NCBI GenBank assembly: GCA_013041745.1 | Contig: JABDRN010000100.1 | Span: 1 to 64,000, forward strand | Reading direction: 5' to 3' | Source: Gammaproteobacteria bacterium | GTDB taxonomy: Bacteria > Pseudomonadota > Gammaproteobacteria > SZUA-229 | Length of the DNA stretch: 64,000 bases | In this document: one piece after another, positions 1 to 64,000 of the stretch | Position numbering within the stretch: the stretch's first letter is position 1 | How the letters are laid out: every line of letters starts with the position of its first letter | The notes under the pieces: generated by a model | What the model saw: the letters and a program-made list of their open reading frames with translations, nothing else | Told to the model about the DNA's origin: nothing | The model's database searches: none | Position numbers and translations under genes: made by a program

Positions 1-47
1 TTGGTAATTGGATCAAAAGTGCCTGGATATACCGCTATGACTGTCAT
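1..47 (-). CDS. coaD: Pantetheine-phosphate adenylyltransferase, N-terminal fragment (runs off window start)
   Basis: Reverse strand from the cat at 45-47 reads MTVIAVYPGTFDPIT, the hallmark CoaD N-terminus; lies directly after rsmD as in many proteobacteria. Too short for the ORF track. Confidence 0.85.
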   Translation of the reverse strand, partial: MTVIAVYPGTFDPIT

Positions 48-76
48 ACAAACCCCTGCTCGATAAGCGTGCACCG

Positions 77-658
77 TCAGTTATCACCAACAGCACTGAA
101 TTTAAACAACCGATAAGCCACCTGACCAGCTTTCTTTTCTTTTAAGACAAGCCAGTTTTCAGGCAACTCAATGGATGTATCTATATTGTGTTCGAGGTAG
201 ATTATGGCATCCTCAGCCAAACATCCACTGCTATCCAGTAATCTACAGCTCTTTTCCAGCAGATCAGAATCAAATGGCGGATCAAGAAAGACCAGGTCAA
301 ATTTGTCGCCTTTGGCAATATCTGCGGCCGACTGCAACCAGCTGATTGTATCCTGATGATAGACAGATGCATTTTCTATAGCCAGGGCCTGAATGCTATC
401 TTTCAACCGCTTGACTGTTTTCCTGTTCTGCTCGATGAAGACAGCACGCTGCGCACCACGTGACAGCGCTTCGAAGCCGAGCACGCCACTACCGGCGAAA
501 GCATCCAGGCAGCGGCACTGGTATATATAAGGCTGCAGCCAGTTAAACACTGTCTCCCTGATACGGTCGGTGGTGGGCCTTAGGCCATCGGCAGGATCGA
601 ACTTGATTATTCGACCACGCCATTTACCACCTATAATCCTGCATCTTCCGTTATTCAT
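77..658 (-). CDS. rsmD: 16S rRNA (guanine(966)-N(2))-methyltransferase RsmD
   Basis: RIIGGKWRGR, DAFAGSGVLGFEALSRGA and DLVFLDPPF motifs. Confidence 0.95.
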   Translation of the reverse strand: MNNGRCRIIGGKWRGRIIKFDPADGLRPTTDRIRETVFNWLQPYIYQCRCLDAFAGSGVLGFEALSRGAQRAVFIEQNRKTVKRLKDSIQALAIENASVYHQDTISWLQSAADIAKGDKFDLVFLDPPFDSDLLEKSCRLLDSSGCLAEDAIIYLEHNIDTSIELPENWLVLKEKKAGQVAYRLFKFSAVGDN

Positions 659-715
659 CTAGATTAGCTATAGCTATATGGCAAATAACGGCATGCCTGC
701 CGATTCAATCGCCGG

Positions 716-2038
716 TTATTCATTACCCTGTTTGCCGACGACGACGGTAACCATCTTGTCTGGCTGGAGCCGACGTTTTAACGCATCATTGATCATGGCC
801 TGGTCTACTGCCCTGACATTTTCGAGAAAAGTATCCAGGTAATCGATCGGCAGATCGTAAAAACCGATCATAGCTATATAGCCAAGCAATTTGCTATTGC
901 TGTCGACCTTCAGCGGAAAACCACCTGTAATATTGCTCATGCTTGCTTCCAGCTCATCTTTCTCTGGCCCTTTTTCGACATACAATTTGAGCTGCTGATT
1001 GAGCAGTTCCAGTGCTTTCTCTGTCTGCTCAGTCTTGGTCTGCATCCCCATGGTAAAGGCACCAGCTTCTCGCAACGGAGAAAAATAGCTGTACACACTA
1101 TACGCAAGACCATGTTCTTCACGGATGACATCGACCAGCCTGGAGGTAAAGCCACTGCCGCCAAAAGGATGGTTTGCTACATACAGGCTGAAGTAATCCT
1201 TATCGCCGCGCTTCACTCCAGGCTGCCCGACAAAGATATGGGTCTGCGCAGAAGGGTAGTCGATGACGATTTTTTTCGCTTCGGTGAGGGGCTGCACCTC
1301 GGGCAAGGCAGCTGCTTTCTCACCGGCAGGCAAGTCTGAAACCAGGGCCTTCACGATCTCTTCAGCCTGCCAGCGTTCGACGTTACCGACGATAGCAACA
1401 GTGGCATTACTGGCAACATAATACTGTTTATAAAAATCACGAACAGCATCCAGGGTCATCCTTTCCAGGCTCTCATACGTGCCTGATGCTGGCGATGCAT
1501 ATGGATGATCACCAAAAACCGTTTCATTAAAGGCTTTTCCGGCGAGTGCAGCGGGTGATTGTTTACGCGCTTTCACAGCCAGCTTCATACGATTCAGCTC
1601 TCGCTGGTAGGCATCCTTTGGAAAATCGGGCTGCGTCAGGACCTGTTTAAGGCTTTCGATGGCGACACTCAGATAACGTGACTCTGTCAGACTACGGACA
1701 CCAACAATGGCCATATCTCGTGCTGCATCATATTCTATCTGTGCACCAACTGACTCGAATGCTTCTGCTATCTGCTGAGACGATCTGCCGGCAGCCCCCT
1801 CAGAAAGTAAGCCGTTGGTTAAAACAGACAGTCCACTTAAACCATCATCACGTGCAGTGCCCGCATCAAAAACGATACGTACATCCAGCATGGGTATTTC
1901 TGTCGCAGGCACAAACAGTACCCTGGCACCATTTTCAGTATGCCATGTCTGGATCTGCGGAGTAGCGAAGGAGCTGGTAGTTATGAACAGCAGGACCAGT
2001 AAAGCAAAAAATTGTACTGCTTGCTTCAACCCTTGCAT
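716..2038 (-). CDS. M16 family peptidase-like protein, non-catalytic type (start moved to 2038 from ORF start 2173)
   Basis: Signal peptide MQGLKQAVQFFALLVLLFITTSSFA starts at 2038; M16 fold, no HxxEH, retains SRLVDVIREEHGLAYSVYSYF. Confidence 0.85.
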   Translation of the reverse strand: MQGLKQAVQFFALLVLLFITTSSFATPQIQTWHTENGARVLFVPATEIPMLDVRIVFDAGTARDDGLSGLSVLTNGLLSEGAAGRSSQQIAEAFESVGAQIEYDAARDMAIVGVRSLTESRYLSVAIESLKQVLTQPDFPKDAYQRELNRMKLAVKARKQSPAALAGKAFNETVFGDHPYASPASGTYESLERMTLDAVRDFYKQYYVASNATVAIVGNVERWQAEEIVKALVSDLPAGEKAAALPEVQPLTEAKKIVIDYPSAQTHIFVGQPGVKRGDKDYFSLYVANHPFGGSGFTSRLVDVIREEHGLAYSVYSYFSPLREAGAFTMGMQTKTEQTEKALELLNQQLKLYVEKGPEKDELEASMSNITGGFPLKVDSNSKLLGYIAMIGFYDLPIDYLDTFLENVRAVDQAMINDALKRRLQPDKMVTVVVGKQGNE

Positions 2039-2072
2039 ATGTAGGTTATATTCGATCTGCATGCTTATGGCT

Positions 2073-3500
2073 CTATCCTGCATCTTTTTCTCCAGTAGAC
2101 GATTCTGTCTCCGCGCCATCATCCTCTGTTCCGTTTGGCAGCGGCTCGAGCACGGCGACCGTAAGGCGATCATCAGTCAGATATTTATTTGCCACCTGCT
2201 GCACCTGCTCTGCGGTAACAGCCAGTATTTTTTCGACGTAGTCATCTTTGATCTGCCACGGCAGGCCAATGGTGTCGAGCATACCTACCTCCATCGCCTG
2301 GTAGAAAATCGAGTCCTGCTTATATACCTGGGCGGCCACCACCTGCGCTTTCACACGATCCAGCTCATCATCGTCAGGCAGTTTAGTCTTCAGCGTATTG
2401 AGTTCATCACGCAGCGCAAATTCCAGCACTTCGATAGCCACATCATCGTTAGGTACCGCTGATAACACGAACAGCGTTTCATGCCTCGCCGTCATGCTGT
2501 AGCTTGCACCCGCACTGTTGGCAATCTCCTGCCCTCGCACCAGGTTCTTGCTCAGGCGCGCACTGTTACCGCCATCCAGCACTCCAGCCAGCACCTCGAG
2601 CGCATAGAGCTCCTTTTCCTGCTCTGTGCCGACTATCTCAGGGCTTATGTTGGGCACTTTGTACCCCATCAGAAGATATGGGATCTTTGCCGGCAACTCG
2701 ACGGTCAGACGCTGGGTGCCATATTGCCTGGCTTCATGCCTTGGCTTTAATTCCGGTATCTCAGATGTCGGCAGCTTGCCAAAATATTGTTTCGCCAGCC
2801 TGTAAACTTCTTCAGCATCAACATCGCCAGCGACTACCAGTGTCGCATTGTTCGGCGCATACCAGGTCTCGTACCATTTGCGTGCATCATCAACTGTCAT
2901 TGTATCGAGGTCTTCCATCCAGCCAATTATCGGCCGGCGGTAAGGACTATTGGTAAAAGCAGCAGCGTTAAACCGTTCATATGTGAGCGCGGGCGGCTTA
3001 TCTTCTGTGCGCAATCGTCGCTCTTCTTTCACCACCTCAAGCTCTTTGATGAATTCTTTTTCATCGAAGGTGATATTTCGCATCCGATCTGCTTCAAGCT
3101 CGAGGCAAAGTTCGAGCCTGTCATTCGCGATTTTCTGAAAATACGCAGTAAAGTCCTGACCGGTAAAAGCATTCTCTTCACCGCCATTAGCAGCGATGAT
3201 CTCTGAAAACTCACCGGCGGGATGTTCTTCTGTGCCTTTGAACATCATATGTTCAAGCACATGAGAAATACCGGTAATACCATCATGCTCATAACTTGCA
3301 CCGACCTTGTACCAGACCTGTGACACCATTACCGGGGCGCGATGATTTTCTATGACCAGCACCTTCATGCCATTCGACAACCTGTATGACTTTATAGCTT
3401 CATCACTTTGATCCGGGACGGGGGTTTCTTTATGATATATAGCGCCGCCAAGGATCAGTGTACAGACCGCCAGCAGGGCGACAATTGTCTTCATATTCAT
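2073..3500 (-). CDS. M16 family zinc metallopeptidase
   Basis: GISHVLEHMMFKGT contains the HxxEH zinc motif; N-terminal signal/anchor. Confidence 0.9.
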   Translation of the reverse strand: MNMKTIVALLAVCTLILGGAIYHKETPVPDQSDEAIKSYRLSNGMKVLVIENHRAPVMVSQVWYKVGASYEHDGITGISHVLEHMMFKGTEEHPAGEFSEIIAANGGEENAFTGQDFTAYFQKIANDRLELCLELEADRMRNITFDEKEFIKELEVVKEERRLRTEDKPPALTYERFNAAAFTNSPYRRPIIGWMEDLDTMTVDDARKWYETWYAPNNATLVVAGDVDAEEVYRLAKQYFGKLPTSEIPELKPRHEARQYGTQRLTVELPAKIPYLLMGYKVPNISPEIVGTEQEKELYALEVLAGVLDGGNSARLSKNLVRGQEIANSAGASYSMTARHETLFVLSAVPNDDVAIEVLEFALRDELNTLKTKLPDDDELDRVKAQVVAAQVYKQDSIFYQAMEVGMLDTIGLPWQIKDDYVEKILAVTAEQVQQVANKYLTDDRLTVAVLEPLPNGTEDDGAETESSTGEKDAG

Positions 3501-3666
3501 TTATGTACTCTCATGACTAGATATATTCTCACTCATAGCACCAAACCTATTGGCATACCTGACTTTTACAAGCGCTATTTTTTATTCTGTTACAGATGTA
3601 TCCATTCATGTAAAAGCAGGTAACTAATGATAGGATACCTCAATTATTTTCAATGCACGAATCATC

Positions 3667-4656
3667 ATGTTTGGCTTTATAAAACGCAAACAAAAAAACA
3701 CACCAGAAACGACACAATCAACATCTGAGACTCAAACTTCCTCGAATGAGAATGTTTCAGAGTTAAGTCACTCCCTGGAGAAAACCAGGCGCACCTTTGC
3801 CGATGGCATGGCCGATTTCCTACTCGGCAAAAAAAACATCAACAGCGAACTGTTAGAAGCACTGGAGACCAGATTACTCAGTGCTGACGTCGGCATAGAT
3901 GCTACCACAACCATTATCGATGAGCTGCAGAACGACATTTCTCGTAAGGCAATCACAGACACTGATGCATTGCATGCAAAACTAGCCACGATAATGAAAG
4001 ATATCCTGCAACCCTGTGAACAGGGTTTAGACACGGATAGCGCAAAACCATTCGTAATACTGGTCGTCGGCATCAACGGCGCAGGAAAAACCACCAGTAT
4101 CGGTAAACTTGCAAACCATTTCAAAAAACAGGGCAAATCAGTCATGCTCGCAGCGGGTGATACTTTCCGTGCCGCAGCAGTCGAACAATTACAGGAATGG
4201 GGGCAACGTAACAGCGTTCCTGTAATCGCTCAGGGTACAGGTGCGGACCCGGCATCGGTTATCTTTGACGCTGTAGAATCTGCAAGTTCAAAAAATATCG
4301 ATATTATTATTGCAGACACTGCTGGTCGCCTGCATACTCAGGACAACCTGATGGATGAACTGGCAAAGATCAAGCGAGTGCTGGCTAAACTTGATGCAAG
4401 CGCACCCCATGAAACGATGATAGTGATGGATGCAGGTTTTGGTCAGAACGCACTACACCAGGCACAACAGTTCCATGACAGCATAGGCCTGACCGGTATG
4501 GCAGTGACCAAACTCGATGGCACGGCGAAGGGCGGCATCCTGTTCTCCATCGCCAGAACACTAAAACTACCGGTTCGCTTCATCGGTATCGGTGAGGGTA
4601 TCGATGACCTGAAGCCGTTCAATGCCAGTGAATTTGTTGATGCCCTGCTCGAGTAA
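3667..4656 (+). CDS. ftsY: Signal recognition particle receptor FtsY
   Basis: GINGAGKTTSIGKLA, AAGDTFRAAAVEQL, DTAGRLHTQDNLMDEL, TKLDGTAKGG motifs; followed by ftsEX. Confidence 0.97.
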   Translation: MFGFIKRKQKNTPETTQSTSETQTSSNENVSELSHSLEKTRRTFADGMADFLLGKKNINSELLEALETRLLSADVGIDATTTIIDELQNDISRKAITDTDALHAKLATIMKDILQPCEQGLDTDSAKPFVILVVGINGAGKTTSIGKLANHFKKQGKSVMLAAGDTFRAAAVEQLQEWGQRNSVPVIAQGTGADPASVIFDAVESASSKNIDIIIADTAGRLHTQDNLMDELAKIKRVLAKLDASAPHETMIVMDAGFGQNALHQAQQFHDSIGLTGMAVTKLDGTAKGGILFSIARTLKLPVRFIGIGEGIDDLKPFNASEFVDALLE

Positions 4657-4674
4657 ACAGGATTAGCTGCCTAT

Positions 4675-5367
4675 ATGATCCATTTCGATAACATAAGCAA
4701 ACGTTACCCTGGCGGACATGATGCATTGAGCCAGGTAAGCTTACGACTTGAAAAAGGACAGATGGCGTTTTTAACAGGCCACTCTGGTGCTGGTAAAAGC
4801 ACCCTGCTAAAGCTAATCGCCATGATAGAAAGGCCGACGCGTGGACAGATATTTCTCGATGGCGTCAATCTGAACAACATCAGTAACCGCAAGATTCCCT
4901 ATATCCGCCGAAATATCGGCATCATATTTCAGAATCATCACCTGCTCTATGACAGACCGGTGTTCGATAATGTCGCCATGCCTCTGATCATCCAGGGGTA
5001 TCGTCGCCAGGAGATACACAAGAGGGTCCGCGCCGCACTCAACCAGGTTGGTCTGCTTAGCAAAGAAAAGGCCGATCCGATCACCTTATCCGGAGGTGAG
5101 CAGCAACGTGTTGGCATTGCTCGTGCCATCGTGCACAAACCTCTATTGTTACTTGCTGATGAGCCTACCGGTAACCTGGACCCCGAACTCTCACGTGAGA
5201 TCATGGAGCTGTTTGCCCGCTTTAATCAGGTAGGCACTACGGTGTTGATTGCGAGTCATGACCTGGAACTGATCAAACAGATGGGCTCACCCATGATCAG
5301 TCTGCACGGCGGAAGAGTGGCTCACAACGGCCTGCCATTCACTCTGAACAAGCAGGAGCTGAAATAA
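4675..5367 (+). CDS. ftsE: Cell division ATP-binding protein FtsE
   Basis: ABC ATPase with Walker [18 protein letters not shown] signature; between ftsY and ftsX. Confidence 0.96.
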
Positions 5368-5372
5368 CGGTC

Positions 5373-6317
5373 ATGCGCAACAGTCCGAAAAGAACCAGTC
5401 AGCTACGCGCATATTTCAGTCACCACCTGCGTGTCAGTCTGGCAAGCCTGGGGCGCTTATACGCACAGCCGATTGCCACACTGATGACAGCTGCAGTCAT
5501 CGCGATCGCTTTAGCTTTGCCAGTCGGTCTCTATATCGGCCTTGCCAATATCGGCCAGGTCAGTACCGGCTGGGATGGTTCAACCCAGATATCTCTGTTC
5601 CTGCATACTCAGGTAACAGAAGCCGAAGCAAAAAAACTGCAGTCAAAACTTGAGAAACATAAAGATATCAAAAAAGTCGAACTCATCGATAAAGAAAAAG
5701 GCCTGCAGCAATTCAAGGAGATATCAGGCTTTGGTGATGCACTGAAATATCTCGACAGCAACCCGCTTCCCATCGTCCTCGTCGTTCATCCGAGGATCCT
5801 TTCGAACCAGCCAGACCGTACAACAAAGCTGGTAAAAGATCTGGGCAAGAATAAACTGGTCGAGATCGCTCAACTCGATGTGCAGTGGGTAAAACGGCTC
5901 TACACCTTTATCGAGATCGCCAATCGAAGCATCTGGGTAATCAGCTCTATGCTGGCCATCGCCGTACTGCTGGTGGTCGGTAATACGATCAGGCTCGATA
6001 TACAGAATCGCCGTGAAGAGATAGAAGTATCCAAGCTCATCGGCGCCTCTGACTCTTTCATCCGCCGGCCATTTTTATATACTGGTTTCTGGTACGGTAT
6101 CATCGGAGGCCTGCTGGCATGGGTCATCACACTACTCTCCCTGTCGATGATGCAAAATCCTATACACAAACTGGCATTGCTTTATCACAGTGATTTTCGA
6201 CTCACCGGCCTGGGGATGGCAAATACCCTGCTTTTGATCCTGATTAGCTGTGCATTAGGATTAATAGGCTCATGGATCGCAGTGAGCCGACATCTTAAAG
6301 ATATAGAGCCCAGCTAA
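5373..6317 (+). CDS. ftsX: Cell division protein FtsX
   Basis: FtsX permease topology and position after ftsE. Confidence 0.95.
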   Translation: MRNSPKRTSQLRAYFSHHLRVSLASLGRLYAQPIATLMTAAVIAIALALPVGLYIGLANIGQVSTGWDGSTQISLFLHTQVTEAEAKKLQSKLEKHKDIKKVELIDKEKGLQQFKEISGFGDALKYLDSNPLPIVLVVHPRILSNQPDRTTKLVKDLGKNKLVEIAQLDVQWVKRLYTFIEIANRSIWVISSMLAIAVLLVVGNTIRLDIQNRREEIEVSKLIGASDSFIRRPFLYTGFWYGIIGGLLAWVITLLSLSMMQNPIHKLALLYHSDFRLTGLGMANTLLLILISCALGLIGSWIAVSRHLKDIEPS

Positions 6318-6416
6318 AATCCTCATTATTTATATAATAATCAATATCTTACGATTGAATTAGTATCCACTACCGGGAAAAAGAAATATATAAATTACAG
6401 TGAACTTCTCTTAAAA

Positions 6417-6443
6417 TTAGCACTCTTATCTGCGGAGTGCTAA
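6417..6443 (+). promoter_or_regulatory. CIRCE element (HrcA operator) upstream of rpoH
   Basis: TTAGCACTC-TTATCTGCG-GAGTGCTAA: 18/18 match to the CIRCE consensus TTAGCACTC-N9-GAGTGCTAA. Confidence 0.93.
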
Positions 6444-6469
6444 AATATTCAACCATGAGAGAAGACAAC

Positions 6470-7330
6470 ATGACAAAAGCTTTAATTCCAGCCCTACAAG
6501 GTGCATCTTTAAGTGCAGGCAACCTGGACGCTTATATCCGTCAGATCAACGGCATCCCGGTATTAACCGCTGATGAAGAACGTGAGTTAGCTCTGCGACT
6601 CGAAAAACAGAACGACCTCGAAGCAGCGCAGCAATTGATTATGTCTAATCTACGTTTCGTGGTTAAGATTGCACGAGGATACTCCGGTTATGGCTTACCA
6701 CTGGCGGACCTGATCCAGGAAGGCAATATCGGTCTGATGAAAGCGGTAAAACGTTTTTCTACGACGCACGAAGTACGCCTTATCTCGTACGCAGTTCACT
6801 GGATCAAGTCTGAAATTCACGAGTTCGTATTGCGTAACTGGCGCATCGTTAAAGTAGCTACAACCAAGCCACAGCGCAAACTGTTCTTCAAACTTCGCAG
6901 TTCGAAGCAAAGACTGGGCTGGTTCAGCAAAGATGAGGTCAATGACGTTGCAAATACACTCGGGGTAAAACCAGAAACCGTTCTAGAAATGGAATCTCGC
7001 CTCAGTGGTAGCGATGTAACCTTTGATCCGCCAACGAATGATAACGATGACGAGCAGCATTTTACTCCAGCCGCTTACCTCACTGATGAAAGTGCAGATC
7101 CGTCTTATCAGCTGGAGCATGATGACACCCGCTCACAGGAATTAAGCCTGATGGCAGACTCATTGAAAACTCTTGATGAGCGAAGCCAGGAAATTATTAA
7201 TCGTCGCTGGTTGAACGAGAACAAGGCGACACTGCATGAGCTGGCCGATGAATATAAGGTTTCTGCAGAACGTATCCGTCAGATCGAAAAGAATGCGCTG
7301 AACAAAATGCGGATAATTTTTGAAGCCTGA
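6470..7330 (+). CDS. rpoH: RNA polymerase sigma-32 factor RpoH (start moved to 6470 from ORF start 6437)
   Basis: RpoH box [36 protein letters not shown]-track start lies inside the CIRCE element. Confidence 0.96.
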
Positions 7331-7352
7331 GTGATAACATATTACGAAAATA

Positions 7353-7385
7353 AAAAGGCCGGTTTTATCAACCGGCCTTTTTTTA
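7353..7385 (+). terminator. Rho-independent terminator of rpoH
   Basis: aaaaggccggttttatcaaccggcctttttttat: GC stem followed by T run. Confidence 0.9.
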
Positions 7386-7463
7386 TCGTAGATGCATTAT
7401 CGTAGAAAAATATCAGCGACTAAAAACTGCCAGGCAACCCTCATTCTGCGATATGTTAATAAA

Positions 7464-7660
7464 TCAATTTTCCGGGGCGCCTTCAAGTATCCAGTTCAGA
7501 ATAAGATCATAGTTATAGTGGTTTGCAGGGTTGTCGACCTCGAATGCCAGTACTCGCTTCAGTAACATAAGCGCCCGAAGCCAGATCAGCTTCACCAGGG
7601 AAGACACTGAGCACCAGCATCGATGACAGAAACAGTGTGCTGATTATAATTCGGATGTTA
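7464..7660 (-). pseudogene. Possible decayed small secreted/cytochrome-like gene remnant
   Basis: Reverse strand gives a signal-like segment (RIIISTLFLSSMLVLSVFPGEADLASGAYVTEA) in one frame and MLLKRVLAFEVDNPANHYNYDLILNWILEGAPEN-stop in another; no intact ORF. Confidence 0.4.
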
Positions 7661-7735
7661 AGAAGTGAATAGAGAAATGTTTATAGGGTTTCACTGATAC
7701 CTGATTATAAACAGTCGGATAGATTCTCTAATTAC

Positions 7736-8677
7736 TCATCTCGGTTCGAATTTCACAAGTTGTGAATCATTCGGCAAGTTTTTCGATTCTACAGCTACCG
7801 GCTTCCATGCATGCCCATAAATAATCTCATAGGTTGCGGGCAATACGTTATCGCTTCTGAATTTCTCATAACCCTGCCGGACAGTATGCAGTATCGATTT
7901 ACCACCTAGACCTTTTCGGCCCGAGACTTTTTCACTCCGGTTCGCACCATAAGCATCACCTGCCTCAGCCGCTGCTGTGCTGTTTGCAGTGACATTCGCG
8001 CCGATAGCTTTTAGATCACGCATCAATTGATCCACCGAGTCGTAAGTAACCGTCAAAACCTCAGCTTCCATCACAGGCTCAGCAAAACCATCCTGTAAAA
8101 GTGCATCACCAATATCATGCATGTCAATAAACCGGTTCACATGATCTTCATCATCCACCTTTGACCAGCTATGCCGCAGTTCTTTCAGAGTATCAGGGCC
8201 AAATGTTGTGAACACATACAAGCCGCCAGGTTTGAGCACACGTTTTGCTTCCAGCAGTGCTGCATTCAAGTCATTGCACCACTGCATGCTCAGACTGGAA
8301 AAAACCAGGTCAAACGAATCGTCAGCAAAAGGCAGCCTCTCCAGGTCGCCGCAAACAGCTTGTGGAGAGCGCAAGATAGTTCCATGCTTATTCGCCTTTT
8401 CCAGCATTTTTTCAGAAAGATCAAGTGTCACAACCTGCGCTTTTTTATACCTGGCGAAGAGTGTAGGTATCGCTGCTCCGGTGCCCGCCCCCGCATCCAG
8501 GATCAGCTGTGGTGAGAGTTTGACCACTTCCAGCTTTTCCAGCAGGCGGTTACATACCTCTGTCTGTAACACTGCATATTGCTGGTAACTCTCGGCAGCA
8601 CGGTCAAATGCACGGCGAATACGCTGCTGATCGAATGTCTGTTGTTGTGTTTCTGCGCGAGACATAATTGGATTCAT
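7736..8677 (-). CDS. bioC: Malonyl-ACP O-methyltransferase BioC (start at or below 8677)
   Basis: SAM methyltransferase, ILDAGAGTGAAIPTL, SSLSMQWCNDL; adjacent to bioH. Confidence 0.88.
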   Translation of the reverse strand: MNPIMSRAETQQQTFDQQRIRRAFDRAAESYQQYAVLQTEVCNRLLEKLEVVKLSPQLILDAGAGTGAAIPTLFARYKKAQVVTLDLSEKMLEKANKHGTILRSPQAVCGDLERLPFADDSFDLVFSSLSMQWCNDLNAALLEAKRVLKPGGLYVFTTFGPDTLKELRHSWSKVDDEDHVNRFIDMHDIGDALLQDGFAEPVMEAEVLTVTYDSVDQLMRDLKAIGANVTANSTAAAEAGDAYGANRSEKVSGRKGLGGKSILHTVRQGYEKFRSDNVLPATYEIIYGHAWKPVAVESKNLPNDSQLVKFEPR

Positions 8678-8729
8678 CGGCTCAATAATAAACTGTTTAA
8701 TCTTACTGCAATAGCCACGTGTAGAAAGG

Positions 8730-9602
8730 TCAGACCTGACTGGTACGTAACTGCTGCGCATGGCTGACCAGCTGCTCTACAAATAACTCTGCATGAGAGA
8801 TAAAAGGAGCATGGCTTGCATTGGAAAGAACAGTTACATCATGCTGCGCATATTCTTCTTTCAACGCAATAGCCAGTTCAGCCGGCACCAGGCTGTCTTT
8901 CGCCCCCAGCAACCAGTGGACAGGGCAGTCGATTATACTCAATGCTCGACGCAGGTCGGTATCAAGTAATATCTCCAGCCCTGTGCTCAAGGCACTTGTA
9001 GAAGCCATCCCTCGACTCTGAATACTATGCTGTAACTGCCTGACGACATTCATCACATTATCTATACCCTTGACCTGCAGCGCGAGAAAGCGTCTGATCG
9101 TTTTTTGCTGATCACGCCCCAGATCGAGAGCAAACTGCTTGAATACAGATTCATCGACAGCACAATCCCAGCCCTGCCTGCTGACAAAACAGGGATTGGT
9201 CGTTACCAGCATAGCAGCCGCTACACGCTGCGGATACAATTCCGCCAGACGTAAAACCGCCAGACCACCAAGCGACCAGCCGACCCATAACACTGGACGG
9301 TGCACTAACGGTATCAACGACTGCACATAGTCATCCAGGGTATCGGCATTGACCATCGCCATCGAGCCATGCCCTGGCAAATCGACAACTATGACGTTTA
9401 TCCAGTCCGGTAATAACTTGATACAGTCATCCCAGACAGCGCTGTTCATCGCCCAGCCATGAACAAAAACGCATGTCACGCTATCAGGCTTCACATCGGG
9501 CCTCACTAGCCACAAACACCGCAAGCTGCGGCATAGGTAATAACAAAAAATTGAAAAGAGATAAAGATTTCTGCAAAGGTCTAAGGTAAGCTTGCCCGGC
9601 AT
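8730..9602 (-). CDS. bioH: Pimeloyl-ACP methyl ester carboxylesterase BioH (N-terminus uncertain)
   Basis: Alpha/beta hydrolase: VFVHGWAMNSAVWDD, GWSLGGLAVL, WLLGAKDSLVP; upstream of bioC. Confidence 0.88.
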   Translation of the reverse strand: MPGKLTLDLCRNLYLFSIFCYYLCRSLRCLWLVRPDVKPDSVTCVFVHGWAMNSAVWDDCIKLLPDWINVIVVDLPGHGSMAMVNADTLDDYVQSLIPLVHRPVLWVGWSLGGLAVLRLAELYPQRVAAAMLVTTNPCFVSRQGWDCAVDESVFKQFALDLGRDQQKTIRRFLALQVKGIDNVMNVVRQLQHSIQSRGMASTSALSTGLEILLDTDLRRALSIIDCPVHWLLGAKDSLVPAELAIALKEEYAQHDVTVLSNASHAPFISHAELFVEQLVSHAQQLRTSQV

Positions 9603-9640
9603 AGCGAAATCTACCTGAATTATATCTAACAGAATTACAC

Positions 9641-10246
9641 ATGGATCATTATCTTTATCTATTACTATTCGCAGGTGCCGCTTATCTTATTGGCTCTATA
9701 TCAACCGCCATCATCACCTGCAGACTTATGGGCTTGCAAGACCCGCGAAACACCGGCTCGCATAACCCGGGGGCGACCAATGTTTTACGCCATGGCGGCA
9801 AAAAAGCCGCTATTATCACCTTATTAGGTGACATGTTAAAAGGCTTAATTCCTGTCCTGATCGCCGTACAGTTTCAACTAGAGCCGCTGGGTGTCGCACT
9901 GGTCGGCTTATGCGCCCTGTTAGGCCATGTTTTTCCAGTCTATTACGGCTTCAAAGGTGGCAAAGGTGTCGCTACCTATTTCGGCGTGATCCTTGCCATC
10001 GACTGGCAGGTCGGCCTCATCGCCCTCGTCATCTGGCTTGCTGTTGCCGTGTTATTGAAGGTCTCGTCACTATCAGCATTGGTCTCTATTTTTGCCACAC
10101 CCTTTATATTATGGTATTTCACGCATTCGATAATACTTACCACTGCCTGTGCTGTAATGAGCATTATCGTATTCTGGCGCCATAAGACAAACATCCAGTT
10201 TTTACTGCAAGGCACCGAAGGAAAAATCGGTACCGATAAGAAATAA
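9641..10246 (+). CDS. plsY: Acyl-phosphate glycerol-3-phosphate acyltransferase PlsY
   Basis: GSHNPGATNVLR, GHVFPVYYGFKGGKGVAT motifs; divergent from tsaD-side genes as commonly seen. Confidence 0.95.
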   Translation: MDHYLYLLLFAGAAYLIGSISTAIITCRLMGLQDPRNTGSHNPGATNVLRHGGKKAAIITLLGDMLKGLIPVLIAVQFQLEPLGVALVGLCALLGHVFPVYYGFKGGKGVATYFGVILAIDWQVGLIALVIWLAVAVLLKVSSLSALVSIFATPFILWYFTHSIILTTACAVMSIIVFWRHKTNIQFLLQGTEGKIGTDKK

Positions 10247-10264
10247 CCAGATATTAGTATCCAG

Positions 10265-11296
10265 CTATATCGCTTTCAGCTCCTGCATCGACCATCGCGC
10301 CCTGGCTTCGATCTCCAACGGCTGGGTTTCTCCGGCCATAAGCCGAAAGCAGCCAGCTTGTGCGATCATAGCACCGTTGTCCGTACAGAATTCGATACGT
10401 GGATAAAACAGCTCACCGCCAAGCTGGCGTATCATTCTGGCAAGCTCCATCCGCAGGCGTCTGTTAGCACCGACACCACCAGCGATAACCAGCCTGTCAC
10501 AATATTGTTGTTCGAGGGCACGACGACATTTTATCTTCAAGGTATCCACCACAGCTTCTTCAAAAGCCAGTGATATGTCGGCTTTTGTCTGCTGACTTAA
10601 CTCGCCATTATCCTTTTCAGCAGCTTTTTGCATGGTATTTAGAGCAAAAGTCTTGAGGCCGCTAAAACTGAAATCCAGGCCGGGCCGGTCTATCATTGGA
10701 CGTGGAAATTTATAAACGCCGGAACGGCCTGCTTCAGCGAGTGCCGCCAGCGCAGGTCCACCTGGATAACCCAGCCCCAGCAATTTTGCTGTTTTATCAA
10801 ATGCCTCACCTGCCGCATCATCAAGGCTTTGACCGAGTAATTCATATTGCCCGATGCCTTTTACATAGGCTAGCAGGGTATGGCCACCTGACACCAGCAA
10901 AGCCACAAACGGAAAATCCGGCGGACGGTCTTCCAGCATCGGTGCCAACAGGTGCCCTTCCATATGATGAACCTCCAGTGCGGGAACACCCAGCGCCCAG
11001 GCAAGTGAACGCCCTACCGAGGCACCAGACATGAGCGCACCGATCAACCCGGGGCCAGCCGTGTAGGCAACACCATCAATCGCCGCTTTACTGATCTTAG
11101 CCTGTTTAAGAGCCTGCTCTAATAATGGGACAAGGTAGCGGATATGGTCTCGTGAAGCCAGTTCCGGCACGACACCACCAAACTCAGCATGCACCGCCAC
11201 CTGGCTGTGCAAGGTGTGCGCCAACAACCCCCTGTCACTGTCGTATACTGCAATTCCCGTCTCATCACAGGAGCTTTCGATACCTAAAACGATCAT
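10265..11296 (-). CDS. tsaD: tRNA N6-adenosine threonylcarbamoyltransferase TsaD
   Basis: [40 protein letters not shown]. Confidence 0.97.
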
Positions 11297-11393
11297 TTTT
11301 TGACTATTTTCATATCAGATTCACTATTAATCAGTTTAATTTTAATTTCCGGCTTTTTGTTTTCATTAAAAATGGGATATAATACTTCGTTCA

Positions 11394-11416
11394 CCGCATT
11401 CTATGCGGATTTTTTA
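11394..11416 (+). terminator. Possible attenuator/terminator-like hairpin in rpsU leader
   Basis: ccgcat-tct-atgcgg stem followed by attttttat, downstream of a tataat box and upstream of rpsU. Confidence 0.45.
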
Positions 11417-11422
11417 TGTATG

Positions 11423-11454
11423 AATTTATTTTTTAATAAATTTATTTTTTAATA
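11423..11454 (+). repeat. Perfect 16-bp tandem duplication in the rpsU leader
   Basis: aatttattttttaata x2, read directly. Confidence 0.85.
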
Positions 11455-11489
11455 GCGATAGGCCAAAAGGGCCTGTTAAAGAGAGCACT

Positions 11490-11720
11490 ATGCCTGCAAT
11501 ACGAGTTAAAGAAAACGAGCCATTTGACGTTGCACTGCGTCGTTTCAAGCGTTCATGTGAAAAAGCCGGTGTATTAACCGAAATTCGCAAACGTGAAGCA
11601 TACGAGAAACCAACAACCGAGCGCAAGCGCAAAGCTGCTGCCGCTGTTAAGCGTCATCTTAAAAAACTTTCTAAAGAACGTAATAAGTTTGCACGTTCAC
11701 CTCACCAGCGTCGCCGTTAA
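11490..11720 (+). CDS. rpsU: 30S ribosomal protein S21
   Basis: [42 protein letters not shown]. Confidence 0.97.
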
Positions 11721-11808
11721 TACACTAATGCAGCCCTGCTAACCATGGCTTGATTTAGCCATGCTTATAGTGCTAGCCAGTTGATAATATCGATAATATA
11801 AAGCTGCG

Positions 11809-12264
11809 ATGAGCGACCTAAAAAAACAGATTCAGGATGCTGCTGTCAGTGCGATGAAATCAGGCGAGAAAGAACGTCTGAAGATCATACGGCTGATGAC
11901 CTCATCGATGAAACAGATTGAAGTTGACGAGCGCATAGAGCTGGATGACGCGCGCGTCATCGCAATCCTCGATAAGATGGTGAAACAGCGCCGAGAGTCG
12001 ATCTCTCAATTCAAGACTGCGGGTCGAGATGACCTGGTAAACCAGGAAAACCTGGAGATCGATATCATCCAGGAGTTCCTGCCCCAGGCTCTGAGTGAAG
12101 AAGAAGTCGACGACATCGTCAACAAAGCTATCGAACAAACTTCAGCCAGCTCAATAAAAGATATGGGCAAAGTGATGGGCCTGGTCAAACCGCAGATCAT
12201 AGGACGCGCCGATATGGGTGAAGTAAGCGGCCGCATCAAGTCGATGCTAAGCACCAACCAGTAA
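11809..12264 (+). CDS. yqeY: GatB/YqeY domain-containing protein
   Basis: YqeY-family sequence; directly downstream of rpsU. Confidence 0.92.
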   Translation: MSDLKKQIQDAAVSAMKSGEKERLKIIRLMTSSMKQIEVDERIELDDARVIAILDKMVKQRRESISQFKTAGRDDLVNQENLEIDIIQEFLPQALSEEEVDDIVNKAIEQTSASSIKDMGKVMGLVKPQIIGRADMGEVSGRIKSMLSTNQ

Positions 12265-12331
12265 AGTGCAATCACGCTTTACTGAGCAGATCGTTATCTA
12301 ACTATTAACAAAAAGAAAACCTCATACATAC

Positions 12332-13396
12332 ATGAGCGAACTAAAAAACGATAGATACCTGAAAGCCCTGCTTCGCCAGCCAGTAGACCGAACCCCGGTA
12401 TGGATCATGCGACAGGCCGGACGCTACCTGCCAGAGTACCGTGAAGTACGAAAAGAAGCCGGTGATTTTATGACGCTTTGCAGTACCCCTGAGCTGGCCT
12501 GTGAGGTAACACTGCAACCACTGCGCCGCTTCGATCTTGATGCGGCAATCCTGTTCTCTGATATCCTGACCATCCCGGACGCTATGGGCCTGGGACTCTA
12601 CTTCTCAGAAGGAGAGGGACCAAAATTCACCAGGACTATCGACAGCGCCAGCGATGTTAACAACCTGGCCATTCCCGATCCGGCAGATAAACTCTCCTAT
12701 GTCACCGATGCGGTCTCGCTGATCCGTAAAGAACTCAACGGCAGTGTACCCCTGATCGGTTTTGCCGGCAGTCCCTGGACACTGGCAACTTACATGGTCG
12801 AAGGCGGCAGCAGTAAAACCTTCTCCAAAGTAAAAGCACTATTGTTTGAAGATCCGGCATCTGCCCACACCCTGATGAGCAAACTTGCCGATTCCGTCGC
12901 GCTTTACCTGAATGCCCAGATCGAAGCCGGTGCACAGGCGGTCATGGTCTTCGACAGCTGGGGCGGCGCATTGACCACGCCGCATTACAAAGCATTCTCT
13001 CTCGCATACATGCAACAGATCGTCGATCAGCTCATCCGTGAAAAAGATGGCCAGAAGATACCTGTGGTGCTGTTCACCAAAGGCGGTGGTATGTGGCTAC
13101 CAGAGATCGCCGATACCGGTTGTGATGGTGTTGGCCTGGACTGGTCTGTGGATATCAATATCGCACGCCAGCAGATCGGTGACAGAGCCGCACTTCAGGG
13201 CAATATGGATCCGGCAATCATGGCGACCAATCCCGAGGTGATCAGACAGGAAGTCAGCCGTATCCTCGCAGATTACGGTCATGGCAGTGGCCATGTGTTT
13301 AACCTGGGCCATGGTATAACACCGAATATCAAACCGGATAATGTCGCTGCCCTGGTCGATGCGGTACATGAATTCAGCGCTCAGTACCATATATAG
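12332..13396 (+). CDS. hemE: Uroporphyrinogen decarboxylase HemE
   Basis: [23 protein letters not shown]. Confidence 0.97.
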
Positions 13397-13508
13397 TTCT
13401 CGCTGTTCAGCAGGCTTCAGGGTCTGCGCTCCCACAATTTACTCACACAACTTTCAGCTGTTTCGTTATACTTTAATCTGGAATAACGACCTGCGATCAA
13501 GCAAGCAG

Positions 13509-15755
13509 ATGCTGAAAAATATTTTTTTAAAATTATTTTATTTCATCCTGCTGACGTTATTCTGTTTCGACACTATAGCCTTCAGTGCGACCTCTGATCA
13601 CGACACAGCAAAAGCTGACCCATCTGTTGCCAAACGACCTAAAATCGGCCTGGTATTAAGCGGTGGCGGCGCGCGCGGATTCGCCCATATCGGCGTATTA
13701 AAAGTTCTCGAAGAGAATAACGTGCCGATCGATTATATCGTCGGCACCAGCATGGGCTCGATCATCGGCGGATTATATGCGATCGGGCTGACACCGGAAG
13801 AGATAGAGCTAGGCGTACAGGGCATCAACTGGGATAAAGTATTTAGTGACTTCGCTAACCGTGATTACAAATCTTATCGCCGCAAACAGGATGATTATGA
13901 CTTTTTCAGCCTGCACCGCGTCGGCATCAACAGTGATGGCTTACAGATCTCGCCAGGGCTGATCGAAGGCCAGCAGATAGAACTGGCACTCGACCGCCTT
14001 GCTTTCCCCGGCTTTCATATTCACGATTTTGACAAGCTGCGCATCCCGTACCGGGCCGTCGCAACCAATATAGAAAACGGTGAACCATTTATCATAAAGA
14101 GTGGAAACCTGGCACGTGCCATGCGCGCCAGCATGTCGATTCCCGGTGCGCTGCCGCCGGTCACCATCGATGACACCCTGCTGGTCGATGGCGGCATAGC
14201 AAACAATGTACCGATCGATGTGGTACGAGAGATGGGGGCCGATATCGTCATCGTAGTCGATGTCAGTGCACCACTGGATAAAAAAGAAGATATCAAATCC
14301 GGTCTCGATGTCACCGGCCAATTAACCACCATACTAACCCGCCGAGTTGCAGACAGCCAGATCAAGACCATGACAGGAAATGATGTGCTGATCGTGCCCG
14401 GTGAGAGAGAGATTTCATCATCGGATTTTAATCAATACCCTGATCTGATAGAGGCCGGTTATGTCTCTGCAGTGGAAAAGATCGATGACATCAAAAAACT
14501 GTCACTATCATACGAGGCATATGCTTCTCATATCTCTGCACTACTCAAGGTGGCAGTGAGACAGCCGATCATCGAATTCATCGAAATCAATAATAAGACG
14601 GCACTGCGCGATGACGTCATGCGCGTAAGGATACACCAGAAAATAGGTGAACCACTGGACGTGGCCCAGCTTGAAAGGGATATCTCATATATCTACGGCC
14701 TTGATTATTCTGGCTCCGTGGTTTATTCGGTGGAGAAAAAAGATGGCAAACACGGCTTGATCATCTACATTCGGGATCGTGAATGGGCAGACAGTTATCT
14801 GCAATTTGGCCTGTCCGTCGAGTCTGCTTTTGAAGTCATATCGATAACCAACTTCAACGCCAGCTATAACAAAAACAACCTGAATGATCTCGCCGGTGAA
14901 TTTCGAGCTGTTGCTACCATTGGTTCAGAACCGAGGATGACCGCCGAGCTTTACCAGCCGGTCAACATCGAACTCGATACATTCTTATCGCTAAAGACGG
15001 GTTTTGACACAGAGATCGTGCCGACCTTGATCAACGATCATATCGAATCCATCCAGCGGATCAACCGGGCATTCATCAACCTGTCTGCCGGCCAGATATT
15101 CCTGCAGAACACCAAGCTCAGCCTGGGCCTCAGTTACAATGACGGCCATATCAACTCCATTAGCGGCCTTAAAGTCACGCAGCCGGATTTTATCGAAAGC
15201 TATTATTACGCGAAGATTTTTCATGACTCGCTGGACAACCTGAGCTTTCCGAATAACGGCTTCTATGGCAACCTCAGTCTCACTGCCAACCGCAAACACC
15301 TGGGGGCAGACCAGGATTTCGAACAGGCAAGAATGATCATCAGCGGTGCCACCACCTTTAAACGCTATACCATTTTCGGTCGCGCCATAGCGGAGTCGAC
15401 CCGGTTTGAAGAGCCGCTTCAGCTTAATTCGCTATTGATCAATGGTGGTCTATTTGAACTGTCGGGCACTGTGCGTAACGAGCTCCTGAGCCCCTATTTC
15501 GGTTTACTGGAAACTGCATTCTACCGCCGCCTGGGGGACATTACCTTTTTGCCGATCTACACCGGCTTCTCGCTGGAAGCCGGCAATGCCTGGCAACAGA
15601 GAGATGAGATACGCAGCAACAACCTGCGTTATGCCGGCAGTATATTTATCGGGGCGGACACGTTTATGGGCCCACTATATCTTGCTATCGGTGCAACCGA
15701 CCAGGGCGAGGCTGCCGTCTATCTTAATATCGGCAAGTCCTTCCTGGACAATTAA
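13509..15755 (+). CDS. Patatin-like phospholipase with POTRA and outer membrane barrel (PlpD-like, type Vd architecture; start moved to 13509)
   Basis: Signal peptide at MLKNIFLKLFYFILL; GLVLSGGGARGFAHIGVL, GTSMGS (GxSxG), DGG; C-terminal barrel ending IGKSFLDN. Confidence 0.85.
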   Translation: MLKNIFLKLFYFILLTLFCFDTIAFSATSDHDTAKADPSVAKRPKIGLVLSGGGARGFAHIGVLKVLEENNVPIDYIVGTSMGSIIGGLYAIGLTPEEIELGVQGINWDKVFSDFANRDYKSYRRKQDDYDFFSLHRVGINSDGLQISPGLIEGQQIELALDRLAFPGFHIHDFDKLRIPYRAVATNIENGEPFIIKSGNLARAMRASMSIPGALPPVTIDDTLLVDGGIANNVPIDVVREMGADIVIVVDVSAPLDKKEDIKSGLDVTGQLTTILTRRVADSQIKTMTGNDVLIVPGEREISSSDFNQYPDLIEAGYVSAVEKIDDIKKLSLSYEAYASHISALLKVAVRQPIIEFIEINNKTALRDDVMRVRIHQKIGEPLDVAQLERDISYIYGLDYSGSVVYSVEKKDGKHGLIIYIRDREWADSYLQFGLSVESAFEVISITNFNASYNKNNLNDLAGEFRAVATIGSEPRMTAELYQPVNIELDTFLSLKTGFDTEIVPTLINDHIESIQRINRAFINLSAGQIFLQNTKLSLGLSYNDGHINSISGLKVTQPDFIESYYYAKIFHDSLDNLSFPNNGFYGNLSLTANRKHLGADQDFEQARMIISGATTFKRYTIFGRAIAESTRFEEPLQLNSLLINGGLFELSGTVRNELLSPYFGLLETAFYRRLGDITFLPIYTGFSLEAGNAWQQRDEIRSNNLRYAGSIFIGADTFMGPLYLAIGATDQGEAAVYLNIGKSFLDN

Positions 15756-15761
15756 TGCCAA

Positions 15762-18296
15762 TCAGAAAACCTGTTCTGGTATCGCTACCGCATCTTCACC
15801 GCCAGCAGGCCTCTCTACTGATGAAGCACTACCAGCTGTCGGTACATTCTCTTTTCTGAATATTTCAAATACTGTATTGGTATCTGCATCAGTAGCGGCC
15901 CGCCCGGTCTCGGCATTAATCTTCATGGTGACTAGCCCTTCAGGGGGAGGCAGCTGTCTCTCGGGTTTACCGGCCAGCGCTGTTCGCATGAAATCGATCC
16001 ACACCGGCAGCGCTGCCGAGGAACCTGTTTCCTTGCTGCCCAGCGGCTTGAGCTGATCGAAGCCGATCCACATCGTCGTCACCAGGTCAGGGTTGTAACC
16101 ATTGAACCAGGCATCACGCTGGTCATTGGTCGTACCCGTCTTGCCAGCAAGGTCCTTTCGACCTAATGACATGGCTCTGCGGCCTGTGCCTCGAAGCACA
16201 ACATCCTGTAATATAGAATTCATCTGGAATGCCAGGCGTGGCTCCAGAGTACGTTCGGCCTGTTTAGGCAGCTTGACCAGGGAATCATCTTCGACGATCT
16301 TGTTCGACCACCTCTGTTCGGCGATAACACATGAAGTACATGCAACCGCTGGGTCAGCTTCATATAAAACACTGCCGTCTGCATCCTCGATACGCTGGAT
16401 CAGGTATGGTTCAGTCAGGTAACCACCGTTGGCAAATACCGAATACACCCTCGCCATCTGCAACGGGCTAAGCTCTGCACTGCCCAGAGCCAGCGACAGA
16501 TCGTATCGAAGCTCGTTACTATCCAGGCCAAAGTTCTTTGCATATTGTGTGGCGTGCTTCAGCCCGACATCACGGAGTATGCGAATCGATACCAGGTTAC
16601 GAGACTTATACAGTGCTTCTCTCAACCGGGTCGGACCAAAGGTCTTGCCGCTATAATTCTCCGGACGCCACTGCCCTTCCAGCGCCGAATCCTCGAACAC
16701 CACAGGTGCATCATTGATCAGGCTTGCCGGGGTATACTTTTTATCCAGCGCGGCTGCATAGATGATAGGCTTGAAACCGGAGCCCGCCTGACGCTTGGCT
16801 TGAACCACACGGTTAAATTTACTATGTTCGAAATCCAGACCACCGCTCAACGCCTGTATACCGCCTGTATTCGGCTTAACTGAAACCAGCGCACCTTGAA
16901 CCTCCGGAACCTGCCCCAGGCTCCAGCCCTTGACAGGGTCATTACCCAACCAGACGACATCACCCGGTTTGATAACATCAGAAACTTTCTGTAACTCGTT
17001 GCCGATACGATTGACACTGATATATTCACGAGCCCACTGGATACCGCTCCAGGGGATACGAACCGTGTTACCGTCTTTTAGCAGCGCAGTAGCGGAACGT
17101 TTCTCTATCGAGACCGCCTCAGCTGCGTTGCCTGCTACTTCAGTATTCTCGGCAGCTACATCACTGGAGATATCATCGTTGACCGACAGGATTAGTGCCG
17201 GTACGAATCGCCCGTAATTTTGATCGTCTTTCAGGATATCGACCAGGGCTGGCTGACTGCCCTCACTATCCTCGTCAACATTGGTAACGCTCTCTTGCGT
17301 ACCCATTGACTCCAGATCGACATGCCGAATGACACCTCGGTAACCATGACGCTGATCATAAGCCACCAGACCATTCCAGATACTGTCATTGGCTGCCTGC
17401 TGAAGCCGCTTGTTGATAGTGGTGTATACATTAAGACCGCGCACATAAGCTTCGTCACCAAACTGTTTAACGATCTCCGCACGTGCCATTTCATTTACAT
17501 AAGGGGCATATACCCCGATGGCACTGCGATGACGCCTGGCGGTTACCGGCGCTTTGCGCTGCTCCTCAAATTCTGCTGTACTGATAAAAGCAAGCTGATG
17601 CATACGTGACAACACATAGTCACGTCGAATAGTGGCACGATCAGGGTTTACAATCGGATTAAACGTCGACGGCGCTTTAGGCAGTCCGGCGATCATCGCA
17701 ATCTGCGCCAGGGTCAACTCATCCAGGCCAACGCCATAGTATGTCTGCGCAGCAGCAGCGACACCATATGAGCGGTTTCCCAGATAAATCTTGTTTAAAT
17801 ACAGTTCCAGAATTTTTTCCTTTTCCAGCTCTCGTTCAATTTTCAACGCTAGCAGGATCTCGTTTAATTTACGCAGATAGGTCTTTTCACTGCTCAGGTA
17901 GAAATTTCTCGCCAGCTGCATGGTGATGGTACTACCCCCCTGCCCGCGTTCTCCAGTAAGCAACAAGTTAACAACAGCACGCAATATACCCTGATAATCC
18001 ACTCCAGGGTGTTCAAAAAAACGATCATCTTCAGCAGACAAAAATGCCTGCCGCATCAGCTCCGGTATCTCTTCAAGTTTCTTCGGTGTCCGTCTTTTCT
18101 CACCAAATTCCCCCATTAATGCACCATCACTGCTATAAATACGTAGTGGGACCTGAAGTTGAACATTACTCAGGCCCTCGATAGAGGGTAATTTGGGGTT
18201 TAGGTAGAAATAACCGCCAGCAGCTACTGCGGCAGCAAGCGACATCATCACTAAAGCGATGATGAATAGTAGTTTAAAAACATTTAGAAATCGCAC
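15762..18296 (-). CDS. mrcA: Penicillin-binding protein 1A (GTG start likely at 18296)
   Basis: Transglycosylase EDDRFFEHPGVD, GGSTITMQLARN; transpeptidase KTGTTNDQRDAWF; divergent from pilM. Confidence 0.94.
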   Translation of the reverse strand: MRFLNVFKLLFIIALVMMSLAAAVAAGGYFYLNPKLPSIEGLSNVQLQVPLRIYSSDGALMGEFGEKRRTPKKLEEIPELMRQAFLSAEDDRFFEHPGVDYQGILRAVVNLLLTGERGQGGSTITMQLARNFYLSSEKTYLRKLNEILLALKIERELEKEKILELYLNKIYLGNRSYGVAAAAQTYYGVGLDELTLAQIAMIAGLPKAPSTFNPIVNPDRATIRRDYVLSRMHQLAFISTAEFEEQRKAPVTARRHRSAIGVYAPYVNEMARAEIVKQFGDEAYVRGLNVYTTINKRLQQAANDSIWNGLVAYDQRHGYRGVIRHVDLESMGTQESVTNVDEDSEGSQPALVDILKDDQNYGRFVPALILSVNDDISSDVAAENTEVAGNAAEAVSIEKRSATALLKDGNTVRIPWSGIQWAREYISVNRIGNELQKVSDVIKPGDVVWLGNDPVKGWSLGQVPEVQGALVSVKPNTGGIQALSGGLDFEHSKFNRVVQAKRQAGSGFKPIIYAAALDKKYTPASLINDAPVVFEDSALEGQWRPENYSGKTFGPTRLREALYKSRNLVSIRILRDVGLKHATQYAKNFGLDSNELRYDLSLALGSAELSPLQMARVYSVFANGGYLTEPYLIQRIEDADGSVLYEADPAVACTSCVIAEQRWSNKIVEDDSLVKLPKQAERTLEPRLAFQMNSILQDVVLRGTGRRAMSLGRKDLAGKTGTTNDQRDAWFNGYNPDLVTTMWIGFDQLKPLGSKETGSSAALPVWIDFMRTALAGKPERQLPPPEGLVTMKINAETGRAATDADTNTVFEIFRKENVPTAGSASSVERPAGGEDAVAIPEQVF

Positions 18297-18466
18297 TGTT
18301 CCATTACCTGCGTCATTAAGTGTTATCAAGGCGGCAAAGTATATAGGTTTACAGACATTTTTACGACATTGTTGTCTACCACCTAGTATTTTTCCAGACT
18401 TACCGCTAATATTTAATGCAAAAATTATAATATATTCTATAACTACCTTTAAAATATATAAATTAG

Positions 18467-19536
<1,070 letters not shown>

Positions 19537-19537
<1 letters not shown>

Positions 19538-20112
19538 TGGCACATATTAATCTACTCCCATGGCGCGAAGAACAGCGACAGGAACAGACCAGGCAGTTTG
19601 CTACCGTTACGGTGCTTTCGCTGATTCTGACTGCCGCCCTCATATTCATGGTTCATGTCACCTTCGACAACCAGATCGAACACCAGAAATATCGTAACAA
19701 GATATTACAGGATGAAATCGCCACGCTTGACGCTTCACTCAAGCAGATTGACGCCCTGGAAGAGACCAAGGAACAGTTGCTGGCCCGCATGGACGTGATT
19801 CAGTCACTACAGCAGCAACGTCCCCAGATCGTACACCTGTTCGATGACTTTGTTCGCACCGTTCCCGAAGGTATATATCTTAGAGATATCAAACAGGAAG
19901 GCGATCAGCTGACAATCAAAGGTGTTGCTGAATCAAATGGCCGCGTCTCAGCCTATATGAGGAATATCGATTCTTCAGACTGGATGGCGACACCCAAGCT
20001 GAAAGTGATCGAGACCAAGGAGGGCACACTCAGAAGCAGTGATTTCACCCTGGTCACCTCACAGACTACTCCAGAAGAAAAAAAACAGAAGACTAAAGGA
20101 GAAGACAGCTAA
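19537..20112 (+). CDS. pilN: Type IV pilus assembly protein PilN
   Basis: INLLPWREEQRQ; operon position. Confidence 0.94.
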
Positions 20113-20729
20113 TGGATCTCTCCGAAATAAACCTAAACGACCTGGATATCGACGATCTCAAGAAGATTGGTACTGCGCCACTTCTTGTCAAGGCCGCGAT
20201 TGTCATCGTCCTCTGTATTGGACTGGCGGTAGCAGGTTACTTCCTCGATACAACGAAGCAGAAAGCTGAGCTCGATAAAGTAATCGCTGAAGAGCAATCT
20301 CTGCGCACTGTTTTTACCAACAAACAGGCAAAAGCCGCCAACCTCGAAGCTTATAAACAGCAACTCGAAGAGATGCGAACCTCTTTTGGTACCTTATTGA
20401 GACAGTTACCAAACGAGACAGAAATCGAGACACTGCTGACCGATATCTCGCAGACAGGTATATCCTCCGGTCTGGAGATCGACTTTTTCAAACCTGAAGG
20501 ACTACGGCCCAAGGAATTTTATTCAGAATACCCCATCAAGCTTAAAGTCACTGGGCGTTATCATGAATTTGCAGAATTCATCAGCGGTGTCGCCGCCTTG
20601 CCGCGCATCGTAACAGTACAGAATATTGCGATAAAGCCTTCGGACTCAAAAGAAGGCGCAAAATTGACGATGGAGTTAACTGCCATTACCTACCAGTACC
20701 TCGATGAGTCTGCGGAGGTAGCACAATAA
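20112..20729 (+). CDS. pilO: Type IV pilus assembly protein PilO
   Basis: PilO-type sequence; operon position. Confidence 0.94.
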   Translation: MDLSEINLNDLDIDDLKKIGTAPLLVKAAIVIVLCIGLAVAGYFLDTTKQKAELDKVIAEEQSLRTVFTNKQAKAANLEAYKQQLEEMRTSFGTLLRQLPNETEIETLLTDISQTGISSGLEIDFFKPEGLRPKEFYSEYPIKLKVTGRYHEFAEFISGVAALPRIVTVQNIAIKPSDSKEGAKLTMELTAITYQYLDESAEVAQ

Positions 20730-21247
20730 TGCATATTTTAAGACGCAGCATACTGTGTGCCGGACTGTTTAGCCTGGCGTCATGTAGCCAGGACATTTCT
20801 GACCTGCAGACATTTATCGCACAGCAAAAGTCTGCACATGTAGGCAGTGTAAAACCGATCCCGCAGTTTAAACCATATGAAAGTTTCAGCTATTCAGCTG
20901 GCGATCTGCGTGACCCATTCGTTGCTACCATCGACCTGGAAGACGACGATACCACAAAGACTAGTTTACTGAACCCCGATTCAACGCGCCCTAGAGAGCC
21001 ACTCGAGGTATTCCCATTAGACACGCTCAGCATGGTTGGCATCCTGGAGCAGAATGACCAGCTATGGGGACTGATCAAGGACCCGCAGAACATAGTCCAC
21101 CGCGTACAGGTGGGTCACTATATGGGGCAAAGCGAAGGTCGAATCTTAGAAATTAACGAAACCGCTATCTATCTAGTCGAAATCGTACCAGATGGTATCG
21201 GCGGTTATATAGAAAGAGATGCATCAATCGCAATTGGCGGTAATTAA
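20729..21247 (+). CDS. pilP: Type IV pilus lipoprotein PilP
   Basis: Lipobox LASCS; YSAGDLRDPF; operon position. Confidence 0.94.
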   Translation: MHILRRSILCAGLFSLASCSQDISDLQTFIAQQKSAHVGSVKPIPQFKPYESFSYSAGDLRDPFVATIDLEDDDTTKTSLLNPDSTRPREPLEVFPLDTLSMVGILEQNDQLWGLIKDPQNIVHRVQVGHYMGQSEGRILEINETAIYLVEIVPDGIGGYIERDASIAIGGN

Positions 21248-21271
21248 TTTACAGACACTAATTGTGAGCGC

Positions 21272-23527
21272 GTGGAGAAAAAGATGTCAAAAATAATAAA
21301 CAACAAAACGAATGGGCAAAACATGAACGTTTCAAGGCACACCATAGCTATGGGCAAATATATCTTACAGACGTTGTCACTGTTCTGCTTGCTAAGCACA
21401 CTGGCATTTGCAAATGTTACTCCGGCAACCGGTACTTCGACTAACAGTATCGAGAGCGTGCAATATTCTTCATTAACCGGCAACCGCATACAGATCAGTC
21501 TGGAGCTAAGTAACGAGGCTGTAACACCGCTAAGCTTCACCATCGATAACCCAGCACGTATCGCTTTTGATTTTGAGAATACAGCAAGCAAACTACCCAA
21601 GCGCTCGCAACCAATCGGTATCGGTATCGCCCAGTCAATTACCACCATTTCGACCAAAACTAAAACACGTGTTATTCTAAATTTGACCGAGGTAGTCCCT
21701 TACCAGGTGACTACCCAGGGCAAGAATGTATTAATAACGTTAGATAGTGAATCAACTGGAACAGGCTTTGAGGCCAATACAGCGTCTGCCGCTGCCGCTG
21801 CTCCTGGAACAGCCAGATTCTCAAACAATCCTCGTGGTATAGAAAATATCGATTTCAGACGCGGTGAAGCCGGGGAAGGCAGAGTCGTTGTCAAACTGAC
21901 TGATGCCAATATCCCGATGGATATCAGCGAAGAGTTCGGCAAGGTCGTGATCAAGTTCCTCGGCATCAGAATACCGGATGAATTAAGACAGACGCTTGAC
22001 GTGCTCGACTTCGCAACGCCAGTCAAGTCGGTGAGCAGCTTCGAAGAAGACGACAATGTCCGTGTCGAGATCGAACCTGTCAGCAGTGACTTCGAGCATG
22101 TTGCCTACCAGGCAAACAATATATTTACTATCGAACTCAAACCGATCAGTAAGGAAGAACTTGAAGAAGTTAAAAAGGAAAAGTTTGGTTACACCGGTGA
22201 ACGGCTGTCACTCAATTTCCAGGATATTCCAGTACGTGCAGTGCTACAGCTGATCGCAGACTTCACCAGCCTCAATGTCGTAGTCAGTGACTCCGTTGAC
22301 GGCAACCTGACCTTACGCCTGAAGAATGTACCATGGGATCAGGCGCTCGACATCATCCTGAAAGCCAAAGGTTTATCCAAGCGTGAATCCGGTACTGTGA
22401 TGATGATCGCACCGAGTGAAGAGATCGCAGCGCAGGAGAAGATTGACCTGGAAGCACAGCAGTCAATTACAGAGCTCGCCCCTATCAGAAGTGCATTCTT
22501 TACCATCAACTTTGCTAAAGTAACTGAATTAGCTGCATTATTTAGCGGTGGCGGCGGTGGTGGAGACGGTGAAGAGGGTGCCCCCGTGTCTGCTGGTATC
22601 CTCAGCCCACGAGGCAGTGTGATCGTCGATGAACGCACCAACACTCTTATCGTAAAAGATACCGAAGAGGTCATTTCCGAGATTCGCCGTACACTAAAAC
22701 AGCTGGATATCCCGATCCGCCAGGTAATGATCTCTTCACGCATCGTTATCGCTCAGGATGAGTTCACCAAAGAACTGGGATCTCGTTTCGGCGTCACCAA
22801 GGCTGCAACAAACAGTAGCGGCTTCGGTGTAACCACCGGTACCTTTGAAGGCGCAGACAGTATCGCATCAAGCGGCCTAGATAATATCAACACTACTGGT
22901 TCTCCTGAACCCTTTATTCTACCAAGTGGTGTTAATGCGACAGACCGCCTCAACGTTAACCTGGCTACAGCCGGCGCTGCTGCTGGTAGCCTGGCATTTG
23001 CGGTATTGAGTGGCAGTTCACTGATCGACCTCGAGATATCCGCCCTGCAGGCAGAGAATGAAGGTGAGGTTATATCGAGCCCGCGAGTCGTTACTGCCGA
23101 TCGGCATGAAGCCTATATCGAACAGGGTGTAGAGATCCCCTACCTGTCAGCCTCATCGAGCGGTGCCACACAGGTCGAATTTAAAAAAGCCGTATTAAGT
23201 ATCGTAGTCACCCCTCAGATCACACCGGATGACCGCGTCATCATGGATCTTGCAGTCAACAATGATACTGTCGGCGATATTTTCGCAGGCATCCCGAGTA
23301 TCGATACTCGTGAAGTCAGCACCCAGGTATTAGTAAATAATGGAGACACCGTGGTACTCGGTGGTATCTATCAGCAGATCACGCGTGATGAAGTTGATAA
23401 AGTGCCTTTCCTCGGTGATATACCATTGATCGGTTATTTCTTTAGACACACACTGGAAAGCGACGAAAGACGGGAGTTGCTTGTATTTGTTACACCTAAA
23501 ATCCTTAAAGATGCTCTCTCACTTTAG
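21272..23527 (+). CDS. pilQ: Type IV pilus secretin PilQ
   Basis: AMIN-like N-terminus; secretin C-terminus KVPFLGDIPLIGYFFR, ELLVFVTPKI. Confidence 0.96.
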   Translation: MEKKMSKIINNKTNGQNMNVSRHTIAMGKYILQTLSLFCLLSTLAFANVTPATGTSTNSIESVQYSSLTGNRIQISLELSNEAVTPLSFTIDNPARIAFDFENTASKLPKRSQPIGIGIAQSITTISTKTKTRVILNLTEVVPYQVTTQGKNVLITLDSESTGTGFEANTASAAAAAPGTARFSNNPRGIENIDFRRGEAGEGRVVVKLTDANIPMDISEEFGKVVIKFLGIRIPDELRQTLDVLDFATPVKSVSSFEEDDNVRVEIEPVSSDFEHVAYQANNIFTIELKPISKEELEEVKKEKFGYTGERLSLNFQDIPVRAVLQLIADFTSLNVVVSDSVDGNLTLRLKNVPWDQALDIILKAKGLSKRESGTVMMIAPSEEIAAQEKIDLEAQQSITELAPIRSAFFTINFAKVTELAALFSGGGGGGDGEEGAPVSAGILSPRGSVIVDERTNTLIVKDTEEVISEIRRTLKQLDIPIRQVMISSRIVIAQDEFTKELGSRFGVTKAATNSSGFGVTTGTFEGADSIASSGLDNINTTGSPEPFILPSGVNATDRLNVNLATAGAAAGSLAFAVLSGSSLIDLEISALQAENEGEVISSPRVVTADRHEAYIEQGVEIPYLSASSSGATQVEFKKAVLSIVVTPQITPDDRVIMDLAVNNDTVGDIFAGIPSIDTREVSTQVLVNNGDTVVLGGIYQQITRDEVDKVPFLGDIPLIGYFFRHTLESDERRELLVFVTPKILKDALSL

Positions 23528-23563
23528 ATAACTACCTGATATTTAGGTAAGGAAGAAACAGAC

Positions 23564-24280
23564 ATGAACAACCGCTTTTTAATGATCGCCCCCCTGCTGG
23601 CCAGCAGCACATTATTCCTGGCTGGCTGCAGTGATGACAACAGCGAATTTGAAACGCCTAATTTATCTGACGCGCCAACAAATGCAGGCCTGGTCTCACA
23701 AAAAAACCTGTCTATACTGTCAGAAGACGTACAACCGCCAATATTTGACCCCTTGACCGGCACTGCGACTGATACTTCATTGACTATCACTGTCAAAGTC
23801 GGTGACCGCAATAACCAGTTACTCACTGACGCGCATACCGTCTTTTTTGCCACCGAATGGGGATTAATCGAACCTAGTTGTATTACAGAAAATGGCATCT
23901 GCACAGTCACCTGGCAAACATCATTCGGCGGACCTAACCCTGTGAACAACCGCACAACCATTACCGCCTGGACGCTGGGTGAAGAGAGTTTCACTGACAC
24001 TAACGGTAATGGAGTATTTGATGATTCAGATACGACTTTCGATGACCGTGAAGAACCTTTTATAGATATCAACGAAAGCGACAGCTTCGATACCGGCGAA
24101 GGGGTGATCGATGTGGTTAACGGTAACGACCCAACGGGCGCTAACGGCGTGCATGATATCGGTGATTCTTTATTGAACAGCCCTAGCTGCACTCATAGTT
24201 CTCTATGTAGCCCGAGAACCACTTCTTATATCTGGACAGATATCGCTTTAGAGATGGATGGGCCGCCTACAGTACCCTGA
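23564..24280 (+). CDS. Uncharacterised lipoprotein with Ig-like region and DxNxNGxFDDSD-type acidic repeats
   Basis: Lipobox LFLAGC; TDTNGNGVFDDSDTTFDDREEPFIDINESDSFDTGEG. Confidence 0.8.
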   Translation: MNNRFLMIAPLLASSTLFLAGCSDDNSEFETPNLSDAPTNAGLVSQKNLSILSEDVQPPIFDPLTGTATDTSLTITVKVGDRNNQLLTDAHTVFFATEWGLIEPSCITENGICTVTWQTSFGGPNPVNNRTTITAWTLGEESFTDTNGNGVFDDSDTTFDDREEPFIDINESDSFDTGEGVIDVVNGNDPTGANGVHDIGDSLLNSPSCTHSSLCSPRTTSYIWTDIALEMDGPPTVP

Positions 24281-24295
24281 TATTTCTGTTATGCT

Positions 24296-24338
24296 AAGCG
24301 ACCTGCGCTTTTCTCCAAAAGCCGGGTCGCTTTTTTTG
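24296..24338 (+). terminator. Rho-independent terminator between lipoprotein gene and aroK
   Basis: aagcgacc ... gggtcgcttttttt. Confidence 0.85.
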
Positions 24339-24345
24339 TGCCCGT

Positions 24346-24870
24346 ATGAAATTTATGTCGAATCAAAATAACATCTTCTTAATCGGTCTGATGGGTACCG
24401 GCAAAACCACTGTCGGCCGCCAGCTATCGCGTAAATTAAAGATGGACTTTTACGACAGCGACCGTGTCATAGAGGAGCGCACCGGAGCTGATATCCCGCT
24501 GATCTTCGAAAAAGAAGGGGAAGCAGGCTTCAGGAAACGTGAAGCCGATATCATCGACGAACTCACACAGAAAAAAAATATCATCCTCGCTACCGGTGGC
24601 GGCGCAGTATTAGATAGTGAAAACCGCAACCACCTGATCAACCGGGGCACGGTGTTCTACCTGAAAAGCAACCTGAAAACTTTGATCGACCGAACCAGCA
24701 AGGATAAGAACAGGCCCCTGCTGCATGCAGACGAGCCTGCTGAAGACATCCTCAAACGCCTGCTAGAAGAACGCGGTCCGCTTTATGAAGCTACTGCAGA
24801 TTACACCATCGAAACAGCCAACAACTCGATTCACAGCGTGATTCAGGCTATCATTAAGTCTCTAAAATAG
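24346..24870 (+). CDS. aroK: Shikimate kinase (alternative start at 24358)
   Basis: IFLIGLMGTGKTTVGRQL; ILATGGGAV. Confidence 0.95.
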   Translation: MKFMSNQNNIFLIGLMGTGKTTVGRQLSRKLKMDFYDSDRVIEERTGADIPLIFEKEGEAGFRKREADIIDELTQKKNIILATGGGAVLDSENRNHLINRGTVFYLKSNLKTLIDRTSKDKNRPLLHADEPAEDILKRLLEERGPLYEATADYTIETANNSIHSVIQAIIKSLK

Positions 24871-24887
24871 ATTGAACTCAATAAATA

Positions 24888-25979
24888 ATGACCACACTCA
24901 CCGTTGAACTCGGCGAACGCAGTTATCCGATCTATATCGGCGACAAACTGCTCGGACAGGATGACCTGTTAAAGCAACATATACCAGGCAATAGCGCCCT
25001 TATCGTCAGCAATGAGACCGTCGCTCCGCTGTATCTAGATAAAGTCCAGTCCATGCTGTCCGGACTAAAAACCGAATCGGTGATACTGCCCGATGGCGAA
25101 CAGTACAAGAACCTGGAAGTTTTAAACAAGATCTATGATAGCTTGCTGCGCAACCGTTTTGACCGAAACTCCACCATCATCGCACTGGGTGGGGGTGTTG
25201 TCGGCGACATGGCAGGTTTTGCAGCGGCCAGTTACCAGCGCGGTGTACACCTGATCCAGATACCTACCACCCTGTTATCCCAGGTCGATTCATCTGTTGG
25301 TGGCAAGACAGGCGTCAACCATGCCCTGGGCAAGAATATGATCGGTGCGTTTTATCAACCTAAAGCCGTTATTGCTGATACCGATACATTAGACACCCTG
25401 CCCGATCGTGAGTTAAGCGCCGGTCTCGCAGAGGTTATCAAATACGGCCTGATCTCTAACCCAGAGTTCTTCGACTGGCTGGAGATCAATATGCAGGCCC
25501 TGCTATCGAGGGACAGAGCGGCATTGAGCCATGCTATCGAAGTCTCCTGCCAGAGCAAAGCCGATATCGTCGCCGCCGATGAACGCGAGAGCGGCAAGCG
25601 CGCCCTGCTCAATCTCGGCCATACCTTTGGCCACGCTATAGAAAACGGCATGGGATATGGTGAATGGCTGCATGGCGAAGCAGTAGGCGCCGGCATGTGT
25701 ATGGCAGCAGTGATGTCTAATCAGATGGGCTGGATGAGCGATGAACACATGCAAAGAACGTTCAAGCTTATCGAACAGGCAAAACTGCCCTGTAAAGCGC
25801 CCGCCTCCATGAGCGCTGATAAATTTCTCGAGCTGATGTCAGTTGATAAGAAAGTACTGGATGGAGTACTGCGCCTGGTATTGATGAAAGGTATCGGCAA
25901 GTCAGTGGTAACTGATGATTACACACTGGACGACCTGAAAAAAGCCATACAACACTCCATTGCAGCCCGAGACTTGTAG
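24888..25979 (+). CDS. aroB: 3-dehydroquinate synthase
   Basis: [33 protein letters not shown]. Confidence 0.97.
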
Positions 25980-25988
25980 AACGGGATA

Positions 25989-27179
25989 ATGATCATGAAC
26001 AGCAGCTACAGTGGACGATTAGTATCATATGCATGTAATGACATGCGTTCATACGGACGCATGCATGAAGAGACACATCCGACTTACCGCAATGAATATC
26101 AACGCGATCGTGACCGCATCATTCACTCTGCTGCATTCAGACGACTGGAATACAAGACCCAGGTATTCGTAAACCACGAGGGCGACCTGTTCCGTACCCG
26201 TTTAACGCATTCGCTCGAAGTCGCACAGATAGCTCGCAGTATCGCACGAGAGTTACAGCTGCATGAAGACCTGAGTGAAGCGATAGCGCTCGCCCATGAC
26301 CTCGGTCATACACCTTTTGGCCATGCCGGGCAGACAGCGCTAAACGACTGCATGAAAGATTTTGGCGGTTTCGAACACAATATCCAGTCGTTGCGCGTTG
26401 TCGACAAGCTGGAACAGAAATATGCCGACTTCAATGGCCTCAACCTGACATTTGAGACACGTGAAGGCATCCTGAAACACTGCGCCATGAGTAATGCAAA
26501 AGATCTCGGCGATGTAGGCAAACGCTTTCTCGAGAAAACCCAGCCCAGCCTGGAAGCACAGCTGACCGACCTGTCTGATGAAACCGCTTACAATAATCAC
26601 GATATAGATGACGGCATTCGTTACGGTCTGATCAACATCGATGAGCTGTTGAATATTGAACTATTCCGTACTCAGTACGACATCGTCAACAAGCAATATT
26701 CCAGTCTCGACGATAAGAAACTTATTCACGAGATCATACGTCGCATGATCAATGTGATGGTGGTCGACCTGATCGATACCTCGAGGCAGAATATTGCAGA
26801 TGCAGGCCTGAATACCGTCGAGGATGTACGCAATCAGGGACAGAAAATTATGGCTTTCAGTAAAGAGATGAGTGAGAAAAAACTCGAGTTGAAACAGTTC
26901 CTTCGCAGAGAACTGTACCAGCACTACCGCGTACATCGCATGACCAAAAAAGCGGCGGATGTTATCGAAGCCCTGTTTAATGCCTTCATGGACGATTTGA
27001 AGATCTTACCTAGCGAAGCTTTGGAGCACTGTAATATACTCAAAGACAGACATGGTGAGAGAGGCATCGCACGTGGCATTTCAGACTATATCGCAGGCAT
27101 GACTGACCGTTACGCCATCGTTGAATTTGAAAGGATATTCAATCCGCGACAGCTATCATTCGTCAATCTGCACCCTTAA
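25989..27179 (+). CDS. dgt: Deoxyguanosinetriphosphate triphosphohydrolase-like protein
   Basis: DRDRIIHSAAFRRLEYKTQVF, TRLTHSLEVAQIAR, AHDLGHTPFGHAG (HD domain). Confidence 0.93.
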   Translation: MIMNSSYSGRLVSYACNDMRSYGRMHEETHPTYRNEYQRDRDRIIHSAAFRRLEYKTQVFVNHEGDLFRTRLTHSLEVAQIARSIARELQLHEDLSEAIALAHDLGHTPFGHAGQTALNDCMKDFGGFEHNIQSLRVVDKLEQKYADFNGLNLTFETREGILKHCAMSNAKDLGDVGKRFLEKTQPSLEAQLTDLSDETAYNNHDIDDGIRYGLINIDELLNIELFRTQYDIVNKQYSSLDDKKLIHEIIRRMINVMVVDLIDTSRQNIADAGLNTVEDVRNQGQKIMAFSKEMSEKKLELKQFLRRELYQHYRVHRMTKKAADVIEALFNAFMDDLKILPSEALEHCNILKDRHGERGIARGISDYIAGMTDRYAIVEFERIFNPRQLSFVNLHP

Positions 27180-27186
27180 AAAAGTC

Positions 27187-28929
27187 GTGGCAGGTCTGAT
27201 CCCACAAAATTTTATCGATGACCTGATCTCACGTAGTGATATCGTCGAGGTCATCAACGCGCGTGTTCCACTGAAAAGAAAAGGCAAGGAATACACTGCG
27301 TGCTGCCCCTTCCATAACGAGAAAACGCCTTCGTTCACCGTCAGCGAAAGCAAGCAATTCTATTACTGTTTTGGTTGTCATGCCAAAGGGAATGTCATCG
27401 GTTTCCTTATGGACTACGAACACCTGAGTTATGTAGACGCCATCGAATCACTGGCAGCAGATCAGCATCTCGACGTACCTCACGAAGAAGATAGCCGCTC
27501 ACATCAACAGCGACAGGAAAAACAGCCTCTTTATGATATATTGAAACAGGCCAGCGATCTTTTCCAGCAGCAGCTTAAGACATCCCAGCGTGCTATCGAC
27601 TACCTGAAACAACGTGGCTTGAGTGGTGAGATCGCCAGGCAATTCAAGATCGGCTATGCGCCTGAAGGCTGGGATTTTCTTGTCAGCCACCTGGGAAAGT
27701 CTAAAGACCACTTACAGGCCCTACAGAAGACCGGACTGGTAGTGATCAATGATAATAATAAGACGTACGACCGTTTTCGCGACCGCATCATCTTCCCGAT
27801 CACAGATCAGCGCGGCCGTATCATCGGCTTTGGTGGCCGTATACTCGACCAGGGTGAACCCAAATATCTGAACTCACCAGAAAATGCTGTATTCCACAAA
27901 GGCTATGAACTGTACGGGTTGTATGAGACCAAACAGGCGTTAAGGAAAATCGACCGCATCATCGTGGTGGAAGGATATATGGATGTTGTTGCCCTGGCAC
28001 AGCATGGAATCAACTATGCCGTTGCCTCATTAGGCACAGCCACAACGACCGAACAGATCCAGAAAACATTCCGTACCACGCACGAAATAATTTTCTGTTA
28101 TGACGGTGATAATGCCGGCAAGAAAGCCGCTTGGCGAGCACTGGAAAACACCCTTTCTGTCATCAGGGATGGCATGGTGGCAAAATTTCTCTTTCTACCC
28201 GAGAAGGAAGATCCCGACACTATGGTCCGCAAGGAAGGTAAAGATGCATTTGAACAACGTATCAAAAATGCCACTACTCTGTCAGAGTTCTTATTCGAAA
28301 ACCTGAAAGCTGAATCGGACATCAGTAGTAAGGAAGGCAAGGCTCTACTTGCCAGCAAAGCCAATAAATTGATTCAAAAGATGCACAACAGCCTGTTCAA
28401 AGATCTGCTGATAGAAGAACTGTCTTCACTCGTCGGCCTCAGCCAGCAGCATCTTGAATCCAGGATATCTTCCGCCGACGAAGCGAACAGACCGGTTTCA
28501 AAGACTATCAAACCAGTACGTGGCCAGCTGGTACAAAACAACAAGACACGCATAGCCATCGCATTGTTACTGCAGAACCCGTCGCTGGCATCACACTATA
28601 AAGTGCCAAATAATTTTCAGAATGCTTTTACCAAGGGACTGCCACTGCTCTACGAGTTGCAGAAGACCATCGATTCAAATCCCGAGATAAGCCCAGCAGC
28701 ACTGCTCGAACGTTTTCGCGATAGCGAACATGAAAAAGCCTTGAATATACTGTCGATGCTACAGACACCGGAAACAGATAATACTGACAATATCAAAGAA
28801 GTTTATAAAAACCTGATCGAACGATTACACTACGATGATAGAGACGAGTATTTCAACTACAAGATAAACAACAATGAACAGCTTACCGCTGAAGAGCAGA
28901 AGGAATACCTGGAACTGTGCACCAAATAA
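27187..28929 (+). CDS. dnaG: DNA primase (GTG start at 27187; ORF-track start 27121 overlaps dgt)
   Basis: (V/M)AGLIPQNFIDDLISRSDIVEVI; zinc finger CCPFHNEKTPSFTVS; VVEGYMDVVAL toprim. Confidence 0.95.
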   Translation: MAGLIPQNFIDDLISRSDIVEVINARVPLKRKGKEYTACCPFHNEKTPSFTVSESKQFYYCFGCHAKGNVIGFLMDYEHLSYVDAIESLAADQHLDVPHEEDSRSHQQRQEKQPLYDILKQASDLFQQQLKTSQRAIDYLKQRGLSGEIARQFKIGYAPEGWDFLVSHLGKSKDHLQALQKTGLVVINDNNKTYDRFRDRIIFPITDQRGRIIGFGGRILDQGEPKYLNSPENAVFHKGYELYGLYETKQALRKIDRIIVVEGYMDVVALAQHGINYAVASLGTATTTEQIQKTFRTTHEIIFCYDGDNAGKKAAWRALENTLSVIRDGMVAKFLFLPEKEDPDTMVRKEGKDAFEQRIKNATTLSEFLFENLKAESDISSKEGKALLASKANKLIQKMHNSLFKDLLIEELSSLVGLSQQHLESRISSADEANRPVSKTIKPVRGQLVQNNKTRIAIALLLQNPSLASHYKVPNNFQNAFTKGLPLLYELQKTIDSNPEISPAALLERFRDSEHEKALNILSMLQTPETDNTDNIKEVYKNLIERLHYDDRDEYFNYKINNNEQLTAEEQKEYLELCTK

Positions 28930-28932
28930 AGT

Positions 28933-28960
28933 TTGACATCGGTCAATATAGATGGATAAT
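28933..28960 (+). promoter_or_regulatory. Sigma-70-like promoter in the dnaG-metK intergenic region
   Basis: TTGACA (28933-28938), 16-nt spacer, gATAAT (28955-28960). Confidence 0.6.
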
Positions 28961-28966
28961 AACTGC

Positions 28967-29081
28967 CCATCAGCGCTAATTTGCCTCAGATTGCGAGCGC
29001 TTTATAAATTCTGCTAAAGCGAGTTTCGAAACCAAAGAACATCGAAAACCCGTTTTAGCAATAGCTTGAACGGGTTTTTTT
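28967..29081 (+). ncRNA. Candidate small RNA or metK leader/attenuator
   Basis: About 115 nt between a promoter-like sequence and a terminator; internal agcgct...agcgct and tgctaaa...tttagca stems. Confidence 0.4.
29045..29081 (+). terminator. Rho-independent terminator
   Basis: aaaacccgtt (29045-29054) / aacgggtttt (29069-29078) followed by T run. Confidence 0.88.
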
Positions 29082-29082
29082 A

Positions 29083-29334
29083 TGCCCATGGATGGGCGGT
29101 ATGTCGCAAAGAGCCAGGGATGGCGATGCGACGATGCCCATGGATGGGTGGACAGATATTTGCTCCTGCAATATCTGCACTTCCACCATCCGTGGCGGTC
29201 GTATGTCGCAAAGAGCCAGGGATGGCGATGCGACGATACCCATGGATGGGCGGACAGATATTTGCTCCTGCAATATCTGCACTTCCACCATCCGTGGTGG
29301 TCGTATGTCGCAAGGAGCCAGGGATGGTGGTGTA
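29083..29334. repeat. 102-bp tandem repeat (two full copies plus partial flanking copies), hairpin-rich
   Basis: Copies start gtatgtcgca at 29099, 29201, 29303 (period exactly 102); the two full copies differ at 3 positions, all transitions. Confidence 0.95.
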
Positions 29335-29396
29335 AATATATCCGTATAAAAATTTAACAATGCAGGCCATCGCTTGCTTTAATGAAAGGTTTAAAC

Positions 29397-30554
29397 ATGA
29401 GTAGTCACCTATTTACATCCGAATCCGTTTCAGAAGGTCATCCTGATAAAGTCGCTGACCAGATCTCAGACGCCGTACTCGATGCCATCTTCAAACAGGA
29501 TACCAGGGCACGGGTTGCCTGTGAAACCATGATCAACACCGGCATGGTGGTAATCGCTGGCGAAATAACCACATCAGCCTGGGTCGATATGCAGGAAGTG
29601 GTCAGAAACACGATCAAGGAGATCGGTTATAACAGCTCAGAGATGGGCTTTGACTATGCCTCTTGCGCTGTGATCACCTCGATAGACAAACAGTCTGCCG
29701 ATATCGCTGCCGGCGTCGATGAGTCATCTGACCACGAACAGGGCGCTGGTGACCAGGGCCTGATGTTCGGCTATGCCAGCAACGAGACAGATGTTCTCAT
29801 GCCCGCGCCGATCACCTATGCGCACCGCCTGGTAAAACGCCAGGCCGAGTTGCGCAAGAATGGCACCCTGCCCTGGTTGCGCCCCGATGCCAAGAGCCAG
29901 GTTACTTTCCGTTATGAAGATGACAAGCCAGTGGCTATCGACGCGGTGGTTTTATCGACTCAGCACGATCCCGATATCAAATACGAAACCCTGCGTGAAG
30001 CTGTGATCGATGAGATCATCACACATGAGCTGCCCGATCACTGGATCAGCAAAGACACAAAATTCCACGTCAATCCGACCGGTATATTTGTTATCGGCGG
30101 CCCAGTGGGTGACTGTGGCCTGACTGGTCGTAAGATCATTGTTGACACCTATGGCGGTATGGCACGCCACGGTGGCGGCGCTTTCTCCGGCAAGGACCCA
30201 TCTAAAGTTGACCGCTCGGCCGCCTATGCAGGCCGTTATGTCGCTAAAAATATCGTTGCTGCAGGCCTCGCAGAAAAATGTGAGATCCAGGTTTCCTATG
30301 CCATCGGTGTAGCTGAGCCGACATCGATATCGATCCAGACATTTGGCACCGGCAAGGTATCAGATGATAAAATCGTGGAACTTATTCGCGAACACTTCAA
30401 TCTAAAGCCTCGCGGAATCGTAGAAATGCTGGATTTATTGCGGCCTATCTATGGTAAAACAGCAGCTTATGGCCACTTTGGACGTGAAGACGAGCAATTT
30501 AGCTGGGAAAAAACCGATAAAGCGGATGCATTGAGGGCCGCTGCTGGGATATAA
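29397..30554 (+). CDS. metK: S-adenosylmethionine synthase
   Basis: [57 protein letters not shown]. Confidence 0.97.
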
Positions 30555-30566
30555 TTCGCAAACTAT

Positions 30567-30667
30567 TTCTGAGGAGCGCTGCAACAGACACCGGTCAAAC
30601 CCGAAAACTGTCAGGCTCAGAAGCAAGAATCCTTTTCTGTTAGGGTATCTTTTTAACAACGGCGCTC
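30567..30667 (+). promoter_or_regulatory. SAH (S-adenosylhomocysteine) riboswitch upstream of ahcY
   Basis: P1 ttctgag (30567-30573)/ctcagaa (30616-30622); GAGGAGCGCTGCAAC core; GTCAGGCTC; pseudoknot gagcgc (30574-30579)/gcgctc (30662-30667) within AACGGCGCTCAT. Confidence 0.92.
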
Positions 30668-30697
30668 ATTTCTTTAATTTTAGATTAGGAGATGAGC

Positions 30698-32122
30698 ATG
30701 AATGCTGTTGTAGATACTAGTTCAAAACAAGACTATAAAGTCGCCGATATTTCACTGGCCGAATGGGGCCACAAAGAGATCCGTATTGCTGAAACCGAGA
30801 TGCCAGGTCTGATGGCACTACGTGAAGAGTACGGTGACGAACAGCCCCTGGCCGGCTGCCGCATCATGGGAAGTATCCACATGACCATCCAGACAGCCGT
30901 GCTGATCGAAACACTGGTCGCACTGGGTGCGGAAGTACGCTGGGTGTCATGCAATATCTTCTCGACGCAGGACCACGCTGCGGCCGCAATCGCTGACCAG
31001 GGTATCCCGGTCTTTGCCTGGAAAGGTGAGACCATCGAAGAATACTGGTGGTGTACCGAGCAGGCGCTGTTATGGCCCGATGGCAAACTCCCTAACATGA
31101 TACTCGATGACGGCGGTGACGCTACCTTACTGGTACACAAGGGTGTTGAGTTCGAAAAAGCCGGTGCTGTACCGCAAGCAAAAGACGACGATAACGAAGA
31201 GTACAAGGCAGTTCTTGAGGTATTACGCCGCAACTTTAAACCGGGTTCGACCACATGGCAGGACATCGCTGCCAGCGTTAAAGGCGTCACCGAAGAAACC
31301 ACGACCGGTGTACACCGCCTCTACGAGATGCAGGAAAAAGACGAACTCCTGTTCCCTGCGATGAATGTAAATGATTCTGCAACCAAATCAAAATTCGATA
31401 ACCTCTACGGTTGCCGTGAATCATTGATAGACAGTATAAAACGTGCAACCGATGTCATGATAGCCGGTAAGATCTGCGTCGTGCTTGGTTACGGTGACGT
31501 CGGCAAGGGCTGCGCCCAGGCTTTCCGCGGTATGGGCGCGACAGTTTGGGTAACAGAGATCGATCCTATCTGTGCTCTTCAGGCGGCTATGGAAGGTTAT
31601 CGCATCGTCGAGATGGATGAAGCTGCTCCATTGGGTGATATCTTTGTCACTACAACAGGCAATGTCAACGTGATCGACCACGACCACATGGCAGCCATGA
31701 AGAACGAAGCTATCGTATCTAACATCGGTCACTTTGATTCTGAGATCAACATCGCCTCTCTGGAAAAATATGAATGGGTTGAGATCAAACCACAGGTCGA
31801 CCATGTGATCTTCCCCGATGGCAAACGCATCATAATATTAGCCAAAGGTCGACTGGTAAACCTTGGCTGTGCCACTGGCCACCCTAGCTTTGTCATGTCA
31901 GCTTCGTTCACCAACCAGGTGATGGCACAGATCGAGTTCTACAAGAACAGTGAAAACTACGAAAACCGTGTTTATATCCTGCCAAAGAAACTTGATGAGA
32001 AAGTAGCACGCCTGCACCTGAAGAAGGTCGGAGCAAAACTGACAACACTATCTCAGCAGCAGGCCGATTACATTAATGTCCCTGTCGATGGCCCATACAA
32101 GCCTGAACATTACCGATATTAA
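30698..32122 (+). CDS. ahcY: Adenosylhomocysteinase (start 30698 favoured by SD spacing; ORF track gives 30692)
   Basis: [34 protein letters not shown]; ends PDHYRY-like PEHYRY. Confidence 0.97.
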
Positions 32123-32160
32123 TATCTGCATCTTCATACAAAGGATTTCGTGAGTTTCAT

Positions 32161-33018
32161 ATGAATGCAAATAATCGACCGACCAGCTCGGCCGCATCTC
32201 TAAGTTGCGAGTTTTTTCCACCACGCACGGAAGCCGGTGTCGAAAAACTGTTGCTAACACAAAAAAAACTTGATCAAACTTTTCAACCAGAATACTACTC
32301 GGTAACCTTTGGTGCTGGCGGCACAACACGCGACAGCACTCTGGAAGTAGTAAAACTACTGGCGAAAAAAAACATCAATGTAGCACCGCATATATCGTGT
32401 ATCGGCTCCAGCAAGCAGCAGATTACAGACCTGCTAGATCAATATAAAGTGCTTGGCGTTTCGCGCCTGGTGACACTCAGAGGCGACATACCTGAAACAG
32501 GAGAATCGACCAGGGAGCTGTCTCATGCCAATGAACTGGTATCATTCATACGGGAATCAAGCGGTGATCACTTCACTATAGAAGTAGCCGCATACCCTGA
32601 GTACCACCCTGAATCTGAATCACCACAGAGTGATTTCGAACACTTTAAGAACAAGGTAGCCGCAGGTGCTGATGGCGCCATAACACAGTACTTCTACAAC
32701 ATCGACGCCTACCTGCGTTTCATCGACAACTGTCACAAGGCAGACATCAGTATCCCGGTAACACCAGGTATCATGCCGATTACAAATTTTGCCAGCCTGA
32801 CCAGGTTTTCAGATGCTTGCGGGGCAGAGATTCCGCGCTGGATAAGAAAACAGCTGGAAGCCTATGCTGATGACAAGGAAAGCCTGCAGGCCTTTGGCCT
32901 CGATGTCGTCAGCAGATTATGCAATCAACTTTTGGAGCAGGGCGCACCCGGTTTACACTTTTACACATTGAACCAGGCAGACAACACCAATGCTATATGG
33001 AAGAACCTCTCCCTTTAG
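32161..33018 (+). CDS. metF: 5,10-methylenetetrahydrofolate reductase
   Basis: SCEFFPPRTEAG; YYSVTFGAGGTTRD; VTPGIMPI. Confidence 0.95.
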   Translation: MNANNRPTSSAASLSCEFFPPRTEAGVEKLLLTQKKLDQTFQPEYYSVTFGAGGTTRDSTLEVVKLLAKKNINVAPHISCIGSSKQQITDLLDQYKVLGVSRLVTLRGDIPETGESTRELSHANELVSFIRESSGDHFTIEVAAYPEYHPESESPQSDFEHFKNKVAAGADGAITQYFYNIDAYLRFIDNCHKADISIPVTPGIMPITNFASLTRFSDACGAEIPRWIRKQLEAYADDKESLQAFGLDVVSRLCNQLLEQGAPGLHFYTLNQADNTNAIWKNLSL

Positions 33019-33033
33019 ATTGCGAACAGGATA

Positions 33034-33765
33034 ATGCGTATCACACGTTTATATCATGGTGGCGACCTGCACTGCGGCGACAGCACACGAGTTGATGCAA
33101 ATGCTTCCAACCACCTGATCCGCGTATTACGCAGTAAACCGGGAGCAGATGTAATACTATTCAATGGTGATGGTTATGATTATCTCTGCAAGACTATCGA
33201 CACTGACCCTAAAAAGACATCGCTCTCGATCGAGTCGCGGATAGAGGTCAATAAAGAATCCAGTATATCAATCACCTTGATACAGGGACTATCTCGACAG
33301 GACAGGATGGAGACTACAATTCAAAAATCCATTGAGCTCGGTGTCAACAGGATCATACCTGTAATCTGCCAACGCTCCAACTACAGGCTGACAAAAGAAA
33401 AAGAAACAAAAAAGCTCGAACACTGGCGTAAGGTTGCCATCAGCGCCTGTGAACAGTCTGGTCGTTGTCTCATACCTGAAATTGTGGGCATTACTTCATT
33501 GAAAGAATTAGCTTCATTACTAAGTCCTGATGCACTAAAGTTAAACCTTGATCCTGCAGCGAACGACTCTCTAAAAGAATCGGACTACAGTCATACAGGA
33601 ATAGAAATATTTATCGGCCCGGAAGGCGGATTAAACAATGATGAAAGAGAGGGGCTGACTAGTGATGGATTTAATAATATTAGATTTGGCCCAAGAATTC
33701 TGCGTACTGAAACTGCAGGACCAGCAGTGATCAGTGCTGTTCAAACACTTTGGGGTGATCTATAG
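33034..33765 (+). CDS. rsmE: 16S rRNA (uracil(1498)-N(3))-methyltransferase RsmE
   Basis: SIELGVNRIIPVICQRS; IFIGPEGGLNNDE; RFGPRILRTETAG. Confidence 0.94.
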   Translation: MRITRLYHGGDLHCGDSTRVDANASNHLIRVLRSKPGADVILFNGDGYDYLCKTIDTDPKKTSLSIESRIEVNKESSISITLIQGLSRQDRMETTIQKSIELGVNRIIPVICQRSNYRLTKEKETKKLEHWRKVAISACEQSGRCLIPEIVGITSLKELASLLSPDALKLNLDPAANDSLKESDYSHTGIEIFIGPEGGLNNDEREGLTSDGFNNIRFGPRILRTETAGPAVISAVQTLWGDL

Positions 33766-33798
33766 GATACGATGCGTAACAGTGACGAGAGAAGAATA

Positions 33799-34269
33799 CT
33801 AGGCAGCCAGCTGCTCTACCATCTCCACCATGGCATCAACATCAAGAATACTGACACTGGCACCATTGATACGTACTTTTTGCGCGACCATCGGATGCGT
33901 CTCCTCTACCTCATCATCACTTTTTATCTGATCGCGGGTAAAGTGACTGACATGAGGAACACCTGACATCACCAGTCCAAGATAAGGCTGCTCACTTATT
34001 TTGCCTGACTTACCGACCGCGTATAACACCACAGCCTGCGTATTCAGGTTAACCTTGGAAATCTTCTCTCCGCCGGACGCCTCGAAGGAGAGTAGCGGGA
34101 CACCTGCACCTCGCCACGTCATATCTCCGAGGTACCAGTCAGGACCTGTCTCGCTCTGCTCGATATCTTTTACAGAGACAATCTCGGCGACCAGCGCGTT
34201 GGGCACGATAACGTTCTCCTTACGCAGTGTAAGAATGACGCATTTTATTTCTTGTTTGTCTTCAGCCAT
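33799..34269 (-). CDS. chpC: CheW-domain protein, ChpC-like
   Basis: CheW-like fold; directly downstream of chpA. Confidence 0.8.
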   Translation of the reverse strand: MAEDKQEIKCVILTLRKENVIVPNALVAEIVSVKDIEQSETGPDWYLGDMTWRGAGVPLLSFEASGGEKISKVNLNTQAVVLYAVGKSGKISEQPYLGLVMSGVPHVSHFTRDQIKSDDEVEETHPMVAQKVRINGASVSILDVDAMVEMVEQLAA

Positions 34270-34304
34270 AAACTAATCTCTGATACTTTCTATAATCTAG
34301 TTAC

Positions 34305-37300
34305 TTAGAATGCAGTATGCAATATATCGTTAATATTACTTACCAGGTCATCTTCCTGGAATGGCTTACCAAGATATTTGTTGACACCGATCTCCATCGC
34401 TTTATCTTTATGCTTGGACCCTGTTCTCGAGGTGATCATGATTATGGGCAGGTTTTTCAGACGGTCATCATTCCTCACGAAGCTGGCAACCTCAAACCCG
34501 TCCATACGTGGCATCTCGATATCGAGCAACATAAGGTCTGGCATACGTTCCTGTAACTGATTGGTTGCGTCAACCCCGTCTTTCGCCAATATCACATCGA
34601 TACCATAACGTGAGAGCATGCGCTCTGTAACCTTACGGATGGTAATAGAGTCATCCACCACCATGATCGTTTTACGCTCATCAACGATGACAGGTTCAGC
34701 CTCTTCTACGACAGGTATATGCTCTTTAAACAGGCTATCAGCAACAACAAGTGCAGACATCTCGAGGATCAATACTACTCGTCCATCTGCAAGGATGGTG
34801 GCTCCAGCGATGCCACGGACGCTGCCGATCTGCAAGCCAACTGGTTTCACCACGATCTCACGTCGACCTAACATGTCATCGACATGAAGCGCGAAATGCT
34901 TATCACCAACATGTACCAGCAATACCGGGAACAGCTGTAGCTGTTTAGAGTAATCACCCTGGTTTCCAGTTAACATACCACCGAGATGTTTCAACTCATA
35001 CTCGATGCCGTTGAACTCGTAATGACTGTTCTCGCTATCATAGAAACGCTGTAATTCCAGGCCTGTAATTCGAACCACGCCCTCGATACTCGCTAATGGA
35101 ATAGCAAAAATATCATCTATGGTGCTTACCAGCAGCGCCTGGTTAATCGCGAGCGTGAGTGGTAAACGTATATGGAAAGTGGTGCCTTTACCCTGCTGAG
35201 TCTCAATATCCAGCACACCGCCCAGTTGCTTGATCTCACTATCGACAACGTCCATTCCGACACCACGACCTGCTACCTGTGAAACCTCATCAGCCGTACT
35301 GATACCTGATTGCAGGATAAACTGTAACGCGTCATGATCTGACAGATTAGAATCAGCCGAGATAAAGCCCTGTTTTATGGCTTTTGCCCGAACTTTATCG
35401 ACATCGATACCAGAGCCATCATCTATAACATCGATGACCACGTCAGTACCCTGCCTGTCGACGCTTATCTGGATTCTACCAGTCTCATTTTTTCCGAGTG
35501 ACTTCCTCACTTCAGGTAATTCGATACCATGGGCCACAGCATTACGTAACATATGCTCGAGTGGTGCGATAATCCGGTCGAGTACAGTACGATCGACTTC
35601 GCTGCTGTCTCCGATGATCTCTACTTCGACCTCTTTACCCAGCTCACGTGATATCTGGCGGACGATTCGACGCAAACGTGACGACAAACCACCAAAACGG
35701 ACCATGCGTGTTCGCATCAGACCTTCCTGCAGGTCGGTACTGATACGTGACTCCTGCACCAGCAGGGTCTCAGAATCACGTGTGATCTCTTTCAGGATGT
35801 CGTTGATACTCTCAACGTCACCCGCGGTTTCACCGAGGCTTCGTGTCAGCTGCTGCATCGTTGAGTACTGATCCATCTCCAGCGGATCAAAATTCTCATC
35901 AAATTCTTCCGACGCCTGCTCGTAGCCAGAACGGATCTGTATCTCGGTTTCGATCTCAAGCTTTCTTAACTGTTCTTTCAGTCGTACTACAGTCTGTGTC
36001 AACTCGGACAGGTTAAAACCGAAGTCGGATATCTGTTTACCCATCCGAGCATGATAGATATTCACCTCACCAGCATAGTTGACCAGGCTGTTCAACAGGT
36101 CAGATCGGACACGGACCTGCTCCTGTGAGTCTTTGAAACTCACATCGGTGGCACGTTCACCCCAATGAGGTCTCTCCTCATCGTCAGCTCTTCTAGCCAG
36201 TTTGTCTGCAGCCTGTTTTTCGGTTTCCTGTTTCCTGGTTTCTTCTGCTTGTGTCTTGGCAGCAGCGCCAGGCAATAGAGAGGAGATATCGATATCTTCC
36301 AGCTCTTCATCATACTCACCTGATTCGAGTTCATTCAAATCAACATCGAAGCGTTCGACTGAACGTTTTTCTTCGACTTCACCTCGCATCAACATCTCGA
36401 TACGATTATTCAGATTATTTGCCGTTAACAGTGGTTCACGCTTTCTGACATTACCTAGCATGCCAGTCAGAATATCCAGTGATTCCTGCAACAGATCAAA
36501 CAGTGCTTTATCTGCATTAACTTTATTCTCATCGACCAGGACCACCAGTGATTCGAGGTTATGTGTCAGGTTACCTACTGGTGTTAACTCAGCCATACGC
36601 GCACCACCTTTCAAGGTATGCATGTTTCGCTGCAACTGATGTATATGTTCTGTGGAGTTTGGAGTATTTCTGATCTCGCTTAATGTCTCCTCACAGTTTT
36701 CCAGTAACTCGTCTGCTTCCTCGAGGAATATATCGATCAATTCATCATCGATATCCGCATAAGACATCGCTACTGATGTTTCTTCTATAGTTTCATGCCT
36801 GACTGGTATTGCAGTACTGGCAGCACTTTCAGCTTCATCTATAGCTTCAATCTCACTATCCGAAACATCTTCAGCACCTGGTTCCAACTCAGCCATCTCG
36901 ATACTGAGTTCATCATCCGAGGCTATGTCTTCTACCTCTGACTCTTCTACTATTACCTCGACATCGGGAGTTTCATCGGCATGCCCGGCATCTGCTACAA
37001 CCGCTCCAGTCTCATCTGCTGGCACTGACTTGTCCTGCCATGATCTCTGCAACTGGTCCTGTATCTCGTGCTGAACAACCTTATTGATCTTGTCCTGTAA
37101 CGCCTTGTCATGGGCTGGTAATTTTCCGTTTTCGACAAGTGATAACATCTCAGCTATAGCATGCTCGATCTCCCTCAGTACGCTGGTCACCTCATCAGGG
37201 ATATCATCCTGGCCGCCTTCCTGGCGAGCTTTCACATATTTTTCAGCAGCGCCGCTTATATCAGCGATCGCTTCAACATCTGCAGTGCGGGCACTTCCGT

Positions 37301-40300
37301 AAAGCGTATGGAATGCACGTATAAGATTCTTATCTGCTTTTAAAGGTTTATTTTTCTCTACAGACTCATCAAGCAGCTGCCTGACATTTGAAATATGGCT
37401 CTGGCTTTCATCATAATATATCTTGAGCAACATCGGATCGAGATCCAGATCTTCATCTGCCACCTCAATGACAGACTCACCTTCATCGATCTCTATCTCG
37501 AACTCTTCATTAGCTTCAGATGTTTCAGATAGATCGATCAACATCTCATCATCTGATATCTCGCTGCCTTCATCTGTTACTTCTTCGCCTGCAGAAAGCT
37601 CTAAATCGAAGTCATCCTCTTCTAGTGGGACAGAATCCAGGGTAATAACATCTTCAGCACTTTCGATATCGCCCGCTTCTGTGACCGATACATCCTCCAC
37701 ATCGACAGTCAATGACTCAAAAGAATCTTGCTCGACTGAATCTTCTTCCAGGGCAGGCTCAGGCTCATCGACGGACACTTCAAGATCAGAGATATCTTCA
37801 ACGACATCCTCAGCCACAGGCTCTAATTCGATCAGATCAGTTTCATCAGCAATGGAGATCTCTATTTCTTCATCGCCCTCATCTATGTGCAGCTGTTCTA
37901 TGACCTGTTCTTCGGCAACCAGTTCTTCAATAACCGGCTCTTCTGCCACCAGTTCTTCAATAATCGGCTCTGCTGGTATTGCTTCAGCAGCAACAGGTGC
38001 CGTACTTTCGATCACCACATCCCTGCCTTCTGCTAACGCATCTGCAGTAGACATTAGCTGCGCGATATTATCGACTGGTTCGCGGTTACCCTTTAACTGC
38101 TCAATCAGTTGTGGCAGCACAGCGAGTGCTTCATCGAGTGCATGTAGCAGTGGCTGGCTTACATTGATCTTATTATCTATGATGCGATTGAGCATGTTTT
38201 CAAACTTCCATGCAAACTCGCCTATAAGGTTTGCACCGAGTAAACGGCCACTGCCTTTTAATGTATGGAAGCTTCGTCTGACTACTGCCAGTGCCTCTTC
38301 ATCATCATTGTTTGCCTTCCATTGCGGTAGATATGCATGCAGCTCACCAAGCACTTCCACCGCTTCTTCGATAAATATCTCGACGATCTCTTCATCGGCA
38401 TCATCGGCTAGTATCGCGTATTCACTGATGTCCTGTTGCGCTTCTTCAGTTTTCTTTTCTGCTACGGCCTCTGACTCAGGCTCGGTCGCTTGCTTCTCTC
38501 CTGCTTGATCATCAGCCACTTCTTCTATAACAAGATTTTCTATAGCCTGTTCAGCAGGTTCTACTTCCTGCTCCAGCCGGTTTCCTGCATCGACTGAATC
38601 ACCATATGACTGCGTAATCTTGACCAGTATTTCCGCCGCCTCATCGCCGGCATTTAGACCTTGCTCAACACCTGGACGTCCTTCGGACAGAGCTTCAAAG
38701 AAATACTCGATTGAAGTTACTACATCAGCAACCGTATCCTGCTCCTTGGCGTCTGGCTTATGGTTATTATCGAGCAGTGCAACACGTATATACTTCTGCA
38801 GTTTTTCTATCTGTGATTCGACACGCCCCAGAGGTAGCATCATCGAGACACCGCGAACTTCTTCGAGACGGCTTAGGATAATATTTAGCTGTTCTTTGTC
38901 ACCTATACCCGAGACATAGGCAAGCACAGCTTCTTTCGCTTCACTGAAATTTTTCAGGCCTTCCGATACTACAGTGAAAACCACCTGGCGATACTCGGCA
39001 GCAGGCACCGCCTGCCCCTCATGCTCTCGATTCATATCGATGAAACCGGAGCGTGAATCGATATAATCTTTTAGTTCAGACTCGGCGTTGAGTAACTCGT
39101 AAGCCACATTCGAGACTACTGGCTCACTGATCTCGACTTCACCCTTGATGATTTTCTGTACCACATCGCGTTGATCCATAATAGACTGACGCACGTGACC
39201 CATACCTAACATACCGTAGGTGTCGGCTATCTTTCCTAACTGCTCGGCCACAGGCTCCAGTTGCTCAAGGCTCTGGTCATTGCTCTGCATGAATAGTTCC
39301 AGAACATCTTTAACCTGTACCAGGTCTTCAGTAATGCCTTTCGACACTGTATCGAACAGGTCAGCATTGAGACCACCGATCATTACACCTGAATCATCAG
39401 TCTCCTGCGGGATGAGATCATCCAGGTTATATGCTTCTTTTACTGCGGATATAGACTTACTATCAACCCTGCTCAGACCGACGTAATACAGTATGTTCTT
39501 GAGTAATTCTTTAGAATAGTTTTTACTGAATTCTTCTTCACCTTCATCCAGCACAAGTTTCAACTGGCGGTCTATAGCGCCCAGTAACATCTTGATACTA
39601 AGGTTAGTATCGATACCCTGCTTGATGAGACCTTCTACCAGGGCAGCGGAAACCATCCATACACGTCTTACCTGGTCACTACTGGAAACCTTTTCGAGAG
39701 AATTGAGCACTGCCTTGATACGCTGCAGACCAACCCGTTCCTTGTTGTTACGGATATAATCGAGCAGACCCAGCTGGTAATGTGTGCGTAATCGTTTGAC
39801 CTCACCTTGCAGCTTACCAGCCTCTATCGCAGCCGCATCATAACTATCAGATGTCATCTCTGCATTTTCGATGTCCGGCGAGAACAGCACGCTTTCAGAC
39901 AACAGGCCTTCTTTACGCGCGGTGCGCAGGTCGTTGAACAGCGGCATCAACGAGATAGGAGCATCTTTTTTGCCAGCCTGTATGCCTTCGAGATAGTCCG
40001 GCAGATGCAGCATCGCACGCATCAATACGTCATAGGTATCTTCGGCTCGCTCGACATTACCTTCCAGCAGGGCTGTCGTTGTCAAGCGCATCTCTTCGGC
40101 GAGCATGGCAGCACCGTAGATCTCTACCATCTGCAGTGTGCCGTATATCAGCTGCAGATGCTCGATGCAGTTCTCAAGGTTTTCCTCAGTCTTATTTTCT
40201 ATATATTCATTGAGGTTCGCCTGTGCATCAGACAGAACATCATCGAGCTGCGCCTTTACCCAGCTAAGTGAATTATATTCAACCGTATTATCAACACTCA

Positions 40301-40301
40301 T
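34305..40301 (-). CDS. chpA: ChpA/PilL-type hybrid histidine kinase (multi-HPt CheA with CheW and REC domains)
   Basis: HPt motifs FHTLKGSGR, MHTLKGGAR, degenerate FHTLYGSAR; HATPase; C-terminal REC ending GKPFQEDDLVSNINDIL. Confidence 0.94.
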   Translation of the reverse strand: MSVDNTVEYNSLSWVKAQLDDVLSDAQANLNEYIENKTEENLENCIEHLQLIYGTLQMVEIYGAAMLAEEMRLTTTALLEGNVERAEDTYDVLMRAMLHLPDYLEGIQAGKKDAPISLMPLFNDLRTARKEGLLSESVLFSPDIENAEMTSDSYDAAAIEAGKLQGEVKRLRTHYQLGLLDYIRNNKERVGLQRIKAVLNSLEKVSSSDQVRRVWMVSAALVEGLIKQGIDTNLSIKMLLGAIDRQLKLVLDEGEEEFSKNYSKELLKNILYYVGLSRVDSKSISAVKEAYNLDDLIPQETDDSGVMIGGLNADLFDTVSKGITEDLVQVKDVLELFMQSNDQSLEQLEPVAEQLGKIADTYGMLGMGHVRQSIMDQRDVVQKIIKGEVEISEPVVSNVAYELLNAESELKDYIDSRSGFIDMNREHEGQAVPAAEYRQVVFTVVSEGLKNFSEAKEAVLAYVSGIGDKEQLNIILSRLEEVRGVSMMLPLGRVESQIEKLQKYIRVALLDNNHKPDAKEQDTVADVVTSIEYFFEALSEGRPGVEQGLNAGDEAAEILVKITQSYGDSVDAGNRLEQEVEPAEQAIENLVIEEVADDQAGEKQATEPESEAVAEKKTEEAQQDISEYAILADDADEEIVEIFIEEAVEVLGELHAYLPQWKANNDDEEALAVVRRSFHTLKGSGRLLGANLIGEFAWKFENMLNRIIDNKINVSQPLLHALDEALAVLPQLIEQLKGNREPVDNIAQLMSTADALAEGRDVVIESTAPVAAEAIPAEPIIEELVAEEPVIEELVAEEQVIEQLHIDEGDEEIEISIADETDLIELEPVAEDVVEDISDLEVSVDEPEPALEEDSVEQDSFESLTVDVEDVSVTEAGDIESAEDVITLDSVPLEEDDFDLELSAGEEVTDEGSEISDDEMLIDLSETSEANEEFEIEIDEGESVIEVADEDLDLDPMLLKIYYDESQSHISNVRQLLDESVEKNKPLKADKNLIRAFHTLYGSARTADVEAIADISGAAEKYVKARQEGGQDDIPDEVTSVLREIEHAIAEMLSLVENGKLPAHDKALQDKINKVVQHEIQDQLQRSWQDKSVPADETGAVVADAGHADETPDVEVIVEESEVEDIASDDELSIEMAELEPGAEDVSDSEIEAIDEAESAASTAIPVRHETIEETSVAMSYADIDDELIDIFLEEADELLENCEETLSEIRNTPNSTEHIHQLQRNMHTLKGGARMAELTPVGNLTHNLESLVVLVDENKVNADKALFDLLQESLDILTGMLGNVRKREPLLTANNLNNRIEMLMRGEVEEKRSVERFDVDLNELESGEYDEELEDIDISSLLPGAAAKTQAEETRKQETEKQAADKLARRADDEERPHWGERATDVSFKDSQEQVRVRSDLLNSLVNYAGEVNIYHARMGKQISDFGFNLSELTQTVVRLKEQLRKLEIETEIQIRSGYEQASEEFDENFDPLEMDQYSTMQQLTRSLGETAGDVESINDILKEITRDSETLLVQESRISTDLQEGLMRTRMVRFGGLSSRLRRIVRQISRELGKEVEVEIIGDSSEVDRTVLDRIIAPLEHMLRNAVAHGIELPEVRKSLGKNETGRIQISVDRQGTDVVIDVIDDGSGIDVDKVRAKAIKQGFISADSNLSDHDALQFILQSGISTADEVSQVAGRGVGMDVVDSEIKQLGGVLDIETQQGKGTTFHIRLPLTLAINQALLVSTIDDIFAIPLASIEGVVRITGLELQRFYDSENSHYEFNGIEYELKHLGGMLTGNQGDYSKQLQLFPVLLVHVGDKHFALHVDDMLGRREIVVKPVGLQIGSVRGIAGATILADGRVVLILEMSALVVADSLFKEHIPVVEEAEPVIVDERKTIMVVDDSITIRKVTERMLSRYGIDVILAKDGVDATNQLQERMPDLMLLDIEMPRMDGFEVASFVRNDDRLKNLPIIMITSRTGSKHKDKAMEIGVNKYLGKPFQEDDLVSNINDILHTAF

Positions 40302-40327
40302 AACCTGATCACCTATGCCAGATCACC

Positions 40328-42388
40328 TTAAGCCTGATTCTCTAGAATAACGGTATCGACATTATCTTCATCGATGGCAGACGGTAACTTGAAGCCTGAT
40401 ACCGAGCGGCCCAGTTCGGCTGAAAGTTCGTTAAGTGCAGTAAGTGAGTTCGATGTCTCTTCGGTACCCTCAGATGTCTGCAGGGTAATCTCCTGAATCA
40501 CGTTCATCGAGTCTGATACTGACATCGCAACTTTTGACTGCTGTTTAGTTGAGTCAGAGATACCTTTAATCAGGTTAGACAACTCGGTCGATACATCCTC
40601 AATCTCTTTCAGTGCCACACCCGCATCCTCGGCCATCGATGCACCACTTACCACACCTGCGGTACTCATTTCCATGGACTTGACGGCTTCGTTGGTATCC
40701 GCCTGAATCGTGTTTACCAGACCCTCGATCTGCTTGGTCGCATTACCGGCTCGTTCAGCCAGTCGTTGCACCTCATCCGCTACCACCGCGAAACCACGAC
40801 CGGCATCACCTGCTGTCGATGCCTGAATCGCAGCATTCAACGCCAGGATGTTCGTCTGGTCAGCAATCTCAGTAATCAGTCCCACGATATCACCAATCTC
40901 CTGTGATGACTCACCGAGACGTTTAATACGTTTTGATGTCTCCTGGATGTTCTCACGAATCTTCTCCATCGAGCCGATAGTATTTCGTACCACCTGTGCA
41001 CCTTTCTGCGCGATATCCATAGACTGAGCCGCAACGCTTGCAGAGTTATCCGCGTCATGGGATACCGTCAGCATGGATTCAGCCATGTCGGTCACCGCGG
41101 CACTGGCCGAGGCAATCTCACGTGCCTGCTGGTTAGAAGCCTGCGCCAGCTCGTTCGCTGTCTGCTGTGTCTTCTCTGTAGAACGGGTTACCTCTGATGC
41201 TGTATTATTGATCGTCGTAACCAGGGTACGCAGCGCGTCGATGGTGAAGTTCACCGAGTCAGCGATGGCGCCGGTGATCTCTTCAGTCACCGTAGCGTGT
41301 ACTGTCAGGTCACCATCCGCAAGGTTCGCCATCTCATCCAGTAAGCGCAGAATGGCTCGCTGGTTTCTTCTATTATTTTCTAACGCGTTTTCCTCACGTT
41401 TTCTCGCTTCTTTAAGCAACAGGATACCGCCGATGATGATGAGTAATACCGCGACACCACCAAATCCAACACCGACCAGCTGGATAAAGTCGAGCTCTTC
41501 ACCCTGAGCAATAATCTTCTGTTGGAAAGATTCAAGTGTTGACAGGATCTTTTCAGAGTTACCACTTACCAGACCAGCAGCATCTTTTACCTCGAACAGT
41601 TCCGGAGAGAGCTCAAGGATACCTGCAATGTTATCGCTGACGGCGCTAATCAACATTGCCACTTCGCGTAACTTGGCGACGGCCTCTTTGTCTTTCACTT
41701 TCTCGATACGGAGACCTTCAGAACCTTTCAACAGGCCTTCAAGCACCCGGCCAAACAATGCTGCGTCACGACCGAACCTGTCTGCCGCAGCCGCCGCCGC
41801 TTCACCACCGGCCAAAACCTGATTAAGGTTATTCTTAATACGCTGTGACAACATCATCTGACGTGTTGCGAGATAGACCTGACGTGGAGAAGAATCTTTC
41901 CTGATCAATACACCGACAACCTCATCTGAGTAGGTCAGCATCTGAGGAATAAAACTTTCAATCACCTGGTAGAGTTCTCTTACTTCGGAAATTGACTGGC
42001 GACCATTCAGAATCACTTCAATACTATTCCTGTAATTACCCCAGTCTGATTCAACCGCATCGAGATCTGGTAGTAACTTTGGAGCGATCGCCGATGTAAC
42101 AATGTCACCGGAACGATAAGTAGTTAAAATATTATCGAACTCTATTCGAGATTTCAGTAAGCGATCAAAGGCTTCTTCATTACCGGATGATGCACCCAGT
42201 GAAAAAGTCGCCATCTGCTGTGATAACAGTAGCTGCTCAGCAGACAACTCTACATGACGCTGCAAGGTCGCTCGTTTATCTGCCACATAAACCAGGCTGC
42301 CTAACATAAGAATAATGAATACTGCTAGCAACAAACCAATGATGACCAAAGGTTTTCCGATTGCAATGTTTTTTTTGTCTGCGCTCAT
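40328..42388 (-). CDS. pilJ: Methyl-accepting chemotaxis protein PilJ
   Basis: Two TM segments, [47 protein letters not shown]. Confidence 0.94.
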
Positions 42389-42503
42389 AAGGCATTCTCT
42401 CCAATCAACTTAATTTCGCCCACATCTGTTGATAACGTATTAAGTAGTCTCTTCAACTTATCTATTTTTATATTTTTTATAAAATTATTATATTCTTTAT
42501 AAA

Positions 42504-43040
42504 TCACAAAGAGGCATGTGCGAATCGTTCGTCTTGTGCCATCTCATTAAAATCAAATACCGGCCAGTGTTCTTCGTCCTGTTTGAAGGCTCTATCTATA
42601 TACGGTGAGATATCTTCAGGCACCTTGGGTATATCAGCGGTGATATCAGCTTCCCTGAAATGCCGCATGCCATATATCTCCTCCACGATCAGCCCTGTAT
42701 TGAAACCTTTATAGTCGATAACGATAACCCTGCCCTTCTGTCGTTGCTTGATATCTTCTCCCAAGAGGTAGGCTTTCATATCAAGAATAGGAAGCAAGTT
42801 ACCGCGAACATTTGCAACACCGACGATCCAGGGCTTTACACCTGGAACTAATGTATATTCAGGAAGATCCAGTATCTCTTTTACTTCAGACATCGATGCT
42901 ATCAATCTGGAATCTCCGATCCTGAAACCTACACCGACCCATTCATCATTGACCTGATCAAGTGTAGGCAAGCCGGAAGAGCCTTCCAACGTTCGCCTCT
43001 CCAGGTCCAGCAGCAAATTAAATGGGTCACTCGTATTCAT
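42504..43040 (-). CDS. pilI: CheW-like adaptor PilI
   Basis: CheW domain; between pilJ and pilH. Confidence 0.9.
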   Translation of the reverse strand: MNTSDPFNLLLDLERRTLEGSSGLPTLDQVNDEWVGVGFRIGDSRLIASMSEVKEILDLPEYTLVPGVKPWIVGVANVRGNLLPILDMKAYLLGEDIKQRQKGRVIVIDYKGFNTGLIVEEIYGMRHFREADITADIPKVPEDISPYIDRAFKQDEEHWPVFDFNEMAQDERFAHASL

Positions 43041-43111
43041 CTATTATTCTTGTTCTTATTATTTACAAACATATAACTGTTATATGTACAGTCAATATGT
43101 AACCCAGCCAC

Positions 43112-43483
43112 TCAGGCTGAAAGCACCATATTCACATGTTCAATCAATGCTTTTTCCTGCACCGGCTTAACGATGTAATCTTTGGCGCCCTGACGCATCG
43201 CCCAGACCTTATCTGTTTCCTGATCCTTTGTTGTTACCATGATCACAGGAATCGATGAAGTCTCGTTAGCTTTAGATATCTGTCGTGTAGCCTGAAACCC
43301 ATTCATCCCCGGCATTACCACATCCATCAAAATCAGGTCAGGCATTTCGGATTTAGCCATATCAACACCCTCTTCTCCCGAAGTAGCTACTACAACTTCA
43401 TGACCATTCTTGGTTAACATGGTCTGCAACACATGTACTTCTGTCGGAGAATCATCAACTATCATTACTTTTGCCATACTCAC
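43112..43483 (-). CDS. pilH: Response regulator PilH
   Basis: REC domain, MAKVMIVDDSPTEVHVLQTML, LILMDVVMPGMNGFQATR. Confidence 0.93.
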   Translation of the reverse strand: MSMAKVMIVDDSPTEVHVLQTMLTKNGHEVVVATSGEEGVDMAKSEMPDLILMDVVMPGMNGFQATRQISKANETSSIPVIMVTTKDQETDKVWAMRQGAKDYIVKPVQEKALIEHVNMVLSA

Positions 43484-43586
43484 TCACCACTTTATATTTG
43501 TTATCGAATGAAGCTTTTCATCACATTCTTATCCTTATTTTTTCTTTTTTCCTGATTATCTATACAACTACTAGATCTCTGATCTG

Positions 43587-43961
43587 TTAACTCGCAGTTG
43601 CATACTCTTTAATTGCGCCTATTAAATCTTCTTTGGTAAACGGTTTTGTCAGATACTGAGTCGAACCAACTATGCGTCCACGTGCGCGGTCAAAAATACT
43701 ATCTTTGCTGGACAACATGATGACCGGTGTATCTTTAAATGTTTTATTATTTTTTATTAAGGCACAGGTCTGATAACCATCAAGTCGCGGCATCATAATA
43801 TCAACGAAAATGATATCGGGCTTGTTTTCAGCAATCTTTGATAATGCTTCAAAACCATCAACTGCCGTCACAACTTCACAACCTTCTTTCTTAAGCAGGT
43901 TTTCCGCTGTTCGTCTTATTGTTTTACTGTCATCAATGACCATTACTTTCAGGTCATTCAT
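43587..43961 (-). CDS. pilG: Response regulator PilG (start moved to 43961)
   Basis: MNDLKVMVIDDSKTIRRTAENLLKKEGCEV; IIFVDIMMPRLDGYQTC. Confidence 0.93.
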   Translation of the reverse strand: MNDLKVMVIDDSKTIRRTAENLLKKEGCEVVTAVDGFEALSKIAENKPDIIFVDIMMPRLDGYQTCALIKNNKTFKDTPVIMLSSKDSIFDRARGRIVGSTQYLTKPFTKEDLIGAIKEYATAS

Positions 43962-44201
43962 TACATAATCTCTTGAGCCATTGCTGTACCGTTTGAAACG
44001 CCAATCTAATTGACAATCCCCAAAATAAATCACTAGATAAACTGAATGTAGACCACATTCTGGGTATTGCCAATAATTAATTAAAACTTGAACAATATTG
44101 GCTAAGATTTTGCTAGGGCGAGAATTATTGACATTCTTTCGACACAGAAGTGATGATAAATTACTGTTAGAATTGCTTTTCAGCTAACTGTTCATCAATG
44201 T

Positions 44202-45176
44202 TTGGAGACTATTATGAGCATCAAATTAGGCATCGTCATGGATCCTCTATCGTCGATCAATATAAAAAAGGACAGTAGTTTTGCGATGATGCTGGCTGCG
44301 CAAAAACTGGGCTGGGAGATACATACTATATATCAATCAGATCTGTACACTGATAATGACAAAGCCAAGGCTTTTAGCAGGATCACCAGGGTGGAAGACA
44401 ACCCGGGGCACTGGTTTGATTTCGTCTCACAACAGGATATCGATCTGTCATCGCTGGATGCCATCCTGATGCGAAAAGACCCGCCTTTTGATATAGAATA
44501 CATCGCCAGTACGTATATACTGCAACTAGCTGAACAAATGGGAACACTCGTCGTTAACCGGCCCGCCAGTCTACGTGATAACAACGAGAAGATGTTTATC
44601 ACCCAGTTCCCGCAGTGCTGCACCCCGTTCCTGGTCAGCCGCAGCAAGTCACGCTTGCGTGACTTCGTCATTCAGCGGTTCCAGGAAGAACAGCAGGATG
44701 TCATCCTGAAACCACTCGATGGTATGGGCGGAGCTTCGATCTACCGCGTCAATCCTCAGGATCCAAACCTGTCGGTAATACTAGAAACCGTCTCACAGGA
44801 AGAAACCCGCATGGTCATGGCGCAGCAGTTCATCCCCGAGATCAGCCAGGGTGACAAACGCGTTCTACTGATAGATGGTGAAGCGATACCCTATGCACTA
44901 GCACGTGTACCAGCTTCAGGAGAAACCCGTGGCAACCTGGCAGCCGGTGGCAGCGGCGTCGGGGTAGAGCTCAGTGAGCGCGACCAGTGGATATGCCAAC
45001 AGGTCGGTCCTGCACTTAAACGGCAGGGTATACTGTTTGCCGGCATCGATATCATCGGAGACTACCTGACAGAGATCAACATCACCAGTCCGACCTGTAT
45101 CCGTGAACTCGACCAGATATATTCACTGGATATCGCAGGCGATTTAATGCGATGTATAGAACAGCACTTAAAATAA
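44202..45176 (+). CDS. gshB: Glutathione synthase
   Basis: KPLDGMGGASIYRV; RVLLIDGEAIPYALARVP; EINITSPTCIREL. Confidence 0.96.
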   Translation: METIMSIKLGIVMDPLSSINIKKDSSFAMMLAAQKLGWEIHTIYQSDLYTDNDKAKAFSRITRVEDNPGHWFDFVSQQDIDLSSLDAILMRKDPPFDIEYIASTYILQLAEQMGTLVVNRPASLRDNNEKMFITQFPQCCTPFLVSRSKSRLRDFVIQRFQEEQQDVILKPLDGMGGASIYRVNPQDPNLSVILETVSQEETRMVMAQQFIPEISQGDKRVLLIDGEAIPYALARVPASGETRGNLAAGGSGVGVELSERDQWICQQVGPALKRQGILFAGIDIIGDYLTEINITSPTCIRELDQIYSLDIAGDLMRCIEQHLK

Positions 45177-46267
45177 AACATATCCCGCAACATCATTTCT
45201 CAGCCAGGCGCTACATCAGTCTGATCATCGGGCTTGTGAGCATCGTTGTTCTCAGTGCCTGCACACAACCGGAAAAACAATATAATTACAGCATCTTCAC
45301 CTTCGGGACACTGGTCGATATAACCATTTTCGGCGTCGATGAGAAACTGGCCGAGGCAGCTTTTGAACTGCTACAAAAAGATTTTGACCAATACCATCAA
45401 CAGTGGTCGCCATGGACCAATGGTGAACTGGCAGAGCTGAACAGGCAATTATCAGAGAGCACAAAAGCGGATAAAAAAGGCATAACCGTGCCAACCCAGC
45501 TTATACCGTTGATTAAATCTTCGATGATATTAAGTGCGCAAAGTAATAGCTATTTTAATCCGGCGATCGGAAACCTGATAAACCTGTGGCAGTTTCATCG
45601 ATACCAGGAGAAAGACATAAAACCGCCAGACGATGAACTGATACGCTCACTGCTAGAAAAAAACCCGAGGATGAGTGATCTATCCTTCGACATGCATGAT
45701 CGACTGATCAATACCAATCCTGCGGTCTCACTAAATTTCGGCGCATTCGCCAAGGGCTATGCTATCGCACTGCAGATCGAGCAACTTAGGCAGCTAGGTA
45801 TTGAGAACGCTATAATCAATGCTGGTGGAGACCTGAGCGTGATAGGTAGGCATGGTGACCGGGCATGGAATATAGGTATCAGACACCCTCGCTCTGACGA
45901 GGTGCTGGCGAGCGTGGAAGTTAAGGATAATGAAAGCGTTTTTACTTCCGGAGACTATGAGCGCCTTTATTATTACCAGGATAAGCGATACCATCATATC
46001 CTCAATCCTGAGACAGGGTACCCGACGGACGACGCACAATCGGTAACTGTAATCCATGGTGATGCCGGTCTGGCTGATGCAGCTGCCACCGCACTCTTTG
46101 TTGCTGGCAGCAAGCGCTGGATCAGCACGGCTAAAACAATGGGTATTCGCTATGCCATGCTGATCGATGCCGATGGTGATATCCATATCACGCCAGCGAT
46201 GCAGAAACGTATTAAATTCCTAAAAAAATCACCAACTTCACACATAATCGTGAGTGAAGAACTATAA
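45152..46267 (+). CDS. apbE: FAD:protein FMN transferase, lipoprotein
   Basis: Lipobox LSACT; INAGGDLSVIGRHGDRAWNIGIRHPR; HHILNPETGYP. Confidence 0.93.
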   Translation: MYRTALKIKHIPQHHFSARRYISLIIGLVSIVVLSACTQPEKQYNYSIFTFGTLVDITIFGVDEKLAEAAFELLQKDFDQYHQQWSPWTNGELAELNRQLSESTKADKKGITVPTQLIPLIKSSMILSAQSNSYFNPAIGNLINLWQFHRYQEKDIKPPDDELIRSLLEKNPRMSDLSFDMHDRLINTNPAVSLNFGAFAKGYAIALQIEQLRQLGIENAIINAGGDLSVIGRHGDRAWNIGIRHPRSDEVLASVEVKDNESVFTSGDYERLYYYQDKRYHHILNPETGYPTDDAQSVTVIHGDAGLADAAATALFVAGSKRWISTAKTMGIRYAMLIDADGDIHITPAMQKRIKFLKKSPTSHIIVSEEL

Positions 46268-46331
46268 TAGTCAGTTAATAATAACTATAAAATGAATAAC
46301 TGGATGTCATTACTAGAAGGTATCCTGGAAC

Positions 46332-47216
46332 ATGACGAAGAAACGCCGAACAATTCAACCCAAGATAACTGACAATGATCGCTTTGGCATGACCTTCTTT
46401 CTTGCCACAATCTTTCATGGCATGATCATATTAGGTGTCACCTTCAGCATATCGCCACCTGCCGACAGTAAGACAGCACCTGCTCTGGATATAATACTGG
46501 TACAGACAAAAACACCCGATGAGTCCGAAAAAGCAGATTATCTTGCCCAGGTATCGCAGAAAGGCGGCGGCGATGCAGATCAAAAAGCCCGGCCCAGAGA
46601 ACAGTTCAGCGCACCCACCCTGTCAAAGCAGCCGGGCATAGCGAAACAGACCAGTGTGCAACAGGTTAAGAAACAGAAGCAGAACGAGCAACTTGCACTG
46701 GTCACACAGAAAAATTCCGAATTTGTTATCGATACCGAAAAAACTCCGCTAAAAGCAGAAGATGACACCACCATCGATAAAGCCAATACCAGTCAAAACA
46801 CACAGACTGCAAGACTCGCAGCAGAAATCAGCCATAACCTTGAAAAACAGGCGAGCATCGAAAGAACCAAGTACCTGAATTCCAGCACCAAGGCTTTTGC
46901 ACCTGCAAAATACATGAGGCAATGGATCGATCGTGTCGAGCGTGTAGGTAACCTGAACTATCCCGACCAGGCACGACGCCAGAAGCTCAGTGGCACATTG
47001 ATACTGGATGTCGTGATCAGTGCCGACGGCGAACTTTTAAAGACGGATCTGCGCCAGTCTTCAGGTCATCAGATCCTCGATGATGCTGCCAAACGAATCG
47101 TCAGGCTGGCGGCGCCTTATTCTGCCTTTCCGGAAAAACTTCGAGCAGAAACCGATGTCATACATATTACACGTAGCTGGGAGTTCATGAACAGCAGTGG
47201 CCTGCGCACCCGATAA
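46332..47216 (+). CDS. tonB: TonB-family energy transducer
   Basis: Single N-terminal TM, C-terminal YPDQARRQKLSGTLILDVVISADGEL domain. Confidence 0.88.
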   Translation: MTKKRRTIQPKITDNDRFGMTFFLATIFHGMIILGVTFSISPPADSKTAPALDIILVQTKTPDESEKADYLAQVSQKGGGDADQKARPREQFSAPTLSKQPGIAKQTSVQQVKKQKQNEQLALVTQKNSEFVIDTEKTPLKAEDDTTIDKANTSQNTQTARLAAEISHNLEKQASIERTKYLNSSTKAFAPAKYMRQWIDRVERVGNLNYPDQARRQKLSGTLILDVVISADGELLKTDLRQSSGHQILDDAAKRIVRLAAPYSAFPEKLRAETDVIHITRSWEFMNSSGLRTR

Positions 47217-47234
47217 GACAACCCTGGTACATCC

Positions 47235-47825
47235 ATGACAGAGAACAGCCAAGCAGGAGAACAACCTTCCAGTTATAACCTGACTGGTCATTTCCTTATC
47301 GCCATGCCATCACTGAACGATGGCTTTTTTAATCACGCAGTCACCTATATCTGTGAACATGATGAATCTGGCAGCTTTGGCGTGATCATCAACCAGCAAA
47401 CTGACATCAAACTCAAACAGGTCATCAAGGAGATGCATATCGAGAGTCGTGATGGTTACGATGAGAACCAGCCCGTCTACATCGGCGGCCCTGTGGACCA
47501 GGGTCGTGGCTTTATCCTGCATCGCCCGGCCGGCAGCTGGTCTTCCAGCCTGGTGGTGAATAATGATGTGGCATTGACTACATCTAAAGACATCCTGCAG
47601 GCCATCGCCAATAACCAAGGCCCCGAAGACTGCATAGTGGCGCTGGGGTATGCCGGCTGGTCTGCCGGACAACTGGAACAGGAGATGGCAAACAACACCT
47701 GGTTGAGCTGCCCGGCAGACGAGCAGATAATCTTTAATACGCCCACCGAAGAACGCTGGAAAGCAGCAGCAAAATTAATCGGTATCGATCTATCTTTGAT
47801 GAGTAACGACGCCGGTCACGCCTGA
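47235..47825 (+). CDS. yqgE: YqgE/AlgH family protein (UPF0301)
   Basis: HFLIAMPSLNDGFFNHAVTYICEHDESGSFGVIIN; GYAGWSAGQLEQEM. Confidence 0.95.
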   Translation: MTENSQAGEQPSSYNLTGHFLIAMPSLNDGFFNHAVTYICEHDESGSFGVIINQQTDIKLKQVIKEMHIESRDGYDENQPVYIGGPVDQGRGFILHRPAGSWSSSLVVNNDVALTTSKDILQAIANNQGPEDCIVALGYAGWSAGQLEQEMANNTWLSCPADEQIIFNTPTEERWKAAAKLIGIDLSLMSNDAGHA

Positions 47826-47881
47826 AGAAATCGGTCAGCGACTGCGGTAAACTGTTACCTTTTCTTCTGCATCACAGATAA

Positions 47882-48307
47882 ATGCCCGAAAACTATACTA
47901 GCGTACTAGGCTTTGACTACGGTAAAAAACGTATCGGCATAGCCACCGGGCAGACCATCACTCATTCTGCCACACCCTGCAAGACGATCAAACAGGTGGA
48001 TGGAAATCCTGACTGGCGGGCCATAGAAGCTGAGATACAGCAGTGGCGGCCACAGGCACTGATCGTCGGCATGCCCTATTACACCGATGGCAGCGAAAAC
48101 ATGATGACCGCCGCTGCAAGACAGTTTGCTTATGAACTGGAAAAACGTTTTAAGTTGCCGGTGATCGAAATCGATGAAGCACTGAGTTCACAACAGGCCG
48201 AAGAGATTCTTAAACAGGATAAAAAAATAACTCAGCAGAACAAACAAGAGATTGATAAAATGGCCGCCGCAATCATCGTTCAACGCTGGCTGGACCAACA
48301 GGTTTAA
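47882..48307 (+). CDS. yqgF: Putative pre-16S rRNA nuclease / Holliday junction resolvase-like YqgF (RuvX)
   Basis: LGFDYGKKRIGIATG; VIEIDEALSSQQAEE. Confidence 0.94.
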   Translation: MPENYTSVLGFDYGKKRIGIATGQTITHSATPCKTIKQVDGNPDWRAIEAEIQQWRPQALIVGMPYYTDGSENMMTAAARQFAYELEKRFKLPVIEIDEALSSQQAEEILKQDKKITQQNKQEIDKMAAAIIVQRWLDQQV

Positions 48308-48338
48308 CCCGTAATACATCAAAAACAACGAGAGCTTC

Positions 48339-48881
48339 ATGCAGACGATCGCCACACCAGATGAACTTCTGGCACAACTGGCAGAAAAATTAAAAAAATT
48401 GCTTGCCGATAAAGCAATCGAAAATCCATTGATGGTAGGTATCCATACCGGCGGTGTCTGGGTAGCAACCGAACTCTATCAACAGCTCAACACGGCTGAA
48501 CACCTCTTCTCTGAGCCACTTGCAACCCTGGATATCAGCTTCTACCGCGATGACTTTTCACGCATCGGTATGAACCCGAAAGTCAAGCCATCCAAGCTAC
48601 CACCAGACGTCGAAGACCGCCACATCATCCTGGTCGACGATGTACTGCATACCGGCCGCACCATACGTGCAGCGATGAACGAACTATTCGACTATGGTCG
48701 TCCCGCGAGCATCACCCTGGTCTGCCTGATCGAACGCAGCGGTCGCGAATTACCGCTGCAGGCCGATATCGTCGGTGCACATGTAAAACTGAATGAAGGT
48801 GAACATATCAAGTTCAGCGGGCCTGATCCGCTGGCTTTTGAGATACAGCAGATGAATCATAAGAACGCATCCAATGGGTAA
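48339..48881 (+). CDS. pyrR: Bifunctional pyr operon regulator/uracil phosphoribosyltransferase PyrR
   Basis: [27 protein letters not shown] (PRPP motif). Confidence 0.94.
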
Positions 48882-48889
48882 CATTTTCT

Positions 48890-49927
48890 ATGGTTAATAA
48901 AGCAACAAAACCCACTGACGCTTTAATCGGACACGATGCCTGGAATATTCAATTAGATAAAAACGGAAATTTAAAACATTTTCTCACCACCGAAGGTCTC
49001 GGCAGCAACATCCTTACACAGATTCTGGATACTGCCGAAAGCTTTGCCAACGTCAATGAAAAAAAGGTCAAAAAAGTACCGCTGTTACGTGGTAAAACCA
49101 TCGTCAACCTGTTCTTCGAGGCCAGCACAAGGACTCGTACCACTTTCGAGCTAGCCGCCAAGCGCCTCTCTGCTGACGTCCTGAATATCAATATCAGCAC
49201 ATCGGCCACTTCGAAAGGTGAAACCCTGCTCGATACCCTACAGAATATCCAGGCGATGCACTGCGATATGTTCGTCGTACGGCACAGTGATTCTGGTGCA
49301 GCCCATTACATTGCAAATCATGTGGCGCCTAACATCAGCATAATCAATGCCGGTGATGGCAGTCATGCCCATCCGACCCAGGCGATGCTCGACATGTTCA
49401 CCATACGGCGTAATAAAGGAGATGATTTTGGTAACCTGCGTGTTGCTATCGTCGGTGATATCCTGCATTCACGTGTGGCCCGCTCGCAGATACATGCGCT
49501 GAATACATTGAACACCGGTGATGTCAGGGTCATCGCTCCTAGAACACTGCTCCCGGTCGATATTGAAAACATGGGTGTCAACGTGTTTCATGACCTGGAC
49601 AAGGGTATCGAAGAGGCAGATGTCGTTATCATGCTGCGCCTGCAGAAAGAGCGCATGCAAGGCGCACTATTGCCCAGTGAGCAGGAATACTTCCAGCTCT
49701 ACGGTCTTACAGAAGAACGTCTGCAGGCTGCGAAGAAAGATGCCATCGTCATGCATCCCGGCCCCATCAACCGTGGCGTAGAGATAGACTCAAATGTAGC
49801 AGATGGCACACGTTCGGTCATTCTCGACCAGGTTTCATATGGTATCGCGGTGCGTATGGCAGTGATGACCATGACGCTCGGCAGAGAACCAGAAGCAGAT
49901 CTGGACATGACAGAGGGTGTCAGCTGA
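48890..49927 (+). CDS. pyrB: Aspartate carbamoyltransferase catalytic subunit
   Basis: [45 protein letters not shown]. Confidence 0.97.
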
Positions 49928-51222
49928 TGAGTGAGAACACTATGACACTCCTGATAAAGAACGGACACCTGATCGACCCTGCAAACAATATCGACCAGCT
50001 GGCAGATATAAGGATCAGTGAAGGCAAGATCACTGCCATAGAAGCAGCCGACACGGTAGCGCCGGGGACGGATGAGCAACTGATCGATGCCACCGGACTC
50101 ACGGTAATACCAGGCCTGGTCGACTGTTGTGCGCGGCTCCGTGAACCCGGTCTGGAGAACAAAGCGACCATCCACAGTGAAACCATCGCCGCGACGAAGG
50201 CAGGCATCACCACCCTGTGTTGTCCTCCGGATACCGAGCCTGTCATCGACGAACCAGCCGTGGTAGAACTGATCCACCAGAAGGCTGCGAATTCCGGGCA
50301 CAGTCACGTTATCACTATCGGTGCACTTACCGCAGGATTACATGGTGAGCACCTGAGTGAGATGCATGCCCTGAAACAGGCTGGCTGTGTCGGCCTGAGC
50401 AACTGTCGTAAGCCGGTACAGAATTCACTGATTCTGAAACGCGCTTTTGCCTACGCTGCAACATTCGATATGTGTGTATTTATCGAGCCTGATGAACACT
50501 GGTTAAGTATCGGTGGCTGCGCCCATGAAGGCAAGATTGCGACCCGGCTTGGGCTGAAAGGAATTCCCGTCTCGGCAGAGACCATCGCTATCACACGTGC
50601 GCTGGAACTGATCGCTGAAACCGGCGTCAGAGCTCACTTCGGACGACTCTCCAGCGCACACGGTGCTGAACTGATCGCACGCGCCAAAAACGAACAGCTG
50701 CCAGTCACAGCAGACGTCAGTGCACACCAGTTACACCTCACCGAACAGGACATCAGCAGTTACAACAGTGCCTGCCATGTGATCCCACCATTACGTACAC
50801 AGCGTGATATGGAGGCACTACGCAAGGCAGTGGCTGACGATACCATCGACGCTATCTGTTCTGATCATCAGCCGCACAACCTTGACGCTAAACAGGCACC
50901 TTTTGCCAGCACTGAAGCCGGCATCTCTTCTCTGGAGACCTTGTTACCACTGTGTCTACGGCTATCGCAACAGACCGGTGCAGACCTGGCTGCGTTGATC
51001 AATAAAGTGACACGTTCACCAGCAAACATACTAGGTATCGAGGCAGGCAGCCTGACGCCGGGAGCAAACGCAGATATCTGTATATTTAATGACGATGAAG
51101 ACTGGCAGCTGGATACAGAGTGTATACACAGCCATGGTAAAAACACGCCTTTCTATGGCTGGAATTTTCAGGGCAAAGTGAAACACACCATCGTCGATGG
51201 CAAGCTGCTATTTAGTGATTAA
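49927..51222 (+). CDS. pyrC': Dihydroorotase-like protein lacking the HxH metal motif (PyrC'/PyrX type, probably non-catalytic)
   Basis: Amidohydrolase; VIPGLVDCCARLREPG where active enzymes have D-x-H-x-H-x-R; overlaps pyrB stop. Confidence 0.88.
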   Translation: MSENTMTLLIKNGHLIDPANNIDQLADIRISEGKITAIEAADTVAPGTDEQLIDATGLTVIPGLVDCCARLREPGLENKATIHSETIAATKAGITTLCCPPDTEPVIDEPAVVELIHQKAANSGHSHVITIGALTAGLHGEHLSEMHALKQAGCVGLSNCRKPVQNSLILKRAFAYAATFDMCVFIEPDEHWLSIGGCAHEGKIATRLGLKGIPVSAETIAITRALELIAETGVRAHFGRLSSAHGAELIARAKNEQLPVTADVSAHQLHLTEQDISSYNSACHVIPPLRTQRDMEALRKAVADDTIDAICSDHQPHNLDAKQAPFASTEAGISSLETLLPLCLRLSQQTGADLAALINKVTRSPANILGIEAGSLTPGANADICIFNDDEDWQLDTECIHSHGKNTPFYGWNFQGKVKHTIVDGKLLFSD

Positions 51223-51255
51223 TACGGCCGAAGGGATACCCCTCCCGGCTCAGAC

Positions 51256-52386
51256 TTACTGCTCAGCCGAACCACTCGGAAACTCCAGAGGTTCATGCTT
51301 GTCCGCCTTGCCTTCCAGCTCTTTGGTGTCGCCGCCAAAATTGATCTTCCATTCCAGATCGCTGCTCGAATCTGCATTATCCAGTGCCGCTTTAAGATCG
51401 ATTTTTTTAGCTTTATACAGTTCGAATAAAGACTGATCAAAGGTCTTCATCCCTGCCTCGCTGCCCTTACTCATGATATCCTTGATCTCATGGAAGTTTG
51501 CATCACGGATCAATTTACTGATATACGGAGTATTTACCAGCACCTCTACGGCTGCAACACGGCTGCCCTCTTCGGTTTTCACCAGGCGCTGCGCGAGGAT
51601 ACAGTTAAGGTTCAGCGACAGGTCCATCAATACCTGGTTGTGGGCTTCAGTCGGGAAAAAATTTAACAGCCTGTCTAAAGTCTGGTTGGCATTCGTTGCA
51701 TGCAGAGTAGTCAGACATAGATGGCCGGTGTCAGCATAGCGCAACGCAGCCTCCATGGCATCCCTGTCCCTGGCCTCGCCGATCATGATGACATCTGGCG
51801 CTTCGCGCATCGCTTCTCTTAATGCATTATCAAACGACAACGTATCCAGACCAACTTCACGCTGCCCGACGATACATTTCTTATGTCGGAACATGAATTC
51901 GATCGGGTCTTCTACGGTAAGTATATGACCAGTTTCACTCATATTTCGATGATCCAGCATCGATGCCAGCGAAGTCGACTTGCCCATGCCGGTCGCGCCG
52001 ACAACGAGCACAAGCCCTTTCTTGCGCATGATCATACTCTTGTAAATTTCTGGCAGACCAAGCTCATCGATGGTTGGGATCTCCGCTTTGATGTAGCGGA
52101 TGACCATCGAAACTTCACCCCTTTGCATATAAACATTGATACGAAAACGTCCCAGGTCTGTGTAAGAGACACCCAGGTTCAGCTCCATGTTTTTTTCAAA
52201 GTCCTTGATCTGTGCCGGGCTAAGCAGATCATAGGCCAGCTTTTTTGTCATACCAGGATTTAACATGCTCTTTCCGACCGGACGCATGGAGCCATCGATG
52301 CGAACACTTACCGGCGCACCCGTAGTGAAATACATGTCTGAAGCCTGCTGCTCAGACATCAATTTTAAATATGGCTGCAAATTCAT
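51256..52386 (-). CDS. pilU: PilT/PilU-family retraction ATPase (PilU-like, copy 2)
   Basis: GATGMGKSTSLASMLDHRN, TVEDPIEFMFRHKKCIVGQREVG. Confidence 0.88.
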   Translation of the reverse strand: MNLQPYLKLMSEQQASDMYFTTGAPVSVRIDGSMRPVGKSMLNPGMTKKLAYDLLSPAQIKDFEKNMELNLGVSYTDLGRFRINVYMQRGEVSMVIRYIKAEIPTIDELGLPEIYKSMIMRKKGLVLVVGATGMGKSTSLASMLDHRNMSETGHILTVEDPIEFMFRHKKCIVGQREVGLDTLSFDNALREAMREAPDVIMIGEARDRDAMEAALRYADTGHLCLTTLHATNANQTLDRLLNFFPTEAHNQVLMDLSLNLNCILAQRLVKTEEGSRVAAVEVLVNTPYISKLIRDANFHEIKDIMSKGSEAGMKTFDQSLFELYKAKKIDLKAALDNADSSSDLEWKINFGGDTKELEGKADKHEPLEFPSGSAEQ

Positions 52387-52461
52387 CGTTTGATCCTGTC
52401 TGATATATTTATCTGCATGTCACATCAATAAATTTTGTTCACTTTTCTCTAGTACAGGATA

Positions 52462-53625
52462 TCAACGGATACGTGATTTATCATCACTGTCTTCCATCGA
52501 TATATTGTCCAGGCCTTCCATCAGGTCACTATTGCTGGAATCTTTACCTTCCAGTTTTATCCGCAGGCGCAGGTCATTGACAGAGTCCGCATTTCTGAGC
52601 GCATCTTCATATTTGATCTGGCCACCCTCGTAAAGGTTAAACAGCGCCTGGTCAAAGGTCTGCATGCCCAGCTCGTTGGATTTGGCGATCAGCTCCTTGA
52701 TGTCATGGACATTACCCTTGAAGATAAGGTCTGCCATCAGTGGTGTATTGATCATGATCTCGATCGCGGCCATGCGGCCATTTCCTGATATGGTCGGGAT
52801 AAGCCGCTGCGAGATAAGGCTCTTCAGATTCAATGACAGGTCCATCAACAGCTGTGCCCGACGGTCTTCCGGGAAAAAGTTGATGATACGGTCAAGCGCC
52901 TGGTTGGTACTGTTAGCGTGCAAGGTCGACAGGCACAGGTGGCCGGTCTCGGCAAAGGCGATCGCATGCTCCATGGTATCCCGATCACGGATCTCACCGA
53001 TCAGGATAACATCCGGTGCCTGCCGCAGGGTATTCTTCAGGGCGATCTCATAATTATCAGTATCGACACCTACTTCACGCTGGGTGACGATACAGTTCTT
53101 ATGATTATGGACAAATTCTATCGGGTCTTCGATGGTGATGATATGTCCATGACTGTTCTGGTTACGGTAACCCACCATCGCTGCCAGCGATGTCGACTTA
53201 CCTGAACCTGTGGCACCGACAAAGATCACCAGGCCGCGTTTAGTCATGGAGATATCTCTTAAAATTGGCGGCAGGTTAAGGTCATCGAACTCCGGTATCT
53301 CGGAGCGGATAACACGCAGCACCACGCCGACCGAACCACGCTGGGTGAATGCATTGACACGGAAGCGGGACACACCTGGCAGACTGATAGCAAAGTTACA
53401 CTCCTGTGTCTCCTCGAACTCCGCACGCTGCTTATCGTTCATGATCGAACTCACCAGTACCTGCGTATGCTGCGGACTGAGCGCCTGGTTCGATAGCGGT
53501 TTCATCGCACCATCGACTTTCATCGAAGGCGCCGCGCCTGCCGTGATGAACATATCCGAACCATCTTTCTGCACCATCATGCGCAGCATGTCATGCATGT
53601 ATTTTATTGCCTTTTCGCGATCCAC
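52462..53625 (-). CDS. pilU: PilT/PilU-family retraction ATPase (PilU-like, copy 1)
   Basis: GATGSGKSTSLAAMVGYRN, TIEDPIEFVHNHKNCIVTQREVG, acidic C-terminal extension. Confidence 0.88.
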   Translation of the reverse strand: MDREKAIKYMHDMLRMMVQKDGSDMFITAGAAPSMKVDGAMKPLSNQALSPQHTQVLVSSIMNDKQRAEFEETQECNFAISLPGVSRFRVNAFTQRGSVGVVLRVIRSEIPEFDDLNLPPILRDISMTKRGLVIFVGATGSGKSTSLAAMVGYRNQNSHGHIITIEDPIEFVHNHKNCIVTQREVGVDTDNYEIALKNTLRQAPDVILIGEIRDRDTMEHAIAFAETGHLCLSTLHANSTNQALDRIINFFPEDRRAQLLMDLSLNLKSLISQRLIPTISGNGRMAAIEIMINTPLMADLIFKGNVHDIKELIAKSNELGMQTFDQALFNLYEGGQIKYEDALRNADSVNDLRLRIKLEGKDSSNSDLMEGLDNISMEDSDDKSRIR

Positions 53626-53661
53626 TTAGATCACCTCGTTACTGTATCGTTAATCTTGATG

Positions 53662-54696
53662 TTAAAAAATATCTTTATTGGCGGCTTTCTTACGCGCTTC
53701 ATCTTTACTGATGAGGCCACGTGCGAGCAGCTCCTGCAGGTTCTGGTCCAGTGTCTGCATGCCGATAGCCTGGCCGGTCTGGATGGCAGAGAACATCTGT
53801 GCGATCTTGTTCTCACGGATCAGGTTCTTGATCGCCGATGTTCCGATCATGATCTCGTGTGCCGCTACCCTGCCACCACCGATCTTTTTCAGCAGGGTCT
53901 GCGAGATAACCGCGCGCAATGATTCAGACATCATCGCACGCACCATCTCTTTCTCTGCCGCCGGGAACACATCGACGATACGGTCGACGGTTTTTGCAGC
54001 TGAACTGGTGTGCAGGGTACCGAATACCAGGTGGCCGGTTTCGGCCGCAGACAGCGCCAGCCGGATGGTTTCGAGGTCACGCATCTCACCTACCAGGATG
54101 ACATCAGGGTCCTCACGGAGGGCAGATCGAAGGGCTTCGCTGAAGCCCAGAGTATCGCGGTGCACCTCACGCTGGTTGATCAGCGACTTCTTGCTCTCGT
54201 GCACGAATTCGATCGGGTCTTCGATAGTCAGGATATGGCCATAATGGTTCTCATTGACATAGTTCACCATACCGGCGAGCGTGGTCGATTTACCAGAACC
54301 GGTCGGGCCCGTCACCAGGACGATACCGCGAGGCGTATTTGAGATGTCTTCGAAGATCTTTGGCGCACCCAGTTCTTCCAGTGTCAGTATCTTGGACGGA
54401 ATGGTACGAAAAACTGCACCAGAACCCCTGTTATGGTTAAACGCATTGACACGAAAACGCGCCAGCCCCGGTATCTCGAAGGAAAAATCTGTCTCCCAGT
54501 ATTCCTCATAGGTTTTGCGCTGCTTATCATTCATGATGTCATACACCATGCCATGGACATGCTCATGGTCCATAGGATCAACATTGATACGGCGCACATC
54601 ACCATCTACACGTATCATCGGTGGAAGACCCGCCGAAAGGTGTAAATCCGAAGCGCCATTTTTTACGCTAAAAGCAAGTAGCTGAGCGATATCCAT
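53662..54696 (-). CDS. pilT: Type IV pilus twitching motility ATPase PilT
   Basis: GPTGSGKSTTLAGMVNYVN, GTLHTSSAAKTVDRI, AIKNLIRE motif. Confidence 0.95.
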   Translation of the reverse strand: MDIAQLLAFSVKNGASDLHLSAGLPPMIRVDGDVRRINVDPMDHEHVHGMVYDIMNDKQRKTYEEYWETDFSFEIPGLARFRVNAFNHNRGSGAVFRTIPSKILTLEELGAPKIFEDISNTPRGIVLVTGPTGSGKSTTLAGMVNYVNENHYGHILTIEDPIEFVHESKKSLINQREVHRDTLGFSEALRSALREDPDVILVGEMRDLETIRLALSAAETGHLVFGTLHTSSAAKTVDRIVDVFPAAEKEMVRAMMSESLRAVISQTLLKKIGGGRVAAHEIMIGTSAIKNLIRENKIAQMFSAIQTGQAIGMQTLDQNLQELLARGLISKDEARKKAANKDIF

Positions 54697-54882
54697 CTAA
54701 TTCCCCTGATATGAATAAAGTTTTTCTTATAATGACTCTCCTATTTATAGCCAAGAATCACGTTACTTTCTTTAATCCGCGACTAATTCAGAAATATTTT
54801 TGCCTCATCGTTCAAATCAGGGAATATCAAGTGAGTGTGTTAAAATCAGCGCGAAATTTAATTACCGGAATGTGAACCCAAG

Positions 54883-55698
54883 ATGCCCACTATCGGATTT
54901 ATCGGCGGCGGCAACATGGCTGCCAGCCTCATCGGCGGACTGATCAACGCTGGCATATCTGCATCGAATATCACCGTTGCAGAACCAGACGAAGAACGCC
55001 GCCACTCGCTGGCAGGACAGTTTGGCATCAATACCTCTGCCGATAACAACGCGACACTTGACTGCGAGATCATCGTACTGGCTGTCAAACCGCAGCTCTT
55101 GAAGCAGGTATGTGAACAGCTGGATACCTCGCCAGATAGTCAGCTTTTATTCATATCCATCGCGGCAGGTATCAGGAGCACCGATATCAACCGCTGGCTG
55201 AAAGGCGGCAAGGCGGTCGTTCGCTGTATGCCAAATACACCGGCCCTGTTGCAATGCGGTGCTTCCGGCCTGTATGCGAATGATATAGTCAGCGACAGTC
55301 AGAGGCAGCAGGCAGAAAAAATCATGCAGGCTGTCGGTATCGTGATATGGGTCGATAATGAAGACCAGCTCGATGCGGTTACTGCTGTCTCCGGCAGCGG
55401 CCCGGCCTACTTCTTCCTGATGATGGAAGCCATGCAGCAGGCAGGTGAATCACTGGGACTGGATGCCGATATTACTCAAAAACTGGTATTGCAGACTGCG
55501 CTCGGTGCCGCACGTATGGCACTGGAGAGCGACTCCTCAGCCAGTGAACTGCGCCAGATGGTGACTTCAAAAGGCGGCACTACTGAGCAGGCGATCTTGA
55601 GTTTTCAGTCAGCAGATTATAATAAGATCGTACTGGATGCACTGAGAGCTGCAAATGACCGTTCTATCTCGCTTGCGGATGAACTCGGATCAGAATAA
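54883..55698 (+). CDS. proC: Pyrroline-5-carboxylate reductase
   Basis: IGFIGGGNMAASLIGGL; VVRCMPNTPALLQCGASGLYAN; AVSGSGPAYFFLMMEAM. Confidence 0.96.
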   Translation: MPTIGFIGGGNMAASLIGGLINAGISASNITVAEPDEERRHSLAGQFGINTSADNNATLDCEIIVLAVKPQLLKQVCEQLDTSPDSQLLFISIAAGIRSTDINRWLKGGKAVVRCMPNTPALLQCGASGLYANDIVSDSQRQQAEKIMQAVGIVIWVDNEDQLDAVTAVSGSGPAYFFLMMEAMQQAGESLGLDADITQKLVLQTALGAARMALESDSSASELRQMVTSKGGTTEQAILSFQSADYNKIVLDALRAANDRSISLADELGSE

Positions 55699-55747
55699 GA
55701 CTAGATAACAGAACAAATCAGAAATTACACAGTTACAGGTAATACAG

Positions 55748-56290
55748 ATGAGCCAGGAAAATCCCTTTATCTTTTTGATCGATACTCTATTCAGTATCTA
55801 TATCGCGATCATGCTGTTGCGATTTTTATTACAGCAGGTCGGCGCAGATTTTTACAATCCCATATCACAGTTCGTGGTCAAAGCCACGCAGCCACTGGTG
55901 ACTGTCGCCCGGCGTTTCATACCGAGCATAAAAAAAGTCGACACGGCGACGCTGGTCCTGGTGGTAGTCCTGATCCTGGTGAAACTGACCATCTTGTTCG
56001 CCATCGCCGGCGTGCAGTTTAATGGTCAGTTGTTGCTGATCCAGTCCTTATACGACCTGATATCATTAACCTTTGATATCTTCATCGTCGCCCTGTTCAT
56101 CCAGGCCATCCTGAGCTGGATCAACCCGGACCCTTATCATCCCGTCAACAGGCTATTGAGCAGCCTGACATTCCCGATACTGCGCCCGATACAAAAAAAT
56201 GTGCCGCCGATCGGTGGTATCGACCTCTCGGTACTGATCGCGCTGATCGCACTAATGTTCATTAAAAAGCTGGTGCTATCGCTGTTTTGA
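55748..56290 (+). CDS. yggT: YggT family integral membrane protein
   Basis: Two YGGT repeats; downstream of proC. Confidence 0.93.
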   Translation: MSQENPFIFLIDTLFSIYIAIMLLRFLLQQVGADFYNPISQFVVKATQPLVTVARRFIPSIKKVDTATLVLVVVLILVKLTILFAIAGVQFNGQLLLIQSLYDLISLTFDIFIVALFIQAILSWINPDPYHPVNRLLSSLTFPILRPIQKNVPPIGGIDLSVLIALIALMFIKKLVLSLF

Positions 56291-56313
56291 CTGGCTCATG
56301 CTGAAACGGTTTA

Positions 56314-57558
56314 TTATTTGACCAGTGAATTCAGGTCAAATATCGGCAGCAGGATCCCAAGCACGATGAGCAGCACCATCAGTCCCATGGTCAGGATGAT
56401 CACCGGTTCCAGGATGCCGACGATATAGGCGATCATCGTCACCTGCTCACGCTCCAGCTGGACCGATGCACGCTCCAGCATCTCTTCCAGCTTGCCGCTG
56501 TTTTCACCGCTGGCGATCAGCTGCAATGTCATAGGAGGAAACAGCTTGCTGTGCTCCAGGGCATTCTTGATGTTGGTACCTTCTCGGACACGGTCCGTGG
56601 CCTCCAGGATTGCCTGCCGCATCGGCAGGTTGGAGACCACCTTTGCCGATATCTTCATCGCCTCCAGGATATTCACACCGCTGCCGGTGAGGATGCTGAA
56701 GGTGCGGGTGAATAATGCCGCATTGAGGCCCCGCACCAGTCGGTGGATTACCGGGAGCCTGAACAGGAACATGTGGTATTTCATCATGAATGCAGGCCGT
56801 GTCAACAATACCTGAAAACCGATAAACAGCGCGACCACTGCAATCAACAGCAGCATTCCGTAATCGACAACGAAATCACTCATCGCGATCAGCGTCACGG
56901 TAAGCCCCGGTAGTTCCTGACCGGTGTCTTCGAAAACGGAGACCACCTGCGGCACGATGCTGGTCATCATGAACACCACGATAGCAATCGCAAACAGTGA
57001 CAGAAATGCCGGATAGATCAGTGCCTGCCTGACCTTGCCCTGAATCTCCTGCCGGCTCTCGGTATAATCGGCGAGACGGTCCAACACGGTATCGAGGTGA
57101 CCCGACTGCTCACCGGCATCGACCGTGGCACGGTATAACTCAGGAAATACTTTTGGATAATCTGCCAGACCGACGGCCAGCGAGTGCCCTTCTAAAACAC
57201 GCGAGCGAATGGCATAGAGCATACTCTTGATGCGCTGTTTTTCCGTCTGGTTGGCGACAGCAGCCAGTGTTTCATCCAGCGGCAGAGCCGCCTGAATAAG
57301 GGTGGCGAGCTGGCGGGTCAGCAATGCAAGCTCTGTTGAACTTATGCCTCGCTGTAAAAACCTCGGCACTGAAACGCCGACACCGCTCTTATCGCCGCGC
57401 TGACTGTCTTTGGCTTTTCTCCTGCTCTCGCTGATCTCCAGCGGCATCATGCCTTTATCGCGCAACAACTGCCGGACCTGCCTGGCGGTGTCGCCTTCGA
57501 TCACGCCCTTGCGTTCTTTGCCTTTGTCATCGAGTACGATGTATTCAAATGCTGCCAT
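56314..57558 (-). CDS. gspF: Type II secretion system inner membrane protein GspF (start moved to 57558)
   Basis: MAAFEYIVLDDKGKERKGVIEGDTARQVRQLLRDKGM; GspF repeats. Confidence 0.93.
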   Translation of the reverse strand: MAAFEYIVLDDKGKERKGVIEGDTARQVRQLLRDKGMMPLEISESRRKAKDSQRGDKSGVGVSVPRFLQRGISSTELALLTRQLATLIQAALPLDETLAAVANQTEKQRIKSMLYAIRSRVLEGHSLAVGLADYPKVFPELYRATVDAGEQSGHLDTVLDRLADYTESRQEIQGKVRQALIYPAFLSLFAIAIVVFMMTSIVPQVVSVFEDTGQELPGLTVTLIAMSDFVVDYGMLLLIAVVALFIGFQVLLTRPAFMMKYHMFLFRLPVIHRLVRGLNAALFTRTFSILTGSGVNILEAMKISAKVVSNLPMRQAILEATDRVREGTNIKNALEHSKLFPPMTLQLIASGENSGKLEEMLERASVQLEREQVTMIAYIVGILEPVIILTMGLMVLLIVLGILLPIFDLNSLVK

Positions 57559-57567
57559 CTTTAAAAA

Positions 57568-57681
57568 CAATGAAAAGTGAAAAATGAAAAATGAAAAATA
57601 TCAGACAATGATGACACTGGTATCATTACCTGTATGTTTTGTGTTTTTATATTTTCATTTTTCATTTTTCGTTCTTCATTG
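57568..57681. repeat. Long inverted repeat (arms ~33 bp) built from GAAAAAT heptads, between gspE and gspF
   Basis: caatgaaaagtgaaaaatgaaaaatgaaaaatat versus reverse complement of atattttcatttttcatttttcgttcttcattg. Confidence 0.9.
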
Positions 57682-57687
57682 ACCTGA

Positions 57688-59250
57688 TCAGTCATCTCGG
57701 CTGACACGCATCACTTCTTCCAGTGAAGTCCTGCCTTTCAGGATCATACGTCGGCCATCCTGGCTTACACTGGTAGAGATCGTCCGCGCATAATCCTCCA
57801 TCGCCTGCTCACCGGCACCTTCATGAATCATATTGTGCAGATGGTGGTCGATCGGAATAAATTCATAGAGACCGCTACGACCGATATAACCGAGGTGATT
57901 GCATTCTTCACAGCCAACCGGGGAATAGATGACGGTGACATCATCCTTTTCCATACCCAGCCACTCACGTTCTTTCTCGGTTATCTCATGAGGTTTCTTA
58001 CAGTGCGGGCACAGGTTCCTCACCAGCCGCTGCGCCATCACGCCGATGAGGCTCGATGCCAGCAGGAACTGTTCCACGCCCATATCGCGCAGACGGGTAA
58101 TGGCGCCGATGGCACTGTTAGTATGCAGGGTGGATAACACCAGGTGTCCAGTGAGACTGGCCTGAACCGCGATCGAAGCGGTTTCGAGGTCACGGATCTC
58201 ACCGATCATCACCACATCCGGATCCTGGCGCAAGATAGAACGCAGGCCACGAGCAAATGACATATCCACCTTGGTATTCACCTGGGTCTGACCGATTCCA
58301 TCGATGTAATACTCGATAGGATCCTCCACCGTTAATATGTTCCTCGACTTGACATTGAGCACACTGAGACCAGCATACAGCGTCGTCGTCTTACCAGAAC
58401 CTGTCGGACCTGTAACCAGGATGATGCCATGCGGTTTATGCAACAGTTCATGGAATGACTTGTAGACCTTTTTAGACATACCAAGCTGTTCGAGATCAAG
58501 CCTTCCGGCCTGTTTGTCGAGCAGTCGCATGACCACGCGTTCACCATGACCGGATGGCAGTGTAGAGACACGCACATCGACCGCACGACCTGCGACCCGT
58601 AATGATATACGGCCATCCTGCGGCAGACGTTTCTCAGCGATATCGAGTTTAGCCATCACCTTGATCCGCGAGATGACCAGCGGTGCGATATTTCCGGGCG
58701 GCTTGAGTATCTCACGCAGCATGCCATCGACACGAAAGCGCACACGCATACGGTTTTCAAATGGTTCTATATGTACGTCAGACGCGTTGATCTTGATCGC
58801 TTCACTTAACAGTGCATTGATCAGACGGATGATAGGCGCATCATCGTCAGCTTCCATCAGGTCTTCAGGCTCAAGTGTTTCAGCCAGCTCATCAAGATCG
58901 AGCTCGTCGCCGACACCCTCCATCATCGCCATCGCCTGGTCGCTGCCCTGCTCATATGTCTGTGCCAGCAAAGCTGCGAACTGCTCTTCTGTTGAAGGAC
59001 TTAAGGAGATATCCCTGTGAGTGATACGGCTGACCTCTGCGAGCACGATCGGGTCGGGCGAGCCATGGTACAGAATATTGACCACATCATCATCGATCTG
59101 CCCGATGAGGACGCCGTGACGTTTTGCAAACGCATAAGGTAGCACCTGCGCAGTGATCGGTACTTCCGACTGCACCGCTTCAGCCTGATAGTCCGGCTCT
59201 GCGTCCTTTACGGAATCATGCGCAGCACTAGAGGAATCCATCTTCCTCAT
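57688..59250 (-). CDS. gspE: Type II secretion system ATPase GspE
   Basis: GPTGSGKTTTLYAGL, CPHCKKPHEI...CEECNHLGYIGRSGLYEF zinc region; upstream of gspF. Confidence 0.94.
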   Translation of the reverse strand: MRKMDSSSAAHDSVKDAEPDYQAEAVQSEVPITAQVLPYAFAKRHGVLIGQIDDDVVNILYHGSPDPIVLAEVSRITHRDISLSPSTEEQFAALLAQTYEQGSDQAMAMMEGVGDELDLDELAETLEPEDLMEADDDAPIIRLINALLSEAIKINASDVHIEPFENRMRVRFRVDGMLREILKPPGNIAPLVISRIKVMAKLDIAEKRLPQDGRISLRVAGRAVDVRVSTLPSGHGERVVMRLLDKQAGRLDLEQLGMSKKVYKSFHELLHKPHGIILVTGPTGSGKTTTLYAGLSVLNVKSRNILTVEDPIEYYIDGIGQTQVNTKVDMSFARGLRSILRQDPDVVMIGEIRDLETASIAVQASLTGHLVLSTLHTNSAIGAITRLRDMGVEQFLLASSLIGVMAQRLVRNLCPHCKKPHEITEKEREWLGMEKDDVTVIYSPVGCEECNHLGYIGRSGLYEFIPIDHHLHNMIHEGAGEQAMEDYARTISTSVSQDGRRMILKGRTSLEEVMRVSRDD

Positions 59251-61288
59251 CCCAGCTGATATCTTCGACGCTGTCGATATTCACTTTAGATTTCTCAATG
59301 GTCTGTTTCGAGCGGTCGATCTCTTCTATCGGCGGCAGCCTCGGTGCCGCATCGTCGAGCAGGCCAAAGCTGCCATCTTCTTTATTATAAGCACCGCTCT
59401 CAACACCGCGCAGGTGGCTGTATTTTTCGTTGGTGACAAACGTTGCATCCTTGTGGTCACGCAGTATGGATGGTCTCAGGAAGACCATCAGGTTGGCTTT
59501 TGTCCTGGTGGTATTTTCCGTACGGAATAAAAATCCGATAACCGGAATATCACCGAGTAGCGGCACCTTGCTCTCGGTATCCGAAACTTCTTCCTGGATG
59601 AGGCCGCCGAGGATCAGGATACCGCCGTCATCAACCAGCACACTGGTCTTGATCGAACGCTTACGCGTAGCGATTCCCTGTTCGATAGTCCCTGGAATGA
59701 CACTGGAGGTTTCCTGCTCCAGCACCAGTTTTACGGTATCGCCTTCATTGATCTGCGGTGTGACCTTCAAGGTTAAACCGACATCCTGGCGCTCAATCGT
59801 CTGAAACGGATTATTCGGATTGGTACTGCCGGTGCCGGTAAAACTACCTGTGACAAAAGGCAGGTTCTGACCGACGATCAGCTCGGCTTCTTCATTATCC
59901 AGGGTCACGATATTGGGTGTCGACAGGATGTTGGTATTGGTATCGGTCTGCAGGGCTCGTAATAGAGCACCGTATCTCACGCCCGAACCGTTTTCACCAC
60001 CAAGACCAAAAGACAGGCCTGCCGGCAGAGACGTAGGTGCGGTACCTGATGCCACCGATAGAAGCAGATCGCCGACCCCGGCAAAGTTGCTGATGCCGGC
60101 AGGCAAGGCACCACTGTCACGCGTGGTGCCATCGACTGCAAAACCAACACCAACTTCTTTGTTATTGTTGGTGGTGATCTCGGCGATGATCGCTTCGATA
60201 AGTACCTGTGCACGGCGGATGTCCAGCTGGCGGATAACCGCTTTCAGGTTTTTCACCGTGTTCGGATCAGCGGTAATGATCAGCGCATTGGTCTCCTCAT
60301 CGGCCTGGATGATGGCGTTCTGACTGATGACGCTGCCCGAAGTGACTTTTACCGGTGCTGCCTTGACCTTGCTGGCAGCTGAACTCTTGGTCTGCTCTTT
60401 CAATCCGGTAAGGATCTTCACCAGGTTCTCGGCTTTGGCATATTTCAGGTAGACGACATGCGTGTTACCGCCGCCATCTTCTAACGGGGTATCGAGATAG
60501 GTGATTGTAGCCCGAATCTTCAAACGTGATGAACGGTCACCGGTGACCAGGATACTGTTGGTACGATCATCCGCCGCCAGTTTGATCTTCTTCGATGCGT
60601 CTTTTGCCGTGCCACCGGCATTTAACGAATTCAAGATACGAACCAGTTCAGAAGCAGAAGCATGCTTCAATGGGATAATCTCCAGTTCATCACTGTCCGG
60701 ACGGTCGACACCGGCGATAATCTTTAACAGGCGCTGTATGTTGCCGGCATGATCGGTAATTATCAGCGTATTGGTCGGGTTGTATGCCGCCAGATGCCCC
60801 TGCTGTGGTACCAGTGGCCGTAATATCGGCACCAGCTGAGAGGCAGGCACGTGATCGAGACGGATGATCTTGGTAACCAGCTCATCATCAGGGAAAACAT
60901 CCTTACTGCCAGATAGCGGTAACGGCCCCTGCTTGGCATTGACCTGCGGTACGATCTTGATCACAGAACCGGTCGGAACCGCAGCGTAGCCATGCACCTG
61001 TAACACGGACAGGAAAACCTCATAAACCGCTTCGGGGGTCAGCGTGTTTGCTGAGATCACGGTAACCTTGGCTTTCACCCTCGGGTCGATGATGAAGTTT
61101 TTCCCGGTAAATTTTGACACCGTACTGATCAGCGCGCGGATATCGGCATCTTTCAGATTGAGCGTTATCTCATCTGCCATCACTGGCGTTGTAATGAACA
61201 TCGAAAGCAGGACAGGTAGCAACACTGCCTTCACCCGGCTTCGTGCAGAATGCTTCAGGTATTGAATTGTTAATTGAACAATGGCCAT
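59228..61288 (-). CDS. gspD: Type II secretion system secretin GspD
   Basis: ITLNLKDADIRALISTVSKFTGKNFIIDPRVKAKVTV; secretin domain KVPLLGDIPVIGFLFR. Confidence 0.95.
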   Translation of the reverse strand: MAIVQLTIQYLKHSARSRVKAVLLPVLLSMFITTPVMADEITLNLKDADIRALISTVSKFTGKNFIIDPRVKAKVTVISANTLTPEAVYEVFLSVLQVHGYAAVPTGSVIKIVPQVNAKQGPLPLSGSKDVFPDDELVTKIIRLDHVPASQLVPILRPLVPQQGHLAAYNPTNTLIITDHAGNIQRLLKIIAGVDRPDSDELEIIPLKHASASELVRILNSLNAGGTAKDASKKIKLAADDRTNSILVTGDRSSRLKIRATITYLDTPLEDGGGNTHVVYLKYAKAENLVKILTGLKEQTKSSAASKVKAAPVKVTSGSVISQNAIIQADEETNALIITADPNTVKNLKAVIRQLDIRRAQVLIEAIIAEITTNNNKEVGVGFAVDGTTRDSGALPAGISNFAGVGDLLLSVASGTAPTSLPAGLSFGLGGENGSGVRYGALLRALQTDTNTNILSTPNIVTLDNEEAELIVGQNLPFVTGSFTGTGSTNPNNPFQTIERQDVGLTLKVTPQINEGDTVKLVLEQETSSVIPGTIEQGIATRKRSIKTSVLVDDGGILILGGLIQEEVSDTESKVPLLGDIPVIGFLFRTENTTRTKANLMVFLRPSILRDHKDATFVTNEKYSHLRGVESGAYNKEDGSFGLLDDAAPRLPPIEEIDRSKQTIEKSKVNIDSVEDISWDEEDGFL

Positions 61289-61305
61289 ATAAATTCCTGT
61301 TCTAC

Positions 61306-62190
61306 TTATTGCAGCGAAATATTAAGTGGAACCTCGGCACCATTGCGTTTCACCACTATATTTAGATTCTTTGCTGTACTTAACTTGCGTAACGCACTGA
61401 TACCATTCTGCTGGTTATCCAGTTTTACACCATTGATTTGGGTGATGACATCGCTGCTCTCTATGCCCAGCTCAGACAACATCTGGCCTTTCTGCTGCGG
61501 TTTCAGACGATAACCGATCTGCTTGCCGTTCTCTTTGACCACCACAGGCAAGGCATATTCACCGAAAGAGGTGGGGTTTTTTAAAATATTACTTCTTATA
61601 TCCTTCAACGCCGCGGCTGGAGTACCCCGGCTATAACGACCGCTGCGCAGACTGGATTGATTCCCTGAGTTTAACCCACCGACACCACTGACTTTCTGTA
61701 ATTTTAGAGTCTCCAGGCGGCCACTGCGTTCTAGCACCACGTATTCCGGATAGATCTCTTTGATCTCCACACCGCCCGGCATCTTGTCGCCGATACCGTA
61801 GATATCTTCCTTACCGTTTTTCCCCTGTGCGATGATAGCACTCGCCATCTCCATCGGAATTGCCGCCAGCACTCCCTTCAGCGTCAGGTTCAGCTTGGTT
61901 TCAGGTGCCTTGGACTGCTGCACGGCTGCTTTTTCACTGACACCAAAGACATTAGCCGAGGTAAGTTGCCTGAAGTTATCCTGCTGTGCCTGCTTATTGA
62001 TAGACGGCCTGGCTGTTTGCACCGCCGGCACAGCAGACGGCTCACCCTGCGGGAAAAACAGCCAGGTGATCTCGACCAGCAGCCAGGCACAGGCGATAAT
62101 GAGAAGCACGTTTACGAACGCTGCCAGCCGCTGGTTGATTTGTTGTAACACGAGCGGATTGTTTAGTTTTGCAATCAGTGTGTTAGCCAT
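61306..62190 (-). CDS. gspC: Type II secretion system protein GspC
   Basis: N-terminal TM; C-terminal PDZ-like GYRLKPQQKGQMLSELGIESSDVITQINGVKLDN; upstream of gspD. Confidence 0.92.
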   Translation of the reverse strand: MANTLIAKLNNPLVLQQINQRLAAFVNVLLIIACAWLLVEITWLFFPQGEPSAVPAVQTARPSINKQAQQDNFRQLTSANVFGVSEKAAVQQSKAPETKLNLTLKGVLAAIPMEMASAIIAQGKNGKEDIYGIGDKMPGGVEIKEIYPEYVVLERSGRLETLKLQKVSGVGGLNSGNQSSLRSGRYSRGTPAAALKDIRSNILKNPTSFGEYALPVVVKENGKQIGYRLKPQQKGQMLSELGIESSDVITQINGVKLDNQQNGISALRKLSTAKNLNIVVKRNGAEVPLNISLQ

Positions 62191-62365
62191 TATTTAGAGA
62201 TATTTTCTTAAAATGCATAAGTATGCCGAATTCTAGCAGTCTATCGCCCCGGATGCAGAGCGATTCACTGAAATTCATGGAATTTTCATACTTTTTACAG
62301 GTAAACGCCCGGCTCACAGATATCAGACAGTATTTTGATCATATTGATCCGTCTTGATGACCGAT

Positions 62366-63013
62366 TCAGCCGTTACGGCAGAACCGGTAGATTGCGATCT
62401 CGCCCAGCAGATTTGGGAACAGGTTCATCAGCCAGTTACCCTTGCGATGACTGTGATCGACGACGGTGCGCTGCAGTATCTGGATATCATGCTTTTTGCA
62501 TAAAACTTCAAAATCATTGAGCGTACACAGGTGCACGTTCGGCGTATTAAACCATTGATTTGGCAAGTTTTTCGTTACCGGCATGACCCCTTTTAACCCC
62601 AGTTGCAACCGGGCTCTCCAGTGCGCCATGTTAGGAAAGGTGACGATACCTTCCTTGCCGACGCGTAACATCTCTTCTATCAGCAGATCGGGCTGTTCAG
62701 TCGCCTGCAGCGTCTGGCTCATGATGACATAGTCAAAACTGCTGTCTGAGAAATAGGCTTTTAAACCATCATTGAGATCGGCCTGTATCACGTTGATATT
62801 TTTTTCGACACAGTCCTCGATATTAAACGGGCTGATCTCCAGGCCATAACCCAACACCTTGAGCCTGTCTCGCAGGTAAGCGAGCAGGGTACCGTCACCG
62901 CAGCCAAGATCGAGGACCTTACTGTCAGCCTTTATCCAGTCAGCGATGATCGACAGATCCGCGCGCAGATCTTCGCCTGCATTCACTGCCAGGTGCTCGC
63001 CTAACGGGCTCAT
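62366..63013 (-). CDS. metW: Methionine biosynthesis protein MetW
   Basis: [15 protein letters not shown]; overlaps metX end. Confidence 0.94.
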
Positions 63014-63999
63014 GACAGCTCTCCGGCGATGATTTTCATATGCGAAGCAAACACGTTCATATAATGCGGGATCGGGATCAGAAAAGCGTCATGCCCCTGG
63101 TTCGCTTCGATCTCGATATAACTTAGCTGTTTCTCCGCCAGCAGCAGTGCTTTTACGATCTCCTGTGAACGTTCCGGCGCAAAACGCCAGTCCGAGGTGA
63201 ACGATATTACCAGGAATCGTGCACTGGTCTGGCTCAGCGCCAGGGCCAGGTTGTCATCATATTCACTGGCAGGATCGAAATAATCCAGGGTCTTGGTCAT
63301 CAACAGGTAGGTGTTCGCATCAAAACGATCGACGAAGGAACGCCCCTGGTAACGCAGGTAACTTTCCACCTGAAAATCCACATCGAAACCGAAATTGAGC
63401 TTGCCCTCACGCAGTTCACGGCCAAATTTATTACGCATGGCATCATCGGAAAGATAGGTAATATGGCCTAACATCCTGGCCAGCATCAGGCCACGGCGTG
63501 GCACTGTATTCTTCTCCAGGTAATGCCCGTCACAGAAATCCGGATCCGACATGATAGACTGGCGTGCGACTTCATTGAAAGCGATATTCTGCGCAGATAA
63601 CTTCGGCGCCGCTGCGATGACTATCGCATTTCTGATCAGGTCCGGGTAATCGATAGTCCACTGCAAAACCTGCATACCACCCAGGCTGCCGCCGATAACT
63701 GCACACCAGTGCTCGATGTTGAGCGCTTTCATGAAACGATACTGGCACAGTATCCAGTCTTTTACCGTAACGATCGGGAAATCCGGGCCCCAGTATTTAC
63801 CTGTTTCAGGGTTGATCGTATTCGGTCCCGAGGAGCCTTTACAACCACCCAGGTTATTGATGCTGACCACAAAAAAATGATTGGTATCGATCGCTTTACC
63901 GGGACCTATCGCACTATCCCACCAGCCGGCCTTCCTGTCATCCATGCTGTGATAACCCGCTGCATGCTGATCACCGGAAAGGGCATGACAGATAAGCAC
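63010..63999 (-). CDS. metX: Homoserine O-acyltransferase MetX (5' end beyond the window)
   Basis: [43 protein letters not shown]. Confidence 0.94.
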
Positions 64000-64000
64000 A

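What the first reader, a model, noticed from the sequence alone, without database searches (positions are those of the whole stretch)
6417..6443. Perfect CIRCE operator in front of rpoH
TTAGCACTC-N9-GAGTGCTAA matches the CIRCE consensus at every arm position, 27 bp before the likely rpoH ATG. A promoter-like pair can be drawn across it (ttagca 6417-6422, 18-nt spacer, taaaat 6441-6446), so HrcA binding could directly block transcription. This predicts a layered heat-shock circuit in which HrcA represses the gene for sigma-32. CIRCE normally controls groE/dnaK; HrcA and sigma-32 are known to coexist in some proteobacteria. An HrcA site on rpoH itself is the notable part.
Basis: partly seen in the sequence, partly recalled or inferred. 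Interest (0 to 1): 0.8.

Follow-up and report, generated by a model that had tools for sequence, protein, structure and literature searches.

The report
HrcA operator over rpoH's sigma-E promoter
The gene for the master heat-shock sigma factor carries a perfect binding site for the heat-shock repressor HrcA, placed on top of a promoter read by the envelope-stress sigma factor; this arrangement recurs in most families of the class that have HrcA but is missing from E. coli, where bacterial heat shock is usually studied.

Summary
A perfect CIRCE (18/18 arm positions) lies at 6417-6443, 27 nt before the rpoH ATG at 6470. The genome encodes HrcA, and its other three CIRCE sites precede two groES genes and hrcA-grpE-dnaK-dnaJ. 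The site is conserved far beyond this genome: 16/16 same-genus genomes with rpoH, and 91 of 99 hrcA-positive families of the class against 4 of 32 hrcA-negative ones (Fisher 9e-17).

In most families the operator lies in fixed register on a sigma-E promoter: GAACTT (6402-6407), 16-nt spacer, TCTTA (6424-6428), with the -10 built from the last two bases of the left arm plus the first three of the N9. The geometry equals E. coli rpoH P3. The -35 is present in 74/83 CIRCE-positive families with RpoE and 0/12 without (5e-10). groES CIRCEs lack it (0/27).

Best explanation: HrcA blocks sigma-E- and housekeeping-driven rpoH transcription, so sigma-32 synthesis needs loss of HrcA repression. A CIRCE at rpoH was predicted before in Geobacter sulfurreducens. 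The class-wide operator/sigma-E composite appears unreported in what I could search. Binding and repression are inferred.

The parts
6417..6443 (+). CIRCE operator (HrcA site), left arm 6417-6425, N9 6426-6434, right arm 6435-6443
   Evidence: perfect match; same-genus mean arm identity 0.97 while the DNA 46-120 nt upstream is at 0.27; present in 91/99 hrcA+ families of the class
6402..6407 (+). sigma-E (RpoE) -35 element GAACTT
   Evidence: 0.98 same-genus identity; GAAC starts at exactly -15 from CIRCE in 52/95 families against a mean of 0.46 per other position; present in 74/83 RpoE+ and 0/12 RpoE- CIRCE-bearing families
6424..6428 (+). sigma-E -10 element TCTTA, formed by the last 2 nt of the left arm plus the first 3 nt of the N9; 16 nt after GAACTT
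   Evidence: N9 position 3 is A in 72/95 families and position 1 is T in 65/95; E. coli rpoH shows GAACTT-N16-TCTGA 120 nt before the start codon
6417..6422 (+). possible weak -35 (TTAGCA) of an overlapping sigma-70-type promoter
   Evidence: scanner, 9/12 with an 18-nt spacer; cannot be told apart from the operator by conservation
6438..6446 (+). extended -10 TGC-TAAAAT of an overlapping sigma-70-type promoter; the last three bases lie outside the operator
   Evidence: the last base of the hexamer (operator index +29) is T in 84/95 families, with no matching conservation on the left flank; kept in 18/21 families without the sigma-E -35; T in only 4/27 groES sites
6470..7330 (+). rpoH (sigma-32), 286 aa; an alternative in-frame start at 6455
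   Evidence: TIGR02392 and NF005143 above cut-off
7352..7387 (+). probable intrinsic terminator after rpoH (symmetric hairpin with T run), suggesting a monocistronic unit
   Evidence: hairpin found by scanner (listed on the - strand); + strand read from sequence

Best explanation
The element is a composite regulatory site in which an HrcA operator (CIRCE) overlaps the -10 and start-site region of a sigma-E promoter of rpoH, and also a second, sigma-70-type extended -10 promoter. When GroE-type chaperone capacity is adequate, HrcA is active, occupies 6417-6443 and keeps both RNA polymerase forms off the promoter. When unfolded cytosolic proteins occupy GroE, HrcA loses activity, the operator clears, and sigma-E (rising with envelope stress) plus the housekeeping sigma transcribe rpoH. 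More sigma-32 then raises the chaperones, GroE included, which restores HrcA. So sigma-32 synthesis would be gated by both an envelope signal (sigma-E) and a cytosolic signal (HrcA). Shown here: the sites, their register, their conservation, and their co-occurrence with hrcA and rpoE. Inferred: binding, steric repression, GroE titration of HrcA (established in Bacillus subtilis, from general knowledge), and heat derepression.
For: Perfect operator at chance expectation 0.01 per window. hrcA is present, and all four genome CIRCE sites precede heat-shock genes. 16/16 same-genus and 4/4 other same-family genomes with rpoH have the site. Class survey, one genome per family: hrcA+ 91/99, hrcA- 4/32, Fisher 9e-17; shuffled upstreams give 1/950. 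GAAC at exactly -15 from CIRCE in 52/95 families. Sigma-E -35 in 74/83 RpoE+ against 0/12 RpoE- families, p = 5e-10. Own genome encodes RpoE (7.6e-92). E. coli rpoH has the same GAACTT-N16-TCTGA without CIRCE. groES CIRCEs lack the sigma-E -35 (0/27) and instead sit on TTGAC...TATnAT. In all genome contigs, 112 of 118 composite matches precede rpoH by alignment, plus three cut-off records that read as RpoH starts or probable ones.
Against: No binding or expression data exist here. Eight hrcA+ families lack the site and four families with the site show no hrcA. Nine RpoE+ families lack a recognisable in-register sigma-E -35. Families are not phylogenetically independent, so the p-values overstate independence. 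The RpoE call rests on one profile and its cut-off. Which of the two promoters carries most transcription cannot be told from sequence.
Confidence: 0.85

Rival explanations
1. HrcA represses rpoH, but through a sigma-70 promoter only (TTAGCA / TAAAAT); the GAACTT upstream is incidental.
For: TG-n-TAAAAT is conserved after the right arm: T at +29 in 84/95 families, kept in families without the sigma-E -35 (18/21); scanner match.
Against: GAACTT is in fixed register, is as conserved as the operator arms within the genus, and tracks the presence of rpoE (74/83 against 0/12). N9 position 3 is A in 62/74 families with the sigma-E -35 against 10/21 without it.
Confidence: 0.08
2. The CIRCE acts mainly in the rpoH mRNA, as a 5' hairpin affecting stability or translation, rather than as a DNA operator.
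For: CIRCE hairpins at the 5' end of mRNAs have been proposed to affect stability in other bacteria (general knowledge, not tested here).
Against: The predicted sigma-E start lies within the CIRCE, so only the right arm would be transcribed. Register is fixed to the -35, whereas the distance to the start codon varies from 5 to 184 nt. Presence tracks hrcA. No Rfam match.
Confidence: 0.03
3. A relic: HrcA still exists for groE and dnaK, but the rpoH site is no longer used in this organism.
For: Some lineages show decayed versions at the same place: a one-base deletion in the right arm in G093 (no hrcA detected) and a shortened spacer in G123.
Against: The window's copy is perfect, and arms stay at 0.97 identity within the genus while the more distant upstream DNA is at 0.27.
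Confidence: 0.04

Closest known systems
CIRCE/HrcA control of groE and dnaK (Bacillus subtilis type)
   Same: Same operator sequence and spacing; hrcA in the genome; groES and hrcA-grpE-dnaK-dnaJ carry CIRCE here too
   Different: The target is a sigma factor gene rather than a chaperone gene, and the promoter under the operator is of sigma-E type; groES CIRCEs in the same class sit on TTGAC...TATnAT promoters
Predicted CIRCE upstream of rpoH in Geobacter sulfurreducens (Rodionov et al. 2004, PMC545781, Table 8)
   Same: Perfect TTAGCACTC-N9-GAGTGCTAA 51 nt before the rpoH start
   Different: Another class, a single genome (not listed for G. metallireducens), a prediction only, no sigma-E promoter noted; here conserved across most hrcA-bearing families of the class
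Escherichia coli rpoH P3 (sigma-E promoter of rpoH)
   Same: GAACTT-N16-TCTGA, identical geometry, also downstream of ftsX
   Different: No CIRCE; E. coli was not among the control genomes that matched the hrcA model. In E. coli rpoH output is mainly set by mRNA structure and sigma-32 turnover (general knowledge)

Membership tests
CIRCE operator / HrcA regulon | TTAGCACTC-N9-GAGTGCTAA inverted repeat | tested here: met
   0 mismatches
CIRCE operator / HrcA regulon | hrcA encoded in the same genome | tested here: met
   TIGR00331 320 bits, cut-off 197
CIRCE operator / HrcA regulon | Other CIRCE sites at groE and/or dnaK operons | tested here: met
   Two groES sites and an hrcA-grpE-dnaK-dnaJ site (2 mismatches)
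CIRCE operator / HrcA regulon | Conserved at this gene in relatives, absent where hrcA is absent | tested here: met
   91/99 against 4/32 families
CIRCE operator / HrcA regulon | HrcA binds and represses; heat derepression | not testable with these tools
   needs EMSA, 5' end mapping and an hrcA deletion
Sigma-E (RpoE) promoter | GGAACTT-like -35 and TCNNA-like -10 with about 16-nt spacing | tested here: met
   TGAACTT-N16-TCTTA at 6401-6428; class logo
Sigma-E (RpoE) promoter | RpoE present; element lost where RpoE is absent | tested here: met
   RpoE 7.6e-92; 74/83 against 0/12
Sigma-E (RpoE) promoter | RpoE-dependent transcript start | not testable with these tools
   needs 5' RACE or transcription in vitro
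Sigma-70 extended -10 promoter | TG-n-TATAAT-like -10 conserved beyond the operator | tested here: met
   TGC-TAAAAT; T at +29 in 84/95 families
Sigma-70 extended -10 promoter | Independently recognisable -35 | tested here: inconclusive
   TTAGCA coincides with the operator arm; 4/6 match

The most novel reading that the evidence does not exclude
Across Gammaproteobacteria (betaproteobacteria included) an HrcA-gated sigma-E promoter of rpoH is the old, standard state: sigma-E and HrcA jointly decide sigma-32 synthesis. The E. coli circuit would be a derived form in which HrcA and its operator were lost and the bare sigma-E promoter (P3) was left behind.
Probability: 0.6. Interest if true: 0.75.

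Novelty: new variant of a known kind. Interest (0 to 1): 0.62.

Why it matters
Textbook proteobacterial heat shock is built on E. coli, which has no HrcA; sigma-32 and HrcA are usually treated as parallel systems that share targets. If HrcA directly represses rpoH in most hrcA-bearing families, the two systems are in series, and a chaperone-titrated repressor and an envelope-stress sigma factor meet at one 42-bp site. It gives a simple prediction, testable in cultured strains named here (Alcanivorax jadensis T9, Methyloversatilis thermotolerans 3T, Plasticicumulans acidivorans DSM 23606), and suggests how the E. coli rpoH promoter arose.

Tried and rejected
Chance repeat: rejected. RNA element: no Rfam match in 6200-6800 at E up to 1. 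Symmetric extension of the HrcA site as the cause of the conserved AAT after the right arm: rejected, since the left flank shows no matching conservation and groES sites differ. Missed divergent HrcA in the four hrcA-negative families that keep the site: PF01628 found none; left unexplained (assembly gaps or recent loss). Exact composite in a phylum draw of 299 genomes: only 4 hits, all inside the class; that draw is rich in complete genomes, and the exact pattern is strict, so it does not contradict the per-family survey. Permina and Gelfand 2003, on HrcA regulons of beta-, gamma- and epsilon-proteobacteria, could not be read, so some rpoH sites may already be listed there. The hrcA-promoter control set came out empty and was not used.

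Full report
Observation. The inverted repeat TTAGCACTC-TTATCTGCG-GAGTGCTAA is at 6417-6443 without a mismatch and is the only site in the window at up to three mismatches; 0.01 are expected by dinucleotide shuffling. The gene downstream is rpoH (TIGR02392, NF005143 above cut-off), in the order ftsY-ftsE-ftsX-rpoH. The ATG at 6470 is 27 nt from the operator; an in-frame ATG at 6455 is also possible. A symmetric hairpin with a T run follows rpoH at 7352-7387, so the unit is probably monocistronic.

Same genome. The genome (2.97 Mb, 138 contigs, 95.7% complete) holds four CIRCE sites at up to three mismatches: perfect ones before two groES genes and rpoH, and one with two mismatches before hrcA. 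HrcA is full length (320 bits) at the head of hrcA-grpE-dnaK-dnaJ. So every site precedes a heat-shock gene. RpoE is encoded too (307 bits).

Close relatives. All 16 same-genus genomes in which rpoH was found (own included) and all four other same-family genomes with rpoH carry the site, with 0-2 arm mismatches. Within the genus the arms are 0.97 identical on average and GAACTT 0.98, whereas DNA 46-120 nt upstream is 0.27 and the N9 0.50 (ungapped comparison).

Class survey. One genome per family was sampled: 131 families with rpoH. A CIRCE with at most three arm mismatches lies upstream of rpoH in 91 of 99 families with hrcA and 4 of 32 without (Fisher 9e-17, with the caveat that families share ancestry). 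Composition-shuffled upstreams give 1 in 950. Two families that fail the count show decayed sites at the same place: G093, without hrcA, has one base missing in the right arm, and G123 a shortened spacer.

The promoter under the operator. Aligning the 95 sites on the CIRCE shows three conserved elements that HrcA does not require. First, GGAACTT at -16 to -10. Second, T-[AC]-A at the first three N9 positions, giving TC-TNA 16 nt after GAACTT. Third, A-A-T directly after the right arm, giving TGC-TAAAAT. The first two form a sigma-E promoter: GAAC begins at exactly -15 in 52 of 95 families, against a mean of 0.46 per position further upstream. E. coli rpoH has GAACTT-N16-TCTGA 120 nt before its start codon, known from the literature as P3 (general knowledge).

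An independent test of the sigma-E reading. If GAACTT is an RpoE element it should vanish where RpoE is absent. Among the 95 families with CIRCE, 74 of 83 with RpoE above cut-off have it and 0 of 12 without RpoE do (p = 5e-10).

Controls. In 27 groES CIRCE sites of the same class GAAC is never at -17 to -14. They show instead TTGAC and TATnAT, with the -10 abutting the left arm. The same operator is thus set in fixed register on a different promoter at each target. 112 precede rpoH by alignment, three more are cut off but read as RpoH N-termini or probable ones, and three are elsewhere. Cultured carriers include Alcanivorax jadensis T9, Methyloversatilis thermotolerans 3T and Plasticicumulans acidivorans DSM 23606; for Deefgea rivuli DSM 18356 the record ends within the start of rpoH. 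None of the genomes outside the class in a draw of 299 from the phylum has the exact composite.

Mechanism. The operator covers the sigma-E -10 and the expected sigma-E start (about 6434), and half of the sigma-70-type -10. HrcA bound there should exclude both holoenzymes (inference). The distance to the start codon varies from 5 to 184 nt while the register to the -35 is fixed, which argues for a DNA operator over an mRNA hairpin. With HrcA activity dependent on GroE (general knowledge), the cell would make sigma-32 when cytosolic folding is overloaded, with sigma-E supplying the drive under envelope stress.

What is known. Rodionov et al. 2004 list a perfect CIRCE 51 nt before rpoH in Geobacter sulfurreducens. 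Ten full-text searches of the open library found no report of HrcA control of rpoH in beta- or gammaproteobacteria and none of the overlap with a sigma-E promoter. Permina and Gelfand 2003 is not held and may list some sites. Each component is known; the conserved composite and its breadth are what appears new.

Noticed in passing
L347 (genome G088, contig C8:47854-47895): A sigma-E/CIRCE composite of the same register stands upstream of what reads as clpB, in a family (hrcA and RpoE present) whose rpoH lacks a CIRCE.
   Followed up: partly
L048 (genome G034), rpoH upstream: Two CIRCE-like sites in tandem, 4 nt apart, before rpoH in a family without RpoE and without the sigma-E -35.
   Followed up: no
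L198-L227, groES upstream: groES CIRCEs of the class sit in fixed register on a TTGAC...TATnAT promoter whose -10 ends in the first base of the left arm.
   Followed up: partly
G000 contigs C9:66-356 and C80:76999-77277: The genome has two groES genes, each with its own perfect CIRCE; the C9 copy lies at a contig end.
   Followed up: no
G144, G137, G040, G091: Four families keep a CIRCE at rpoH although neither TIGR00331 nor PF01628 finds hrcA.
   Followed up: partly
window 6455-6470: A second in-frame ATG 15 nt upstream of the rpoH start, with spacing kept at 15 nt in the same-genus upstreams that were read; the true start is uncertain.
   Followed up: partly
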